From assembly GCA_016795505.1 (NCBI GenBank), contig JAEUHH010000052.1:1-64000 (forward strand): a stretch of 64,000 bases of DNA. Direction: 5' to 3'. Below, piece after piece: positions 1 through 64,000 of the stretch; the stretch's first letter is position 1, and every line of letters starts with the position of its first letter. Origin of the DNA: Verrucomicrobiales bacterium (lineage in GTDB: Bacteria > Verrucomicrobiota > Verrucomicrobiia > Verrucomicrobiales > DEV007). The translations under genes and the position numbers were made by a program. Below the pieces are notes generated by a model, which saw only the letters and a list, made by a program, of their open reading frames with translations, was not told the origin of the DNA and did no database searches.

Positions 1-221
1 CGGAGGCCGGGGCGGCCAGTGCGTTGCTTTACACGCTGGTGGCCAACTGCAAGGCCGTGGGCATCGACCCCGAATGGTATCTGGCCGAGGCGATCCGACG
101 GCTGCGACCGGGTGCCACGCCAGGACAAATCGCCGCCCTCACACCGGCACGGCTCGCACCCGTCCTCAAGGCGGAGCGACTGGCCTGCGAGTTGCCGGTC
201 GATCAAGCCGCCGCCGCTTGA
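1..221 (+). pseudogene. IS66-type transposase, C-terminal fragment (cut by window edge)
   Basis: The frame is open from the window edge to a TGA at 219-221. It reads LLYTLVANCKAVGIDPEWYL followed by an Arg- and Pro-rich tail, which is the pattern of the extreme C-terminus of IS66-family transposases (the short segment after the catalytic domain). The start lies outside the window, so it is not possible to say whether the complete transposase is intact. No IS66 accessory ORFs are visible downstream. Assignment is by recognition of the C-terminal pattern only. Confidence 0.7.
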
Positions 222-585
222 CCCGCGGGTGCTCCGGCTGCGCCGAGATCACCGGCCGGCGGGGTGGGGATAAATTAACGACGGTTACGCGGTATGATCA
301 CGTGCGGCTGGATGATCCGCAGGATCAGGGGGATGGCCGGGAACGGGTCTGACAATGGCGCCAATTGGCGTCAGATTGGCCGATAATTCGGCCAGAGTGC
401 TGAATTACTTCAGTCCGTAAAGCTGTAAACGATATTGCGATCACAACCTGAGATTGAATTAGATAGTAATCGTGTCCTGTAACGATACTGCCATGCTCGC
501 AACAACGTGTCGGGGAACCAAAGATCGAAGTCACATGCTGCCACTCTAGACACGGGTAATATCTTCAAAATATTCTGAGAACAAA
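222..585. other. Non-coding stretch after the IS66 fragment
   Basis: No convincing gene is seen in these 364 bases; the short ORFs overlap on both strands and look random. It contains the motif TGGCGCCAATTGGCGTCA at 356-373, followed by a GGCCGA-type palindromic stretch (GGCCGATAATTCGGCC, 378-393). The 18-base core recurs near 38638 in another relic region. Confidence 0.5.
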
Positions 586-1785
586 TCAACGCCCCGGCAG
601 CAGAATCCTCCACCGACTCCTGATATTATCTGAATCTACCGATATGGAAATCACCTCATGTTCAGATAGACTCTGATCCATGAATCCCTCTGCCAGTCGA
701 ACCAACTGCATCACGTAATCGGAATCTAACGCAGATCCCTGCGAATAAGGCCATTTCTCCTGATTGGTGAGATAGGGCACCAACCTGAGCACGGCGGCCT
801 CCAAGGGCGAGGCCGGGTCCCCCCATAGATCGAGACCCACCTGCTGACCCAACTGAACCCCTTCAAGATGTGCAACCAGATTGTAGACAGCATAATGCAG
901 CGAATTCTTCCGGGATTGCTCGATCGGCTGTTCCCCATTCGGCCGGAACTGAATGGGCCATCGGGACCGGAGGCGGTTCAGAGTGTCCCTGGCCTTTTCC
1001 GACTCTCCGATGAATAGCGCCACAGAAGCCGCCTGCACATCATACCAGGACCCGTGGTTACTTTCGGCATTGCGCTCGTCCTTCCCGGCCGGCGAAGTCT
1101 CGAGCCAAACGAGGTAGGAGCGGAACCACTCGACCAGACCGGCATGGTCCACATCTGTCCAGGACGAGGACGTCCTTAGCCACAGAGCAGCCTGCATCAC
1201 GCGGATGAACTGCCGCCCCTCTATGATGCCTTCCTCCTGGCCGTCATATACCCCGGGCACCGCCTGCGCATACGCCAGATGGGGATTCATTCGGGTCTTC
1301 TCGTCGAGAAACCAAGCCCGGAGAAGTTCGGCGCCCTTCGCGGCGCAGTCCTCCTGTCGACGGTACCGCCAAACGAGGCCAAGCGTCTCAACCGCATCCG
1401 CAAATAGTCGCAACCGCTCGGCATCGTAGAGACTGGAGTCCTTGGCTGCGGGATTCGCTTCTCCGTCCCGCCGGATATACGGCTTGCCATCAACCTTCTC
1501 CGGATCGGGCCACCATGACGAGTCGAGACTCAGATAGTCGTGTCCGTCGCCGCTGGGAGCGATCGCCTTTTTGTCCATCACCGTAAAGGGCGGAAGGTCG
1601 AGGAATCTCCGCGCGTCCCGCTCCAGATCCTCAAAGGCCGGCATGACCGATTGCTGGTAACGTGAGAGCGAGGAATTCACCCGTTCCAGATCCTGGGGCG
1701 AAGCGATCAGCCACACTTCGCGTTCCCTGGCGAATCCAGCGCCCATACATTCAATAGCCAGGATCAGGAGGAGAAGTCTTTTCAT
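586..1785 (-). CDS. Alginate-lyase-like exported protein (PF05426 type)
   Basis: A 399-residue protein with a signal peptide (MKRLLLLILAIECMGAGFA) followed by an all-alpha fold typical of the alginate lyase superfamily. Seen motifs are ESNHGSWYDVQ (about residues 243-253), the NHxxW signature of these lyases, and RKNSLHYAVYNL (about 290-301). The family cleaves uronate-containing polysaccharides by beta-elimination in the periplasm; the exact substrate cannot be read from sequence. It is the last gene of a minus-strand operon, 56 bases after the aldolase gene, so an uptake or catabolic role linked to that operon is inferred. Length is normal for the family. Confidence 0.75.
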   Translation of the reverse strand: MKRLLLLILAIECMGAGFAREREVWLIASPQDLERVNSSLSRYQQSVMPAFEDLERDARRFLDLPPFTVMDKKAIAPSGDGHDYLSLDSSWWPDPEKVDGKPYIRRDGEANPAAKDSSLYDAERLRLFADAVETLGLVWRYRRQEDCAAKGAELLRAWFLDEKTRMNPHLAYAQAVPGVYDGQEEGIIEGRQFIRVMQAALWLRTSSSWTDVDHAGLVEWFRSYLVWLETSPAGKDERNAESNHGSWYDVQAASVALFIGESEKARDTLNRLRSRWPIQFRPNGEQPIEQSRKNSLHYAVYNLVAHLEGVQLGQQVGLDLWGDPASPLEAAVLRLVPYLTNQEKWPYSQGSALDSDYVMQLVRLAEGFMDQSLSEHEVISISVDSDNIRSRWRILLPGR

Positions 1786-1841
1786 GGATCTTTTTGCTTA
1801 CTGCCGTTGCGATCAAGTGGGGCCGCAGTGTCTCCGGATCA

Positions 1842-2849
1842 CTACGGGCGCGACTCACTTTCATAAAAGGGAAGGATCCCGTCACGATGCGGCGAGGCGA
1901 GGAACTCGATGGCCGCGCGGGGATGTCGATTGAAGAGACCGGTTATCATGTAAGGCAACCCAAAACCCCATTTTAGTTCCCGCCGCAGCGGTTCGACTAC
2001 TTCTTCGACACACGCAAGCACTGGCTCCAGGCGATATTTGGAAGAGTCGAGAAATCCGACCAGCAACTCCATCGGACAGTTCCCCGCGCCCCTTCCCAAG
2101 CCGGCCATGGTGGCATCGAGGAAAGTGGCTCCCGCCTGCATCGCCTCGACCGTATTGGCGAACGCGAGCTGCAAATTGTTGTGCGCATGGATGCCCACAC
2201 TCTTGCCCGCTGGCTGGGCATGTCGGAGATAGAGGGCCATCAACGACCGGATACGCGGCGAGACCAACGCACCGAAACTGTCCACCACATAAATGATGTC
2301 GGCTTCCGAAGACGCCAACCGCGCAAGACCTTCCTCAAGTTCACGCTCCGATACGGTGGTGACCGCCATCAAGTTGACTGAGACTTCATAGCCCTTGTCT
2401 CGGATGTCCTTTACCATGTCGATGGCGGTCGGGATCTGATGCAGATAGCAGGCAACCCGGACCATATCGACTACACTCCCGGCTTTGGGGCCGATGTCCT
2501 CCCGGTAGTCGCACTTCCCGACGTCCGCCATGATCGAAATCTTGGGACCCACGGCCCGCCCGCCTACGATGCGTTGGATGTCCTCTTCCAGGCAGTATCG
2601 CCAACAGCCATGCTCACCGGACTGTATTCCCTTGCGAGAAGCCCGGTAACCAATCTCCATGTAGTCGATCCCCGCTGCCCCACAGGCGGAGTGGACGGCT
2701 GCCACCACCTCATCCTCGAACCGGTGGCTATTCATCAAACCACCATCGCGAATCGTACAATCCAGCACACGGAGCGCGGATCCGGCATCGCCGGACGCCG
2801 AGGGAATACGGAAGTTTGCCTTCATATTGCTGTCTGTCGAATCGGACAT
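1842..2849 (-). CDS. HMGL/DRE-TIM-type aldolase
   Basis: A 335-residue TIM-barrel protein. LDCTIRDGG near residue 30 is the metal-binding DRE-like signature of the 4-hydroxy-2-oxovalerate aldolase / isopropylmalate synthase superfamily, and GIHAHNNLQLAFANT (about residues 219-233) supplies the two metal-binding histidines. GLGRGAGNCPMELL follows, as in 4-hydroxy-2-oxovalerate aldolases. It should cleave or form a C-C bond at a 2-oxo acid in the cytoplasm; the C-terminus (RHPRAAIEFLASP) resembles uncharacterised aldolases found in many bacteria. It lies only 4 bases after the PPC-domain gene, so it is co-transcribed. The substrate is unknown. Confidence 0.8.
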   Translation of the reverse strand: MSDSTDSNMKANFRIPSASGDAGSALRVLDCTIRDGGLMNSHRFEDEVVAAVHSACGAAGIDYMEIGYRASRKGIQSGEHGCWRYCLEEDIQRIVGGRAVGPKISIMADVGKCDYREDIGPKAGSVVDMVRVACYLHQIPTAIDMVKDIRDKGYEVSVNLMAVTTVSERELEEGLARLASSEADIIYVVDSFGALVSPRIRSLMALYLRHAQPAGKSVGIHAHNNLQLAFANTVEAMQAGATFLDATMAGLGRGAGNCPMELLVGFLDSSKYRLEPVLACVEEVVEPLRRELKWGFGLPYMITGLFNRHPRAAIEFLASPHRDGILPFYESESRP

Positions 2850-2853
2850 GCGG

Positions 2854-4827
2854 TTATCTGGGGGTGGGCTTCTCGGGCGGAGTCCGCACGTCTACCAGCA
2901 AGTCATCCACCGGGACCAGATGGCGATAGATGAAGGCCTGCATCATGTCTTCAGAGGGCACTGCCTCAATCACGATCGGAGCACCAACGTCGGGATCGCC
3001 CGTTCCGCGAACCACCAAACGAACAGGTGCCGAAATGGGCTCGGCGGTAGCTGTGAGAGACACCTCAATCTTGTCTTCTCCGGCGGGGATCGTGGCGTTG
3101 ACCAAGCCGAATCCAGCCGGAGCATCCTTCAGATCAATGGCGATCGGCCCCTGAAAGCCGTCAAGCCGGGACGCGTGAATGGTGAGCCTCGCAGAACCAC
3201 CGGGACGGGCATTGAGGCTCGCTGGGACGACACGCAGGGCAAAGCCGGGCGAGCCTTGGGCGAATTTCAGCCGGTAGGCATTGGAAAAGCCGTAACGGTG
3301 CTGGGTGTCAGCCACGCGCACAAGGCAACGCCCATTTGAAGGGATGCGAACACTCACCCGGGCATCGGCATGGTGGGTGGTGAGACCGGCTGTCGGGTTC
3401 TCGAAATCGTCGTTGTGGGCGATGATATTGCCGTCGTCGTCAAAGACCGTGATATTGGCATCGACGGGCGACCCCAGCCGGCGGGCGAATATCTCGAAAG
3501 TCATGGGCTGGTTTCCATTCCCCTTAATTCGGTAAAAATCCATATCTCCCGGCAGCCCGATCGTCCCATTCACGATGCCGGGCACTGCGACGTCATTGGC
3601 AGCGCCAATCCGATTGTTGGGTTCGCGTTCGCGATCTTCCGGCACATTGTCAACATGGAAGGCGATGGCATTCGAACGCCCAGCCGGGCCTAGTGCCGAC
3701 AATGGCAGCATGCCCGGCAGGTCCGGCACAGGGAAGCGGCGCACTTTCTGGTCGGCCAGATTTCCTCCGCTGAACACAAGATCGACCTCCGTGCCCGCCT
3801 GGGCACCGAGCGGAACGATGCCGGTCAGAAACGGCAACTCTCCCACCGTGACCCGGTACACGAAGTCCTCGCGGCCCCGGTAGATCGAGTCCCGCACCCG
3901 GATCCGATATTCGCCATCGCTGGGGATGCGATAAAACAACACGGGATCGGGGTCGAACCGATAGTCGTCGGCAAAAGCCATTTCCTGTCCGTTGGGCGCA
4001 TGGAGGGACACGACGGCCTGAAACCAACCAGGCACCGCATCGGCCAGGTAGGGTATGAGATAACGCGCCTGGAGAGAAACCACGATCTGTTGGTCTTTCT
4101 TCGCATGGAACGCAAACTCATCGACTTCGCCGGGCAGGATGCGCCCATTGACTGTCGCGGGCAGGGCGATCTCCATCGGACCGGCATGCCGGGACATGAC
4201 GGATTTCGGCTCGATATCGAGGTAAGCCATCAAGTCGAAGGTCCACGGCTCCGGCTCTTTCGCTTCGGGATGCTGACCGATGGTGAACCGCATAGGATTG
4301 CTGATTCCGTTGGCACTGAGCAGCCGGACATGACGCAGACCGGGCTCGGCCGATTCGCCCACAGAGATTCTCACGCGCACGGCTTCGCCAATCTGGCTGT
4401 TCAACTGACGCTTGGGATCGTTTCGTCGTCGATCATACTCCTCGAGCAGGCGGAGCTTCTTCTCGTCCAGTTCGACCGCATAAAGGATCTCGCGCACTTT
4501 CCCGATGGGCGGCAACTCCCCGGTACTACTGGGCTTGCGGAACTGTGGCTGCAACTCGCGGAGTTTGTCGCGCCAGTCATCGGCCACCTGGGCAGACGGC
4601 ATCTTGTCATGTTCGATGATCTCAGCCTGGACACCCCCACCACTGACGACCACACCCAGGGGATCGTCGAGCCCCTGCCCTCCGATGGCCACCTCGAAGT
4701 CAGTCCCGATTTGGCCACCAGCCGGATAGACATAGCCAATCCGGGGGGCAGCGCCGGCTGGCCATGAAGCCACCGCGGCCAGAAGGGCGATCAGAAACCC
4801 GCTGGGAAAGGATTCTCGCGTTTTCAT
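2854..4827 (-). CDS. Exported PPC-domain (pre-peptidase C-terminal) protein
   Basis: 657 residues with a signal peptide (residues 1-26, ending GAA). After an Ig-like start (PRIGYVYPAGGQIGTDFEV) come at least two PPC-type beta-sandwich domains: one around residues 215-335 (NGRILPGEVDEFAFHAKKDQ) and one around 405-530 (NGTIGLPGDMDFYRI). Such proteins in Planctomycetes and Verrucomicrobia often sit beside DUF1549/1553 and DUF1501 genes, as here (24 bases downstream of the DUF1501 gene). No catalytic residues are recognisable, so a structural or binding role outside the inner membrane is inferred. Confidence 0.75.
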   Translation of the reverse strand: MKTRESFPSGFLIALLAAVASWPAGAAPRIGYVYPAGGQIGTDFEVAIGGQGLDDPLGVVVSGGGVQAEIIEHDKMPSAQVADDWRDKLRELQPQFRKPSSTGELPPIGKVREILYAVELDEKKLRLLEEYDRRRNDPKRQLNSQIGEAVRVRISVGESAEPGLRHVRLLSANGISNPMRFTIGQHPEAKEPEPWTFDLMAYLDIEPKSVMSRHAGPMEIALPATVNGRILPGEVDEFAFHAKKDQQIVVSLQARYLIPYLADAVPGWFQAVVSLHAPNGQEMAFADDYRFDPDPVLFYRIPSDGEYRIRVRDSIYRGREDFVYRVTVGELPFLTGIVPLGAQAGTEVDLVFSGGNLADQKVRRFPVPDLPGMLPLSALGPAGRSNAIAFHVDNVPEDREREPNNRIGAANDVAVPGIVNGTIGLPGDMDFYRIKGNGNQPMTFEIFARRLGSPVDANITVFDDDGNIIAHNDDFENPTAGLTTHHADARVSVRIPSNGRCLVRVADTQHRYGFSNAYRLKFAQGSPGFALRVVPASLNARPGGSARLTIHASRLDGFQGPIAIDLKDAPAGFGLVNATIPAGEDKIEVSLTATAEPISAPVRLVVRGTGDPDVGAPIVIEAVPSEDMMQAFIYRHLVPVDDLLVDVRTPPEKPTPR

Positions 4828-4851
4828 CGGTGCTTCCTCGATTGGATAACC

Positions 4852-6246
4852 TCAAACCAATTCTTTGAGCAGCCCGGCCGTGGGCACGCCCTCCTCCTCT
4901 TTGGGAACCACGCAGGTGGGATTGCCCTGCGGATGGGGCAGAGGAGAGTCGGACGGGATACCTATCTGTCCGTAAATGCTGCCTATGAGATCGGCCGGAT
5001 ACACAGGCCTGTCGACGACTTCCTCGCCTTTCGCGTCGGAAGAGCCGACCACCTGACCGCCCTTGAATCCGCCGCCTGCAATGAGGCAGGAAAATACCTT
5101 GCCAAAGTGATGGCGACCTCCGTTCCACGGGGATTCATTGTCGACCTTGGGAGTGCGTCCGAATTCCCCGCAACACCAAACCACCGTACTGGACAGCAAG
5201 CCCCGCCCATCGAGATCCTCAAGCAAGGCAGCCAAGCCGGCGTCCAGCTCTGGAAGCTTCCGGTTCATGATCTGGAAATGCTGTTTATGGGTGTCCCACC
5301 CCTGGTAGTTTACCGTCACGTAGGGCACCCCCTTTTCGACGAGCCGCCTGGCCATTAGGCATGATTGGCCGAAAGTATTGCGCCCATACCGATCGCGAAC
5401 GGCATCCGGCTCCTGCTTCAAATCGAAGAGCTTGCCCGCGTCACCGAGGATCAGTTCGTAGGCCTGCCTTTCGGAATCGAGCACCGTCTTGATGGTCGCA
5501 TCGCCGGGCAAGGCAGAGCCCAGGGTGTTGAGCCCCGCCAGCAAGTTGCGCCGCTCCCGTTGATGTTGTTCCGAGATGCCGGGGGCCACGATGCCCTCCA
5601 CCTCGAAGGTGGCGGCCGCGGGATTACCTCCGGTGGCGTAGGGCTTGTAGCGGGGGCCGAGGAAACCGGCCTCGGAAAACCGCCCCTGCGGCTGAGTCAA
5701 CACGACATAGGGCGGAATGAGCCCTTCGTAGCCCGCATCATACCCTTTGAAATAGGACACAACCGCTCCGAGTCCCGGGAAAACATCTCGTTCCGAGGAC
5801 CGGCCCGTCTGAACCAGATAGGCCGCGGTCTCATGCCCGTTATTCCCATGAGTCATGCTACGGATCAGGGAATACTTGTCCGCCTGTTTGGCCAATTCCG
5901 GTAGCAGTTGCCCGATGCGGACACCCGAGACGTTGGTTTCGATGGGAGCATCGAGCGCCCCACTGTATTCGCGGCCGGCCTCAGGCTTGGGATCAAATGT
6001 GTCGATGTGACAGGGGCCACCCCAAAGCCAGATTTGAATCACCGACTTCGCGGCGGCTCCCCCGGCAGGAATCGGTTGATCCGCCCCCCGGATGACAAAG
6101 GGCTCCATCAGCAGCAATCCGGCCGAGCCGAACAGGGTCCGACGCAGCGCTTCGCGACGGGACTGGGGCGCGCCGCCAAGGGCGCTAGCGATCCGGGCAG
6201 TATCCCGTGCCAGGGCGGTATCCGGGTGGTGGATCGGGGGGTTCAT
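4852..6246 (-). CDS. DUF1501 family protein (sulfatase-like fold, Tat-type leader)
   Basis: Start chosen at the ATG at 6246 (MNPPIHHP); a longer reading to 6330 would overlap the upstream gene. 464 residues. A leader with SRREALRRTLFGSAG suggests Tat export. The DUF1501 core follows: IWLWGGPCHIDTFDPKPEA (about residues 82-100), TVNYQGWDTHKQHF and VVWCCGEFGRTP near the end, where the Asp/His and Glu residues resemble metal-binding positions of alkaline-phosphatase-superfamily enzymes. Function of DUF1501 is unknown, but it is nearly always paired with a DUF1549/1553 partner, here 41 bases upstream. Confidence 0.85.
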   Translation of the reverse strand: MNPPIHHPDTALARDTARIASALGGAPQSRREALRRTLFGSAGLLLMEPFVIRGADQPIPAGGAAAKSVIQIWLWGGPCHIDTFDPKPEAGREYSGALDAPIETNVSGVRIGQLLPELAKQADKYSLIRSMTHGNNGHETAAYLVQTGRSSERDVFPGLGAVVSYFKGYDAGYEGLIPPYVVLTQPQGRFSEAGFLGPRYKPYATGGNPAAATFEVEGIVAPGISEQHQRERRNLLAGLNTLGSALPGDATIKTVLDSERQAYELILGDAGKLFDLKQEPDAVRDRYGRNTFGQSCLMARRLVEKGVPYVTVNYQGWDTHKQHFQIMNRKLPELDAGLAALLEDLDGRGLLSSTVVWCCGEFGRTPKVDNESPWNGGRHHFGKVFSCLIAGGGFKGGQVVGSSDAKGEEVVDRPVYPADLIGSIYGQIGIPSDSPLPHPQGNPTCVVPKEEEGVPTAGLLKELV

Positions 6247-6287
6247 AGTGTTTTTGGGGTTGGGCGGCCGGACTGCCGACCGCTGGT

Positions 6288-7865
6288 TTAATGATTGTGG
6301 TAGAACTCCGGTTGATTGATCAGAGCCCAAACAAGATCAGTCGCCAGAGATTTCCCCGAAGACTGGGAATTCCTGACATGAGCCTTCAGCGTGGCGATCT
6401 CTTCCGGAGTTGGGTATCGGGACAACAGAGTCAAATAGACCGGCTCGGCGGTGGCTTTCAGGTCTGCTCCCCCTGCAGCGTCGGCAACGAGCGGGCTGGC
6501 AGCGATCTTCTTCTGGATATGGCTCGAATTGAGAAGGTGCAGTCGCTGCTGCGCACTGTTGGTGCGGCTGCGCTCGGCTTCCAAGCCAGTGTCGCGGGGG
6601 GGGCGGCCAAAAAGTTCAAGAAAGGAACTGGTGATACTGCCATCAGCCAGGGCGATGGCACGCACCTCCTCAGGGATGAACGTAAAGGGCTCGGGGATCG
6701 GGCTGCTGTACTCCTCAGCGGTACCCGTGATTTGATTGATCGCATCAATGAAGACCTCGGCTTCAAGGCGGCGGAGAGGATAATGCGCAAACTGGGCCGC
6801 GGCCTCCGGAGTGTCTTGCTCAGGGATGGAGGACAGGGCGAACGTCCGCGAGTTCAGGATCGCCCGAAAGAGATGCCTGACATCGCACCGCGATGCGATG
6901 AACTCGCTCTCCAGAACGGCCAGCAGCGCAGGATTCGACGGCGGGTTGTCGGTCCGAAAATCGTCCGGCTCGTGGACGATGCCGCGGCCCATCAACCAGG
7001 ACCAGACACGGTTGGTAATGACACGGCTGAAATAGGGATTCTCAGGCCGCAGCAGCCAGCCGGCGAATACGGCTCGGGGATCCTCCCTTCCTGGATCGAG
7101 CGTCACAGGCGTACCATCAGGAAAGATCGCCCTTTTGTGCAGCAGGTCCTTGTCGCCCAGAGGATCGAAGAAAACGATCTCCTCTTTCCACTCCGCAGTG
7201 GCCTTGTAAGAAACGTTGGCAAAAAATCCGGCCATCGCTTCAAGCTTTCGGGGCGGCCACTTTTCAGCCCTCTCCCCCATGAAGGTGAGAGCCACTGTCG
7301 AAGCGATCCCACCCGGACTCCGGTCAGGCATGGCCCGATAGAAGTTCACCTGCCCCTCCCGGAAATTACTGCCACTGGAGACGAGCAACTCCTGTACGAA
7401 GTGGTGAAAGAGTTTGTTGCTCCGGACACTGTCGTGAATCCACTTGTGATACGCTTGCACGGCATTCGGCCAAAGCTTGATGGGAAACTCTGCCTTCACG
7501 CGGAGCAGATCCCCCCATTTCATCGCCCAGAAATCGCCATACTCCGGCCGTTGCAGGAGATGCTCCACCAGTCCCTCCCGCTTGTTCTCATCAGTGGAAG
7601 CCAGAAAGTCGATCGCTTCATCGTCCCTCGGGAGGGTGCCGATGACGGCGAGATAGGCGCGCCGCAGGAACACCGCGTCCGAACACGGATGAGCCTTCGC
7701 GATTCCCAACTCGGCCAAATGGGTGAAAACCGCCTCATCAATCCGGTCACTCGGCGTCACCGCAGGAACCGGCAACTCGGGAAAGTGATCCGTCTCGTAA
7801 ACCGGATGCGGCTCGGCCGCTCTGATCGGCGTCGCGGCAAGGAAAATGGCGATCAAGAGGCGCAT
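6288..7865 (-). CDS. DUF1549/DUF1553 protein lacking the usual CxxCH motif
   Basis: Start at ATG 7865, preceded by a purine-rich GGAGGGGAGGGAC and followed by the signal peptide MRLLIAIFLAATPIRA; 525 residues. DUF1549 occupies the first half (DAVFLRRAYLAVIGTLP, RPEYGDFWAMKWGDLLR) and DUF1553 the second (NPYFSRVITNRVWSWLMGRG, PLRRLEAEVFIDAINQITG). Where relatives in this same window carry CAQCHDHPF, this protein has GERAEKWPPRKLEAMAGFF, so the haem-attachment site is absent. The start overlaps the stop of the RidA-like gene by 13 bases, indicating translational coupling. Role unknown; a redox role is less likely without the haem site. Confidence 0.8.
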   Translation of the reverse strand: MRLLIAIFLAATPIRAAEPHPVYETDHFPELPVPAVTPSDRIDEAVFTHLAELGIAKAHPCSDAVFLRRAYLAVIGTLPRDDEAIDFLASTDENKREGLVEHLLQRPEYGDFWAMKWGDLLRVKAEFPIKLWPNAVQAYHKWIHDSVRSNKLFHHFVQELLVSSGSNFREGQVNFYRAMPDRSPGGIASTVALTFMGERAEKWPPRKLEAMAGFFANVSYKATAEWKEEIVFFDPLGDKDLLHKRAIFPDGTPVTLDPGREDPRAVFAGWLLRPENPYFSRVITNRVWSWLMGRGIVHEPDDFRTDNPPSNPALLAVLESEFIASRCDVRHLFRAILNSRTFALSSIPEQDTPEAAAQFAHYPLRRLEAEVFIDAINQITGTAEEYSSPIPEPFTFIPEEVRAIALADGSITSSFLELFGRPPRDTGLEAERSRTNSAQQRLHLLNSSHIQKKIAASPLVADAAGGADLKATAEPVYLTLLSRYPTPEEIATLKAHVRNSQSSGKSLATDLVWALINQPEFYHNH

Positions 7866-9232
7866 GTCCCTCCCCTCCTTTCCCCCGGATGTGGGGCATC
7901 GGACCGCAAATGGGAAAACGCGACCCCCTCGATTTCCACCAACAAATCCGGCCGGCATACGTCGGCTTCCGCATAGATCGCAGGCACCCGGCCGAGCCTC
8001 CGTTCCACCACCGCCCGGCAGATCTCAAAGTCCTCCGGTCGCTTCACATAGACCCGCGCTTTGGCCAAGTCCTGAAGTTTCACACCCGCATCGGGCCATC
8101 CCTGACGGGTGAAGTTTTCAACAGAGATCAGCCTTTCGATATTATCCAGCGTCTGTTCCGTTTGCTTCTCCACCTCTCCCAGGTGAACCGTCTCCGCATT
8201 CACGATACTCGCCGTGCCGGAGATCCAGGTCGTCAGGTGGTCACCAATCCGCATTGCCATGGCACGTGAAAACTTGGGACTCTTCGCCGAATACTCCTGC
8301 GGGTATTCGAACGCCGAGGTCTGCCTGGGGTTCTCCAGAGCCAGAATCTGCACATCTGACCGGTCCGTTTGCACAGCCAGACAAGTCGCGATCAGTCCAT
8401 GCTCATGAGTGCCAATCCCCGTGCTGGCTGGATAAACGGGATGGCCATTGCTATCCGGGGCCAGGGGCCGCTCACTGAATGCCACCCTTTCAAAGTAGTC
8501 CGTCCGTGCCCTGTTGAGTTCACGATACCGTTCCACCCCGTCCTCCAGTTCGGTGATTCCACCCTGATAGAGCCACACCCGCACCACATCCCGAAAAGAG
8601 GCGTTCACCGCTGAGAGTACCTTCCCGAGACTCTCGAATGCTTCCGCAGACTGCTCATAGGCCGAGCGCCTCCCCTGATGAATCGTCCCCGCCGAAGCAT
8701 GTATCCATCGGAGACCGCCATGTTCCACCGTAACCAGATGCGGCCCATGGTATCCCACCGTGGCAGTATGGGTGGCGAAAGCCCACGCTTCCACCGCAAT
8801 CGCCACGCCACCACAGGGCGGTTGCACTACGAAGAGAGTCAAAGGCATTTCCTCATCGTAGTAAGCTTCAAACAAGCGCCGGGCTGCCGGGACATCCGCC
8901 GCTTCGGCCACGAAAACCGTTTGCACCGAGACGGCCATCGCCTCCCCCTGTTGCCTGAGGATTTCCCGGATCGTCGCGATCACCTCAAACACTTGATCCC
9001 GGAAGTGGCCACCACCGGTCGGGCTCACCATCAACGCTACCCGGCGCACGCCACCATATTCCACCACCGTATGGTGCCGACCTCCCAGCGGGCTGACGGC
9101 CCCTCCCCCGCCGGACCCGTGATCAACCGAAAAGCGATGGCCGCACTTCTCGACGGGACAGACAACATCCAGCAAGCGCCCGTCCGATTCGAGTTCACCG
9201 CGATTCGTCGAGGCTGGAAAATCTGCGCTCAT
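7853..9232 (-). CDS. Multi-domain RidA/chorismatase-like protein
   Basis: The proposed start is ATG 9232 (MSADFPASTNRGELE); an upstream ATG giving MSTDAWMGCG is possible. About 459 residues. An N-terminal YjgF/RidA-like domain (about 25-145, with EYGGVRRVALMVSP) is followed by a two-lobed part resembling FkbO/Hyg5 chorismatases, themselves tandem RidA folds (VEHGGLRWIHASAGT; WISGTASIVNAETVHLGEVE about residues 358-377; a final RVYVKRPEDFEICRAVVERR). RidA proteins hydrolyse reactive enamines and chorismatases hydrolyse chorismate; which applies here is not decidable. It is the first gene of the operon running to 586. Confidence 0.65.
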   Translation of the reverse strand: MSADFPASTNRGELESDGRLLDVVCPVEKCGHRFSVDHGSGGGGAVSPLGGRHHTVVEYGGVRRVALMVSPTGGGHFRDQVFEVIATIREILRQQGEAMAVSVQTVFVAEAADVPAARRLFEAYYDEEMPLTLFVVQPPCGGVAIAVEAWAFATHTATVGYHGPHLVTVEHGGLRWIHASAGTIHQGRRSAYEQSAEAFESLGKVLSAVNASFRDVVRVWLYQGGITELEDGVERYRELNRARTDYFERVAFSERPLAPDSNGHPVYPASTGIGTHEHGLIATCLAVQTDRSDVQILALENPRQTSAFEYPQEYSAKSPKFSRAMAMRIGDHLTTWISGTASIVNAETVHLGEVEKQTEQTLDNIERLISVENFTRQGWPDAGVKLQDLAKARVYVKRPEDFEICRAVVERRLGRVPAIYAEADVCRPDLLVEIEGVAFSHLRSDAPHPGERRGGTCAS

Positions 9233-9538
9233 GCTCGTCAGCAAGGACCAAATTCCGCATCCCATCCACGCATCGGTTGACATTGTCACCGCAACATTTG
9301 ACTCCATTCGCCCATTCCTCGCTCGGACCACAACTCCCTGAAAGATATCCAGATAGCGATAGACCGTTTTTGTTGCTTTGTGAATACAACAAATGCGCAC
9401 AACCGAGCAAGACACGCAGAGAGAACCCCGCCCAGATCGCGTATTCAAGGGCAGGAGGGTTGATACACACAACGCTCCTGACTGGCGGCCGATACGCCCC
9501 TCACTGAACCAACCAACCGACTCCACACCCGACAGCCT
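9233..9538. promoter_or_regulatory. Divergent promoter region: RidA-like operon (-) / nos operon (+)
   Basis: This 306-base gap separates two divergently transcribed operons and must hold promoters for both. No clean FNR box (TTGAT-N4-ATCAA) was seen. The clearest symmetrical element is the TTGTTG-N11-CAACAA inverted repeat described separately. A TTGACA hexamer lies at 9278-9283 without a clear -10 partner. Confidence 0.5.
9370..9392. promoter_or_regulatory. Inverted repeat TTGTTG-N11-CAACAA, candidate operator
   Basis: A six-base perfect dyad with an 11-base spacer, 147 bases upstream of the nos-operon cytochrome start and 138 bases upstream of the divergent gene. Its half-site symmetry fits a dimeric regulator; which one is unknown. 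Confidence 0.35.
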
Positions 9539-10006
9539 ATGAAAACCCGCCACACCCCGTTCGTGCTTGCCATCGCTCTTGCCTTGGGCGCCTGCGGATC
9601 GAAAGAGGAAGCCGAAGAGGCCGCCAAGAAAGCGCCCACCCCCGGCGAGTTGATCGCCGGTCAACCCATCGTTCACGGACCAGAGATCAAGGAAATTGAA
9701 ATGACCAAGCCGCTTGACCAGATATGGGTAGAAGGCGGAAAAGCTATTTACGAAACCAAGTGCCTCCCCTGCCACAAACTCGACGACAAACGGATTGTCG
9801 GTCCCGGTTGGGCCGGCGTGACCAAACGCCGTGAAGCGCTCTGGATCATGAACATGATCTGCAACACCGACAAAATGCTCAACGAGGATCCCGAGGCCCA
9901 AAAGCAACTCGAACTTTGTCTCGTCCGTATGCCCAATCAAAATGTATCCGTCGAGGATGCCCGCAAGTTGCTTGAATTCATGCGCAGTAACGACGGCGAA
10001 AACTGA
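9539..10006 (+). CDS. Nos-operon lipoprotein cytochrome c (NosC-like)
   Basis: 155 residues. The leader MKTRHTPFVLAIALALGACGS ends in a lipobox (LGAC), so the mature protein is probably a lipid-anchored periplasmic or outer-face cytochrome. One haem site is present: CLPCHKL, with Cys75, Cys78 and His79; a later Met-rich stretch (WIMNMICNTDKM) may provide the axial Met. It is first in the operon and 17 bases ahead of nosZ. In clade II nos clusters small c-type cytochromes at this position feed electrons to NosZ; that function is inferred from position. Confidence 0.8.
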   Translation: MKTRHTPFVLAIALALGACGSKEEAEEAAKKAPTPGELIAGQPIVHGPEIKEIEMTKPLDQIWVEGGKAIYETKCLPCHKLDDKRIVGPGWAGVTKRREALWIMNMICNTDKMLNEDPEAQKQLELCLVRMPNQNVSVEDARKLLEFMRSNDGEN

Positions 10007-10023
10007 ACCCTGATAACTGAATT

Positions 10024-12255
10024 ATGAAAAACCAACCACCTAAATCACCTCGGAATATCCGATCAAACCCTGTCACCTCTCCGATAAAACCCGGCTTCAT
10101 CGGAAACACCGGCCTCGGTCTGGCCCTCGTCGCCACCGCCGTCGCATTCAGCGGGTGCAAACCCGCCAATCTGGTCTCAGCCGTCGATACCGGCGGCGCG
10201 GCCGAAGCCGTCTATGTGCCCCCGGGCCAGTACGACGAATTCTACAACATCGTTTCCGGCGGTTTCAGTGGCAATGTGAGCGTGTATGGCCTGCCCTCGG
10301 GCCGGTTGTTCCGTCAGATTCCGGTGTTCTCCCAGTTTCCGGAATGCGGCTGGGGTTACTCGGAGGAGACGCGGCCGATGCTGAACACTTCGCATGGCCA
10401 GCTCCCGTGGGATGACACGCACCACATCACTCTTTCGATGACCAAGGGCGAGCACGACGGGCGCTACGCGTTCATCAACTCGAACAACACGCCCCGGGTC
10501 GCGCGGATCAGCCTGAAAACCTTCCGCACCGAGGAGATCATCGAAATTCCCAACAGCGCAGGCAACCATTCCTCGCCTTTCATCACGGAAAACACGGAAT
10601 ACATCGTGGCGGGCACGCGTTTCGGCGTGCCGCGCTCGGATGAGGGCTCGAATCCCGATGTGCCGATCGATTCCTACAAGGAGAACTTCAAATCGACGAT
10701 CAGCTTCATCAAAATGGAGCCGGACACGGGCCGCCTGAGCATCGCCTTCCAGATCGAGCTGCCGGGCATCGATCTCGATCTCGCCCGCGCGGGCAAGGGC
10801 AAGTCGCACGGATGGTTCTTCTTCTCCTGCTACAACAGCGAGCTGGCCCACACGCTGCTGGAGGTGAACGCGGCACAGAAGGACAAGGATCTGATCACCG
10901 CGGTGAACTGGAAGAAATGCGAGGAATACATCGCCGCCGGCAAGGGCCGCAAGTCGAAGACGAGATACGCGCACAATGTCTGGGACGAGCACACGCATTC
11001 GGGCACCTCGACAATTGAGACGGAGGTCACGGTGCTCAATCCGCTGGAGTTGAAGGACATCGTCTATTTCATGCCCTGCCCGAAATCGCCGCACGGCTGC
11101 GACACGGACCCGACGGGCAACTACATCGTCGGCAGCGGCAAGCTGGCAGCGGTGCTGCCGGTGTTCTCCTTCGACAAAATCCAGGCGGCCATCGCGGGAC
11201 AGAAATTCGACGGCGACTTCCAGGGCATCCCGGTGCTGAAGTATGAGGAAGTGCTGCACGGCGAGGTGCAAAAACCGGGCCTCGGGCCGTTGCACACGGA
11301 GTTCGACGACAAGGGCTTCGCCTACACCTCCATGTTCGTCTCCTCGGAGATCGTGAAGTGGAATGTGGAGACGCTGCAGGTGGTTGATCGCATCCCGACC
11401 TATTACTCGGTGGGTCACCTCTGCGTGCCCGGCGGGCCGACGGCGAAGCCGCACGGCAAATATGTGATCGCCTACAACAAGATCACCAAGGATCGCTACC
11501 TGCCCACGGGACCTGAGCTCACTCAGTCGGCGCAGTTGATCGACATCAGCGGCGAGAAAATGAAGATGCTGCTCGATTTTCCCACCGTGGGCGAGCCGCA
11601 CTACGCGGAGGCCATCCCGGCGAGCTTGGTGTCGCCGAACTCCGTGAAGTTCTTCCCGATCGAGGAAAACAAGCATCCGCACGTGACGAAGAGCGAGAAA
11701 GACGCGCGCGTGGTCCGCGAGGGCAAAACGGTGCGCGTTTACATGACGGCAATGCGCTCGCACTTCGCGCCCGACTTGATTGAGGGCGTCCAACTCGGTG
11801 ACGAGGTGTATTTCCACGTCACAAATCTGGAGCAGGACTGGGATGTGCCGCACGGTTTCGTGATCAAAGGTTCGCAGAACGCCGAGTTGCTCATCATGCC
11901 TGGTGAGACGCAGACGCTGAAATGGACGGCCGATCGCGTGGGAGTGGTGCCCTTCTATTGCACGGACTTCTGTTCCGCACTGCACCAGGAAATGCAGGGC
12001 TATCTGCGCGTCTCGCCCGAGGGATCGGCGACTCCGCTGAAGTATGGCGTCGGCGACACCATCACCACCGCGCCAGCCGCCGCAGCAGCAACGCCAGCCG
12101 CCGCAGCAGCAACGCCTGCTCCAGCACTGGCACCGGCCACGCCTGCTCCGGCACCGGCCACGCCTGCTCCGGCACCGGCCACGCCCACTCCGGGACCGGG
12201 CACGCCAGCTCCGACTCCGGCCACGCCAGCTCTGGCGGCGCCCGAAGCGAACTGA
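10024..12255 (+). CDS. nosZ: Nitrous oxide reductase, clade II-like
   Basis: 743 residues; reduces N2O to N2 in the periplasm. The C-terminal cupredoxin holds the CuA site: His610 (VPHGFVIKG), Cys646, Cys650, His654 and Met657 (CTDFCSALHQEM). The propeller shows CuZ-type histidines (DDTHH, VWDEHTHSGTSTIETEV, LHTEFDDKG, PTAKPHGKYV). The leader has no twin arginine and ends VAFSGCK, a lipobox-like Sec signal, which together with gene order points to clade II. Two oddities: residues 14-27 (NPVTSPIKPGFIGN) are encoded by a dispersed DNA repeat, and the last 60 residues are an Ala/Pro/Thr tail. No alternative start lies downstream of the repeat, so it should be translated. Confidence 0.95.
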   Translation: MKNQPPKSPRNIRSNPVTSPIKPGFIGNTGLGLALVATAVAFSGCKPANLVSAVDTGGAAEAVYVPPGQYDEFYNIVSGGFSGNVSVYGLPSGRLFRQIPVFSQFPECGWGYSEETRPMLNTSHGQLPWDDTHHITLSMTKGEHDGRYAFINSNNTPRVARISLKTFRTEEIIEIPNSAGNHSSPFITENTEYIVAGTRFGVPRSDEGSNPDVPIDSYKENFKSTISFIKMEPDTGRLSIAFQIELPGIDLDLARAGKGKSHGWFFFSCYNSELAHTLLEVNAAQKDKDLITAVNWKKCEEYIAAGKGRKSKTRYAHNVWDEHTHSGTSTIETEVTVLNPLELKDIVYFMPCPKSPHGCDTDPTGNYIVGSGKLAAVLPVFSFDKIQAAIAGQKFDGDFQGIPVLKYEEVLHGEVQKPGLGPLHTEFDDKGFAYTSMFVSSEIVKWNVETLQVVDRIPTYYSVGHLCVPGGPTAKPHGKYVIAYNKITKDRYLPTGPELTQSAQLIDISGEKMKMLLDFPTVGEPHYAEAIPASLVSPNSVKFFPIEENKHPHVTKSEKDARVVREGKTVRVYMTAMRSHFAPDLIEGVQLGDEVYFHVTNLEQDWDVPHGFVIKGSQNAELLIMPGETQTLKWTADRVGVVPFYCTDFCSALHQEMQGYLRVSPEGSATPLKYGVGDTITTAPAAAAATPAAAAATPAPALAPATPAPAPATPAPAPATPTPGPGTPAPTPATPALAAPEAN
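10062..10107 (+). repeat. Dispersed repeat copy inside the nosZ leader
   Basis: The stretch starting ATCAAACCCTGTCACC and ending CTTCATCGGAAAC matches copies at 29307, 51637 and 62427. Shared blocks are ACCCTGT, CTCCGAT and a terminal (T/G)GATCGG-like part. Here it is in frame and encodes residues 14-27 of NosZ. Confidence 0.7.
12060..12249 (+). repeat. Tandem GCC-ACG-CCT-GCT-type codon repeats in the nosZ 3' end
   Basis: Near-perfect short tandem repeats: two copies of a CCAGCCGCCGCAGCAGCAACG block, then several copies of an 18-base unit around CCGGCACCGGCCACG. They encode the low-complexity AT/AP/TP tail of NosZ. Such units are prone to slippage, so tail length probably varies between strains. 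Confidence 0.7.
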
Positions 12256-12432
12256 TTGGCACTTTGTGTTCGAGAGTGAAACCCGAAATCCGAAGTTCGA
12301 CCGCCGCGTTGGTTCCCCCAATTGGATCGCTCATTCCGCTCCGAATGGGGCATCGATTTGGATTCAGAACCGAGGATTTCGGGTTTTCCAGCTTCCCTGC
12401 GTCGCCATCATCCTTCCACCCAACTTCCCCGC

Positions 12433-13464
12433 ATGACTCGACTCCACCCTTTCAGCCGCCTCCTACTCCTGCTTTCAGTGCTGGCCTTGATCAGCGCCTT
12501 TTTCACGCCGCTTTGGCAGATCCAATTATGGGCTCCACAATATCCGGAGGGCTTGAACATGAAAATCTGGATCGACAATCTGACAGGCGCCTTCGAAATC
12601 ATCAACGGCCTGAACCACTATATCGGCATGGCCATGATTGAACTCGAAATGTTCCCCGAGTTCCTCTACATGAAGTACGTACTCGCCGCGCTGATCGCCC
12701 TCGGCCTATGGTGCGTGGTCGCCGGAACCCGTCGCTGGCTGTGGATCTATGTGATCGTCCTCGCGCTGGGCGCGCTAGCGGGCTTGGTCGATTTCTATCG
12801 ATGGGGCTATGAGTATGGCCATAATCTGGACCCGAACGCAGCCATTCAGGTACCGGGCATGACTTACCAGCCACCGGTCATCGGCTACAAAAACCTGCTC
12901 AACTTCACCGCCTACTCCGGCCCCGATATCGGCGGCTGGATCATGATCGCAGCGGGCTGCGTCGCCGGCTTGGTCCTCGCCTGGGAGCAGTGGTGGCGGG
13001 GCCGGGTGAAGCAAAAAGGCACCCTCGCTGCTGCGATTGCCACCTTAGTCGTTCCGATGGGGTTCACCGCCTGCAAGGCAGAGGCCGAGCCGTTCCGTTA
13101 TGGCCGCGACGAGTGCGCCGAATGCCGGATGATCATCTCGGACCAGCGATTCGGAGCACAAATCGTCACCCACAAAGGCCGAGTGCTGAAATACGACGAT
13201 CTCAATTGCCTCCTGTCTCATGAGGCCAAGGATGAGATGGCCGGCGCGGACATCAAACTGAGGGTGGTCGCCAATTTCTCGAAACCGGGCGGATTGCTTC
13301 CCGTTGAAGGTGCTCATTATCTGCTTCACGCCGACCTGAAAAGTCCCATGCGCGGGAACACCGCCGCCTTCTCGAGCGAGGATGATCGCACTCGCGCCCA
13401 GTCCGAACTCGGCGGCGGCAAGCCAATGACCTGGGAGGAAGCCCGTACCTCTCTACAGCCATGA
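12433..13464 (+). CDS. Fused NosB-like membrane protein and NosL copper chaperone
   Basis: Start at ATG 12433 (MTRLHPFSRLLLLLS). 343 residues. The N-terminal 200 residues have about four membrane segments around a conserved extracytoplasmic stretch (PLWQIQLWAPQYPEGLNMKI, NGLNHYIGM), as in the NosB-like membrane proteins of Bacteroidetes-type nos clusters. After another hydrophobic leader ending GFTACKAEAEPF, the remaining 130 residues are a NosL domain with CAECRMII, the Cu(I) ligand motif, and YDDLNCLLSHEA. NosL delivers copper for CuZ assembly. The two parts are usually separate genes; here no stop separates them. The ATGA at 13461-13464 overlaps nosD. Confidence 0.8.
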   Translation: MTRLHPFSRLLLLLSVLALISAFFTPLWQIQLWAPQYPEGLNMKIWIDNLTGAFEIINGLNHYIGMAMIELEMFPEFLYMKYVLAALIALGLWCVVAGTRRWLWIYVIVLALGALAGLVDFYRWGYEYGHNLDPNAAIQVPGMTYQPPVIGYKNLLNFTAYSGPDIGGWIMIAAGCVAGLVLAWEQWWRGRVKQKGTLAAAIATLVVPMGFTACKAEAEPFRYGRDECAECRMIISDQRFGAQIVTHKGRVLKYDDLNCLLSHEAKDEMAGADIKLRVVANFSKPGGLLPVEGAHYLLHADLKSPMRGNTAAFSSEDDRTRAQSELGGGKPMTWEEARTSLQP

Positions 13465-14723
13465 CCCGCAACCGCCGACTTCGATTTCTCTCCCTGCTGG
13501 GCTGCTGCGCATCCGTTTTGGGCGCGGCCAGCGCCGCCGAGCCACTGCAGAGCCTGATCGATGCCGAGGCACCGGGCTCTACTCTCCGGTTGGCGGCGAC
13601 CGTCTACACCATCGACGAGGCAGTAAACCTGAACAAGCCGCTGAGCATTGAGGGAAGTAACGGTACCATCATCGATGGCCAGTGGCGGGACACTCTGATG
13701 CTGATCGGCCCCGACGCCTCCGGGAGTACCGTCCGGGGCATCATGTTTCGGAATGGTGGCCGTTCCAGCACCCGCGAGTGGGCCGGCATCCGCATCGACG
13801 GAGCGAGCCGGGTGACGATCGAGGACAACCAGTTTATGGATTGCAATTACGGCATCTATCTGGCCAAGGCCGCCGATTGTGTCCTGCAGGGCAACACCGT
13901 GACCGGCAAGCCCGGCATTGAGCAAAACAGCGGCAACGGCATCCATCTGTGGAGCAGCCAACGCGTGGCCATCAGGGGCAATGACGTGTCCGGCCACCGC
14001 GACGGCATCTATCTCGAGTTCTCCGGCAACACTCTGGTGGAGGAAAACGCCGTGCACGAGAACACCCGCTACGGCCTGCATTTTATGAGCGCAAACGACT
14101 GCCGCTACGTCGAGAACCGATTCACGGCGAACGGAGCGGGAGTGGCAGTCATGTATTCGACGAATGTGGAGATGACCGGCAACCTCTTCGAGAAAAGCTG
14201 GGGCGGATCCGCCTACGGCCTACTGTTGAAGGATATCCGCGACAGCCACATCACGGACAACACATTCCACGCGAATTCCACCGGCGTTTACGCTCAGGGC
14301 GTCACCCGTACCCGCTTCGAGCGTAACCTGCTCCGCGAAAATGGCTGGGCTCTGCGCCTGCTGTCCGACGGCACCGAAAACGAAATCCTCGACAACGATT
14401 TCATCCGCAACTCATTCGACTTTGCGGTGAACGGCCAGTTGATCTCGCACCGCATTGCGGGCAACTACTGGGATCGCTACGAGGGCTACGATCTGCGCCG
14501 CGATGGCGATGGCGATGTACCCTACCGCCCCGTGAGCCTCTACGGCATGCTCACCGAGCGCGTGCCAGCCTCACTCGTACTGTTGCACAGCTTCATGGTG
14601 CAACTGATCGACCGGGCCGAAAGAGCCTTTCCCTCCATCACTCCCGAGAGCGTGGTGGACGAATCCCCTGCCATGAAACCACGCAGGCCAGTTGCCGGGG
14701 GCCCAGCCAGCAGATTACCCTAA
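13461..14723 (+). CDS. nosD: NosD, periplasmic beta-helix accessory protein of N2O reductase
   Basis: 420 residues with a signal peptide (ending ASAAEP). The body is a right-handed beta-helix of CASH-type repeats (TLMLIGPDASGSTVRGIMFRNGG, VTIEDNQFMDCNYGIYLAKA, DGIYLEFSGNTLVEENAVHE), characteristic of NosD. The C-terminal DRYEGYDLRRDGDGDVPYRP is a NosD hallmark. Together with NosF and NosY it is needed for maturation of the NosZ copper centre. Translation is coupled to the preceding gene by ATGA. Confidence 0.92.
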   Translation: MTRNRRLRFLSLLGCCASVLGAASAAEPLQSLIDAEAPGSTLRLAATVYTIDEAVNLNKPLSIEGSNGTIIDGQWRDTLMLIGPDASGSTVRGIMFRNGGRSSTREWAGIRIDGASRVTIEDNQFMDCNYGIYLAKAADCVLQGNTVTGKPGIEQNSGNGIHLWSSQRVAIRGNDVSGHRDGIYLEFSGNTLVEENAVHENTRYGLHFMSANDCRYVENRFTANGAGVAVMYSTNVEMTGNLFEKSWGGSAYGLLLKDIRDSHITDNTFHANSTGVYAQGVTRTRFERNLLRENGWALRLLSDGTENEILDNDFIRNSFDFAVNGQLISHRIAGNYWDRYEGYDLRRDGDGDVPYRPVSLYGMLTERVPASLVLLHSFMVQLIDRAERAFPSITPESVVDESPAMKPRRPVAGGPASRLP

Positions 14724-14734
14724 CCCATATCAAC

Positions 14735-15313
14735 ATGAAAACCCTAAGAACTACCACACATCTCGCCTTGACCGTTGCCGCCATCTTCATTCTGACACAA
14801 TGCGGTGACCGCACCCAGTCCTCCAGAGGAGGCGACGGCAAGTCCGGAGACCCGCAACCCACCGCCGGACAATCCGCCGTGAAAGACGACCAGTCCCAAA
14901 AGGATGTCGTCAAAGTCGCCGTGGGCAGTCCAGATCACAGCACTTTAGTCAAAGCGGTGCAAATCGCCGAGTACGTCGACGTCCTTTCCAACGCCGGCCC
15001 ATTCACCGTATTCGCGCCGACCAACGCCGCCTTCGACAAACTGCCCGCGGGCACGCTGGAGACTCTCACCAAGCCGGAGAACAAAGCTCAGCTCCGCGAC
15101 ATCCTCGAATATCACGTGGCTGTGGCCAGCTACAAACCGGAGATGTTGCGCGATGGCATGTCGCTGGGCATGGCCAATGGCGGCAGCATTGAAATCGCGA
15201 ACAAAGACGGGAAGATCATCGTAAACGGCAACGCCACCGTCGTCGCCACGGTACCCGCATCGAATGGCATCTTTCACGTGATCGACGGCGTGCTCTTGCC
15301 TCCCGGGAAATAA
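14735..15313 (+). CDS. Fasciclin-domain lipoprotein of the nos operon
   Basis: 192 residues. The leader ends ILTQCGD, a lipobox, so it is lipid-anchored. A single fasciclin (FAS1) domain fills residues 60-190: STLVKAVQIAEYVDVLSNAGPFTVFAPTNAAF and a final NGIFHVIDGVLLP. Fasciclin genes occur between nosD and nosF in several clade II nos clusters, so a role in assembly or in anchoring the reductase is inferred; its biochemical task is unknown. It starts 11 bases after nosD. Confidence 0.85.
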   Translation: MKTLRTTTHLALTVAAIFILTQCGDRTQSSRGGDGKSGDPQPTAGQSAVKDDQSQKDVVKVAVGSPDHSTLVKAVQIAEYVDVLSNAGPFTVFAPTNAAFDKLPAGTLETLTKPENKAQLRDILEYHVAVASYKPEMLRDGMSLGMANGGSIEIANKDGKIIVNGNATVVATVPASNGIFHVIDGVLLPPGK

Positions 15314-15337
15314 GACGCCTGCCCCTCCGCAACCGAA

Positions 15338-16081
15338 ATGATCGCAGCCACCGGCATCAGCAAGTCCTTTGGACGCGTCCGTGCCCTGGATGAATTCACC
15401 GTCAAGATGCCGGCTGGCCGCGCCTTTTCCCTGATCGGCCCAAACGGATCCGGCAAAACCACCTTCCTCAAATGCCTGCTCGGCACCGTGATCCCAGACC
15501 GGGGCACCCTCACGCTGGACGGTCACGACCTGCTCGCCAGCCCGGAGCCGCGCGGCCGCATCGGTTACATGCCACAGATCGGCCGTTACCCCGACAATCT
15601 TAGAGTCGGACAGATCTTCGAAATGCTGACCGAGATCCGCGACGCCGGCGGTGGCGCCCCGCGCCGTGACACCGAATTGATCGAGGCGTTTGATATCGAA
15701 AAAATCGCCCAAAAGCCCATGCGAACCCTGTCCGGAGGTACCCGGCAAAAGGTCAGCGCCTGCGTCGCCTTTCTGTTCAATCCCGATGTGCTCGTCCTGG
15801 ACGAACCCACGGCTGGACTCGATCCCGTGTCCGTGGAGATCCTCAAAGAGAAAGTTCTGGCCGAGCGGAAGCGGGGAAAACTCATCCTGCTCACCTCCCA
15901 CATCCTCAGCGACCTCGACGAGATCACCACCGACGTGTTGTTCCTCATCGAGGGACGACTTCGCTTTTCCCGCCCTCTAGACGAATTGCGCGCCGAGAGC
16001 GGAGAAGAAAAGCTCGGTCGGCTCATCGCCCGCATCATGCTTGAGGAAGCCCATTCGCCTTCGCTCGACCCCGCCCCGTGA
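15338..16081 (+). CDS. nosF: NosF, ABC transporter ATPase
   Basis: 247 residues. Walker A GPNGSGKTT (about residues 34-42), signature LSGGTRQKVS and Walker B VLVLDEPTAGLD are all present, followed by the switch His (LTSHILSD). NosF with NosY forms the ABC transporter that supplies a still-debated sulfur or copper-related factor for NosZ maturation. The last codons overlap the nosY start by 4 bases (GTGA). Confidence 0.92.
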   Translation: MIAATGISKSFGRVRALDEFTVKMPAGRAFSLIGPNGSGKTTFLKCLLGTVIPDRGTLTLDGHDLLASPEPRGRIGYMPQIGRYPDNLRVGQIFEMLTEIRDAGGGAPRRDTELIEAFDIEKIAQKPMRTLSGGTRQKVSACVAFLFNPDVLVLDEPTAGLDPVSVEILKEKVLAERKRGKLILLTSHILSDLDEITTDVLFLIEGRLRFSRPLDELRAESGEEKLGRLIARIMLEEAHSPSLDPAP

Positions 16082-16848
16082 TCATTCGCATCGTCAAATA
16101 CGTCCTCAGTGACATCTTGCGCGGTCGGGTCGCGATCGCCTACACCCTGTTTCTGCTCGCAGCCGGCTTCGGTCTCTTTAACCTAGGCGGCGATGTGGAC
16201 AAGGGTCTGGTCAGCATCCTCAGTGTCGTGCTCATGATTGTGCCGCTGACCAGCTTGGTTTTTGCCACCATCCACTATTACAATTCCTACGAATTCATCG
16301 AATTGTTGTCAGCCCAGCCCATCAGACGTCACACCCTCCTGCTTGGGCAGTATTTGGGCGTCGCCGCAGCCCTCGGGACCGCTTTCTTTGTCGGCGTGGG
16401 CCTGCCCATCCTACTGTATGCCCGCACCTCCGTGGGTGGCTGCATCCTCGCCGCCGGCTTGTTGCTCACCTTGGTGTTTGTCGCCATCGCCTTTCTCGGT
16501 GCCGTGTCCACCCGCGACAAGGCCCGCGGTATGGGGGTCGCTCTTTTGCTCTGGCTTTTCTTTGCTCTGCTCTTCGACGGCATTTTGCTCTTTATCGTAT
16601 TCACGTTCCAGGATTACCCCATGGAAAAAGCCGCCATCGGTCTGGTAGCGCTGAACCCCATCGATCTCGCCCGCACCTTCGTGCTCCTCCAGATGGATGT
16701 CTCCGCCCTCATGGGCATGACCGGCGCCGTGATGCGCGACTTCCTTGGCTCCGGAGCGGGCATCGCCTACACCTTGGGTGTGCTGATGGCATGGATCTCC
16801 GTGCCGCTGACACTGGCACTGCGGGCATTCAAACGAAAGGACCTGTAA
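16078..16848 (+). CDS. nosY: NosY, ABC transporter membrane subunit
   Basis: 256 residues, GTG start overlapping the nosF stop. Six hydrophobic segments are visible (for example IAYTLFLLAAGFGLFNLGG, GVALLLWLFFALLFDGILLF). The HYYNSYEFIELLSAQPIRR stretch is typical of NosY-type permeases. It is the last gene of the nos operon. No nosR or nosX homologue is present, which fits clade II clusters. Confidence 0.9.
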   Translation: MIIRIVKYVLSDILRGRVAIAYTLFLLAAGFGLFNLGGDVDKGLVSILSVVLMIVPLTSLVFATIHYYNSYEFIELLSAQPIRRHTLLLGQYLGVAAALGTAFFVGVGLPILLYARTSVGGCILAAGLLLTLVFVAIAFLGAVSTRDKARGMGVALLLWLFFALLFDGILLFIVFTFQDYPMEKAAIGLVALNPIDLARTFVLLQMDVSALMGMTGAVMRDFLGSGAGIAYTLGVLMAWISVPLTLALRAFKRKDL

Positions 16849-17454
16849 CTTGGATGCGAAGTCGGTCGGAAATTCTTCCGCGTGGAGAGCATCCGAATAT
16901 GACCGGAACCTCCATGGCTGATGATGGCGCGCATCAGGACGGCAATCCTTTTCACGGCTTTGACTTCCAGTCCGACGGGAGTCTTCCCAGAGTCGGGACG
17001 AATCGACCTTTTCAGATCGAAGCGAGTCCCCGAATCTGACGCACCCAGTTAGGCGAGTGATCGGAGCTTATGGACACAGGAGGGATCCTCACCGAAGGGA
17101 TCCCCCGAAACGGCGAAAGCACTGGATCGCGACCCACCGCAAATTTTCCGGAACTCGCATCTCCCGCATTTTCCACCGAGGGCGTCATTGTCCCGCAACG
17201 AGACGAAGAGAGGATGGCGGCGATACATTTCCGCCGGATGGATCTTTCTTACGTTTCCGCAGACGATTGGGAGAAATCCGCTGGGCGATGCCTCATCATA
17301 GGTAAGCGCCCGACTTGGACCATCTATCGTGCGGCGTGATTATGGCGAGAGTGCGGCATGAGCCGCACCCGCACTCCCCGACAGTGGCGCGAAATTGGTC
17401 GCGGTAGGAACTCGGGTTGCCCTGAGCCCCCCGCACAGTTCCCGGCGGGCGGTA
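16849..17454. other. 606-base gap between nosY and the copper ATPase
   Basis: No recognisable gene. A small plus-strand ORF (17070-17339) has no familiar motif and atypical composition, so it is not called. Both flanking genes converge here, so terminators are expected, but no hairpin followed by a T run was found. Confidence 0.5.
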
Positions 17455-19950
17455 TTACCGCACCGGGCTCTTACCTTGAGTGATGGCTTTCAGAGACGCG
17501 TTGTTCGTCCCATCGAGACGGACACGTCGCAGACGCAACGCATTGGCGATGACGGAAACCGATGACAGTGACATCGCGGCGCCGGCGATCATGGGACTGA
17601 GCAAGGTTTCCGTCACTGGGTAAAGAATGCCCGCCGCGACTGGAATCCCGAGAGCATTGTAGATGAAGGCGAAAAAGAGATTCTGGCGGATGTTCCGCAT
17701 CACCGAGCGGCTGATTTCCACGGCCCGGGCGATCCCGGCGAGATCCCCTTTCACGAGGGTGATCCCCGCGCTCTCGATGGCGACGTCCGTGCCGGTTCCC
17801 ATCGCGATGCCGACATGGGCTTCCGCCAAGGCCGGCGCGTCGTTGATGCCATCTCCGGCCATCGCGACGATGCGCCCCTGGTTCTTCAATTCCCGGACGA
17901 GGAGAATCTTGTCTTCCGGGCTGAGTCCCGCACGGATCTCATCGATTCCAAGGGTTTTGCCGACGGCCGCTCCGGTCCGCGGGTTGTCTCCCGTGGCCAT
18001 GATCACACGGATGCCGCGACGGTGCAGGGCGGCGATGGCGGCGGGAGTCGATTCCTTGATCGGGTCGGAAATCCCGAGCAGGCCGAGAATCCGGTCTTCC
18101 TCGGCGAACCATACGACGGTCTGCGCGAGTCCTTCAAGCCGTTCCGCCTCGGTGGCGAGATCGTCCGGGATCACGATCCCCAGGGCGCGAAGAAAGGCCT
18201 CTTTGCCGATGCACAGGCGACGTCCCTTGATTAAACCGGAGACCCCGCCGCCGGTGGTGGATTCGAAATCCTCGACCTCGGGAAGCACGAGTCCCGCCTC
18301 CCTGGCTTCATCGACGATGGCGCGGGCGAGAGGATGCTCGGACCCGGTTTCCAGAGCGGCGGCACGCGCGAGCATGTCGTCGGCGTCCTCACCCGCCGCG
18401 GCCATACGGGCGGTGAGTCGCGGTTTGCCGGCGGTGAGGGTGCCCGTCTTGTCGGTGATGAGGGTGTCGATCTCTCCGGCGGTCTCGATCGCTTCGGCAT
18501 TCTTGATGAGGATGCCCGACTGAGCCGCACGTCCCACGCCGACCATGATGGACATCGGGGTGGCGAGGCCCAAGGCGCACGGACAGGCGATGATGAGCAC
18601 GGCGACGGCATTGACGAGGGCGAAGGCGAGAGCCGGATCCGGTCCCCAGAGGGCCCAGATAACGAAGGTCACGAGGGCGATGACGACGACCGCCGGAACG
18701 AAATAGCCCGACACGGAATCCGCGAGTTTCTGGATGGGGGCACGGCTGCGTTGCGCCTCGGCCACCATGTGGACGATCCGGGAAAGAAGCGTGTCACCGC
18801 CCACTTTTTCGGCGCGCATGAGAAAAGCGCCCGTCTGGTTGATCGTGGCGCCGATGACTAGATCGCCCTCCGCCTTCGCGACCGGGACCGGTTCGCCCGT
18901 GATCATCGACTCGTCGATGTGGCTTCTTCCAGAGGTGATGACGCCATCGATCGGAATCTTCTCTCCTGGTCGCACCCGAAGAATGTCGCCGATCTGCAAA
19001 TGATCGATCGGCACCTGCTCCTCCCGGCCCTCCCTGACGCGGTGGGCGGTTTTCGCGGCGAGTCCGAGAAGCGCCTGGATCGCCTGCCCGGTCCGGCTGC
19101 GGGCCTTGGCCTCGAGAAGTTGCCCGAGAAGGACGAGCACGGTGATGACCGCGGCCGCTTCGAAATACAATCCGACCTCCCCATGATGGACGAAGGAGTC
19201 CGGGAAAATTCCCGGGGCGATCACAGCGACGGCGCTGAAGAGATAGGCCGCGCCGACGCCCACGCCGATTAGGGTGAACATGTTTGGACTGCGGTGGACG
19301 AGGGATCGCCAGGCCTTCGCGAAAAAGGCGCCGCCGGCCCAGATCACCACCGGAGTCGCGAGAACCAACTCGATCCACTTGGAGACGGAGCGGGGCACGA
19401 TCTGGTGCAAACCCCACGAAGAAATCATGCCGCCCATCGCGAGCAGCAAGACAGGGAGGGTCAGAACGAGTCCGATCCAGAATTTGCGGGAAAGATCGCG
19501 GATCTCACGGGCCTGATGATCATCGTCTTCATCGACCGGCACCTTTGGTTCCAGCGCCATGCCGCAGATGGGGCAATCACCGGGATGGTCCTGCTCGATC
19601 TCGGGGTGCATCGGACAGGTGTAAACGATGCCGTGAGCGGGCCTCCAGGCCGGACTTCGCTCTAGCGCCATGCCGCACTGGGGGCAATCGCCGGGAATCT
19701 CGGATTCGACGCCGGGGCACATCGGGCAGAAGTACTTGCCCGCCCGAGATGGCGGGATCGCCCGGTCCCCGGCGTGGTCACGATGATTCGGCGTGTGGTC
19801 GTGATCGTGTCCGGCATGGATGTGGGAACAGCCGGTGCGACCGCTTTCCGGGGTGGTCGGGGACGAGTCGGGGGGACTGGGGACGGTCGACACTTCCGGG
19901 TTCATGTGGGTGTGGTTTGATTCGGGTGGATGGGGATGATGGTCTTTCAT
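17455..19950 (-). CDS. Copper-type P1B ATPase with two heavy-metal-binding domains
   Basis: The ATG at 19950 (MKDHHPHPP) is preferred; a TTG at 19992 would add 14 residues. 831 residues. After a His-rich N-terminus come two HMBD modules, [20 protein letters not shown] and [20 protein letters not shown], in place of the usual CxxC ferredoxin-like domain. Core motifs: [11 protein letters not shown] (Cu/Ag-selective CPC), [30 protein letters not shown]. It should export Cu(I) or Ag(I) across the inner membrane. It is divergent from a Cys-tailed ECF sigma gene and stands close to the nos operon. Confidence 0.92.
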
Positions 19951-20084
19951 ACAACCGGGCAAACGCACGATGTCGGAATCGATTACACTCAAATTGCGGT
20001 TTTACGGGCAAGTTTGAATTGCGAATCGTGAGTCCATTTAGAGCCACCCTTGCCCGGACCGCGGTGGAAAGTTATCGTGGCCAG
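19951..20084. promoter_or_regulatory. Divergent control region: P1B ATPase (-) / ECF sigma (+)
   Basis: 134 bases between two divergent starts. A rather AT-rich patch around 19976-20010 is a likely site for both promoters. No CueR- or CsoR-type palindrome was recognised, in line with possible control by the neighbouring sigma factor. Confidence 0.4.
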
Positions 20085-20651
20085 ATGGAAGGCATCGAAG
20101 AGGCGATCGTGAAAAACCTGCGGCTCTTCATCGGATTCACCCGGAAACGGGTGGGCGACGAGGGCCTTGCCGAGGATCTGGTGCAGGATGCCCTCGTCAA
20201 GGCGCTCGCGGCACCCCAAAAACCGGAGACCGAGGAGGACACGGTGACTTGGTTCTACCGCATCCTCCGTCACGCCATCATCGACCTTTACCGGCGCAAT
20301 GATTCGCGCAGGCGGGCGCTGGAGCGATTTTCCCTGGAAGTGCCCGAACAACCGGATGTAATTGAAGGGGGATTTCTCTGCGAGTGCTTCCGGCGGCTCC
20401 TCCCTTCGCTGCCGCACCAATACCGGGATCTCCTCGAAAGAATCGACCTCGCCGGCGAAGACCCGGGCTTCGTCGCCGCGCAATCCGGTTTGACGCGAAA
20501 CAACCTGAACGTCCGTCTCCATCGGGCCCGCAAGCACCTACGCGGGATCCTTTCCGCGAACTGCCGGGCCTGCAGCAAACACGGATGCCTGAACTGCACG
20601 TGTGAGGAAACTCATTCGAGAGACGGACACGGTTCCGGTGGGGCGACTTGA
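20085..20651 (+). CDS. ECF sigma factor with Cys-rich C-terminus (CorE-like)
   Basis: 188 residues from ATG 20085. Sigma region 2 (GLAEDLVQDALVKALAAP, TWFYRILRHAIIDLYRRND) and region 4 (PHQYRDLLERIDLAG, GLTRNNLNVRLHRARKHLRG) are clear. The C-terminal tail is CRACSKHGCLNCTC, five cysteines in 14 residues. A Cys-rich tail is how CorE-type (ECF44) sigma factors sense copper directly, without an anti-sigma factor. The divergent neighbour is a copper-type ATPase, as CorE of Myxococcus controls one. Direct copper sensing is inferred, not shown. Confidence 0.82.
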   Translation: MEGIEEAIVKNLRLFIGFTRKRVGDEGLAEDLVQDALVKALAAPQKPETEEDTVTWFYRILRHAIIDLYRRNDSRRRALERFSLEVPEQPDVIEGGFLCECFRRLLPSLPHQYRDLLERIDLAGEDPGFVAAQSGLTRNNLNVRLHRARKHLRGILSANCRACSKHGCLNCTCEETHSRDGHGSGGAT

Positions 20652-20735
20652 ATCGATGGCATGCCCGAAGCCGAAGAGCCCCGGCGGAGCGGTGCGGCAT
20701 CCGGCGGGGCTTCGCTGGAGATCCGGCGGGTTGAA

Positions 20736-20963
20736 TCACTTCAGCTTAGAGAGGTACTTGGCCGGATTCTTCTCGAACTTGGCCACGCAGGGCTTGCAGC
20801 AGAACTTGATCTCCTGACCGTCGTAGACCTTGGTGACCGCCCTGCCCATCGAACCGAGTTCGTTGTCGGTGACGATGCAGGTTTTGAGAGGGTAGGAACT
20901 GGCGGCAAGGGAAATGCCGGCGGCGAGGATGAGGGTGGAGAGAACGATGAGGGCGGATTTCAT
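20736..20963 (-). CDS. Small exported YHS/TRASH-like metal-binding protein
   Basis: Start at ATG 20963 (MKSALIVLSTLILAAG); the longer reading lacks a signal sequence at its start. 75 residues: a signal peptide, then SYPLKTCIVTDNELG and KFCCKPCVAKFEKNPAKYL. The C-x(n)-CCxxC arrangement followed by F-x(4)-P-x-KY resembles YHS/TRASH zinc- or copper-binding modules. A periplasmic metal-binding role is inferred, supported by the neighbouring ATPase and sigma genes. Confidence 0.7.
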   Translation of the reverse strand: MKSALIVLSTLILAAGISLAASSYPLKTCIVTDNELGSMGRAVTKVYDGQEIKFCCKPCVAKFEKNPAKYLSKLK

Positions 20964-21077
20964 GATGCGTTTCGGATGATGGTTTGAACTGTGTTGAGCA
21001 GCCCCACACGGGGCCTTCGAAGAGTGCAACGCCGCTCCACTTCACATCCCTCCAAAAAAATTGGGGTCTTCCAGACC

Positions 21078-21671
21078 TCAGTATCCGGCTTTGGCGAGGG
21101 CCTCGCGGAGGGTCTGGCGAGCCTTGTAAACTCGGACCTCCACTGCCTTCGCGGTGCAACCCAGAGCCGCCGCGACCTCTGCCTGACTCATGCCTTCGAG
21201 GGTGAAGAGGAGCAGGGCTTCACGCTGGTCGTCGGGTAGTTCGCCGATCGCGCGGTTCACCAAAGTGGTCCGTTCACGAAGATCCGCCCTTTCGTCCGGT
21301 GACGCGGTGGAATCGACCGCTTCGTGGCGGATCACCCCGCTTTCGTCCTCCATCGGAACCGTGGGATGACGCTTCCGCCAACGGGCCTGGGTTCGGGCAA
21401 GATTGGCCGCGATGTGGAACAGGTAGGTCGAAAAGGCGGCGGTCGGCTTGTAGTTCCTCCGGCTCTGGTAGAGACGGACAAAAGTTTCCTGGGCCAGATC
21501 CATCGCCGTGGCGTGATCCCCGACCATACGGAGGAGGAAGGCGGCGACACGCTCCCGCCAGCGGGAGATCAACTCATTGAGCGCGAGGTCTTCGCCCCCG
21601 GCGAGACGGAGCATCAGCGCAATGTCAGTGTCCTGGCCCGGTTCCATGCGAGGATGGGAATCAGTGGCCAC
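21078..21671 (-). CDS. ECF sigma factor (CnrH-like position)
   Basis: 197 residues if the GTG at 21671 is used (11-base overlap with the preceding gene); an ATG at 21647 (MEPGQDTDIAL) is an alternative. Region 2: ELISRWRERVAAFLLRMVGD, TAMDLAQETFVRLYQ, FSTYLFHIAANLARTQARWR. Region 4: ELPDDQREALLLFTLEGMSQ and EVRVYKARQTLREALAKAG. Last gene of a three-gene unit whose order matches cnrY-cnrX-cnrH of Cupriavidus, so it is probably held by the membrane anti-sigma factor and released by the periplasmic sensor. Confidence 0.9.
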   Translation of the reverse strand: MATDSHPRMEPGQDTDIALMLRLAGGEDLALNELISRWRERVAAFLLRMVGDHATAMDLAQETFVRLYQSRRNYKPTAAFSTYLFHIAANLARTQARWRKRHPTVPMEDESGVIRHEAVDSTASPDERADLRERTTLVNRAIGELPDDQREALLLFTLEGMSQAEVAAALGCTAKAVEVRVYKARQTLREALAKAGY

Positions 21672-22146
21672 GGTGGTGGTGAGTCGGTTCAGACGTCATC
21701 TCCAGCACCGCGGGAAGCATCGACTCGAGATAGGCGTCCGCCTTTTCCGGCGGGAGGGCACCCGCGGTCACATAGAGATGGCGCAACATGGCCACCTGGC
21801 ATTCCGCGCGCAGGGTAGCCTCCTCACGCAGGGCGCTTTCCAGCTCCGGGGTGATGGAACTCCCCTCAATAACGAGCGCCCGTAACCTTCCCCGGGCTGC
21901 AGCAATCTTTTCGCAAAGCGCCTCGCAGGTGGGGAGATAGGCGAGGTGCAGGGACGAGACTCGTTCGAACTCGGTTTCACTGAGGTCGAACTCTCGCCGC
22001 AGCCATTCAAGTTCGGGAAAGTGGGCTCCGGCCTGGTGAGGCATGCCGCCATGTACGGTTCGCGGGACCGGAAGGGACCGGGAAGACAGAAACCCGATCA
22101 CCGCCAGAAGGATCGATCCGGCGAGGACAACGAGGCCGCGTTTCAT
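21661..22146 (-). CDS. Periplasmic heavy-metal sensor, CnrX/ZraP/Spy type
   Basis: Start at ATG 22146, overlapping the anti-sigma gene stop (ATGA). 161 residues: one N-terminal membrane anchor (MKRGLVVLAGSILLAVIGFL), then a long helical hairpin with HFPELEWLRREFDLSETEFE, YLPTCEALCEKIAAARG and a His-rich end (PTHHHRGH). This is the layout of CnrX-type periplasmic sensors (heavy-metal resistance family PF13801) that relay Co/Ni or other metals to an anti-sigma factor. Which metal is bound cannot be read from the sequence; Met and His are both available. Confidence 0.78.
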   Translation of the reverse strand: MKRGLVVLAGSILLAVIGFLSSRSLPVPRTVHGGMPHQAGAHFPELEWLRREFDLSETEFERVSSLHLAYLPTCEALCEKIAAARGRLRALVIEGSSITPELESALREEATLRAECQVAMLRHLYVTAGALPPEKADAYLESMLPAVLEMTSEPTHHHRGH

Positions 22147-22463
22147 TCGCCAAGGGAGTCGAAGCGCGGGGCCAGCGGATTGATCGAGACGAGATACGCA
22201 TCGCGTGAGGCGGCCCGGCTTTCCCGATCCGGAACTCCCCGACCAAGTCCCGCTCCGAGGAGAAGCATGATCACAGCGGTTGCAAACGCGGGTGCCGGTC
22301 GCGAAAGGAAGGCAAGCGCAGACTCCAACCAAGCCACGGGGACGCTCTTTCCCTCGTGTCCGGCGCTGGCGATACGGGCCCAGATCTCCCGCTGAAAGGA
22401 GGTTTCAAACTCTGGCTTCGGCGTGGACTGCCGAATCAGTTGATCGAGTTCAAAATCATTCAT
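22143..22463 (-). CDS. Membrane anti-sigma-like protein (CnrY-like position)
   Basis: 106 residues from ATG 22463 (MNDFELDQLIRQ). The N-terminal 58 residues are soluble and helical (FETSFQREIWARIAS), followed by one membrane segment (PAFATAVIMLLLGAGLG) and a short periplasmic tail (DAYLVSINPLAPRFD). This topology matches single-span anti-sigma factors. The gene is first in the unit with the sensor and sigma genes, both overlapping, so the functional call rests largely on context. Confidence 0.65.
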   Translation of the reverse strand: MNDFELDQLIRQSTPKPEFETSFQREIWARIASAGHEGKSVPVAWLESALAFLSRPAPAFATAVIMLLLGAGLGRGVPDRESRAASRDAYLVSINPLAPRFDSLGE

Positions 22464-22542
22464 CGCCAACATGGTGAAGGCTCTGGAGGAAAAAGGCAAC
22501 CCGCCAATCGTTGCATCGACGGGTTGCCTATGTCGCGTCGGC

Positions 22543-22824
22543 TCATCCCGCGCAGCAGGTTTTGGCCACGGGCTTTTTGGCTGGGGCGGTTTCGTGACAA
22601 CTCGCGGCGGCTTTCCCGCAGTCGTCGCAAGATTCCCACTTGCAGCCACCATCCGCATCGCAGCACTGCCCAGGTTTACAACAGGCCGCCGTGTCGCAGC
22701 AGGTTTCAGCCACACAACACGCCTGGGCAGCCCTGTCCGGCTTTTTGGTGGTTGCGTCAAGGGCGAGGCCGGCTGCAATGCCGACGAGAGTCACAGTGGC
22801 AAGGATAGCATGGATCAGTTTCAT
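22543..22824 (-). CDS. Exported Cys-rich peptide (14 Cys), probable metal binder
   Basis: 93 residues from ATG 22824: signal peptide MKLIHAILATVTLVGIAAG, then a mature part with 14 cysteines, mostly as CC pairs (QACCVAETCCDTAACCKPGQ, CDADGGCKWESCDDCG). It has no domain I can name. The cysteine density and location 80 bases upstream of the CnrY-like gene suggest a periplasmic metal or redox buffer, possibly the first gene of the sensor/sigma operon. It is not a classical metallothionein because it is exported. Confidence 0.7.
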   Translation of the reverse strand: MKLIHAILATVTLVGIAAGLALDATTKKPDRAAQACCVAETCCDTAACCKPGQCCDADGGCKWESCDDCGKAAASCHETAPAKKPVAKTCCAG

Positions 22825-23441
22825 GGGATCTTCGATGGATGTGGTTTGTTTGAGTTTGGACTTTGATTTGTCCTTCATCGCGTCGAACGCCACTTTCGCG
22901 AGAATCCCTCCAGTTTTCCTTAAAACGTTTCGTATTGGATGGGCCGCAGATTACGGCGGACCTTGGATCACGGAGACCGAAGGGGCGGTCGCAGCGATAG
23001 GCAACCGACAACTGGCCCAAGGAGAATGGGAGGAACGCAAAGCTCTGGCAAGGCTTCGAGGTTCAAGCGCCGCCGCCACGGTGCGCTTGGCGTGGATGCT
23101 TCTGGAAAAACTCCCACATCAGGTCGTTCGCCGAGATGTTCTTCGTGGATTCTGAGATCAGTGGCCATGGTCGAGCGGGAATTCTAGCGGCAACGAAGGC
23201 TTTCGCCAGGCAGCGTTCTTCCGCATGCGGGTGAAAGGATCGACACCCCTACTGGGTCCGTTCAGCCGATGACCTGGCAATCAGCCACCACATCCATGTA
23301 AGAGGATGCAGTAAAGTCCTTCTGAATGGGCCGCCGCCACGGATGGGGGTATGCCGTATTTTCACTGATCAAGCCACGGGAACAGGATGCCGGGTCCTCG
23401 TGCCGGGGCGAAGGCGCTCAGTTTTTCGGCCTTTGTCGATC
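22825..23441. other. 617-base gap before the giant surface protein
   Basis: Contains the promoter of the Cys-rich peptide gene on the minus strand, then no recognisable gene. Short ORFs on the plus strand show no family pattern. The region ends in the 3' end of the giant minus-strand gene. Confidence 0.45.
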
Positions 23442-26400
23442 TCAGAACACAAATCCTCCCGTCTCGTCGCTGCCGGTGCCGGAGCCTTTGGTTCCGACGA
23501 TGCTGGTCAGCGGGACGGTGGTGTTGGTATCGGCCTTGAAGTAAATGCCATGCCCGGCCGCTCCCCCGCCGCCAAAACCGGTGATGCTGCTGCCCGTGCC
23601 CCCATTGAGGACGGTCCCAAGGGCCGCATAAACACCGGTGTTCAGTGTCCCGCTGGTCAGGGAATCGGCCGTGCCGAGCAGCACCAGCGATCCGCCCGCG
23701 TTCAGCGTCGCCGGGTAGAGATACAGACCGTGATTGTATTTCGTGCCGCGCCCGCCGGTGCCGGTCAGAAAGATGCCTCCGCCAGCGGTCATCGAACTGC
23801 CTTTCACGGTGATGCCGGTGTTGCCCGTTTCCGTACCGGTCACGGAGCCTCGGCCGGTCACGTCGATGTTGCCGCCGGTCGCGGTGACGGTGGCTTTGTT
23901 GAAGAGCACCCCGACGTTGTTCTTTCCAGTGCCCCGCGCGGTGCCCTCGATCACAATGTCGCCGCTGGCGGTATTCAACTGGGTCTCGGCGCCGATGATG
24001 ACGCCACTGTTGCCACCGCCACTGCCAGCGGGCGCCTCGCCGATCAGCTCGATGCCACCGGTGCCGGCCACGGTGATGCCGGATTTCGTCAATTGGATGC
24101 CCGCATTCTTGTCCAAGGTGCCGCCGCCGGTCCCGTGGAGGGTGACCGATCCGCTGCCGCCAGTGCCGGTGATCTCCAGTGTGGTGCTGGACAGTTTGAG
24201 GCCGAGATTGCCGCCACCCGCTCCCGTGGCGGTGGCGACGCCGGTCAGGATCAGACTGCCGTTCACGGCGCTGACAGTGCTCTTGTTCAGGGACAGGCCG
24301 AGGGACTTGGTCGTTTCCGAGCCCGTGCCGGTCAGGGTCACACTCCCGGCTCCGGTGGTGGACACGGTCGAGGAGACGAGGCTCAGGCCGGTGTTGTTTT
24401 TGGCCCCGCTGCCGGCGGTGCCGGTGATGAGCAGGGTGCCGCCGTTGCTGGACGCGACCTTGGCCTTGTTCAATACCACCCCGATGTTCTTGTCGCCGTT
24501 GTCGCCGCCGGAGCCGTGGATGGTCAGGTTGCCGGACTCGGTCCGGACGAAACCGCTGATGATGACGCCCCGATTCCCCTTGGTGCCATCCGGAGCGGTG
24601 CCCTGTATCTGGATCGCGCCCCCGCCGCGGGCTTGAAGGCTGGCCGCGCCCGTCAGCTTGATGCCGTTGGCATTTTGTCCGCTCGCGGATGAGGTGCCGG
24701 CGAGGGTGATGAGGCCGCCCCCTCCACCCGCGTGTTGACGGATCTGGGTACCGCCGGTCAGGAAGATACCGTTGCCATTGGAGACCGAGCCACTGGCTCC
24801 TGTGCCGGTCAGGGTGATGTTGCCGGTAGCGACCTCGAGCGTGCTCTTGGTCAGGTAAATGCCATCGTTGCCATCGCCCGTGTTGCCGCTGGTGCCGCGC
24901 AGGGTGATGTCGCCGGAGCCGGTCGCTTTCAGGGTGTTGCCGCTCAGCTTGATGCCGTCGAACTGACCCGCGCCGCCGGTGGCCTCCAGCAGGATGGAGC
25001 CCGTGCCGCCGACAGTGAGGGCGCCGCCCTTGGCGCCCTCGATGCGCTCAGAGACGAGGGAGGCGTCGTGATCATCGGCCAGAGTCAGAGCACCCTTGAG
25101 GACCGTCCGGTCAAAGCCCGCGCCATCAATGACCCGCAGCCCACCCGGCAGGATGCCCAGCACGCCGGAGAAAGTGACCGTGTCGTCGCCGCCGCGCAGA
25201 TCGATGATCACATCGCCGGACCAGGTGCCCCATTCGACGCGCACCTCGTGTTGCTTGAGTTCCAGCGCGCCGGGGATCACCGTGCCGACGGTGTTGGTCT
25301 TGTCGAGAATGGAGAGGTAGTCGATCAGGGTGTCCGGGTCCGTGACCCGCTTGATCACCACGTTGTCCGCCGTGGAGCCGCCGAGGATATCGCGGATGAC
25401 GAGGTTGCCGGCGTTGTCGATGAGGACGGCCGTGGTGGCGTGGGTGAGAGGTTCGTTGATCCAGACCCGGTTGGGTTGGTTGTTGTTACCTTCAACAAGA
25501 TCAAGGGCGCCATCGTTGTCCAAGTCGCCTAGGGCAAGATTGTCCGTAAATGAATTGCCGATGGATTGACCGTTGTCCGCGAAGACCCCAAAGCCATCGT
25601 TCAGCCAAACCCGATTTGGATTACCAAAGCCGCCTGCGACGACATCTAGGTCTCCATCAGCATCCAAATCCCCAAGGATCAGGACTTCGGAGTTGCTCCC
25701 CAAGGTCTGGCCGGAGTCCACAAACGTACCGTTCCCGTCATTGATCCAAACGCGATTCGCCTGATTTCGATTCCCTTCCACCAAGTCCAGATCACCATCA
25801 CCATCCAGGTCCCCGAGTGCGATGCTGGCGGTCGCATTACTACCCAGAGATTGGCCGCTGTTCGTGAAACTCCCCACGCCATTGTTCAGCCAGACCCGAT
25901 TGCCTTGGTTGAAGTTGCCCTCGACCATGTCTAGATCACCATCGCCGTCCACATCGCCCAGCGCGATGCTTTCCGTGAGAGCGGCGGCGATCATTTGCGA
26001 TCCTTTGCCAAAAATACCCGAGCCATTATTGAACCAAGCGAAGTTGGGCCCGTTATAATTGCCTTCGACGAGGTCGAGATCTCCATCATTGTCCAAGTCG
26101 CCTAGCGCAATCGCCCCGGTACTTAGGTTCTCCAACAATTGCCCACTGTCGGTAAAATTACCGAGACCGTCATTCATCCAGACCCGATTGGGCTGGGTAA
26201 ATCCACCCGGATTAGCTCCATTCGCTTCGACATAGTCTAGATCCCCATCACCGTCGAGATCGCCGAGGGCGATCATCCAAGTTCCATGAGAGCCCAGCGA
26301 TTGACCACTGTTCGTAAACCTGCCCGCGCCGTCATTAATCCATACAAGATTTGTCTGCCCGTTATTTCCTTCCACGATATCCAGATCACCATCCCCATCC

Positions 26401-28856
26401 ACATCACCCAAGGCCACGCTGCGGGTGGCGTGATTCCCCAGCGCCTGCCCGCTGTCCGAGAAAATCCCCGTCCCACCCGTCGCGGCCAGCACCACGATGT
26501 CACTATCGGCATCCGCGTTGTTGGATGGGTTGGAATCAATGACGCCACTCGGCGTCTGCACCCGGGCGGTGTTGGTCACGATGCTCTGTGCGGCCAGGTT
26601 CGCCGTGCCGGCATCGACCACGGTGGCCGTCACGGTGTAGATGACCGAGCCGAGACTCGGCACCGTCACCAGTTCGTCGATGGCGCCGGCGCCGCTGGCG
26701 CTGCCCGCGGCGCCGGGGGTGAAGGCCGCCATCCACGTTACCCCGGTGAGCAGGTCGGAGAAGGTGTCCGTGACCCGCGCGCCGGTCACGGCGGAAGGAC
26801 CGTAGTTGGTGACGTTAATCGTGTAGGTCACCACGCCACCTTGCTGGACTTGCACAACGGGCGAACTCTTGACAATGGAGAGATCGGTCGATGGATAGGT
26901 GTAAACCCGGACTTGGCCAGCGTCCGAGCCATTGGCGTCATTGAAAGGTGCCCCGACGGCAAGCGTGCTGCCGTTGGCAGCCAAGGCGACCGACCAACCC
27001 AGTTGGTCGCCTGCTGCTACTCCAACCAGATCTGTGCCACGCTGAACCCACGCCGTGCCGTTCCAACCAAACACCCTAACTTGACCTGAGTCGGTGCCAT
27101 TTCCTTCATTGAATGCTTCGCCGATAGCAAGCGTATTGCCATCAGTGGAAAGGGCGATTGAGAAGCCAGACAAACCGGTCAAGTCCGGTGCCGGTTCACC
27201 CTCGATGTCAGAGCCCCTCTGGACCCAGGCAGTGCCACTCCAAACAAAAACCCTGACATGACCGGTATCGAGTCCATTGCCGTCGTTCAGCGGCCCCCCG
27301 ACGGCGAGGATGTTGCCATCCTTCGAAAGGGCCACCGAATAGCCCGAGTGGTCCAGGGCGGCCTCTCCATCGATATCAGTTCCTCGTTGGATCCATGCAG
27401 ATCCATTCCAATCAAATACACGGGCATGGCCCGAGTCAGTGCCACCACCATCATTCAATCGGGCCCCTATCGCGATGGTATTACCATTGCCGGAAAGGGC
27501 GATGGATTGACCGAAGTTGTCTCCGGCCCCTTCGCCGTTGATATCGACGCCTCGCTGGACCCAGGAAGAGCCATTCCAAGTAAACACTCTGGCATGGCCT
27601 GAATCAGAACCATTTCCGTCATTGAGGGGAGCGCTGACTGCCAAAGTATTTCCATCGTCCGAAAGAGCCGTGTGGTAGCCGAATCGATCGCCTGCGGCTT
27701 CGCCGTTCAAATCGGCACCGCGCTGAACCCAGGTCGTGCCATTCCAGACAAAGACGCGAGCGTGTCCGGAGTCCGAGCCACCCCCATCATTACGTGAGGC
27801 ACCAATGGCAAGGGTGTTGCCGTCAGCTGAGAGGGCGACGGAGAATCCGGACAGATCTCCGCCGGCTTCGCCGTTGATATCGGTGCCCCTCTGTACCCAG
27901 GCTGCCCCATTCCAGGCATACACACGGACATGACCCGAGTCTGTGCCGTTACCATCATTGCCCAAAGCACCGATTGCGAGAATGCTGCCATCAGTAGATA
28001 AAGCAATGGAACGAGTGAACGATCCGGACTGATCTCCAACCGCCTCCCCGTTGATTGCGCTGCCCTTCTGCGTCCAATCGGGGTCGAGGAACGCATCACC
28101 CATCACCGAGCCCGGCGTCGCCCCGAGCGCATGGTATTCGACCGGCAGGCGGCGCAGGCCGGTGGCCAGGGAGCCACCCATCACATCGGCGCGGACCCCG
28201 GCGAGGTCGCCGAGACCGAGGACATGCCCCTGCTCATGGAGCAGGGTCGACAGCAGATCAAAACGCCCATCCGCCGTCCCGCCTGGCGCGGCTCTGAGCA
28301 AAGCGGATTGGGTGGGGGCAAATTCCTCATCCAGCAACGGCGTCGCATCGACGAACCACGCGCCCGATCCCGCCGCGTCGTCGTCGATCGTGATGGTCAG
28401 TCCATTGGCCCGGCCCAAGTGGACACCCAGATCCGCAATCTCGTAGGTCACCGACTCCAGAGCCGCCAGTTGATCGACCGAAAGGCCCGACTCGATCCAA
28501 CGCTGCTTTGCTGCCTGGGCGACGGCGGCGAGGGTCTCGGCATTCAGGTGCCCCCCACTCGGCACCAGGTTGACCGGGGTGGGACCGCTCGCGGCGGAAG
28601 ATACCTGCCCCCCGGCACTGGCGCCGCCGCTGGCACCGGCCGCTGTCGTCGCATCGGTCCCAGGCGCGGCCTCGGGCTGGGTGTCGGCGGCCTCCGCGTC
28701 CGGCGCCTCGACCGGCGCTGCGGAGAAAAGCACCCGGGGCTCCAACGCCTCGATCTGGGGACGGGCCGCCGGCAGCGGGGCCAGCGAACCGGCGGGAGTA
28801 ACGGTCGAGCCGTCGGCGGAGAGGTGGGAGAGGAGGTGGCGAACAAGCGTTTTCAT
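23442..28856 (-). CDS. Giant mosaic surface protein: LEPR leader, metalloprotease motif, FG-GAP and DUF11 repeats
   Basis: 1804 residues from ATG 28856 (MKTLVRHLLSHL). Near residues 36-48, IEALEPRVLFSAA is the LEPR-type export leader common in this phylum. HEQGHVLGLGD (about residues 224-234) is a zinc-metalloprotease HExxHxxGxxD motif. Then come about eight FG-GAP-type repeats (LAIGASRNDGGGSDSGHARV, AWVQRG), one DUF11 domain (QQGGVVTYTINVTNYGPSAV), about seven VCBS/FG-GAP repeats (LGDLDGDGDLDLVEGN, with DGDGD calcium loops), and a C-terminal beta-helix of about 600 residues (ASGSVSNGNGIFLTGGTQIR). It is likely secreted or cell-surface exposed. Whether the protease part is active is unknown. 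Confidence 0.85.
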   Translation of the reverse strand: MKTLVRHLLSHLSADGSTVTPAGSLAPLPAARPQIEALEPRVLFSAAPVEAPDAEAADTQPEAAPGTDATTAAGASGGASAGGQVSSAASGPTPVNLVPSGGHLNAETLAAVAQAAKQRWIESGLSVDQLAALESVTYEIADLGVHLGRANGLTITIDDDAAGSGAWFVDATPLLDEEFAPTQSALLRAAPGGTADGRFDLLSTLLHEQGHVLGLGDLAGVRADVMGGSLATGLRRLPVEYHALGATPGSVMGDAFLDPDWTQKGSAINGEAVGDQSGSFTRSIALSTDGSILAIGALGNDGNGTDSGHVRVYAWNGAAWVQRGTDINGEAGGDLSGFSVALSADGNTLAIGASRNDGGGSDSGHARVFVWNGTTWVQRGADLNGEAAGDRFGYHTALSDDGNTLAVSAPLNDGNGSDSGHARVFTWNGSSWVQRGVDINGEGAGDNFGQSIALSGNGNTIAIGARLNDGGGTDSGHARVFDWNGSAWIQRGTDIDGEAALDHSGYSVALSKDGNILAVGGPLNDGNGLDTGHVRVFVWSGTAWVQRGSDIEGEPAPDLTGLSGFSIALSTDGNTLAIGEAFNEGNGTDSGQVRVFGWNGTAWVQRGTDLVGVAAGDQLGWSVALAANGSTLAVGAPFNDANGSDAGQVRVYTYPSTDLSIVKSSPVVQVQQGGVVTYTINVTNYGPSAVTGARVTDTFSDLLTGVTWMAAFTPGAAGSASGAGAIDELVTVPSLGSVIYTVTATVVDAGTANLAAQSIVTNTARVQTPSGVIDSNPSNNADADSDIVVLAATGGTGIFSDSGQALGNHATRSVALGDVDGDGDLDIVEGNNGQTNLVWINDGAGRFTNSGQSLGSHGTWMIALGDLDGDGDLDYVEANGANPGGFTQPNRVWMNDGLGNFTDSGQLLENLSTGAIALGDLDNDGDLDLVEGNYNGPNFAWFNNGSGIFGKGSQMIAAALTESIALGDVDGDGDLDMVEGNFNQGNRVWLNNGVGSFTNSGQSLGSNATASIALGDLDGDGDLDLVEGNRNQANRVWINDGNGTFVDSGQTLGSNSEVLILGDLDADGDLDVVAGGFGNPNRVWLNDGFGVFADNGQSIGNSFTDNLALGDLDNDGALDLVEGNNNQPNRVWINEPLTHATTAVLIDNAGNLVIRDILGGSTADNVVIKRVTDPDTLIDYLSILDKTNTVGTVIPGALELKQHEVRVEWGTWSGDVIIDLRGGDDTVTFSGVLGILPGGLRVIDGAGFDRTVLKGALTLADDHDASLVSERIEGAKGGALTVGGTGSILLEATGGAGQFDGIKLSGNTLKATGSGDITLRGTSGNTGDGNDGIYLTKSTLEVATGNITLTGTGASGSVSNGNGIFLTGGTQIRQHAGGGGGLITLAGTSSASGQNANGIKLTGAASLQARGGGAIQIQGTAPDGTKGNRGVIISGFVRTESGNLTIHGSGGDNGDKNIGVVLNKAKVASSNGGTLLITGTAGSGAKNNTGLSLVSSTVSTTGAGSVTLTGTGSETTKSLGLSLNKSTVSAVNGSLILTGVATATGAGGGNLGLKLSSTTLEITGTGGSGSVTLHGTGGGTLDKNAGIQLTKSGITVAGTGGIELIGEAPAGSGGGNSGVIIGAETQLNTASGDIVIEGTARGTGKNNVGVLFNKATVTATGGNIDVTGRGSVTGTETGNTGITVKGSSMTAGGGIFLTGTGGRGTKYNHGLYLYPATLNAGGSLVLLGTADSLTSGTLNTGVYAALGTVLNGGTGSSITGFGGGGAAGHGIYFKADTNTTVPLTSIVGTKGSGTGSDETGGFVF

Positions 28857-29924
28857 CGGTTCCAAGGATTCGTAGGGTTTTCGGCAGGATGGATGACCCA
28901 TCCGGTCACCAGCCCAGCGTCAGCCGAGCGACCCATCTTTGTGAAAACGGTCAGATTTGCAATAAAAAACTTAATTGGAAGACGGGACCTTTCCGGCAGT
29001 CGGGTGGCGCACGCCAAGCCCGTCGCCACAGGGCCGGTCGGGTCGGGTGGGTAGCACCCGATGGCTGAAACAGGGTTAGGGATTTCCCTATTAGCTTCCT
29101 TCCAGAGCCAAGGAGAGAGCTGACTCCATCGTCTTTACTTCCGCAGCCCTCCGTAGCCACCGAGGTCGTTTCCGTAGCCACGGAAATCCTTTCCGGAGTC
29201 TCGACGAAGGGAGGGATTTCAGCTTTGGTTCATCGATTGTGAATAATCTGTGAAAAAATGTCTGTTTGGACGGTTCCGGAGGCAGCGGTCGAGGGGTGGG
29301 AGAGAGAACCCTGTCACCGCTCCGATCAAACAGGGTCTGATCCGCGGGAATCCGAGGGCGGGAGGGGGCCAAACCCTCCCCCGGCATCCCTGCTCCCCGG
29401 TCACGAAGCTCAGGTCACTCCGGCGTTGGTGCCATAACCCAGCGGAAGTGGATTCATTTTTTTTCGACCAGTTATTTGAGAAAGGGTTGGCCTCCGAAAC
29501 CCGGCGAGCAAAGAGCGAATCGAATGGATTGCCGCGTCGGCTCCGCCGCGCCCTTTATCCTCAGGTTGATCGACGCCCCCTTCATTTCCCGGCCTCCACT
29601 AATGGCCCATCGTGGGGCCCCACAGTAAACAGCCCGGTTACCCTGCCACCTCCGGCCAGTGTCGCATACAGCCCGGTCATCAAACATTGCTCAGAAATCG
29701 CCCTCCGCGTGAAGTTTACTACCAAAAACACCCCGCACCCCCGGTTTGCACCCTGCGGAGGTGCCTCTTCCAGTCGGTGAGCCGGACGATCTTCGGCGGG
29801 GTTTGGGCCAGTGCGGAGGTTGCAGAGGACGGGCAGTGCCCTTTGGCATGGCGGAGCCAAAGTGGGAGATGTCACTGCACAACCGCGCGCTTGACAATGA
29901 TGGTTGCCGTGATGCCTTTGGTTC
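28857..29924. other. 1068-base gap with one dispersed repeat
   Basis: No credible gene. It holds the presumed promoter of the giant gene near 28900-28980 and the dispersed repeat copy at 29307-29350. The short overlapping ORFs have no recognisable pattern. Confidence 0.5.
29307..29350 (+). repeat. Dispersed repeat copy, intergenic
   Basis: Reads AACCCTGTCACCGCTCCGAT then CAAACAGGGT and CTGATCCGCGGGAA, matching the copy inside nosZ and those at 51637 and 62427. Here the outer ACCCTGT and inner ACAGGGT form an inverted repeat. Confidence 0.7.
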
Positions 29925-31502
29925 ATGGACCAAAGGAGGAACCGACCAACGCATCGCATTTGTCGTTTCCTTTTGATTTCCGTCCTCGTGGCAGCAGGCA
30001 TCGGGGAAGGTCATGCCGAGCAAGAGGATGCGGCTCTGCTCGCAACGGCTATCGATCAGGAGATCGAGGCCCGCTTGAGCCGCGAGGGAGTTCCGGCTGC
30101 GGCATTGTCGGATGACGCCGAATTCGTGCGCCGGATTCATCTCGATCTCCATGGCGCGGTGCCGCCCCTCAGTGAGGTGAAGGACTTCCTCGCCGATGGC
30201 GGAAAGGACAAACGCGCCCGGCTCGTCGACACCCTGCTAGCTGAAGAGCGCTACGGCCGATATCTCGCCGACCTCTGGCAGGGCTACCTGATCTCACCGC
30301 TCGCCGACGATCAGGAGAAACGGGCCGACCGATTCCGGCAATGGCTGGCCGACCAGTTCAACACGAAGACCTGGGATGCGATCGTCACCGAATTGCTCAC
30401 CGCCACCGGGAGGATGGAGGACAACCCGGCGGTCACCTATCTCATTGAGGGCCGGTTGCCCAGGACCGTGCCGGACCTGACAGACCTGACCTCTCGCTAT
30501 GTCCTCGGGATCCGGCTGAACTGTGCCCAATGCCACGATCATCCCTTCGTGAACTGGAAGCAGGAGGAGTTCTGGGGGATGGCGGCCTTCTTCACTCAGA
30601 TCCAGACGCCGAAGCGCGCCAAGCAGGTCTATGAGAAGGGCGTGGTGGACGATCCGACCCTGACCCTGGCGACCCTCAACGAGGCGGGGGCCCCGGACGG
30701 CTTCGTGCTGCGTCCGCCGACCTTTCTCGGAGGGACGGAGTTGCCGCCCGCAAGCAGAGCGACGGCGCATCGTGTCTCCCTAGCCCGGTGGATCACGGTG
30801 CCGGAGAATCCCTATTTTGCCCGCGCGGCGGTGAACCGGACCTGGTGGCGGCTGTTCGGGCGTGGCCTCGTCCAGCCGGTGGACGACATGCACGAAGCCA
30901 ATGCGCCGAGCCATCCGGAACTGCTGGACCTGCTGGCGCGACGGTTCACGGAGTCCGGCTACGACCTGAAATTCCTTACCCGCGCCATCGTGTTGAGCCG
31001 CGCCTACCAGCGCACCGGCCAATCCGGCGAGGCGGACGAGCGGCAGGCGGCACTCTTCGGCGCCATGTCCGTCAAGGTGTTGTCCGCTGGGCAGCTGTAT
31101 GATTCACTGGAATCCATCACCGGTCCGGCGGCGAAGGTTATGGGGATCGAGGGTCGGCAGCAGGGTCCCCGGTGGGAGTTCACCCAGTTTTTCGGCGAGG
31201 CCGGCGATCCCGATCCCCTGGCCTACCGTCGTGGAGTCCCCCATCTTTTGCGCCAGATGAATTCGGGTCAATTCACGGGGCGGAACCTGGGCGAACTCGT
31301 CTCGCGACTCAGCATGGGCGCCGATCCATCGCCTGAGGCCATCGCCTCGGACCTGTTTTTGACCATTCTCTCGCGGCCGCCACGGGCCGACGAGCTCCCC
31401 CAGATCCAGGCCCACCTCGATCGCTCCGGAACGGCCGCCGACGGACTGCGCGAACTCGCGTGGGTGCTGCTCATGACGAGCGAGTTTTCCCTGAACCACT
31501 GA
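29925..31502 (+). CDS. DUF1549/DUF1553 c-type cytochrome-like protein
   Basis: 525 residues from ATG 29925, with a signal segment (FLLISVLVAAGIGEGHA). DUF1549 runs to about residue 235 with one haem-type motif, CAQCHDHPF (Cys200, Cys203, His204). DUF1553 follows (NPYFARAAVNRTWWRLFGRG, SHPELLDLLARRF, RAYQRTGQ). It lies 28 bases upstream of its DUF1501 partner. No ribosome binding site stands in front of the ATG; an AGGAGG lies inside the first codons, so the true start may be a little further in. Function unknown; an exported redox or surface role is inferred. Confidence 0.85.
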   Translation: MDQRRNRPTHRICRFLLISVLVAAGIGEGHAEQEDAALLATAIDQEIEARLSREGVPAAALSDDAEFVRRIHLDLHGAVPPLSEVKDFLADGGKDKRARLVDTLLAEERYGRYLADLWQGYLISPLADDQEKRADRFRQWLADQFNTKTWDAIVTELLTATGRMEDNPAVTYLIEGRLPRTVPDLTDLTSRYVLGIRLNCAQCHDHPFVNWKQEEFWGMAAFFTQIQTPKRAKQVYEKGVVDDPTLTLATLNEAGAPDGFVLRPPTFLGGTELPPASRATAHRVSLARWITVPENPYFARAAVNRTWWRLFGRGLVQPVDDMHEANAPSHPELLDLLARRFTESGYDLKFLTRAIVLSRAYQRTGQSGEADERQAALFGAMSVKVLSAGQLYDSLESITGPAAKVMGIEGRQQGPRWEFTQFFGEAGDPDPLAYRRGVPHLLRQMNSGQFTGRNLGELVSRLSMGADPSPEAIASDLFLTILSRPPRADELPQIQAHLDRSGTAADGLRELAWVLLMTSEFSLNH

Positions 31503-31530
31503 GGGTCGAATCCCTCGCCAGAAACCCACT

Positions 31531-32871
31531 ATGCCACCGCCCCTCGACCGACGAACCTTTCTCGCCGCCTCGGCGGCGGGCCTCCCCCTCAACGGCTGGC
31601 TGGGCCGACTGGCGTCGGCCGCCCCCGGGGGACCGCGACCCAAGGCGTGCATCCTGCTTTGGATGGCGGGCGGCCCCAGCCACATCGACACCTTCGACCC
31701 CAAACCCGAGGCCCCGGCCGAGATCCGCGGCGAATTCCAGGCCATCGAAACCTCGGTGCCGGGAATCCGCATCAGCGAGCACTTTCCGCGCTTCGCGAAG
31801 CTGATGCGTCACGCTGCCATTCTCCGCGGCATGAGCACCTTGGAATCGGACCACAAGCTCGCCACCTACCATCTCCACACCGGCTACCAGAATCGCTCTG
31901 GAGTCGTGGCCTTCCCGAGCCTGGGTGCCATCGTCGCCAAGGAACTGGGCAAACGCGATGTTGCGCTGCCGAATTTCATCACCATCGGACGCGGTCCGCA
32001 GGAGGCGCTGGGCTCGGGATTCCTCGGGCCGGAACAACAAGCTCTGACCGTGAACGATCCCGTGCGCGGACTCGACTTCATCGAGCCGGCCGACGAGCCG
32101 GAGGCCTTCGCCCGGCAGATGGAGCTGCTGCACGGCTTTGACGAGGCGTTCCATGCCCGCCACCGGAGTCCGGCCGCCGAAGCCCATCGCCTCTCGGTGG
32201 ATCGCGCGGTGCGGCTGATGAACTCGGAGCAGAAGGAGGCGTTCGACCTTTCGAAGGAGCCGACCAATCTTCGCGAACTCTACAGTCCACCGGCCTCGGC
32301 GACCGTTCCCGCGGCCGCCGGTGGCAAGATGGTGAAGATGGGCGGCGGCGAGAGCCCCGGCAGCTTCGGCCAGGGATGCCTCATGGCCCGCCGCCTCGTC
32401 GAGGCCGGGGTGCCCTTCGTCGAGGTGGTCATGGGCGACGGGGTCGGCTGGGACACGCACCGCGACAACTTTCCGCGGGTCCGCGCCCTGTCGCAGGAGT
32501 GCGATGCCGCCATGGCCGCCCTCGTCACCGACCTTGAGAACCGCGGCCTCCTCGATTCGACTCTGGTCGTGTGGATGGGCGAGTTCGGACGAACGCCCCA
32601 GTGCACCGGGGGTGGTCGCAACCATTGGTCGCGTGCGTGGAGCAGCGTGCTGATCGGCGGAGGAATCCGGGGTGGCCAGGTCGTGGGTCGCACCGACCGC
32701 GATGGGGCTACCGTGGTCGACCGCCCCATCAGCGTCCCCGATTTCCTCGCGACGATCTGCACGATCCTGGGCATCGACTACCAACGGGAAAACCGGCCCA
32801 AAGGAGTCGATCGACCGATCCCGATCGTGGACACGAGCAAGGAGATTACGCTGCTGACGGAGCTGCTGTAG
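31531..32871 (+). CDS. DUF1501 family protein (Tat-exported)
   Basis: 446 residues. Tat leader DRRTFLAASAAGLPL at the N-terminus, then CILLWMAGGPSHIDTFDPKP, GSGFLGPEQQALTVNDPVRG, GDGVGWDTHRDNFPR and TLVVWMGEFGRTPQ, all conserved in DUF1501. It sits between two DUF1549/1553 genes on the same strand and probably acts with one or both. Biochemical activity is unknown. Confidence 0.87.
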   Translation: MPPPLDRRTFLAASAAGLPLNGWLGRLASAAPGGPRPKACILLWMAGGPSHIDTFDPKPEAPAEIRGEFQAIETSVPGIRISEHFPRFAKLMRHAAILRGMSTLESDHKLATYHLHTGYQNRSGVVAFPSLGAIVAKELGKRDVALPNFITIGRGPQEALGSGFLGPEQQALTVNDPVRGLDFIEPADEPEAFARQMELLHGFDEAFHARHRSPAAEAHRLSVDRAVRLMNSEQKEAFDLSKEPTNLRELYSPPASATVPAAAGGKMVKMGGGESPGSFGQGCLMARRLVEAGVPFVEVVMGDGVGWDTHRDNFPRVRALSQECDAAMAALVTDLENRGLLDSTLVVWMGEFGRTPQCTGGGRNHWSRAWSSVLIGGGIRGGQVVGRTDRDGATVVDRPISVPDFLATICTILGIDYQRENRPKGVDRPIPIVDTSKEITLLTELL

Positions 32872-33010
32872 CAACCGAGGGGCCATCAGGAGCGAACCCC
32901 GGGCGGGAATTCCCAGCCGTGGGGCGCAATGAGGCCGATTGGCGGCAAAGGGGTATTCCGGGTATTCTCCCGCAAAGAGCTTGAAACCTTCCCAGCTGAA
33001 AGGTTTTGAA

Positions 33011-35380
33011 ATGGAACGCCTCCCCATCATGACCGCAAATCCGACCATTCTGGCACTGGCCGCCTTGAGCGTTGTCGCAGCCGTGTCTCCGGGTGCGACC
33101 GCCTCCTCGCCCGCTCCCCTCACACCCGAACAGCGCATTGATCAACTGGTCGAGGCCAAGCTCAAGCAGCAGGGCATCCAGCCCAACGCCTCGATCGATG
33201 ACGCCACGTTCCTACGAAGGATCTATCTAGACATCGTCGGACGCATCCCCACCGTCGAAGAGGCCGAGGATTTCCACGGCCGGGACTACCCGAACAAACG
33301 GGAGCGACTCATTGAGGAATTGCTCCAATCGGAGGGCTACGTCAGCCACTTCTTCCATTTTTGGGCAGACATCCTCCGGATCAACGCCGACCAGCCCAAC
33401 AGCGCCCCGCAGGCCGAAGCGGCCTACCAGCTCTGGGTGAAGCGCGCCCTGCGCCAAAACCTTCCCTACGATCGCTTCGTCCGTGAGCTCATCACCGCGC
33501 GGGGCTATGTCTGGGACAATGGTGCGGTCGGCTACTACCTGCGGGACCGTGGCATGCCGCTGGACAACATGTCCAACACCGTGCGCATCTTCTTGGGGAC
33601 CCGTCTGGAGTGCGCTCAGTGCCACAACCACCCCTTCGACAAGTGGACGCAGATGGATTACTACAAGATGGCGGCCTTCAGCTACGGCGTCGATGCGAAC
33701 CGGTCCTATCACACGCCCAATCGGGAGGCATTCGACCGTTATGAAAAGGAGACCCGCGCCACCCTTTTCCACGAGGCGGTCGGCGTGGCAAATTTCCCGC
33801 CGGTTGAGAGCGAAGCCAATCTCAACCGGATCCTCGGCCAACGGGATTTCCCCAATCGTCTGAAACGGCTGGGCATGACCCACGGGCAATTCGTCGAATA
33901 CGCTCGGAAGGGCCTCGCCGCCACCCAGTCGTTCGACGAACAGGCCCAGAGGATGCGGAAGGCCGTCACCGCTCTCTACAAGCCGATTCAGTATGTCGCC
34001 GTCTCGGAAACCGAGAGGCCCCTGAAGCTGCCGCACGACTATCAGTACGAGGACGCCAAGCCCTTCGACGTGGTCCGGGCCGCGACCCCGTTCGGGGATC
34101 CGATCGACCTTGCGAACCTCCAGGGAGGCCCAGTCGAAGCTTACGCGAACTGGATGACGAGCCGCGACAACCCCGCCTTCACCCGAGTGATCGCCAACCG
34201 ACTCTGGAAGGAAGTGTTCGGCGTCGGGATCATCGAACCCGTCGATGAATTGACCGACCAGACCCAGCCCTCCCATCCGGAGCTGATGGCCTATCTGGAA
34301 TCGCTCATGCGGGAACTCAACTATGACATGAAGGCCTACCTGAAGGTGCTCTACAACACCCGGGCCTACCAGCGCGCCGCCGACGCCAACGAAATCGTCC
34401 TTGGCGAGCCCTACCACTTCCCGGGGCCGATCCTCCGCCGGATGAGCGCCGAACAGATCTGGGATTCCGTGGTGGCTCTCGCCATTCCGGAGGCCGATAC
34501 CTACCGACCCCGGCTCAAAGAGCAACTGGCAGGCATCAAAAAAATTCGCGAAATCTACGAATCCCTTGAGGATCGCGATCCGGAGGAATACCTCGCCATG
34601 GTGCTCGAACTGGGCAACGCGATCGCTGCCGTCTTCGCCGAGGAGGAAGTTCTCCGTCAGAAGCTCTACGAGGCCCGCGATGACGAGCCATCGGAGCGAT
34701 ACGCCCAATTGCGCGCGGAGCTGCGCGAAACGGCAAAGAAGATCGACCGGGCCATCGTGGAGATCGGTTACCAACACACGGAAGTCGAGGTGGACGCCGC
34801 CGAACTTCTGGCGGCGTTGGGGACGGGCGATGCCCGGTTGACCGTCGAGAAGAATGGCGGAGGAGAGAAGGAGAACGCCCGCAACACACTGACCAGCCTT
34901 CCCAACCCCAGGCTGCCTGAGCCCCCTGCAGATTTGGACAAGAATGCCCGCCAGAGGTGGAACCGGGAAAAGAAGGAGGACCTTCAAACGTTCAACAAAG
35001 TGGTGGCCTCGATGGCACGCGCCTCCGAACTGGAGTCGCCCGCTCCCCGCGGCCATTTCCTGCGCGAGTTCGGTCAGTCCGATCGCGAGGTGATCGAGCA
35101 CGCCGCAGATCATGCGTCCGTGCCCCAGGCGCTCCATCTCCTGAACGGAACGATCATCGAGGCCCTGACCAATCCCTACGCGGAGTTCGGTCGACGCATG
35201 GACGCCGTGGGGTCTCCGGAGGAGAAAATCCGGATCATCTTCCAGGCGATGCTAGCTCGCCAGCCGACCGAGCGGGAAATGGATTTGGCCAGGAATGAGG
35301 TCGCGACCAATGGTGAGACCGCCTATGAAGGGCTTGTCTGGGCCTTGCTCAATACCCAGCAATTCCTGTTTGTCCAGTAA
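33011..35380 (+). CDS. DUF1549/DUF1553 cytochrome-like protein with long insert
   Basis: Start at ATG 33011, with AAAGG 8-12 bases upstream; ATG 33029 is an alternative, and both precede a signal peptide. 789 residues, longer than the other copies. DUF1549 has CAQCHNHPFDKW (Cys201, Cys204, His205). DUF1553 is interrupted by a charged, coiled-coil-like insert of about 180 residues (around 500-670: EDRDPEEYLAMVLELGNAIA, DARLTVEKNGGGEKENARNT). The end (TEREMDLARNEVATNG, ALLNTQQFLFVQ) is typical. It belongs to the 29.9-35.4 kb gene set. Confidence 0.85.
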   Translation: MERLPIMTANPTILALAALSVVAAVSPGATASSPAPLTPEQRIDQLVEAKLKQQGIQPNASIDDATFLRRIYLDIVGRIPTVEEAEDFHGRDYPNKRERLIEELLQSEGYVSHFFHFWADILRINADQPNSAPQAEAAYQLWVKRALRQNLPYDRFVRELITARGYVWDNGAVGYYLRDRGMPLDNMSNTVRIFLGTRLECAQCHNHPFDKWTQMDYYKMAAFSYGVDANRSYHTPNREAFDRYEKETRATLFHEAVGVANFPPVESEANLNRILGQRDFPNRLKRLGMTHGQFVEYARKGLAATQSFDEQAQRMRKAVTALYKPIQYVAVSETERPLKLPHDYQYEDAKPFDVVRAATPFGDPIDLANLQGGPVEAYANWMTSRDNPAFTRVIANRLWKEVFGVGIIEPVDELTDQTQPSHPELMAYLESLMRELNYDMKAYLKVLYNTRAYQRAADANEIVLGEPYHFPGPILRRMSAEQIWDSVVALAIPEADTYRPRLKEQLAGIKKIREIYESLEDRDPEEYLAMVLELGNAIAAVFAEEEVLRQKLYEARDDEPSERYAQLRAELRETAKKIDRAIVEIGYQHTEVEVDAAELLAALGTGDARLTVEKNGGGEKENARNTLTSLPNPRLPEPPADLDKNARQRWNREKKEDLQTFNKVVASMARASELESPAPRGHFLREFGQSDREVIEHAADHASVPQALHLLNGTIIEALTNPYAEFGRRMDAVGSPEEKIRIIFQAMLARQPTEREMDLARNEVATNGETAYEGLVWALLNTQQFLFVQ

Positions 35381-36115
35381 GCGAGGGCGGATCCGCAAAC
35401 CAGTCGGTACCTCTGGTCATCAGCGGGTCGCCACCGCCGTCGATTCCAAGGAATCAGGTTCTTCGAAGCCGAGAAGGGATGGAGCCATGCTCTGGGGATT
35501 CCCCACAGTGCAGAATCGAAAATCCCGAAGCGTGCGCGAAGACGCTCGCGAAGCTCCAAACCGGCAACCCTGAGGAAATAACCTTTTTTCCCTTTGGCTG
35601 AAGGAATCTGTCGAAGCGCTGCCAGAAGATCTATCCGCCCCGGCTCCAGCCGGTGCCCTCCGTCCAAGCCACCAGCAGATCCCCCGAGCGGTCGGAGCCG
35701 AGGGAGGGATGTTTGCAGCCGCCAGGGGCAACAGGCAGGGCTCTGATTTCGGTGATCCCTTCCTTTTCCTCTTCCCAACACCCCAGATAGATCTGACCTC
35801 CACGTTCTCAAGCCCATGGTCACGCGGTCACTGCTCTCCGAGATGCTCATGCTGCCCATCGGACAAAGGTTGATCTCCCATCGGTCGATGATCTCGTGCG
35901 TCCGGGTCCTCCCACCGTCCTTAGAGAAGAGGGCGGCGATGTCCCGAAATCGCCTGACCGGGTGGGGCGGAACTTTTCTTAGCTATCAAAGTTCCACATC
36001 CAAAACATCGGAAGCACCCATAAGCATTTTTTGCCGACCTTCTCTACCGTTACCGGCCCAAAGCCTTCGTTGGGGACACCTTCCCGCACCGCCCCACCTG
36101 GCAGGGACTCGTTCC
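35381..36115. other. 735-base gap, no recognised content
   Basis: Only overlapping low-quality ORFs are present on both strands. Two convergent genes (DUF1553 and the WYL regulator) end at its borders, so terminators are expected. No strong hairpin with a T run was seen. Confidence 0.45.
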
Positions 36116-37315
36116 TCAGCCCCGGGCCACCACTTCCACCGCCTCAGCCCAGACCCATTCCCGGAGTTCCTTCGGCTCCATTACTTCCGCCTGGCGACCA
36201 AAGCTCAGGATCCATCGCTTGACGTCTTCAAGAGTGCTCAACTCCATCCGCAACTCGATTACCTCCTCTTCGCCCCCCTCACCATCCATCTGGCCAACCG
36301 TGCCTCCGGTGGTGGCCTTCCCGCGCCGGCCCCGGCCTTTACCGCGGGCCACGGATTCGGCCGCCCCGGTCACATGCACAATTTCCTGCGTTGGATGCCA
36401 GCGGCGCTCGGGGATGAACCGCGCCGCAAAGCCCCGGCATCGAACCCGGATGCGGTGCCGGGGGGCCGACCAGCCGTCATTCTGCTGCCGTTCGGTCCAC
36501 ACCCCGAAAGAGCCAGCGAAGTGATCCTCCAAGCGGAAATCCGAAGGCCGGACGAACTTCCTTCCCGTCAACGACAATCCCTTCATTCGCTGGAGGGCGA
36601 AGGTCCGCCGCGCACCGCGGCCGAGATCGTGCCCGATCAAGTACCAGCCGCCGTCAATCTCGGCGAGGTGAAAAGGCTGGACCCGACGGGGTTCCGCCAC
36701 CGGCGAACTCAGCTTGGTGTAGTCAAAGCGCAATTCCACCCGCTCCAGCACTGCCCGCGCCACCTTCTCGAAGACCGCCAGGTCGCGGCTGGTCAGGCCG
36801 CTGGCCTTGACCGAAAAGGCGTGGTCAAGGTCCGACCACGGGATTGATATCCGGTCACCCATCCCCTGCTGGAGCCTCCGGAAACACTCCCTCAGCGAGG
36901 CCACCAACGGGGTGTCGCCGAGATGGTTCAAGGCCTGACGGGCCACGATCAGTGCAACCAAATCCTCGGCCGTGGCTCGCAGGTAGGGAAACTCGCCCAC
37001 CGGCTTGGTGTAAAAGTAGCCGTGCCGGACCTCGTCATAGGCCAGCGGAATTCCCAGTTCGTCCCGCATGAAAGCCACGTCCCGCTGGATGGTCTTGCGG
37101 GTCACCCCCAGGTCTTCCGCGATCTGGCCGCAATTCGGGTAACCGCCGCGGCGGATCCGCTCGTGAATCTGAAAGATCCGCTCCAGTGGCCGCCGGGTCT
37201 CTCCGGCCCGCCTGGCAGCAGACTTGACCTTGGCCCCTCCACGGAGTTCTGGTCCGGACAGGGAAACTGATCTCCGCCGTGTTGCTGTTGCCTTCTGCCC
37301 CGCCTTCGTCTTCAT
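36116..37315 (-). CDS. WYL-domain transcriptional regulator (DeoR-type HTH)
   Basis: 399 residues from ATG 37315. A basic N-terminal 45 residues precede the winged helix (LERIFQIHERIRRGGYPNCG, QIAEDLGVTRKTIQRDVAFM). The WYL domain follows (QPFHLAEIDGGWYLIGHDLG, with the related WYL positions as WYL), then a C-terminal extension domain with an acidic insert (GGEEEVIELRMELSTLEDVK). WYL proteins sense ligands such as nucleic acid fragments, and many regulate defence or mobile loci. The neighbouring eroded phage genes leave the regulated genes unclear. Confidence 0.85.
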   Translation of the reverse strand: MKTKAGQKATATRRRSVSLSGPELRGGAKVKSAARRAGETRRPLERIFQIHERIRRGGYPNCGQIAEDLGVTRKTIQRDVAFMRDELGIPLAYDEVRHGYFYTKPVGEFPYLRATAEDLVALIVARQALNHLGDTPLVASLRECFRRLQQGMGDRISIPWSDLDHAFSVKASGLTSRDLAVFEKVARAVLERVELRFDYTKLSSPVAEPRRVQPFHLAEIDGGWYLIGHDLGRGARRTFALQRMKGLSLTGRKFVRPSDFRLEDHFAGSFGVWTERQQNDGWSAPRHRIRVRCRGFAARFIPERRWHPTQEIVHVTGAAESVARGKGRGRRGKATTGGTVGQMDGEGGEEEVIELRMELSTLEDVKRWILSFGRQAEVMEPKELREWVWAEAVEVVARG

Positions 37316-37381
37316 GGCAGCCAGTTTGCCGGTGAGAAAAAAATCGTCAAGAACCAGCGCGGTCTGGAGGAAGATCCTTGA

Positions 37382-37897
37382 AGCACCGCCACCCATCCGG
37401 CCGGCAACTCCGCCCCGCTCCCCACCGAATGGGAAGGCATCCCCATCATCCGAACCGCCTCGATCGTGAAGTGCGAGGCCTGAACCCACCGACCCTGACA
37501 GAACACCACGCGCTCGCTCAAAGACGCCCTTGTCACCCGGACCCTCGCCCTGCCCGCCGCTGGCGCGAGCGCCTCGACCGCCCCGATCGATCTCACCTCC
37601 GCCTCGCAGGCCGAGAGTCCCTTCGAGGTCGAGGTCCGGGTGGGGGCCGTGCCCAATCTCGCCACCGGCAAATCCGCCACCGTGACCTTGGATGACTCAG
37701 CCAACGGGTCGGCCTTTGCCGCCATCGCTGAACTGGCTCCCGTGGAGATCGCCGGCGGAGTTGGAGGTGGAGCCGCCGCGTCGCTGCGGGTCCGCTTGCT
37801 CGCCGCCGCACGCCGCCACCTCCGGGCCACGGCCGAGGTGGAGGCCGATGGCGGGGACAACATGGCCGCCAGCCTCAGCCTGGCCCTGATTTTTTGA
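37382..37897 (+). pseudogene. Relic of two small phage-type structural genes
   Basis: In one frame, 37382-37483 reads GNSAPLPTEWEGIPIIRTAS and ends in a stop. After a second stop at 37496-37498, the frame 37499-37897 reads NTTRSLKDALVTRTLALPAA through VTLDDSANGSAFAAI to the end AASLSLALIF. The second part matches my recollection of a small phage coat-associated family that begins close to such an NTTR motif. Its start codon position is occupied by CTGACAGAAC, so the initiator seems lost. A GTG at 37637-37639 would give only 86 residues. Confidence 0.45.
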
Positions 37898-38021
37898 AGG
37901 TTCCCGGAGCGCGCCCCCGGTGGTTCGCGGGGTTAGGGGAAACCCCGGTCGGTCTGCACAACCGGCCGGGTCTTTCGTTTGCGGGCTGGACGAAATCGCC
38001 TTTCCGGTTCAAGCTCCCGGC

Positions 38022-38357
38022 ATGTGGATCGCTTCAAAACACGGCTTCTTCAGCATCGTCCGGAAGGAGGACGTTTTTCATGTCCGGGCGAGAGGCAAAG
38101 GGGATCTGGACAACCTTCGGAACGCCTCCGGTCTGGCCGAGGAGGTGCAGGAGAGCTTTCCTGGCAGCGACTACCCATGGCGCCTGATCGTCGGGAGTGA
38201 ATCCCTCGGCAAGGTGTTCGAGGCGCTGGAGGACTCCATCGACTACGGCAACTTCAAGGGAATGATCGGAGCCACCCCCGATCAGCGTGACAAGCTCGAC
38301 GCCTATCACCGCGTCTGGGCGGAGATGAATCGCTGGCAGGAATCGAAGGGCCGGTAG
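38022..38357 (+). CDS. Conserved small protein of unknown function, phage-relic neighbourhood
   Basis: 111 residues from ATG 38022. It begins MWIASKHGFFSIVRKEDVFH and ends IDYGNFKGMIGATP through RVWAEMNRW. This MWI-x-FGFFS N-terminus with a later IDY-x-NFK motif is a widespread bacterial family of unknown function that I recognise by pattern but cannot name. The reading frame is intact and codon use is ordinary. It lies between two truncated phage-type genes. Confidence 0.6.
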   Translation: MWIASKHGFFSIVRKEDVFHVRARGKGDLDNLRNASGLAEEVQESFPGSDYPWRLIVGSESLGKVFEALEDSIDYGNFKGMIGATPDQRDKLDAYHRVWAEMNRWQESKGR

Positions 38358-38406
38358 CTTGTTGCACAACAGACCGGGGACCGATTGACAGCACCGTCGG
38401 GAGAGG

Positions 38407-38553
38407 ATGCCTACCTCCCGCTACGACGAACTCGACGCCGATCTCGCCGCCATTATTGAAGCGGTCGGCATCAAGATCATCTGGAACGGCACCTCTTACC
38501 GTGCCGCCGTCGCTGATCCCCGCTTCGAACTCGACCTCCAGAGCGGCTTATTT
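38407..38553 (+). pseudogene. Truncated small phage-type gene (N-terminal part)
   Basis: The first 49 codons read MPTSRYDELDADLAAIIEAV then IKIIWNGTSYRAAVADPRF and ELDLQSGLF, in the style of small phage head-tail or assembly proteins. After about 38553 composition changes abruptly (GTGCTTTTATTTCATAGCG) and the remaining frame to 38964 looks like random sequence. This is probably the breakpoint of a deletion or insertion. Confidence 0.45.
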
Positions 38554-38954
38554 CGAGTGCTTTTATTTCATAGCGCCAAAGTCGGAAACGTTGGAAGAGT
38601 GCTGACCGTGACACGCCGTTCGTCTTCGTCAATCTGGCGCCAATTGGCGTCAAAATGGCCGAACAGTCCATCCGTGGCGCAGGAACGATCCTGTGCGCGG
38701 GGACCGAGGAATGACTGGCAATTTTGGCGTATGCCTCACGGGACCGTCCCGGCAGCCACGAATTGGGGTTGGAACAGGCCTGCAGGGTGCCGCTGGAGGA
38801 ATTCTCGCATCGCAACGGGTTTAGATGCGTGGGAATCCAGCAAACCAGTGCCAGACGATCTGCACGACAACTGTACTCATTTCACTCGTAAGGCACAATT
38901 CATTCGGGGAGTGACGACGAGCCCTACGCTCAAACTCTTGTCTTATATCCGGGG
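38554..38954. other. Non-coding junction between the phage relic and the integrative element
   Basis: About 400 bases without a credible gene. It contains TGGCGCCAATTGGCGTCA at 38634-38651, identical to a motif near position 356, followed in both cases by a GGCCGA sequence. This is the likely left edge of the 38.9-43.6 kb element. Confidence 0.45.
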
Positions 38955-41237
38955 TCATTGGTAGTTCGAGGGATCGTAGTCTGGATCGAGTGGGGCGGTT
39001 TCACGCATCCACACCTCACTGGCGGGACCCATCGGCAACCCGTCGGTGGGGGTGAACCGGTGACCCAGCTGCCGGCCGATCGCGTTGGCGCGCTCGATAT
39101 CGGCCCAGGTCGACATCGCGACACTGTCGAGGTGACTCGGATCCACGGCGCGACGCAAGGCCTCGAGACTGTTCCGCTCCTGGATCTGATCCGGGTAGAC
39201 GGGACGCTTGATCCCGTGCGCCTCAGCGCGGGCCTGGAGCTGGCGGAGGAGGTATCGGCGTTCGGCCCACGGGAAGTCACCCAGTAGCGGGGTCAGCTCG
39301 GCCTCATACAAGCGCCAGAAAATCAGCTCCGCGCGGGAGCATTTGACCAGCCGCTGGCGGATGTATTCCCGGGTCGACGGACCCCCATGGTAGCCCGTGT
39401 CCGACAGTCCCCGACGCAGGGCCTCGACGTTACCGTCCCGCCCCTGCAATAGGGCCCAGCCGGCGATCTGGAAGACACTGAGACCCCCGCTGGTGATTCC
39501 ACCGGGCAGTTCGAAGCGTTGCTCTAGTTGCCGGCGCGCCATGTCGCCAGGGGCATCGAACTGGTGACGCAGCTTCCACGCCTGCTCGACCGCTTCCCAG
39601 TGCGGATCGTCTTGTGGGTGCCCCTCCAACCGGGTGATCTGATCAGCCACATGGTCACCGAACGCACGACTACCGCCCTGGATCAGGTAGTCGACATAGA
39701 CCTTCCACCCGTCATGGTCTTTACCCTCCACCTTACTGAAAGTCAGGAGGTTGGAGAGTTTCTCATCCTCCGGGCGATTGGGATGGAAGTCCACGTTCAG
39801 GACCGCGAACTGGAGTTCCTGCAGGGTGATGTAGCCGCGCTGAAGGCGCTTCACGAAACGCCGGCTCAGGGTGGCGATCCAGCAACCCGGGTCGGAGACG
39901 ATGAGGCTCATCACCAAGCCGGCGGCCGACTGGGTGACCCACTGGTGGCACCAAGTCGACATCCGGGGATGTGATGGGGGTGCCTGCATCAGCGGGAACA
40001 ACTTCCGGCGCAGAGTCAGCTCATAAACGGTGCGGTGCTCGTCCGAATCGTTGGCCCGTCGGGCCAGTTCCCAGACCTCCCGGCGCAGGTCTTCCGGCAC
40101 GGCCGGGATCTCGAAACTGGAGTCCTGAGAGGAGGTGGCCTGATGGTGGAACCGGGGACTCCGAAGCTTTTGGACCAGTGCCTCTTCGACCGGGGTCAGA
40201 CTCTGGAGGGCATCGAGCCGTTGGCTCGGAGTGAGGGGTGTGGGTGTATCCGGGGTGGGTGTGGTCTGTTCACCCCCCTCAAGAGAAAAATTCTCCAAAA
40301 CCCCCACGGGGTTTGGGGTTGAATGGCTTTCAAAAACAGGCGACGGAGCGGTCGGGGCCTCGATACCCACCACCCGGGTATCGTCGATCTGTGTCAGACA
40401 CTCCTTGAGATGGTCCCAACGGACCGCCTCATCGAGCCGCGTCAGCTCCTCTTCGGTCAGCTCGCCGCTGAGCTCCAGTTCCTCCCGTGCCTCTTCGAGC
40501 CTGAGATGGAGGGGTCCCTCGACGTGGGGCTCCTCGATCGGCTCCGGTACATCGAGCACCACGAAATAGTTCGAGCCCAACCACTCGGTCGGGTCGATGA
40601 GGTGTCCCTTGTCGCAGGGTGCCCGGAGTTCCATCGATTCCCCGTTGGGACGGACGTGCCAGCAGAAGTAGTGTTTCGGGTCACGCCACTCCTCGGGGAT
40701 CGGCCGGTCGAACGAGAGCACAAAGGTGCCCACGATCTCATGCTCACGCCGGATCACGATCCGCTGCGCGAACCCGCGGGCCACCAGTCGCGCGAACGCA
40801 CGCTGAAGGGTGCGCTCGCATCCCAGCGAGGGGTAGCGGAACGCGATGTCGGGCAGACTGAGGGGCACGTTCGGGGCTTGGGCACGCAATATAGAGTAGA
40901 GCGCGATGTCGTGCGGCCGCCACGCCGCTTCATGATCCTCCAGAAACGCACGCGAGATCCCGCAGCCCCGGAACTCACCGGGTTCCAGGATGGCGGGGTG
41001 GTTGAAGCGCAGGCTCGCCTCCAGGCTGAGTCCCACCAGAATCCGACGCCGCTCCCCGCGGTTTAGCTGACGCCACCGGCCGGAATCGACCGCGTCGGCG
41101 AGGATTTGCGGGGTGCGGAGATCTCGGGTGTCGAGTTGCTTTTTCTGGTTGACACGCCTTGACTTCCTTCGTGAGAGCCGCGGTTTTACCCATTCGTTGC
41201 GCCGTGATTTGAACCGCCTTCGAGTTGAGTTTTGCAT
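38955..41237 (-). CDS. Large protein of unknown function with winged-helix part (possible replication or mobile-element protein)
   Basis: 760 residues, not assigned to a family. The N-terminal 40 residues are strongly basic (RRRFKSRRNEWVKPRLSRRK). Around residues 105-165, HDIALYSILRAQAPNVPLSL and FRYPSLGCERTLQRAFARLV form a winged-helix-like unit, as in replication initiators. A long acidic and Pro/Thr-rich linker follows (LTEEELTRLDEAV, TPTPDTPTPLTPSQ), then an all-helical C-terminus. No helicase, nuclease or relaxase motif was found. It is divergent from an XRE regulator and shares an element with an excisionase and integrase, so a replication or control role in the element is inferred. Confidence 0.55.
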   Translation of the reverse strand: MQNSTRRRFKSRRNEWVKPRLSRRKSRRVNQKKQLDTRDLRTPQILADAVDSGRWRQLNRGERRRILVGLSLEASLRFNHPAILEPGEFRGCGISRAFLEDHEAAWRPHDIALYSILRAQAPNVPLSLPDIAFRYPSLGCERTLQRAFARLVARGFAQRIVIRREHEIVGTFVLSFDRPIPEEWRDPKHYFCWHVRPNGESMELRAPCDKGHLIDPTEWLGSNYFVVLDVPEPIEEPHVEGPLHLRLEEAREELELSGELTEEELTRLDEAVRWDHLKECLTQIDDTRVVGIEAPTAPSPVFESHSTPNPVGVLENFSLEGGEQTTPTPDTPTPLTPSQRLDALQSLTPVEEALVQKLRSPRFHHQATSSQDSSFEIPAVPEDLRREVWELARRANDSDEHRTVYELTLRRKLFPLMQAPPSHPRMSTWCHQWVTQSAAGLVMSLIVSDPGCWIATLSRRFVKRLQRGYITLQELQFAVLNVDFHPNRPEDEKLSNLLTFSKVEGKDHDGWKVYVDYLIQGGSRAFGDHVADQITRLEGHPQDDPHWEAVEQAWKLRHQFDAPGDMARRQLEQRFELPGGITSGGLSVFQIAGWALLQGRDGNVEALRRGLSDTGYHGGPSTREYIRQRLVKCSRAELIFWRLYEAELTPLLGDFPWAERRYLLRQLQARAEAHGIKRPVYPDQIQERNSLEALRRAVDPSHLDSVAMSTWADIERANAIGRQLGHRFTPTDGLPMGPASEVWMRETAPLDPDYDPSNYQ

Positions 41238-41345
41238 GAACTTAGGATACGCCTGTCCGGAAATTATTCAAAAATTATCTTTTTGAGCTTGCACCGCCGA
41301 GAAGCTATGCAAAGAGTTGAAAGGAGCTGCAATCAAAGAAAATCA
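41238..41345. promoter_or_regulatory. AT-rich divergent promoter region of the element
   Basis: A 108-base gap between the 760-residue gene (-) and the XRE regulator (+), markedly AT-rich (GGAAATTATTCAAAAATTAT). It is the natural place for an operator of the XRE repressor. Confidence 0.45.
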
Positions 41346-41885
41346 ATGAGCGAGAACCTTGGGGATAACCTTCGACGCCTCCGGATCAGTCGCGGACTGA
41401 GCCTTTCGGCTGCTGCGGAGGCAATCGACACGGCCGAAACCTACCTTTCCGCCATCGAGAGAAACCGACGCAAGCCAGGCATCAAAATTCTAAAGCGACT
41501 ATCGACTGTCTACTTTGAAAACTGTGAACGAGACATTGGGCTTCGCCAACTGCTTGCACTTGCGGCGATCCCGAATAGTGATGAACGTCCATTGGGCTCA
41601 ATGCCAGCGACCGCGACAAGCGAGGTTATCGAAAATCTAAGAATTCCGGTCAGCTGCCTTCTGGGGATCTGCCCCCCACTGGGGAATCAAGACAACGAGG
41701 GAGTCGAAATGTCTGAACCGAAAATAGTCTTCAAAGACGGTTGCAATGCCAGACTCGTTACCTTTATAAGAAGCGGCGACTCGCGATTTAAAATTGACTT
41801 CTCCGTTGAAGATGTTAGCAACTCTCCAATCAGCTACTCCGCCACCTGGAGAACGATCATCTCCCACCATCAACGTCCCCAATGA
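41346..41885 (+). CDS. XRE-family transcriptional regulator
   Basis: 179 residues from ATG 41346. The HTH fills residues 7-62: LRRLRISRGLSLSAAAEAID, then TYLSAIERNRRKPGIKILKR. The remaining 110 residues have no recognised domain. Lower GC than the surroundings supports a foreign origin. Placed divergently from the large unknown gene, it probably represses one or both promoters. Confidence 0.8.
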   Translation: MSENLGDNLRRLRISRGLSLSAAAEAIDTAETYLSAIERNRRKPGIKILKRLSTVYFENCERDIGLRQLLALAAIPNSDERPLGSMPATATSEVIENLRIPVSCLLGICPPLGNQDNEGVEMSEPKIVFKDGCNARLVTFIRSGDSRFKIDFSVEDVSNSPISYSATWRTIISHHQRPQ

Positions 41886-41905
41886 CTGCCCATTTCCTCA
41901 ACTTT

Positions 41906-41930
41906 CCCCGCCTGTTTTGGTCAGGCGGGG
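41906..41930 (+). promoter_or_regulatory. Hairpin covering the excisionase-like ribosome binding site
   Basis: Perfect 9-base stem CCCCGCCTG / CAGGCGGGG with a TTTTGGT loop. The right arm and next bases (GGGGAG) form the Shine-Dalgarno-like sequence 9 bases ahead of ATG 41941. It could act as a terminator for the XRE gene or as an RNA lock on translation of the next gene. Confidence 0.5.
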
Positions 41931-41940
41931 AGTTTGTAAA

Positions 41941-42174
41941 ATGCAACCCAATGAAGAAAAAAGAGTTGTCGACCATCTCGACAGAGCGGCCTACTCACCA
42001 ACTGAGTTTGCCGCTTTGTTTGGTCGGTCGCCAACATGGGGCTATCGTCGCATCTACGCCGGCGATATCGATGCAAAAGAAATCGCCGGTCGGGCGATGA
42101 TAAGCAGGGAAGAGGTGCTCCGGTTTATCCAGAATGCACCCAGATACGAAGGACGGCCTAGGCTGCCCAAGTAG
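41941..42174 (+). CDS. Excisionase-like helix-turn-helix protein
   Basis: 77 residues from ATG 41941. It has the MerR/excisionase-type layout YSPTEFAALFGRSPTWGYRR through AMISREEVLRFIQNAP (HTH_17 type). Such proteins bind att sites and steer tyrosine recombinases toward excision. It is convergent with the integrase gene, with only a strong hairpin between them. Confidence 0.72.
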   Translation: MQPNEEKRVVDHLDRAAYSPTEFAALFGRSPTWGYRRIYAGDIDAKEIAGRAMISREEVLRFIQNAPRYEGRPRLPK

Positions 42175-42302
42175 ACAACGCAAAGCCGACAGCGGGTATT
42201 CGCTGCTCGAGCTCGGACAGACAACGCGAAGGTAATCCGATCCAATCGGGACCTTTCAGAAGTCGCCTAGCAAGTCCTGGACGATGTGCCCAGGCATCGC
42301 AA

Positions 42303-42332
42303 GACGGTGGCGAGGGAAACCTCGCCACCGTC
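42303..42332. terminator. Strong hairpin between convergent xis-like and integrase genes
   Basis: A perfect 13-base stem GACGGTGGCGAGG / CCTCGCCACCGTC with a GAAA tetraloop. It stands between two convergent genes and can terminate both; there is no long T run on either side. Confidence 0.6.
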
Positions 42333-42351
42333 GCTGGCAATAATAACCAAT

Positions 42352-43455
42352 CTATTTTGGCCGAAACTGAACCTTTTCCGCGGCCGCTTGGGAATGTTCA
42401 TTACGAAGATGCCCATAAGTTTTTAAAGCTAAGGCTCCGCCGTCCTTATGGCCAAGCCATTTGGCCACGGTAGGGATGTCGACACCGCTTTCGATGCATC
42501 TGGTGGCAAAAAAGTGGCGGAGATCGTGGTGCGTCAGGCGCGTGACACCCAGTTTGAAAGCGGCGTTGGTCATCGCTTTCTGGGCTTCAAATACTTCAGC
42601 AACGCACTCATCCCCGCCAACTTTGCCCCGGTGGTCCCTCATCCGAAGGAGCAGCGATTCAAGTGCAGCAATCATCGGCAACCGCCTGATTTCCCAATTC
42701 TTGGTGCCTGTCTCTTGATGACCGCGAATCAATATTTCACGGCGCTCGAAATCGACATCCTTCCATCGAAGTTCTTTCGCTTCGCCCTTCCGAAGGCCGG
42801 AATAAGCCAGAAGTTCCACAAAATCACCGCACGCGCGCGAGTATCGGCCATTGGCCCCCCTGATGGTTTCAACCCAGTCATGAAACTGATCCAAGGACGG
42901 CAACTCGAGCATCGTTGGCCGCGGCTTACGGCGCTTGATGCGGCCTGCTGGGTTGGTGCTGCACAGTCCCCGTTCGATGCCGATTTCGAAGATCTTTCGG
43001 AGAGCGGCGACGGCATTATTGAAACGGGTTGCGGAAACGGCCTTGAAATTCCGTCCCGCCCATTCCTCGCATTCCTCTCGTCGGATCGTGCCCAACTCAC
43101 GATCTGCCAAGCCGGTCCAAGTTCGCAACAGGTAATCGTGGACCTGGCGCCAGTAATGTCGGGTAGCGGGCTTGAGGGCCGGGTCGTTCTCCAATTGATT
43201 TTCTCGAATGTGAATTGCGTGGGCGACCGTCAACCGGTCAGAGTTGGTGCGGAGGCCCGGCGGTCGGTTCCTCTCTTCTTCCAAAACCGGGGCCATCCTG
43301 CGTTTGGCTACTTCCAAGAACTTCGTGCCAAGGGATCTCCAAACCTGCTTGCCTTGAACGGTGACGCGCACGTAATATCCTCCGTTCTGATGCCGAACCA
43401 AATTCTGGACTCGGGTTTTTCTCCAATTGCTCTTTTTAGAGTGAAGTGAGGCCAT
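42352..43455 (-). CDS. Tyrosine recombinase / integrase
   Basis: 367 residues from ATG 43455 (MASLHSKKSNW); a TTG at 43494 would add 13. A SAM-like core-binding part (ATRHYWRQVHDYLLRTW, NNAVAALRKIFEIGIERGLC) is followed by the catalytic domain with Arg in YSGLRKGEAKELRW, His-x-x-Arg in HHDLRHFFATR and the nucleophile region GHKDGGALALKTYGHLR. It catalyses site-specific integration. Its start is 104 bases from a tRNA gene, the probable attachment locus, although it lies on the 5' side of the tRNA. Confidence 0.9.
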   Translation of the reverse strand: MASLHSKKSNWRKTRVQNLVRHQNGGYYVRVTVQGKQVWRSLGTKFLEVAKRRMAPVLEEERNRPPGLRTNSDRLTVAHAIHIRENQLENDPALKPATRHYWRQVHDYLLRTWTGLADRELGTIRREECEEWAGRNFKAVSATRFNNAVAALRKIFEIGIERGLCSTNPAGRIKRRKPRPTMLELPSLDQFHDWVETIRGANGRYSRACGDFVELLAYSGLRKGEAKELRWKDVDFERREILIRGHQETGTKNWEIRRLPMIAALESLLLRMRDHRGKVGGDECVAEVFEAQKAMTNAAFKLGVTRLTHHDLRHFFATRCIESGVDIPTVAKWLGHKDGGALALKTYGHLRNEHSQAAAEKVQFRPK

Positions 43456-43558
43456 GGGTGATTCGGATTGATTTTGGTCGTAAGTGTAGTACAAACCTGT
43501 AGAAAGCGCAAATAAGTCGCAGCCAGAAAATCCACAAATTGCTTATTATCAACAATTT

Positions 43559-43631
<73 letters not shown>

Positions 43632-43689
43632 CTCAACTCTCCGCGGACAATCTCCCCCATCACGGCCCACGCGGCGTGCGGCGCTCAGC

Positions 43690-45174
43690 TCAGGGCAGCT
43701 CGTCGAGCGCTTCCAGCAGGGGGCGATAGCCATGCTCGTTGAGCAGGGCGATGACGCCGCGGTCGCTTTGGTCGGCCGCGACTTCGCTGTAGATACCCAG
43801 GGCATTGTGCATCGCCTCGATGGCGAGGGCCAGTTGCTCCTCCCACGCCGCCTCGTCCTTCGCGGCGCGGGCGATGCCGGCGGCCCGGGCCGATTCGACG
43901 GCGGTGAGATAATGCAGGGCAAAGGTGTAACGCTTGGCGTGATAAAGAATCCACGGCCGCGCACCATCGCGGGCACGGGTGTTGGCGCGGTACATTTCGT
44001 TCATCCCTTTCGCGTAGAGCCCCTTGGCTTCCGCCCACCAGGCGGGGGCGGGATCGGCGCTGCGGTAGTGCTCCATGAACATCGCGGGGTCCGGCACCGC
44101 AAAACCCGGGTCATGCTTCTGGATCAAGGCCGATGCCTCCGCCACGGCGCCAAATCCCAGGCTGAGCGCCTCGGCGACGCCTTCACCGCAGATGGGCGTG
44201 GCGAGGTCGACGAGCGCCTGATCAGCCGTGAGCCGCGGATCAAAGGCGGCGCGACTGAGGTAATGCAGTTCGGGATTGTGATCCCCCACCACGTGCGCCT
44301 GAACCGAAAACCCCGCCCCCGGCGCCAGCGGTCCCACCGCCGCCTTCTGCGGCAACAGCCCACCATCGGCCTGGCCGAGCGCGATCGTCGGCAGGTCTGC
44401 GGCGTCTTTTCCGGCCGACTGCAGGCCCAGGGCAGCAGCCGCCTCCGCGATTCGGGCACTGAGCCCGGTCACCGCTTCCTCGGGATTGCGAAACTCGCGC
44501 GCTCCGCCAAATGCCGCCCGGCCACCGATGTCTCCGGTGACATCGATCGGCTCGACCTCCGGCCAGGCGCCAGCCTCGGGAAGGGACACGCGATTGAACT
44601 TCAGCTTGGCGAGCTGGCGCAGCAATTTCAGGTTATCGTCGAACCCCCACGACGCCAGCCCCGCCGCGGTATCCCCGGCCACCCGCCACTGGCGGATCGG
44701 TTGGCTCGCCGTCTTGAGAACGATGTCGTATCCCTCCAGCGTGAACTCCGGCTTCTCGACCGGCAGGAAGTCCCCCGCGACCAGGTACCGCATCCCATTG
44801 GCATAACCGTACTCATAGACTGCCCACAGGGTCGCTGTGGGGCTGCCGCCGTGGATGACCAGTCCGTGGGGAGTCGACCGGACGAGGTGCCCCTGTTCCT
44901 CCAGGGAAATGTCCAGCGCCTTCCCCACCTCCGGCAGCAATGTCGTTCCCAGGTGGATCACCTTCGTGCCATCGGTCGGCACCGCGCCCGGTGACAGCGC
45001 GACGCGGGCCTCGAACAGGCTCTCGAGCAGCCGCGTCAACTCAGCCGCAGCATAGCGTTCTATCTCCGTGGCTTTGGGATCGGTCACGATGGTGACGGCG
45101 GGACCGTCGGCACGGAGCGGCAACGCTCCCAGCAGGAGCATCGCTGCGGAAAAAAAGACTGGGATCGCTTTCAT
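43690..45174 (-). CDS. Exported protein with glucuronidase-N-like domain
   Basis: 494 residues from ATG 45174. After a signal peptide (PVFFSAAMLLLGALPLRA), residues 25-130 resemble the N-terminal domain of alpha-glucuronidase (GH67): IERYAAAELTRLLESLFEA, VIHLGTTLLPEVG, LWAVYEYGYANGMRYLVAGD. The rest is helical (HYRSADPAPAWWAEAKGLYA). No catalytic glucuronidase barrel is present, so it may be a carbohydrate-binding or auxiliary protein. It follows the PQQ-propeller gene by 7 bases and is probably co-transcribed. Confidence 0.55.
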   Translation of the reverse strand: MKAIPVFFSAAMLLLGALPLRADGPAVTIVTDPKATEIERYAAAELTRLLESLFEARVALSPGAVPTDGTKVIHLGTTLLPEVGKALDISLEEQGHLVRSTPHGLVIHGGSPTATLWAVYEYGYANGMRYLVAGDFLPVEKPEFTLEGYDIVLKTASQPIRQWRVAGDTAAGLASWGFDDNLKLLRQLAKLKFNRVSLPEAGAWPEVEPIDVTGDIGGRAAFGGAREFRNPEEAVTGLSARIAEAAAALGLQSAGKDAADLPTIALGQADGGLLPQKAAVGPLAPGAGFSVQAHVVGDHNPELHYLSRAAFDPRLTADQALVDLATPICGEGVAEALSLGFGAVAEASALIQKHDPGFAVPDPAMFMEHYRSADPAPAWWAEAKGLYAKGMNEMYRANTRARDGARPWILYHAKRYTFALHYLTAVESARAAGIARAAKDEAAWEEQLALAIEAMHNALGIYSEVAADQSDRGVIALLNEHGYRPLLEALDELP

Positions 45175-45181
45175 CAGTGAA

Positions 45182-46618
45182 TCACTTCGCCTGGTTGGAA
45201 ATGCAGAAGACATGCTCGCGGGTGCGGACGAAGAGCTTGCCGTCCGCGACCGACGGCGTGGCCAGGATCTCCTCGCCCATGTCGTTCTTGGCCAGCACGG
45301 TCAGTTCGGGCTTGTCGTCCAGCACCACCACGAAACCGTTGCGGCCGGCGATATAGACCTTGCCATCGGCGGCGATGGGCGACGCGTAGTAGTCGCCGAA
45401 ATTCTTCAGTCGCGTCCGATCCCAGACCGTCGAGCCGTCGGTGGCGTCGAAACAGCTCGAGATGCCCCCGCTCTTCACGACATGGAGCCGGTTGTTGAAC
45501 ACCAGCGGGGAGGACAGGTTCGACGGCGACTTGTTGTCGATGTTCCAGACGACGTGGGTCTTGGTCACGTCGCCCTCGCCGCCCCCGCGCACCGCCTGGA
45601 TGGTGTTTCCGCCCGCCGCCTGGTTGTTGGGGTGCTGAAAGGCAGTGTCGATCTCCGTCTCGTCGATGAGCTGGTCCTTGTTCTTGTCCGATGCGTCGAA
45701 CCGCTCCAGGAATTCGTCCGGCATCTCGGCGCGGGCGAGCTTGCCATCCTGGTTCGTGTCGAGCCATTCGAGCAGGGCAAACTTCAGGGTCCGGGTCGAG
45801 TCCCCGTAGCTTTGGACCGCGACGTAGATCAGGTCATCCTTCACCACCGGCGAGGTCATGATGGTCCGCAGCAGGCTGTTGCAATGCCAGCGCTCCTTCC
45901 CCGTCGCCGGGTCGTAGCCGATGAGCTTGCCCGATCCGGCGATGACGAGATCCTTGCGCCCGTTGGCCTCGCACATCACCGGCAGCGAGTAGCCGGCCAG
46001 CATCTCGACCCGCGGCGTCTTCCAGAGGGCCTGCCCGGTCTTGGCATCGATCGCGATGACGAAGGGGTTCAGGTCGTCATCCTGGGCGAAAAACACCCGC
46101 CCATCATGCACCACCGGCGACGCCCCCGCGCCCCAGTCCATCAGGTAGGCCGGCTTGGGCAGCGGGTGGCGCCACTTTTCCTCTCCCGTAGCCGCGTCGA
46201 AGGCCACCAGCCCGATCGTGCTGAAGTAGGCATAGGCCCGCTCGCCATCCGCCGCCATCGTCGAGGACGCGTGGCTGTTCGGCGGCGTGATGCGGGGCAG
46301 CTCGCCCGCGGGCAGCTCCCGCTTCCAGATCTCCTTCCCCGTGGCCGCGTCGTGCGCATACACGGTGAAGGTCTTCCCATCGACCAGGGCGCTGTTGAAG
46401 ACCCGCCCGTCCACGATCACCGCCGAGCCGATGCCGTCGCCGATCTTCGCCTTCCAGAGCACCTTCGACTCGAAGGAAAACTCGGTCGGCAGCGGATCCG
46501 TGCCCGTGGCCACGCCACTGCCATTCACGCCCCGGAACTGCGGCCAGTCATCCGCCCGCAGCAGCGGCGGGAGCATCAGGGCGAGGACGGTGAGAAAAAG
46601 CGGGAGCCTCGGATTCAT
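45182..46618 (-). CDS. PQQ-type beta-propeller protein with EF-hands
   Basis: 478 residues with a signal peptide. It begins DDWPQFRGVNGSGVATGTDP, the classic start of outer-membrane-protein-like PQQ-propellers of this phylum. Propeller blades show DAATGKEIWKRELP, DAKTGQALWKTPR and DATDGSTVW. Around residues 280-315 two EF-hand loops are inserted, DTNQDGKLARAEMPDE and DKNKDQLIDETEID, so calcium binding is likely. A periplasmic scaffold role is inferred. Confidence 0.82.
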   Translation of the reverse strand: MNPRLPLFLTVLALMLPPLLRADDWPQFRGVNGSGVATGTDPLPTEFSFESKVLWKAKIGDGIGSAVIVDGRVFNSALVDGKTFTVYAHDAATGKEIWKRELPAGELPRITPPNSHASSTMAADGERAYAYFSTIGLVAFDAATGEEKWRHPLPKPAYLMDWGAGASPVVHDGRVFFAQDDDLNPFVIAIDAKTGQALWKTPRVEMLAGYSLPVMCEANGRKDLVIAGSGKLIGYDPATGKERWHCNSLLRTIMTSPVVKDDLIYVAVQSYGDSTRTLKFALLEWLDTNQDGKLARAEMPDEFLERFDASDKNKDQLIDETEIDTAFQHPNNQAAGGNTIQAVRGGGEGDVTKTHVVWNIDNKSPSNLSSPLVFNNRLHVVKSGGISSCFDATDGSTVWDRTRLKNFGDYYASPIAADGKVYIAGRNGFVVVLDDKPELTVLAKNDMGEEILATPSVADGKLFVRTREHVFCISNQAK

Positions 46619-46838
46619 CGGAACAAAGGGGGTTGGTTTCCCGCATTACAGCAGCAAGCCACCGGGCGATCAATGGCCCATATCGGCCAAAATCCGAGCC
46701 CGGCGCCTCGCCGCCGCCCCGGACTCGGGCATTCCGCGCCCTGCGCCCCCCTCACCCGTGGCGCAGTTGCGCGGCATATTGGCGATAAGATCCGGCGATC
46801 TTGCGTCATTGTCCCCCGTCGCCCGACCTTTTTCATCC

Positions 46839-49800
46839 ATGATTCCCCCCGCCCGCGTCCTGCCGCTGCTCCTCTGCCTCGTCTCCATCGCCGGAGTCGT
46901 CCGGGCCGAGGATCGCCTCCAATTCAATCGCGACATCCGGCCCATCCTCTCGGACGCCTGCTTCCATTGCCACGGACCGGACGAAAAGGAACGCAAGGGC
47001 GGGCTCCGGCTCGACTTGAAGGAGCATGCTTTCCAGCCCGGCAAGTCGGGCGCGATTCCCATCGTGCCGGGCCGACCCGACGACAGCGAGATCCTCGTCC
47101 GCGTACTGCTGGAGTCCGCCGATCCCGATCACATGCCGCCACCGAAGAGCGGGAAAAGCCTCACCCCGGCCCAAAAGGACACCCTGCGCCGATGGATCGA
47201 GCAGGGAGCGGAGTACCAGGGCCACTGGGCCTTCATCACCCCGGACCGACCCGCCATTCCCACCATCGAGGGCCACCCGCATCCCGTGGACGCCTTTCTG
47301 GCGGACCGGCTCCGCCGCGAGGGCCTGGCCCTGCAGCCCGAGGCCGACCGGGCCACCCTGCTGCGCCGCGTCTCGCTCGACCTGACCGGCCTCCCGCCGA
47401 CCCTGGCCGAGTTGGACGCCTTCGAGCGCGACACCGCGCCCGACGCCTACGAGAAAGCAGTCGACCGGCTGCTGGCCTCGCCCCATTTCGGGGAACGCAT
47501 GGCGCTCGAGTGGCTCGACTTGGCCCGCTATGCCGATAGCAACGGCTTCCAGAGCGACGGCAGCCGCCAGATGTGGCTCTGGCGCGACTGGCTGATCGGC
47601 GCCTACAACCGGAATCTCCCCTTCGACCGCTTCACCATCGAACAGCTCGCCGGCGACCTGCTCCCCGGCGCCACCGAGGACCAGATCATCGCCACCGGCT
47701 TCAACCGCAACCACCGGCTCAATGGCGAGGGCGGCCGCATCCAGGAGGAATGGTTCGTCGAGACCGTCATCGACCGCGTCGAGACCACCGGCATGACCTG
47801 GATGGCCCTGACCCTGAATTGCGCCCGCTGCCACGACCACAAATACGACCCCCTCACCCAGCGCGAATTCTACCAGCTGTTCGCCTTCTTCAATTCCAAC
47901 CAAGAAAGCGGCGTGCTCGAGGGCGGCGACGGCAAAAACACCGCCCCCGTGCTCCGCGTGGCCGGTGCGGCTCAGAAAGCCGAGCTCGCCCGGCTCGATG
48001 CCGCCGTCGCCGCAGCCGAAGCCGAGGTGAAAGCCGCCCCCACCCGGGTGGCCGCGGCCCTCGCCGCCTGGGAGGCCGAGCAGCGCCAGATCCTCGCCCG
48101 CGGCGATCGCGCCGCCGTGTGGCAATCCGCCGCCGGCGAGACCGCCAAGAGCCTCGGCGGAGCCACCCTGACCCGCCAGCCCGACGGCTCCTGGCTCGCC
48201 ACCGGGACGAATCCGCCCAACGACACCTACGAGATCGCCCTGCCCCTGCCCGCCGGCACCTTCGGCGGCGTGCGGCTCGAGGTCCTGCCCGATCCCGCCC
48301 TGCCCAACCAGAGCCTCGGCCGCGGCTCGAATGGCAACTTCGTCCTCTCCGGCGTCGAGCTGACCCTCCGCACCCCCGGCCAGCCGGACCAGCCCGTGCC
48401 GCTGGCCCGCGCCGTCGCCGACTACGAACAGTCCGGCTACGGCATCGCCGAGATCCTCGCCAATGCCAAAGTGCCCGGCTCCAAAGGCCCCAAAGGCTGG
48501 GCCGTCGATGGCAATGCCGCCGACAAACGCCTGCCGCGCCGCGCCATGTTCCTCCCCGCCACGCCCGTCACCGTCGCCGCGCCTGCCGTGCTCACCGTCA
48601 CCCTGCGCCACCAGGCCGGCTTCCGCGATCACAACATCGGTCGCTTCCGCCTCAGCCTGACCACCCACGATCCCGCCCTCGTCCAGCTCGATGGCGGCAG
48701 CGGCCTGCCCCAGCCCATCCTCGCCATCCTCGCGACCGATCCACCGGCCCGCACCGCCGAGCAGACCCGCGCCCTCGAGACCTACTACCGCGGACTGCCC
48801 GCCCATCCCCTGAGCCGCGCCCAGGCCGCCCTCGAGACCGCCAAAGCCAGCCGCAAAGCCGTCGAGGAGGCCATTCCCAGCGTCATGATCATGAAGGAAG
48901 CCGCCCAGCCCAAAGACGCCTTCATCCTCACCCGCGGCGAGTATGACAAGCCGACCGACAAAGTCACCCGCGGCCTGCCCGCCGTGCTGCCCCCGCTGGA
49001 AAAGGGCGAACCCCTCAACCGCCTCGGCCTCGCCCGCTGGCTCGTCTCCGGCGAGCACCCCCTCACCGCCCGCGTCTGGATCAACCGCGAGTGGGAGCGC
49101 CTCTTCGGCACCGGCATCGTGAAAACCTCCGAGAATTTCGGGTCCCAGGCCGAGTGGCCCTCCCACCCCGAGCTGCTCGACTGGCTCGCCGTCGAGTTCG
49201 TCTCCCCCACCCGCCTGCCTGCCGTCCAGGGCCGGCCCGCCACCTCGTGGGACATGAAGGCCATGATCAAATTCCTCGTCACCAGCCGCGCCTACCGCCA
49301 GAGCTCGGCCACCACCCCCGCCCTCGTCGCCCGCGATCCCGAGAACCGGCTCCTCGCCCGCGGCCCCCGCTTCCGCCTGCGCGGCGAGCTCGTCCGCGAC
49401 CAGGCGCTCGCCGCCGGCGGCCTCCTCGTGCCCACCCTCGGCGGCCCCAGCGTCCGGCCCTACATGCCCGAGGGCGTCTGGGACGAGACCAGCCGCTACG
49501 GCGACCTGCGCGGCTACCAGGCCGACACCGGCGACGGCCTCTACCGCCGCACCCTCTACACCATCTGGAAACGCACCGGCGCCCCGCCCACCCTGCTGCT
49601 CTTCGATGCCCCCACCCGCGAGGTCTGCACCCCGAAACGCTCCCGCACCAACACCCCCCTCCAGGCCCTCGCCCTGCTCAACGAGACCACCTACGTCGAG
49701 GCCGCCCGCGCCCTCGCCCAGCGCATGATCCGCGAGGGCGGCGCCACCGCCGCCGACCGCCTCGCCGCCGGCTACCGGCTCGCCACCGCCCGCCGTCCCG

Positions 49801-50000
49801 ATGCCGCCACCCTCCAACTCCTCGTCCAGGGCTACGAGCGCCGCCTCACCACCTTCCGCGCCGCCCCCGACTCCGCCCGCGCCTACATCAGTCACGGCGC
49901 CTCCCGGCCCGATCCCGCCCTCGATCCCGCCGAGCTCGCCGCCTACACCGTCTCTGCCAGCATCCTGCTCAATCTCGACCGCGTCGTCACCCGCGACTGA
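46839..50000 (+). CDS. Large PSCyt1-PSCyt2 cytochrome (DUF1549/DUF1553)
   Basis: 1053 residues from ATG 46839, with signal peptide ARVLPLLLCLVSIAGVVRAE. PSCyt1 haem site at Cys41-His45 (CFHCHGPDEKERKGG), a second haem site at Cys328-His332 (CARCHDHKYDPLTQREF) in the PSCyt2/DUF1549 part, then an about 250-residue insert with a coiled coil and lectin-like stretch, and DUF1553 at the C-terminus (ARVWINREWERLFGTGIVK). This is the long planctomycete-type cytochrome architecture. It is followed 87 bases later by its DUF1501 partner. GC content is very high. Confidence 0.88.
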   Translation: MIPPARVLPLLLCLVSIAGVVRAEDRLQFNRDIRPILSDACFHCHGPDEKERKGGLRLDLKEHAFQPGKSGAIPIVPGRPDDSEILVRVLLESADPDHMPPPKSGKSLTPAQKDTLRRWIEQGAEYQGHWAFITPDRPAIPTIEGHPHPVDAFLADRLRREGLALQPEADRATLLRRVSLDLTGLPPTLAELDAFERDTAPDAYEKAVDRLLASPHFGERMALEWLDLARYADSNGFQSDGSRQMWLWRDWLIGAYNRNLPFDRFTIEQLAGDLLPGATEDQIIATGFNRNHRLNGEGGRIQEEWFVETVIDRVETTGMTWMALTLNCARCHDHKYDPLTQREFYQLFAFFNSNQESGVLEGGDGKNTAPVLRVAGAAQKAELARLDAAVAAAEAEVKAAPTRVAAALAAWEAEQRQILARGDRAAVWQSAAGETAKSLGGATLTRQPDGSWLATGTNPPNDTYEIALPLPAGTFGGVRLEVLPDPALPNQSLGRGSNGNFVLSGVELTLRTPGQPDQPVPLARAVADYEQSGYGIAEILANAKVPGSKGPKGWAVDGNAADKRLPRRAMFLPATPVTVAAPAVLTVTLRHQAGFRDHNIGRFRLSLTTHDPALVQLDGGSGLPQPILAILATDPPARTAEQTRALETYYRGLPAHPLSRAQAALETAKASRKAVEEAIPSVMIMKEAAQPKDAFILTRGEYDKPTDKVTRGLPAVLPPLEKGEPLNRLGLARWLVSGEHPLTARVWINREWERLFGTGIVKTSENFGSQAEWPSHPELLDWLAVEFVSPTRLPAVQGRPATSWDMKAMIKFLVTSRAYRQSSATTPALVARDPENRLLARGPRFRLRGELVRDQALAAGGLLVPTLGGPSVRPYMPEGVWDETSRYGDLRGYQADTGDGLYRRTLYTIWKRTGAPPTLLLFDAPTREVCTPKRSRTNTPLQALALLNETTYVEAARALAQRMIREGGATAADRLAAGYRLATARRPDAATLQLLVQGYERRLTTFRAAPDSARAYISHGASRPDPALDPAELAAYTVSASILLNLDRVVTRD

Positions 50001-50087
50001 TGCCCTTCCCCGCCCCTCGCCGACTTGCCGCCCCCCCCTGCCCGCCTTTCCTTCCCCGTAAACGTCCCGCCCCTTCCCCATCCCGCC

Positions 50088-51572
50088 ATGCCTTCCCTCC
50101 ACGCCGCCTTCGACGCCCGCCCCGACGGAGCCACCCTGCAGGATTACCTGAATCGCCGGCTCTTCCTCCGCCGCGGCGCCTCCGCCCTCGGCACCGCCGC
50201 CCTGGCCAGCCTGCTCGGGCCCGGCAGCCCCGCCGCGGCCACCGCCGCCACCGAGGGCTCGGCCGGCTTTCCCCACTACCCCGCCCGGGCCAAGCGCGTC
50301 ATCTACCTGTTCCAGTCCGGCGCCCCCTCCCAGATGGATCTCTTCGATCCCAAGCCCGCCATGGATAAACAGCGCGGCAAAGACCTGCCCCCCTCCATCC
50401 GGCAGGGCCAGCGCCTCACCACCATGACCTCCGGGCAGAAGAGCTTCCCCATCGCCCCCAGCCTCTTCAAATTCGCCCGCCACGGCCAGAGCGGCGCCTG
50501 GCTCAGCGAGCTGCTGCCCCACCTCGCCGGCGTCGCCGATGAGCTGTGCTTCATCCGCACCCTCCACACCGAGGCCATCAATCACGATCCCGCCATCACC
50601 TTCTGCCAGACCGGCCACCAGCTCGCCGGCCGGCCCAGTATCGGCGCCTGGCTCAGCTACGGACTCGGCTCCGACAATCGCGACCTGCCCGCCTATGTCG
50701 TCCTCACCTCCTTCGGCACCGGCCGCCGCGACGACCAGCCCCTCTACGACCGCCTGTGGTCCTCCGGCTTCCTGCCCACCCAGCACCAGGGCGTGAAATT
50801 CCGCAACACCGGCGATCCCGTGCTCTACCTCTCCGACCCCGCCGGCCTCGACCGGCGCCAGCGCCGCGACATGCTCGACGAGCTCGCCACCCTGAACCGC
50901 CGCGACCACGAGACCTTCGGCGATCCCGAGATCGCCGCCCGCATCGCCCAGTACGAGATGGCCTTCCGCATGCAGAGCAGCGTGCCCGACCTCACCGACA
51001 TCTCCGACGAGTCCGACGCCACCCTGGCCCTCTACGGACCCGAGGTCCGCACCCCCGGCACCTACGCCGCCAATTGCCTGCTCGCCCGCCGCCTCGCCGA
51101 GCGCGACGTGCGCTGCATCCAGCTCTTCCACATGGGCTGGGACCACCACGGCGGCCTGCCCGCCGCCATCCGCGGCCAGTGTCGCGATACCGACCAGCCC
51201 ACCGCCGCCCTCATCGCCGATCTGAAGCAGCGCGGCCTGCTGGACGATACCCTCATCGTCTGGGGCGGCGAGTTCGGCCGCACCATCTACTCCCAGGGCG
51301 CCCTGACGGAGACCAATTACGGCCGCGACCACCACCCCCGCTGCTTCACCGTCTTCCTCGCCGGCGCCGGGGTGAAGAAAGGCATGACCCTCGGCGAGAC
51401 CGACGACTTCTGTTACAACGTCGTCAGCGATCCCGTCCACGTCCACGATCTCAATGCCACCCTGCTCCACCTGCTCGGCGTCGATCACAAACGCCTCACC
51501 CACCGCTTCCAGGGCCGCGACTACCGCCTCACCGATATCCACGGGGAGCTGATCCGGAAGATCCTGGCGTGA
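50088..51572 (+). CDS. DUF1501 family protein paired with the large cytochrome
   Basis: 494 residues from ATG 50088. Tat leader [20 protein letters not shown], then [60 protein letters not shown] and [16 protein letters not shown]. It is the long DUF1501 subtype that accompanies PSCyt1-PSCyt2 proteins. Function unknown. Confidence 0.87.
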
Positions 51573-51636
51573 ACGAGGGACGCCGGGCGGTTGGGCGGAG
51601 GGAGAGTGGTGCGAGAGAGAGCGAGAGAACGGGCAG

Positions 51637-51712
51637 GTTCCCGATCAGACAGGGTTCGGTCGGAGAGGAGACAGGGTTGGATCGGAGAGGCAAGAGGGTC
51701 TCATCGGAGCGA
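51637..51712 (-). repeat. Dispersed repeat, tandem form
   Basis: On the minus strand the unit ACCCT(G/C)T(C/T)..CC-TCTCCGA-(T/C)C occurs in tandem (ACCCTCTTGCCTCTCCGATC, ACCCTGTCTCCTCTCCGACC, ACCCTGTCTGATCGGGAAC) with a spacing of 22 bases. It matches the single copies at 10062, 29307 and 62427. Confidence 0.7.
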
Positions 51713-51810
51713 GGCGCAGGTCCCGGGTGAGGTTGCGTGGCGTGGCGGGTAGCCCAGATCAAGATGTGGGAGACAACCCCGTTCCTGCGGAGCGCCGCGC
51801 TTGGATACGC

Positions 51811-51850
51811 GATCGTCCAAACACGACCAAACACGACCAAACACGACCAA
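51811..51850 (+). repeat. Tandem 10-base repeats (ACACGACCAA)
   Basis: Three exact copies of ACACGACCAA at 51821-51850, preceded by a degenerate copy GATCGTCCAA. The period of 10 places copies on the same DNA face. Confidence 0.85.
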
Positions 51851-51864
51851 GCTTCGGAGCCATT

Positions 51865-51952
51865 GCCCCAACGGGGCAAAGCATACCAGCCCAGGGTGAA
51901 ACCCTGGGAATAATGCGACGGAGAAAGATGCGTTCTGAAGGAACGCCGCATC
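51865..51952. repeat. Composite palindromic element (three hairpins)
   Basis: Successive inverted repeats GCCCCAACGGGGC (51865-51877), CCCAGGGT-GAA-ACCCTGGG (51890-51908) and CGTTC-TGAAG-GAACG within 51927-51952. Similar intergenic palindromes with an AGGGTGAAACCCT core are scattered in other PVC genomes as far as I recall. Confidence 0.65.
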
Positions 51953-52226
51953 GGGGGCGGTCACACCTTCATGTTTGAATAGCCCACTCTTCCGATGACA
52001 AAAGCCATGATCATTCCCGCATGACCTCTCCCGCCGGTTCTCTTGTTCATTGAGGCAATTCCCATCGACTCGATTCGCATCATTCGTTCCATTCTTTTCC
52101 ATTCGCGTTAACCCGAACACCGGTGACGTGCCCTTTTGGCCGATTGCGAAACGAACGCGAACCCGATTGGCCGCCCATCGAATTTGCCTTTTCAGGCGCG
52201 GGCGGATCGCCTTTACTCGGCGGCTC

Positions 52227-53993
52227 ATGCCTGCGCTCGCCCTGTCCGCCCTCGCCCTGCTGCCCATCGCGGTGGTGGGTCTGCTGCTGGTCGGGCTGCG
52301 GTGGCCGGCGGCGCGGGCGATGCCTCTGTCCTATCTGGCGGTGCTGGCGCTGGCTCTGGGGGTGTGGCGCACGCCGGGCGCACAGGTGGCGGCGGCGACG
52401 GTGAACGGGCTGTTCGTCGCGGCGACGATGATCTTCATCATTTTCGGCTCGATCCTGCTGCTGAACACGCTCCAGGAAAGCGGGGCGCTGGCGACGATGC
52501 GGGCGGGCCTGGTCCGGCTCTCGCCCGACCGGCGGGTGCAGGCGATCGTGATCGCGTGGCTGTTCGGCTCTTTCATCGAGGGGGCCTCGGGATTCGGCAC
52601 GCCGGCGGCGGTGTGTGTGCCGCTGCTGGCGGGGCTGGGATTTCCGCCGATGGCGGCGGTGCTGGTCGGGATGGTGATCCAGAGCACGCCGGTGTCCTTC
52701 GGCGCGGTGGGGACGCCGATCCTGGTGGGTCTGGACAAGGGCCTGGCGGGCGATGCGGCGGTGCTGGCCTATGCGGAGCAGGCGGGCCACGCGGACTGGG
52801 CCGCCTTTCTCGCCGCCACGGGGGTGCGAGTGGCGACGCTGCACGCGGTGGCGGGGACGCTGATCCCGCTGATCGTGGTGTGTCTGATGACCCGCTTTTT
52901 CGGCGAGCGCCGCTCGATCCGCGAAGGGCTGGCGGTGTGGCGTTTCGCGCTGTTCGCGGCGGTGGCGATGACGCTGCCCTACTGGCTGGTGGCGCGCTAC
53001 CTGGGGCCGGAGTTTCCCTCGCTGATCGGTGGCGCGCTGGGGCTGGTAATCGTGGTGACGGCGGCGAAGCGGGGCTACCTGGTGCCGCCGCGGGAGTCGG
53101 CCTGGGAATTTCCGCCGGCTGCGACGTGGCCGGAGGACTGGTCGAGCCGGTTCATCCAACCGGCCACGGAAGTGCCGGCGCGGCTCCCCTCTCCCCTGCT
53201 GGCGTGGCTGCCCTATGCGGTGGTGGCGGGGCTGCTGGTGCTGACGCGGCTGAAGGGGCTGCCGCTCGGCGACTGGCTCAAGTCGGTCGCGCTGGTGATA
53301 CCCAACGTGTTCGGCACGGACATCACGGTCCGGGTGGAGCCGCTCTATCTGCCGGCGACAGTCTTTGTGGTGGCGGCGCTGGTGGCGGCGGCCATGCACC
53401 GGCTGCCGGCGGGGCTGCGCCGGGCCTGGTCGCGATCGGCCCGCACGTCCCTGGCGGCATCGACGGCGCTGGTCTTCACGGTGCCGATGGTGCAGGTCTT
53501 CATTAACAGCGGTGGCGGGGCGGCGGGCTATGAGAAAATGCCGATCGCGCTGGCGGACGGCATCGCCCGGCTGGCCGGGGGTGCCTGGCCGCTCTTGGCG
53601 CCGCTCATCGGGGGGATCGGGGCCTTCGTGGCGGGGTCGAACACGGTGAGCAACATGATGTTTGCGCTCTTTCAGTTCGGCGTGGGCCAGCGCATCGGGG
53701 TGGATCCGGGCTGGATCGTCGCGCTGCAGGCGGTCGGCGGCGCGGCGGGGAATGTGATCTGCGTCCACAATGTCGTGGCGGCCGCGGCAACGGTCGGCCT
53801 GCTGGGTCGGGAGGGCGCGGTGATCCGGAAGACGCTGGTGCCATTCACCTACTACACAGTCCTCGCCGGTGCGCTGGGCTACGCGATCGTCTGGCACGGG
53901 ACGACGGGCTGGCTGAATGCGGGGACCGGTCTGCTCGCGCTGCTTGGCGGGGCCTTGCTGATCACCCTCGTCAGGTCGCGGTCGCGAGGGTGA
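52227..53993 (+). CDS. lldP: L-lactate permease family transporter
   Basis: 588 residues from ATG 52227 ([11 protein letters not shown]). Typical LctP features: about 13-14 membrane segments, [39 protein letters not shown], and near the end [19 protein letters not shown]. The family imports L- or D-lactate or glycolate with protons. The gene is alone on its strand; no lactate dehydrogenase is adjacent. Confidence 0.88.
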
Positions 53994-54211
53994 GGGCGGA
54001 TGGGATCGCCCGGGATTCTCATTCCCCTTCGTCGGGAGACGCCGCGGGGACCCGTTCCCGCCAGCCGCAGCAGAACGGGTATGAGAGATCCAGGCTAGAG
54101 CGTTCTAACAAAAAACGCAGCCGCCTTCGCCAGAGGCCGTGTGAAAGCAGGCAGAAATCGGCCGAAATCAAAAAGCTCAGAGCGGTCGCGGGGGCGCCTG
54201 GAGCGCTGCGG

Positions 54212-54637
54212 TCACGGCTCGATGGGCCGGATGGCGCGGGTCGGCGGAGCGGACTCCTCAACCTCGGTCGTTTCCGCCTCGCGCTCGATTCGCACGATGT
54301 ACTCGCCATCGCGGGCCTTGTCGAGGCGATCGCGGGCAACGGTCTCGAGGTATTCGCGATCGGTCTTCAGCAGCTCATATTCCTGCCTCAGCTCGGCCAC
54401 CCGCGCTTCGCGGTCGGCTTTCACCTCGAGGATCTGGCTCAGGTCGCCATTCAACTGGCGCTGTTTCTCGATCTCGGGCTGGAAGATCCGGAGCACTCCG
54501 GCGATCAGCAGGATGTAGAGGACCACTTCTGCCAAGCGCGACAGGCGCTGCCAGATGTCCGGCTTGGGCGGGACCCAGGCCATGGCAGCATGGTCGAGAC
54601 GGTCGCGATCGAACTCGTGAAACTCGGGGTCTCGCAT
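54212..54637 (-). CDS. FtsB/DivIC-like septum formation protein
   Basis: 141 residues from ATG 54637. One membrane segment (LAEVVLYILLIAGVLRIFQ) is followed by a coiled coil (ILEVKADREARVAELRQEYE) and DREYLETVARDRLDKARDGE, the PF04977 pattern. It follows eno on the same strand, a gene order also seen for ftsB in other bacteria. A role in the divisome is inferred from family and position. Confidence 0.78.
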   Translation of the reverse strand: MRDPEFHEFDRDRLDHAAMAWVPPKPDIWQRLSRLAEVVLYILLIAGVLRIFQPEIEKQRQLNGDLSQILEVKADREARVAELRQEYELLKTDREYLETVARDRLDKARDGEYIVRIEREAETTEVEESAPPTRAIRPIEP

Positions 54638-54846
54638 GGGTAAGAAGTCGGTTCGGTGGTGGGAGGCTCCTGACAAGCTTCGATGCCGCCATCCCGTCGG
54701 TCGCCGACTCCAGGCAGATTTTCTTGGCGCGTTTCATTCCGGCAATCCCAGGTCTCCGCCTTTCCCGCTCCGGTCGCGCCGAATCAATCGGGCGCCGGAG
54801 CGTGAAAAAGGATGGGAGCCGGACATTCCGGCACGCGTTGCGAAAA

Positions 54847-56212
<1,366 letters not shown>

Positions 56213-56311
56213 CGCTTGACGAAGCGGGCAAGGGAGTAGCCGCGAACGGCACTGTTTTCAAGTGCCGCTTCCGACCCACCGAGCAATATCCATACCGCGC
56301 CTCCGCGGAGA

Positions 56312-58156
56312 TCAGGACAGCCACGGCCGCACCGCCTGGATGCGGAGCGTCTCGCGCCCACCGCTCGCGGTCGGCATGGCGACATCGTCACCCGGCTTTT
56401 TGTCGATCAGCGCCTGCCCCACATCGGAGAGATAGGGCACGACATGGTTGTCGGGATCGGAGTCCCAGGCCCCGAGCACGGTGTAAACCCGCGTTTCCCC
56501 CGTGCCGGGCACCTCGAGGGTGACGACCGTGCCCACGGTGACCTTGCTGCCGTCCGCGCTCTTGAAATCGGTCGGCTGGGCCAGCTTCAGCTCGCGTTCC
56601 CAGTCGGCTTTGCGCTTCATCAGCACGCGCTGGTACTCCTTGGCCGATTTGTATTCGAAATTCTCGCGCAAGTCCCCGTAGGAGCGGGCGATCTTGATGT
56701 CCTCGCGGTTCTGCGGGATCTCCTCGCGGATCAGCTTGTCGTAAGCGGCCTTCCGCTTCTCCAAGCTCTCGGCAGACACGATCAGCGGCTCCTCCTCCTC
56801 CTGGCGGCGGCCCAGCACGAGGCTTTGCACCTCCGGGTAGATCTTGATGATCCGCGCCATCAGCGAGTTGCGCGTCAGATCGTCGAAAACGGCCGTACCC
56901 ATCAGGCGTCCGGCAAAATTCCGCACCGTATTGATGTCGGATTCGGCAATGAGGTCGTGAATCAGCGTCTTATCCTCGTTCAGCAGGTCGCGCAGCCGGT
57001 TCGCCGCGCGGACGCCGCCTTCTTCATTGAGCGAATCCACCTCCAGCGCCGCCATCACCGCCAGACTGATCGACGGATCGAAAATCACCTCGGCCATTCC
57101 CTTGCGCTCCTTGCAGACCCAGGCCAGCGCATCGGAGGAAAGTGTCCGTTGCTGCAGCCGCGACTCGATGAACTCGAGAAGGGCATCGCTGTAGCCGCGG
57201 TCCGCCAGATAGCGCGCGATCTCCGAGATGGCCCGGAGCGCGCAGATCGGGATCAGCCCCAGCATCTTGCTCACCCACTGCTCCTCGCCAAAAGCCGTCG
57301 GCAGCGCACCCATCACCGAGCGCACCCGAGAGATAGAGAGATTCTTCAGCAATTCCGGCAGGCTGGCTTCATTCGCCGACAGCAGATCTGCGATGCCGAT
57401 CTGGTTCGCGTCCAGCTTCAGCTCCGGCACTTTTTCCTGGATGTCGTCCCGGGCCAGGATCAGCTCGATGGACGACTCGAGATTCAGCCGTTGCGCCTTT
57501 TTGGCCGAGTCGGCCAAGTCTTCGACCACGCCGAGGAGCTGCGCCGCCGGATCTTCGAAGACCGTGATCTCCCGGAGGATAGCCTCCGCCGCCTTGAGCT
57601 TGCCCTTCAGGTCGCGGGCGCCCTCGTAGCTTTGAACCAAAGCCGCCGCCGGGCTCAGATCGGCGTCGCGGAGTTCCAGCGGCTCGTTGCGCTTGGCCGG
57701 CACCACGAAACGCGGCTCGCTGCGCAGCTTCTTTTTGGTCGACTCCCACCAGCCCTTGTATTTGCCCTCCGGCACCACCCGCCCCTTGATCATCTCGTCG
57801 AGCTGATCGAGCGACAGTTTCCCGCCGCGGCTCTCCAGCGCCAGTTTCACCAACGACACCGGATCATCGCCCGCCATCTGCCGCATCGCATCGATGTCCG
57901 CGAACCTTTTGGCGTAGAAATGGTCCTCCTCCACCGGCTCGATCGAGCTGGCGACGAACTTCATCCCCATCTCGTGCCCCGGCTTGTCCTCGAAATCGAT
58001 CACCACTTTCAGCCCCAGCCGATCCCAGCTGGCGATGCGCCCGGCCTTCCAGCTTTTGTGGTAACAGAAGGTCCCCGGCTGCAGTCGATCCAATTGGTCG
58101 GCTGTTTTCGGATCGATTTTCGCGCGGGCGACAAGCTTTTCGAGGTCAGGATGCAT
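56312..58156 (-). CDS. Long GreA/GreB-domain transcription elongation factor-like protein
   Basis: 614 residues from ATG 58156 (MHPDLEKLVARAK), preceded by GGTGA. The last 150 residues are a GreA unit: coiled-coil tip SYGDLRENFEYKSAKEYQRV (the acidic DLxEN tip) and the FKBP-like end TVGTVVTLEVPGTGETRVYT and SDVGQALIDKKPGDDV. The first 450 residues are a helical solenoid-like extension found in large GreA homologues of this phylum. GreA rescues backtracked RNA polymerase; the extension's role is unknown. Confidence 0.82.
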   Translation of the reverse strand: MHPDLEKLVARAKIDPKTADQLDRLQPGTFCYHKSWKAGRIASWDRLGLKVVIDFEDKPGHEMGMKFVASSIEPVEEDHFYAKRFADIDAMRQMAGDDPVSLVKLALESRGGKLSLDQLDEMIKGRVVPEGKYKGWWESTKKKLRSEPRFVVPAKRNEPLELRDADLSPAAALVQSYEGARDLKGKLKAAEAILREITVFEDPAAQLLGVVEDLADSAKKAQRLNLESSIELILARDDIQEKVPELKLDANQIGIADLLSANEASLPELLKNLSISRVRSVMGALPTAFGEEQWVSKMLGLIPICALRAISEIARYLADRGYSDALLEFIESRLQQRTLSSDALAWVCKERKGMAEVIFDPSISLAVMAALEVDSLNEEGGVRAANRLRDLLNEDKTLIHDLIAESDINTVRNFAGRLMGTAVFDDLTRNSLMARIIKIYPEVQSLVLGRRQEEEEPLIVSAESLEKRKAAYDKLIREEIPQNREDIKIARSYGDLRENFEYKSAKEYQRVLMKRKADWERELKLAQPTDFKSADGSKVTVGTVVTLEVPGTGETRVYTVLGAWDSDPDNHVVPYLSDVGQALIDKKPGDDVAMPTASGGRETLRIQAVRPWLS

Positions 58157-58249
58157 ATTTTCACCCTGAACATAGAAACAACCGCCTCCGAGCCAAGCGA
58201 AAAAAATAAGGTTGCCAAGGTTCTGCCAACTGTCTAATCTGGCGACGCT

Positions 58250-58663
58250 ATGAAGAAATTCTTGGTCGCCATCACTCTCGTGGGTCTCGTCACCGCCTGC
58301 TACGCCGACATTCAGTCGCCGCCCAAGGCCCAGTACACCTCGACCCGCAAACTCGCCCGCGGACTTTCCAACATCCTCTACGGATGGACGGAGCTGCCCA
58401 CCTCGGTGTGGCGCTCCTACGAGCACGGCGACCAGTCCACCGAGATCATTTTCAACGGTGTCATCACTGGCTTGGAGCGCACCGGCGCCCGCTTCGCCTA
58501 CGGCATCTACGAAGTGGTGAACTTCCGCAAGCCGCTCTACAAAAACACCTTCCGCCCCCCTTACCCGCGCCTCAACTACGATCCGACCCACGGCTTCGAA
58601 GAGTTCCCGCCTCAGGTCGGCCAGCTTTCCACCGTGGATTACGTCCGCGGTCTCAGCTACTGA
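58250..58663 (+). CDS. Exosortase system-associated protein (TIGR04073 family)
   Basis: 137 residues with a signal peptide (MKKFLVAITLVGLVTACYA). The signature STRKLARGLSNILYGWTELP and the later GTRF-like GITGLERTGARFAYGIYEV match TIGR04073, which occurs in genomes with exosortase/PEP-CTERM sorting. Its function is not known. A clear terminator follows. Confidence 0.82.
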   Translation: MKKFLVAITLVGLVTACYADIQSPPKAQYTSTRKLARGLSNILYGWTELPTSVWRSYEHGDQSTEIIFNGVITGLERTGARFAYGIYEVVNFRKPLYKNTFRPPYPRLNYDPTHGFEEFPPQVGQLSTVDYVRGLSY

Positions 58664-58710
58664 TCGCGACCTCCTTTCGCCGATCCGTAGCAAACCGGAC
58701 TTCGGCCCGC

Positions 58711-58747
58711 ACGCCGCCTTTCCCGCCAGCCGGGAGGCGGCGTTTTT
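58711..58747 (+). terminator. Rho-independent terminator of the TIGR04073 gene
   Basis: Stem ACGCCGCCT-TT-CCCG with loop CCAGC and partner GGG-AGGCGGCGT, followed by TTTTT. It lies 48 bases after the stop and may also serve the convergent folE2 gene. Confidence 0.82.
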
Positions 58748-58787
58748 CTGTTCGCGAACCGGGAAAAACCCGGCCTCGCATCTCTCC

Positions 58788-59570
58788 TCAGTCGTGCTTT
58801 TCCACCATCGCCCACGCGTTGTGGTTGTGGATCGACTCGAAATTTTCCGCCTCCACCCGATACCAGGCGATCGCATCCTGCGCATTCGACGCCGCCGCCA
58901 CATTTCGCACCAGATCCTCGACGAAGACCGGATTGTCGTAGGCCGCCTCGGTGACATGCTTCTCGTCAGGACGCTTCAGCAGGCTGTAAAGCTCGCAGCT
59001 CGCCCCCTGCTCCACCAGGCGGATGAGATCCTCGATCCACACCGGCTCGGAGCGGAACCGCACCGCATACGTCACCACCCCGCGCTGATTGTGCGCCCCG
59101 CGCGCGCTGATCGCCTTCGAGCACGGACACAGCGTCGTCACCGGGACCATCACCGTGAGGATGAAGTCCTGACTCGCCTCTGTCGCATCAATCTCAAAGA
59201 CCACCTCATAGTCCATCAGACCGCCCGCCTGGGTCACCGGCGCCTTTTTCATCAGGAAAAACGGGAAACGGAACTCGATGTGGGCTCGCCGGGCATTCAA
59301 CCGCTTCAGCAATTCCCGTGGGATCTCCGCGATCGAGTGCACATCCAGCACCGGCCCGTGGGAGTTGAGCACCTCGACGAATCGGCTCATGTGGGTGCCC
59401 TTGTACTGATGCGGCAGATCCACCGCCAGCGAGACCGTCGCCACCGTGCTCTGCAACGAGCCGGCCTTGTCACGCACCTGGATCGGATAACGCAGATGGC
59501 GCACCCCCACCCGGTCGATGGCGATTCGGCGGTGATCCAGTTCGTTTTGCGTGTCTTTGAGTTCGTGCAT
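58788..59570 (-). CDS. folE2: GTP cyclohydrolase FolE2
   Basis: 260 residues. It converts GTP to 7,8-dihydroneopterin triphosphate for folate synthesis, as a zinc-independent alternative to FolE. Motifs: VGVRHLRYPI, HQYKGTHMSRFVE, VTTLCPCSKAIS with the conserved Cys, ARGAHNQRGVV, and NFESIHNHNAWAMVEK at the C-terminus. Complete, with a normal length. Confidence 0.93.
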   Translation of the reverse strand: MHELKDTQNELDHRRIAIDRVGVRHLRYPIQVRDKAGSLQSTVATVSLAVDLPHQYKGTHMSRFVEVLNSHGPVLDVHSIAEIPRELLKRLNARRAHIEFRFPFFLMKKAPVTQAGGLMDYEVVFEIDATEASQDFILTVMVPVTTLCPCSKAISARGAHNQRGVVTYAVRFRSEPVWIEDLIRLVEQGASCELYSLLKRPDEKHVTEAAYDNPVFVEDLVRNVAAASNAQDAIAWYRVEAENFESIHNHNAWAMVEKHD

Positions 59571-59852
59571 CGAAAAAACAATCGGGAAAAGTCTTCATTT
59601 CTCCGACGCCGGGCGCCGGGGGCCGCTACGATAGGTCCAGAGCCGCCCCCTGACAACCCACGGAGGCAGGCAAACTGATCGGCCGGAAAAAAGCGATCAA
59701 CGATGGTAGCTGGCTCCGCCGAGGAGACACTCGCCGTTCCCGAGCACCACCGCTCCGGCCGGCAGCATCATCGTGGGCCTCCCCTCCCCAGATCACGAGA
59801 TCTCATCGATCCGTTTGCCACAAAGCTGTCAAAATCCATTCATCCCCCATCC

Positions 59853-62354
59853 TCACCTCCGATCTCTCAAAAGATACGTCATCAGATCGCGGAGTTCCTC
59901 TTTCGTGAGCGCTTTGTCGAGCCCCGCCGGCATCAGGGAGACAGGCAGGGCCTCGGCTTTGACGAGATCACCCTTGGCGATCTTCGTGACCTGACCGCCG
60001 GGCTGGGCAAGGTGAATCTCGCCCTCCGTTTCAGCGATGCGGGTGCCGATGGTGACCTGCCCGTTCTTCTGCGTCACCGTGTAGCCGATCGCATCGGGAT
60101 TGATGACCGCACTTGGATCGACGATGTCGCGCAGGACTCCGGCATAGTCGCGATGGATGAGATTGTTCAAATCGGGACCGACCTCGAAGCCTTCGCCGCG
60201 GAGGCTGTGGCAGGTGGCGCAGGCGGCTTTGCCATTGAACAGCGCGCGGCCCTTTTCCCAATCGCCACCCGACAGTTCCGGGATGCCGGCATCGGGCTGA
60301 TCAGGCGGAGCCGGCTCGGCGAAGGGCAGGAGGAAACGCCGCACGCCGGGGGCTCGCTCGTGATCATCGCGCAGGGTCGTGTAGGACACATCGAGTCGCT
60401 TGGCGGGGGTCTCGAGGATCAGAGTCAACGCGAGCCATTGATTTTCCTTCGTTCCCGCCACCGTGACACGGCTCTCGCGATCGTTGAGGCGCTCCACCGA
60501 CGCCTCCGCCGCCTCGACCTGCAAAGGAGCATCGGACCGGAAGATCATCGTCACCGTCTCAGGCGTGGGGGTGTAGTCGAGTGCCGAACCCGGTTGGGTC
60601 GCCGGTTGCATCAGATTCCACAGATCGAGCTGGGTGCGCATCGTGAGCCGACCGGGTGATTCCATCCGCGCCCAGAGCGCCGCGTGCGGTGCACTGCCTT
60701 GGGTAAAAGCGCGCGAAACACCGAGGTCGGGATGCGGGAGCCAGCCCTTCCACGTTCCACTCTGAGTCCCTCCGGTCCACTCCGCCTGCAAACCGGTGAG
60801 ATCGTAGCAGAGGGCCGTCTCACCGAGCTTGAGATCGTGATGGAGGGCGAGCCGGCGCGGCACCGACGTGAGGACGAGGCTGCGCCCATCATCTCCGCTC
60901 CGCACCGACTTTACCGGCAGAGTGCTCACGGGCTGGCGCTGCTGCATCGCGACGACGGCGTAGGGCGGCCTCATCGTCTCGAGATGATCCCCCGCCGAGA
61001 GATAGCGACCCGCACGCACCGTCACATCAGCCACGTCGACGACCGTCACCGGACGATCATAGGTCACGACCGTCTCCGTCTCGCTCGCCGCCCAGGCGAG
61101 GACGGGCTGAGGTGCTTCGGCATCCTCGTACGAGATCTTGAAAAGCCGGCCTTCTCCCTGCGGGCCATTACCCCAGTCCGGCTTGCCGGTGTGACACGCG
61201 ACGAGCAGATCCCCCTGTGGTGAGATCGCACAGTCCACCGTGATGAGATTGAGCCGGGCGATCCCCTCCGTGCGGGCGACATAGCCGGCGCCCGCCTTTT
61301 CCAACACCGTCCGCCAGAGGATGCCGCGCGATTCGCCGGTGACGATGGCATTGTCTTCCCAGAAAGAAGGGCCAAATCGTCCCCGCCCCGGCGCGATCGT
61401 ATTAAAGCGGAAGCCGCAAGTGCTCTGGTGCTGCGGCATGTAGTCCCACACGCTCGGCTCATCCGCGACATCCGGCAGATAGACCGGATGACTCGGAGGA
61501 AAGCCGTAGTGGCGCCCCGGCTGGAGGTGGAGAAGTTCGTCAAAGGGATTCCCGTTCGGACACCAGGTCGCGCCCTCCTGATCAGTGCCAAAGAGATCCC
61601 CATGACGATTGAACTGGAGCGACATGATGTAGCGCAGCCCCGAATTCAACTGCTCGACCTTCCCATCGTCGCTGATCCGCAGGAGACAGCCGCGCCGCGC
61701 GCCCCTGTGGTAGTGGGCCTTGCCCGAGGGCTTTTTCCCTTTCTCGAATTCTTCCTGCCAATAGGGATTGTTGTAGCCGGCATTGCCCATCGTCACATAC
61801 CAGGCGTTATCGGGACCGCGCGCCAGAGCCATGCTGCTGTCGACGCGGCGGTGGCTCAGGTATTTGGCCTTCACCAGTTCGGGATCGTCAAAGCCCTTCG
61901 CAATCGTCTCGCGCTGATCCGGCACCCCGTCGCCGTCGGTGTCGCGCCAGCGCACGATCTCGTCGGTGAGGGCAAAGCAGGGATCCCCCTCATGGACCAC
62001 GATGCCGAGCGGGTAGTTCGGACTGCTCTCCGGCTGGAACGTCGTCACCTCATCCTCCAGTCCGTCGCCATCGGTGTCGCGGAGCAGGTGGAACCGCCCG
62101 TCGTAACCGCCCGCAAACAGCCGGCCATCGGGAGCGTATTCGACATTGTTGAGCGAGGACAGCTTCACCGGCAGCTCCCGAATCACGAATCCCGGCACCA
62201 ACATCTGCGGCACCACCGTCGGCGACGCCTCGAAAGGCGGCTTCTGCGGCTCGTCCGGCACCGGAGGCAGCGGCTTGTCCGCCGCGAACAGCGGGATGGC
62301 GAGGAGACACGCAGCGAAGAAAAGGCCGTTCGTATTCATTTTGGCAATGCTCAT
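59853..62354 (-). CDS. PVC-type beta-propeller dehydrogenase with C-terminal haem domain
   Basis: 833 residues from ATG 62354; ATG 62339 (MNTNGLFFAACLL) is equally possible. A signal peptide is followed by a sugar-dehydrogenase-like propeller (NVEYAPDGRLFAGGYDGRFH, DTDGDGLEDEVTTF, GNAGYNNPYW), a middle beta domain, and a c-type haem site CATCHSLRGEGF (Cys712, His716) in a TIGR02603-type domain (DPSAVINPDAIGYTVTQKNG). Such proteins are a signature of Planctomycetes and Verrucomicrobia; substrate unknown. Likely periplasmic. Confidence 0.86.
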   Translation of the reverse strand: MSIAKMNTNGLFFAACLLAIPLFAADKPLPPVPDEPQKPPFEASPTVVPQMLVPGFVIRELPVKLSSLNNVEYAPDGRLFAGGYDGRFHLLRDTDGDGLEDEVTTFQPESSPNYPLGIVVHEGDPCFALTDEIVRWRDTDGDGVPDQRETIAKGFDDPELVKAKYLSHRRVDSSMALARGPDNAWYVTMGNAGYNNPYWQEEFEKGKKPSGKAHYHRGARRGCLLRISDDGKVEQLNSGLRYIMSLQFNRHGDLFGTDQEGATWCPNGNPFDELLHLQPGRHYGFPPSHPVYLPDVADEPSVWDYMPQHQSTCGFRFNTIAPGRGRFGPSFWEDNAIVTGESRGILWRTVLEKAGAGYVARTEGIARLNLITVDCAISPQGDLLVACHTGKPDWGNGPQGEGRLFKISYEDAEAPQPVLAWAASETETVVTYDRPVTVVDVADVTVRAGRYLSAGDHLETMRPPYAVVAMQQRQPVSTLPVKSVRSGDDGRSLVLTSVPRRLALHHDLKLGETALCYDLTGLQAEWTGGTQSGTWKGWLPHPDLGVSRAFTQGSAPHAALWARMESPGRLTMRTQLDLWNLMQPATQPGSALDYTPTPETVTMIFRSDAPLQVEAAEASVERLNDRESRVTVAGTKENQWLALTLILETPAKRLDVSYTTLRDDHERAPGVRRFLLPFAEPAPPDQPDAGIPELSGGDWEKGRALFNGKAACATCHSLRGEGFEVGPDLNNLIHRDYAGVLRDIVDPSAVINPDAIGYTVTQKNGQVTIGTRIAETEGEIHLAQPGGQVTKIAKGDLVKAEALPVSLMPAGLDKALTKEELRDLMTYLLRDRR

Positions 62355-62426
62355 TTCCCTTATCAGGCGATCAGGAGGCCGAATCCCTCCTCGAACCGCC
62401 ATCCCGCAGCCCGATCGTCCGGACGG

Positions 62427-62473
62427 CGATCATACCCTGTTGGATCGGAGAGACAAGAGGGTTTGATCGGACC
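62427..62473 (-). repeat. Dispersed repeat copy upstream of the PVC dehydrogenase
   Basis: On the minus strand ACCCTCTTGTCTCTCCGATC then CAACAGGGTATGATCG, matching the copies in nosZ and at 29307 and 51637. It lies about 75 bases upstream of the start of the dehydrogenase gene. Confidence 0.68.
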
Positions 62474-62609
62474 GGCCGGGGGGGGGCGGAGAAATCCTCT
62501 TACTTTCCGATCCGTTTCATTTTGCCCCTATCAGGTCCGGTAGGGGCGGTTTGGCCGGATGGGTGCCCCGCCCGATCTCCAAGGGAGCCGGAGGCTTCCC
62601 GGAAATAAG

Positions 62610-62629
62610 CCGGTGGCGACAGCCACCGG
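62610..62629. repeat. REP-like palindrome next to the RAYT fragment
   Basis: CCGGTGGC-GACA-GCCACCGG, a perfect 8-base stem with a four-base loop. Its position at the truncation point of a REP-associated transposase fragment fits a REP sequence. Confidence 0.6.
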
Positions 62630-62639
62630 TTTCCTCACC

Positions 62640-62845
62640 CACCCCACATAGGCGCGGATGCTCCAGCCGGTCTTGCCGCACACCGTCTCCAGTCGGCGCA
62701 GGAATTCCTTCCGATACCGATCGTCACGGAAAATGGCCTCGCGCCGGTTTCCCCGGGCCACCATATGGTAGGAGGCGTACTCATACTGAATGCGGAGTTG
62801 GCGTAGCAGGCCGCCTCCATCCGATGAACAAAGGACTCTTCTCAA
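62640..62845 (-). pseudogene. REP-associated tyrosine transposase (RAYT) fragment
   Basis: The frame reads LRIQYEYASYHMVARGNRRE through DDRYRKEFLRRLETVCGKTG and SIRAYV, the N-terminal third of RAYT/TnpA_REP proteins. It stops matching the family before the HUH catalytic part would appear; instead the frame runs on to 62531 through the adjacent REP-like hairpin. It is therefore an inactive fragment. Confidence 0.72.
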
Positions 62846-62878
62846 TAATTTTTTCCTGCCCCCTGGAGGAGCGCACGA

Positions 62879-63637
62879 CTACTTCTTCCGCATCACGTAA
62901 ACAACAGGTTTCTCAGGATCGGCTAGATGGCGAGGCGAACGGCTTCTTGCCAAATAGGCGTCTGATCCAAACTCGAAATACGATATCTGTCTCTTATCCC
63001 ATTGATAACCCTCAAATTTGAAATCGCCAACCGAAAGCGCTGTACCTCTTCGATCGGTGATCCCGAACCGCCCGTCGGCATCGGTTACCGCTTCGCCTCT
63101 CTCGGAAATGGACCAATTCTCGAAAAACGTCTTTTTCTTCGATCCCTTTTCCATGACTTCCGCGAGCGACGAGCGCTTTCCTAACAACTGCCAAGTAACC
63201 GTCACTTTTGGCAAAGGATTGCCTGATTCATCCACCACCTTCCCAAAAAATACAACATCGCCGTTTTCCTTGGCGCTCTCTTCCAATTCAGCTGCGTAAA
63301 TGGCCCAACTTTCGGTCGAAACATTCGCCGGCCTGGCCGCCTTGTCTTCCTCGGACATTTTATCGTAGTACTCTTGAATCAAACGGGCTTCTTCTTCATT
63401 TTGCCGCCGCCTCTGTTCTCTCATTTCTTCTGTCACGACAAAGGCCTTTTGAGGGGGACTCATCCCTACCTTCTTGCTCGTGACGGGTGGATCCGGCAGA
63501 GCGGTGGTAGTTGGACTGCTGCTCTTTTCGGGTTGTGGACCTCCAGTCCCACCTGAAACAACCATTTCATAGAGCATCGCAGCCAAACTGCCCGCAAGCA
63601 CTATGGCACCGAAAATCAATAAATGCTTCTTTCTCAT
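62879..63637 (-). CDS. Hypothetical anchored protein with carboxypeptidase-regulatory-like domain
   Basis: 252 residues. An N-terminal membrane anchor (HLLIFGAIVLAGSLAAMLYE) precedes a Pro/Ser/Thr linker, a charged helical part (EEMREQRRRQNEEEARLIQE) and a C-terminal beta domain of about 120 residues with VVDESGNPLPKVTVTWQL and AVTDADGRFGI, typical of CarboxypepD_reg-like sandwich folds. Function not recognised. Its GC is lower than the surroundings, and it lies between two transposase fragments, so it may be acquired. Confidence 0.65.
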   Translation of the reverse strand: MRKKHLLIFGAIVLAGSLAAMLYEMVVSGGTGGPQPEKSSSPTTTALPDPPVTSKKVGMSPPQKAFVVTEEMREQRRRQNEEEARLIQEYYDKMSEEDKAARPANVSTESWAIYAAELEESAKENGDVVFFGKVVDESGNPLPKVTVTWQLLGKRSSLAEVMEKGSKKKTFFENWSISERGEAVTDADGRFGITDRRGTALSVGDFKFEGYQWDKRQISYFEFGSDAYLARSRSPRHLADPEKPVVYVMRKK

Positions 63638-63693
63638 GGGTTTGTTCGGGTACAGCTGCTGGCGAAACAGGCAGGGCCGATTAACTGACGCCA

Positions 63694-63719
63694 GAATGAA
63701 TATCTGATCATATTCATTC
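63694..63719. promoter_or_regulatory. Perfect 10-base palindrome GAATGAATAT-N6-ATATTCATTC
   Basis: The inverted repeat sits 57 bases upstream of the ATG at 63637. It is AT-rich with no T run and is more like an operator than a terminator. Confidence 0.5.
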
Positions 63720-63791
63720 CGCGAAATTGTGCGCTGTGATCTTCACCAAAACGCTCCAGTAGAGCTGAAACACATTTATTTTCCCGTCCCT

Positions 63792-64000
63792 TTAAATTTT
63801 TAAATTTTTGTGTTCGCGGAGGGCCTTCAACACGATCTCCAGGGCGGCCTGGTAGACATCGACACCGAGACGGGTGCGGATGACCGAAAGCGAGGAGTGG
63901 TCGGGGGTCGCCTCGGTGAGGTCGTAGCCGAGAAAGGCGCGCAGGGAGAGGCTGTCCTCGCAGCGGCTGGCGATGGCCCGCTCGCTGGGAAGGTTCTCGA
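63792..64000 (-). pseudogene. IS1182-type transposase, N-terminal part, prematurely ended
   Basis: From the window edge the minus frame reads LPSERAIASRCEDSLSLRAF, GYDLTEATPDHSSLSVIRTR and QAALEIVLKALREHKNLKI, then a TAA. It is the DUF772-type N-terminal region of IS1182-family transposases. Relatives continue for several hundred residues after this point, while here an AT-rich TTTAAATTTTTAAATTTTTG terminates the frame, so the gene is truncated. Confidence 0.75.

Follow-up and report, generated by a model that had tools for sequence, protein, structure and literature searches.

A CnrYXH-like ECF sigma switch with a cysteine-bearing sensor, probably responsive to copper, in a Verrucomicrobiales bacterium

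Introduction

The three-part CnrYXH switch is known mainly from Cupriavidus, where it serves cobalt and nickel. Three overlapping genes in the same order are found in a 64,000-nucleotide stretch of Verrucomicrobiales DNA (GenBank assembly GCA_016795505.1, contig JAEUHH010000052.1, positions 1 to 64,000; hereafter the window), which raises the question of whether these genes form a switch of the same kind and, if so, which signal the switch would read. An initial annotation, made from the letters alone, had proposed a cobalt/nickel-type operon in a PVC bacterium; the host was placed correctly, its nearest named relatives being Verrucomicrobiales/Akkermansiaceae, and belongs to a phylum in which metal regulation has been little studied.

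Layout and conservation of the operon

Five small genes run on the minus strand from 22824 to 20736, coding in turn for a Cys peptide, an anti-sigma candidate, a sensor, an ECF sigma factor and a YHS protein. These genes and the features around them are listed below in window coordinates.

22886..22910, minus strand: promoter P1, predicted to be sigma-dependent; GAGGGAT-N12-GGCGTT, ~60 bp upstream of the Cys-peptide start codon
22543..22824, minus strand: exported peptide, first gene; 93 aa with 14 Cys; metal-buffer candidate
22143..22463, minus strand: anti-sigma candidate; 106 aa, one hydrophobic span (transmembrane helix); without a Pfam or PDB match
21661..22146, minus strand: sensor of the CnrX/NccX (Metal_resist) family; 161 aa, membrane-anchored and predicted to be periplasmic; H67, C74, C78, C116 and H123
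21078..21671, minus strand: ECF sigma factor; 197 aa, GTG start
21028..21052, minus strand: promoter P2, predicted to be sigma-dependent; ~65 bp upstream of the YHS start codon
20736..20963, minus strand: exported YHS/TRASH-type metal-binding protein; 75 aa (PF04945, 1.9e-7); predicted target
20085..20651, plus strand: second ECF sigma factor, P0005, CorE-type; C-terminal C-x2-C-x7-C-x-C tail; in the island, outside the operon
17455..19935, minus strand: copper-type P1B ATPase with two heavy-metal-binding (HMBD) stretches (TIGR01511); in the island

The minus-strand segment 22463-21078 is confirmed as a genuine three-gene signalling switch. The overlaps amount to 4 nt between the anti-sigma and sensor genes and 11 nt between the sensor and sigma genes, and both the overlaps and the order anti-sigma, sensor, sigma match cnrYXH on pMOL28, so that this part of the original proposal was borne out, with the order kept across the sampled loci. 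The operon is better drawn as four genes that begin with the Cys peptide; a second promoter of sigma type stands ahead of the YHS gene. Compared with the sister species (L036, which shares a contig with the UBA5020 locus L005), the dN/dS values are ~0.23 for the anti-sigma candidate, ~0.19 for the sensor, ~0.13 for the sigma factor and ~0.18 for the Cys peptide; all four operon genes are thus under purifying selection, with dN/dS well below 1.

The gene order is not due to chance, because it is repeated in a paralogous operon on contig 32 of the same genome (L002/L038), Cys-containing first peptide included, and in 60 related loci sampled outside the window, one of which (L094) is of a different type. 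Among these 60 loci, the anti-sigma candidate lies directly upstream of the sensor in 59, usually with a 4-nt ATGA overlap, and the sigma gene directly downstream in 56; the loci in which either partner is missing are contig ends. Moreover, a Cys-containing exported peptide occupies the place of the first gene in most close relatives. The sensor is present in 106 of 387 genomes of the order (E<=1e-5), and a phylum-wide search matched 63 of 388 genomes; in 20 loci sampled from these matches, the anti-sigma profile again matches the neighboring small protein, though weakly in L149 and L151. Among the phylum-level relatives, L147, L148 and L150 are arranged differently; the sigma gene of L147 and L148 stands upstream of the sensor, unlike the order in the window, and the sensors of L147 and L150 carry a CCALHC motif. 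A literature search of limited coverage found no copper YXH system in Verrucomicrobia, and the operon appears to represent a separate, widespread, copper-associated and apparently undescribed branch.

The sensor and its ligand set

The best PDB matches of the sensor are NccX and CnrX, both as a single sequence (1.6e-4 and 2e-3) and as a profile (~1e-7 and ~1e-6), which upholds its assignment to the CnrX family. Against Metal_resist (PF13801), the sensor scores 27.8 bits, just below the gathering cut-off of 29.2, but with a limit of E = 0.1 every one of 21 sampled sensors is matched by the family. Unlike Metal_resist sensors at large, they form a defined sub-branch with three Cys and two His whose three-gene operon and promoter are both fixed. 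The predicted structure of the soluble part has four helices (44-53, 57-94, 100-129 and 133-151), in a model built on three similar sequences with a mean pLDDT of 71 and 80-90 in the core.

The metal ligands are where the sensor departs from CnrX. The CnrX residues H42, H46, E63, H119 and M123 align with L46, R50, H67, H123 and T127, so that a single ligand of the five is kept (H119, as H123) and the signaling methionine is lost; Met123 of CnrX is needed for cobalt/nickel signaling (PMC7689651). Three cysteines are near-invariant among 60 aligned sensors, namely C74 (59/60), C78 (59/60) and C116 (54/60), together with H67 (58/60) and H123 (59/60). The cysteines persist further than the histidines: of the 15 class- and phylum-level relatives L132-L146, 13 have all three Cys and 9 have both His; the distant matches L149 and L151 are without the Cys and have an E/H pair as in CnrX. 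The pair H67/H123 is the equivalent of CnrX E63/H119 and shares its antiparallel register with C74/C116 (67+123 = 74+116 = 190), so that the three-Cys cluster would most naturally lie two helical turns from the old CnrX site. The His tail noted in the initial annotation exists in the window, where the sensor ends in HHHRGH, but it is not conserved as such, most relatives ending in a single His.

The matches of 12 of the 21 sensors to LTXXQ (Spy/CpxP-type) could suggest that the middle gene is a mere Spy-like periplasmic metal chaperone with no control over the sigma factor, the anti-sigma protein sensing something else. This is very unlikely in view of the CnrX-like membrane anchor, the position of the gene between anti-sigma candidate and sigma factor, and the metal-type residues, which are among the most conserved of the sensor.

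The anti-sigma candidate

The 106-residue protein carries a conserved signature consisting of MNDxELDxLLR, FxREVWxRI, one span preceded by a conserved Pro, and a periplasmic AYxxSINP. No relative was found in Pfam, NCBIfam or the PDB, and no homology to CnrY or to any solved anti-sigma factor was detectable by HMMER, hhalign or PDB profile search; the hhalign probability against CnrY (class II) is 0.9%, with a short W-containing match and similar topology only. The description as a single-span anti-sigma-like protein therefore holds as far as the one span and the place upstream of the sensor are concerned, whereas homology to CnrY was not found. The predicted model is weak (mean pLDDT 62), and binding between the sigma factor and this protein is something that we infer. 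The locus supplies a candidate anti-sigma family that is without a Pfam model.

Sigma factors and a CnrX-like third locus

The product of 21078..21671 has regions 2 and 4 only, a domain content that supports its identification as an ECF sigma factor, and it is homologous to CnrH. A third locus in the same genome (L003/L094, on G000 contig 56 at ~70.6-70.9 kb) was considered as a distant paralog of the operon in the window; that assignment was rejected, the locus being of the CnrX-like type. The five CnrX ligands are all present in its sensor, upstream of which an 89-aa one-span protein is encoded, and no RND or copper gene was found within 7 kb. In the sigma tree, the L094 sigma factor groups with CnrH (SH-aLRT 91), whereas that of the window does not, the CnrH branch being very long. 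With the five ligands of L094, and its CnrH-grouping sigma factor, to which the long branches of the tree give modest weight, the phylum therefore holds both sensor types, CnrX-like and Cys, and the operon in the window is of the Cys type.

These data bear directly on the reading as a true CnrYXH-type cobalt/nickel switch. The gene order and overlaps of cnrYXH, the homology of sensor and sigma factor to CnrX and CnrH, and the counterpart of CnrX H119 in H123 are all in keeping with it. Nevertheless, H42, H46, E63 and M123 are replaced here, a separate locus of the same genome keeps the five ligands along with a sigma factor that groups with CnrH (subject to the same long branches), and the main neighbors of the operon are copper genes; a cobalt/nickel switch is very unlikely, and the original metal assignment was abandoned on account of the replaced ligands, the three conserved Cys and the copper neighborhood.

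The divergent sigma factor P0005 lies 0.4 kb from the operon and is transcribed away from the copper ATPase. Its tail, C-x2-C-x7-C-x-C, is located in a C-terminal extension and equals the four invariant cysteines of CorE (181/184/192/194; PMC3107203), and two CorE-type copper sigma factors were already known in Verrucomicrobia (PMC3107203). CorE of Myxococcus xanthus, like the sigma factor at 21671-21078, is an ECF sigma factor linked to copper genes, and P0005 shares its Cys pattern; unlike CorE, which senses copper in the cytoplasm without a partner, the operon's sigma factor is without a Cys tail and is encoded next to an anti-sigma candidate and a periplasmic sensor. The island contains two distinct sigma systems of copper type. 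A 47% relative of P0005 is found near the corresponding operon in L044.

Copper neighborhood

At least one copper-type gene lies near the sensor (within ~7 kb) in 54 of 61 loci, as against 1 of 20 control regions. By gene, the same 61 loci and distance give 40 with YHS, 26 with a P1B ATPase match, 18 with a CopA-type multicopper oxidase match and 23 with a CusA/CzcA-like RND pump; loose relatives are counted among the ATPase and RND matches. The ATPase in the window scores 602 bits against TIGR01511 (copper-translocating P-type ATPase; cut-off 397), and no RND match occurs within ~8 kb of the operon. These copper neighbors, together with the CorE-type Cys pattern of the divergent ECF sigma factor, make copper the best guess for the effector metal.

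Two further readings retain the circuit and change its signal. A three-Cys site also suits Ag, Hg, Cd, Pb and As ions, and Cus-type pumps, which are found in several loci, export silver too; an effector of this thiophilic group is nonetheless unlikely, in that the copper-type P1B ATPase, the multicopper oxidase and the CorE-type sigma factor all indicate copper. Similarly, the CxxxC motif and the third Cys of a periplasmic protein could form disulfides in response to redox or thiol stress, against which Cys-rich exported peptides would also act as buffers, but such non-metal sensing is improbable, given the two conserved His beside the Cys, the metal-sensing fold family and neighbors that are consistently copper ATPase, multicopper oxidase, YHS and RND genes.

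Compared with CnrYXH/NccYXH of Cupriavidus metallidurans, the system resembles its model in the order of anti-sigma, sensor and sigma, in the overlapping genes, in the membrane-anchored, periplasmic, helical CnrX-family sensor, in the ECF sigma factor and in the link to metal resistance. It differs in the four changed ligands of five, the lost Met123 and the three Cys gained, in an anti-sigma protein not detectably related to CnrY, in the extra first gene for the Cys peptide, in the copper neighborhood, in a sigma factor that, on a tree with a very long CnrH branch, is not the one closest to CnrH among those of the genome, and in the adjacent RND efflux operon, for which the window gives no match within ~8 kb, although the paralogous L038 does have an RND set. 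On these sequence comparisons, the system may be filed as a copper-associated variant of the CnrYXH design with a different ligand set.

Promoter motif and predicted regulon

A shared promoter motif, whose absence the initial annotation had named as counting against its proposal, was searched for and found. Expectation-maximization without a seed, run on the 250 bp after 57 sigma genes, returned gAGGGnTT, a spacer and CGGaGTTgcaC with a log-likelihood of 563 (115-127 for shuffled sequences). The resulting matrix, untrained on upstream DNA, places a site ahead of the operon at 41 of 60 loci and behind the sigma gene at 40 of 57. Altogether, 111 matrix sites occur in 770 kb, where chance would give ~1; the operon strand carries 102 of the 111, and 290 kb of control DNA taken from these genomes has no site. 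The de novo promoter, GAGGGRT-N11-YGGMGTTGCA, stands ahead of the Cys peptide (or the anti-sigma gene) and ahead of the YHS gene, with start codons typically 40-65 bp downstream of the sites. The genes behind the sites code for Cys peptides, YHS proteins, Cys lipoproteins, multicopper oxidases and Cys-containing exported peptides, and the anti-sigma gene itself follows a site where the Cys peptide is missing. P1 (22886-22910) scores 11.7, slightly below the threshold of 12. These predicted sites favor the earlier suggestion that the Cys peptide is the first gene and a direct target.

A looser pattern, SGVGTT, was rejected, since its 7 genome matches compare with 5 in the control; because it was too loose, a tighter core was used together with the position matrix. 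In the whole 6.5 Mb genome there are 4 copies of the core GAGGGRT-N12-GGMGTT, two at the operon in the window and two at its paralog. Across the 387 genomes, the strict pattern has 44 matches (2 for the reversed pattern), 40 of them near a sensor gene, and 21 of the 23 genomes that bear it have the sensor (p ~5e-11); it is nearly confined to genomes with the operon. Of the four matches away from a sensor, two stand ahead of a YHS gene and a 12-Cys homologue of the peptide in the window. As the strict matches lie mostly beside sensor genes, the regulon seems to be small and for the most part local. No such motif precedes the CopA ATPase in the window, for which reason the ATPase may answer to the CorE-type factor instead. 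Several divergent relatives (e.g., L065, L074, L080 and L092) are without a recognizable motif or copper neighbor.

Proposed mechanism and its significance

The reading preferred here, at a probability of roughly 0.7, is a transmembrane ECF-sigma switch of CnrYXH architecture specialized for a thiophilic metal, most likely copper. In the metal-free state, the one-helix anti-sigma protein would hold the sigma factor at the membrane through its conserved N-terminal helices, and its short periplasmic AYxxSINP tail would contact the sensor. Periplasmic copper would bind at the C74/C78/C116 site, with the H67/H123 pair nearby, and the copper-loaded sensor would pass a change across the membrane upon which the anti-sigma protein would release the sigma factor, a direction of switching that we infer. 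The released sigma factor would then recognize GAGGGRT-N11-YGGMGTT and transcribe its own operon, beginning with the Cys-rich exported peptide, as well as the exported YHS protein; the two exported proteins would subsequently bind metal and so buffer it. Its reach in relatives would extend to Cys lipoproteins, to multicopper oxidase and to a Cys peptide whose gene precedes a Cus/Czc-like pump.

A wider proposition is plausible but tentative: a CnrX-fold sensor rebuilt around three Cys (with two His), an undescribed anti-sigma family and a local regulon of Cys-rich exported peptides would operate beside a CorE-type cytoplasmic copper sigma factor, such that, with two sigma factors, one island reads copper both outside and inside the membrane. 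If true, the three-part CnrYXH design would have been retuned for a soft metal through a swap of its ligand set, with a bearing on how far periplasmic sensors can use cysteines where CnrX uses methionine. The predicted promoter is now directly testable, and small Cys-rich exported peptides that are otherwise without annotation have been brought out.

Additional observations

In L038 (G000 contig 32), what comes after the paralogous operon is first an exported peptide that contains Cys and has a promoter site to itself, then a TolC/CusB-like/CusA-CzcA set. No family name was found for this TolC-preceding peptide, for the Cys peptide or for the Cys lipoprotein (no Pfam/NCBIfam). The latter is a family of ~104 aa with 8-10 Cys (LVSCQAP...CxxC...CxxC), located behind a sigma-type promoter in L054, L055, L047, L071 and others, where its genes sit ~1.1 kb after the sensor start. 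Elsewhere in the window, the minus strand at 23442-28901 encodes a repeat protein of ~1800 residues with FG-GAP repeats, DUF11 and an N-terminal LEPRVLFSAAP motif.
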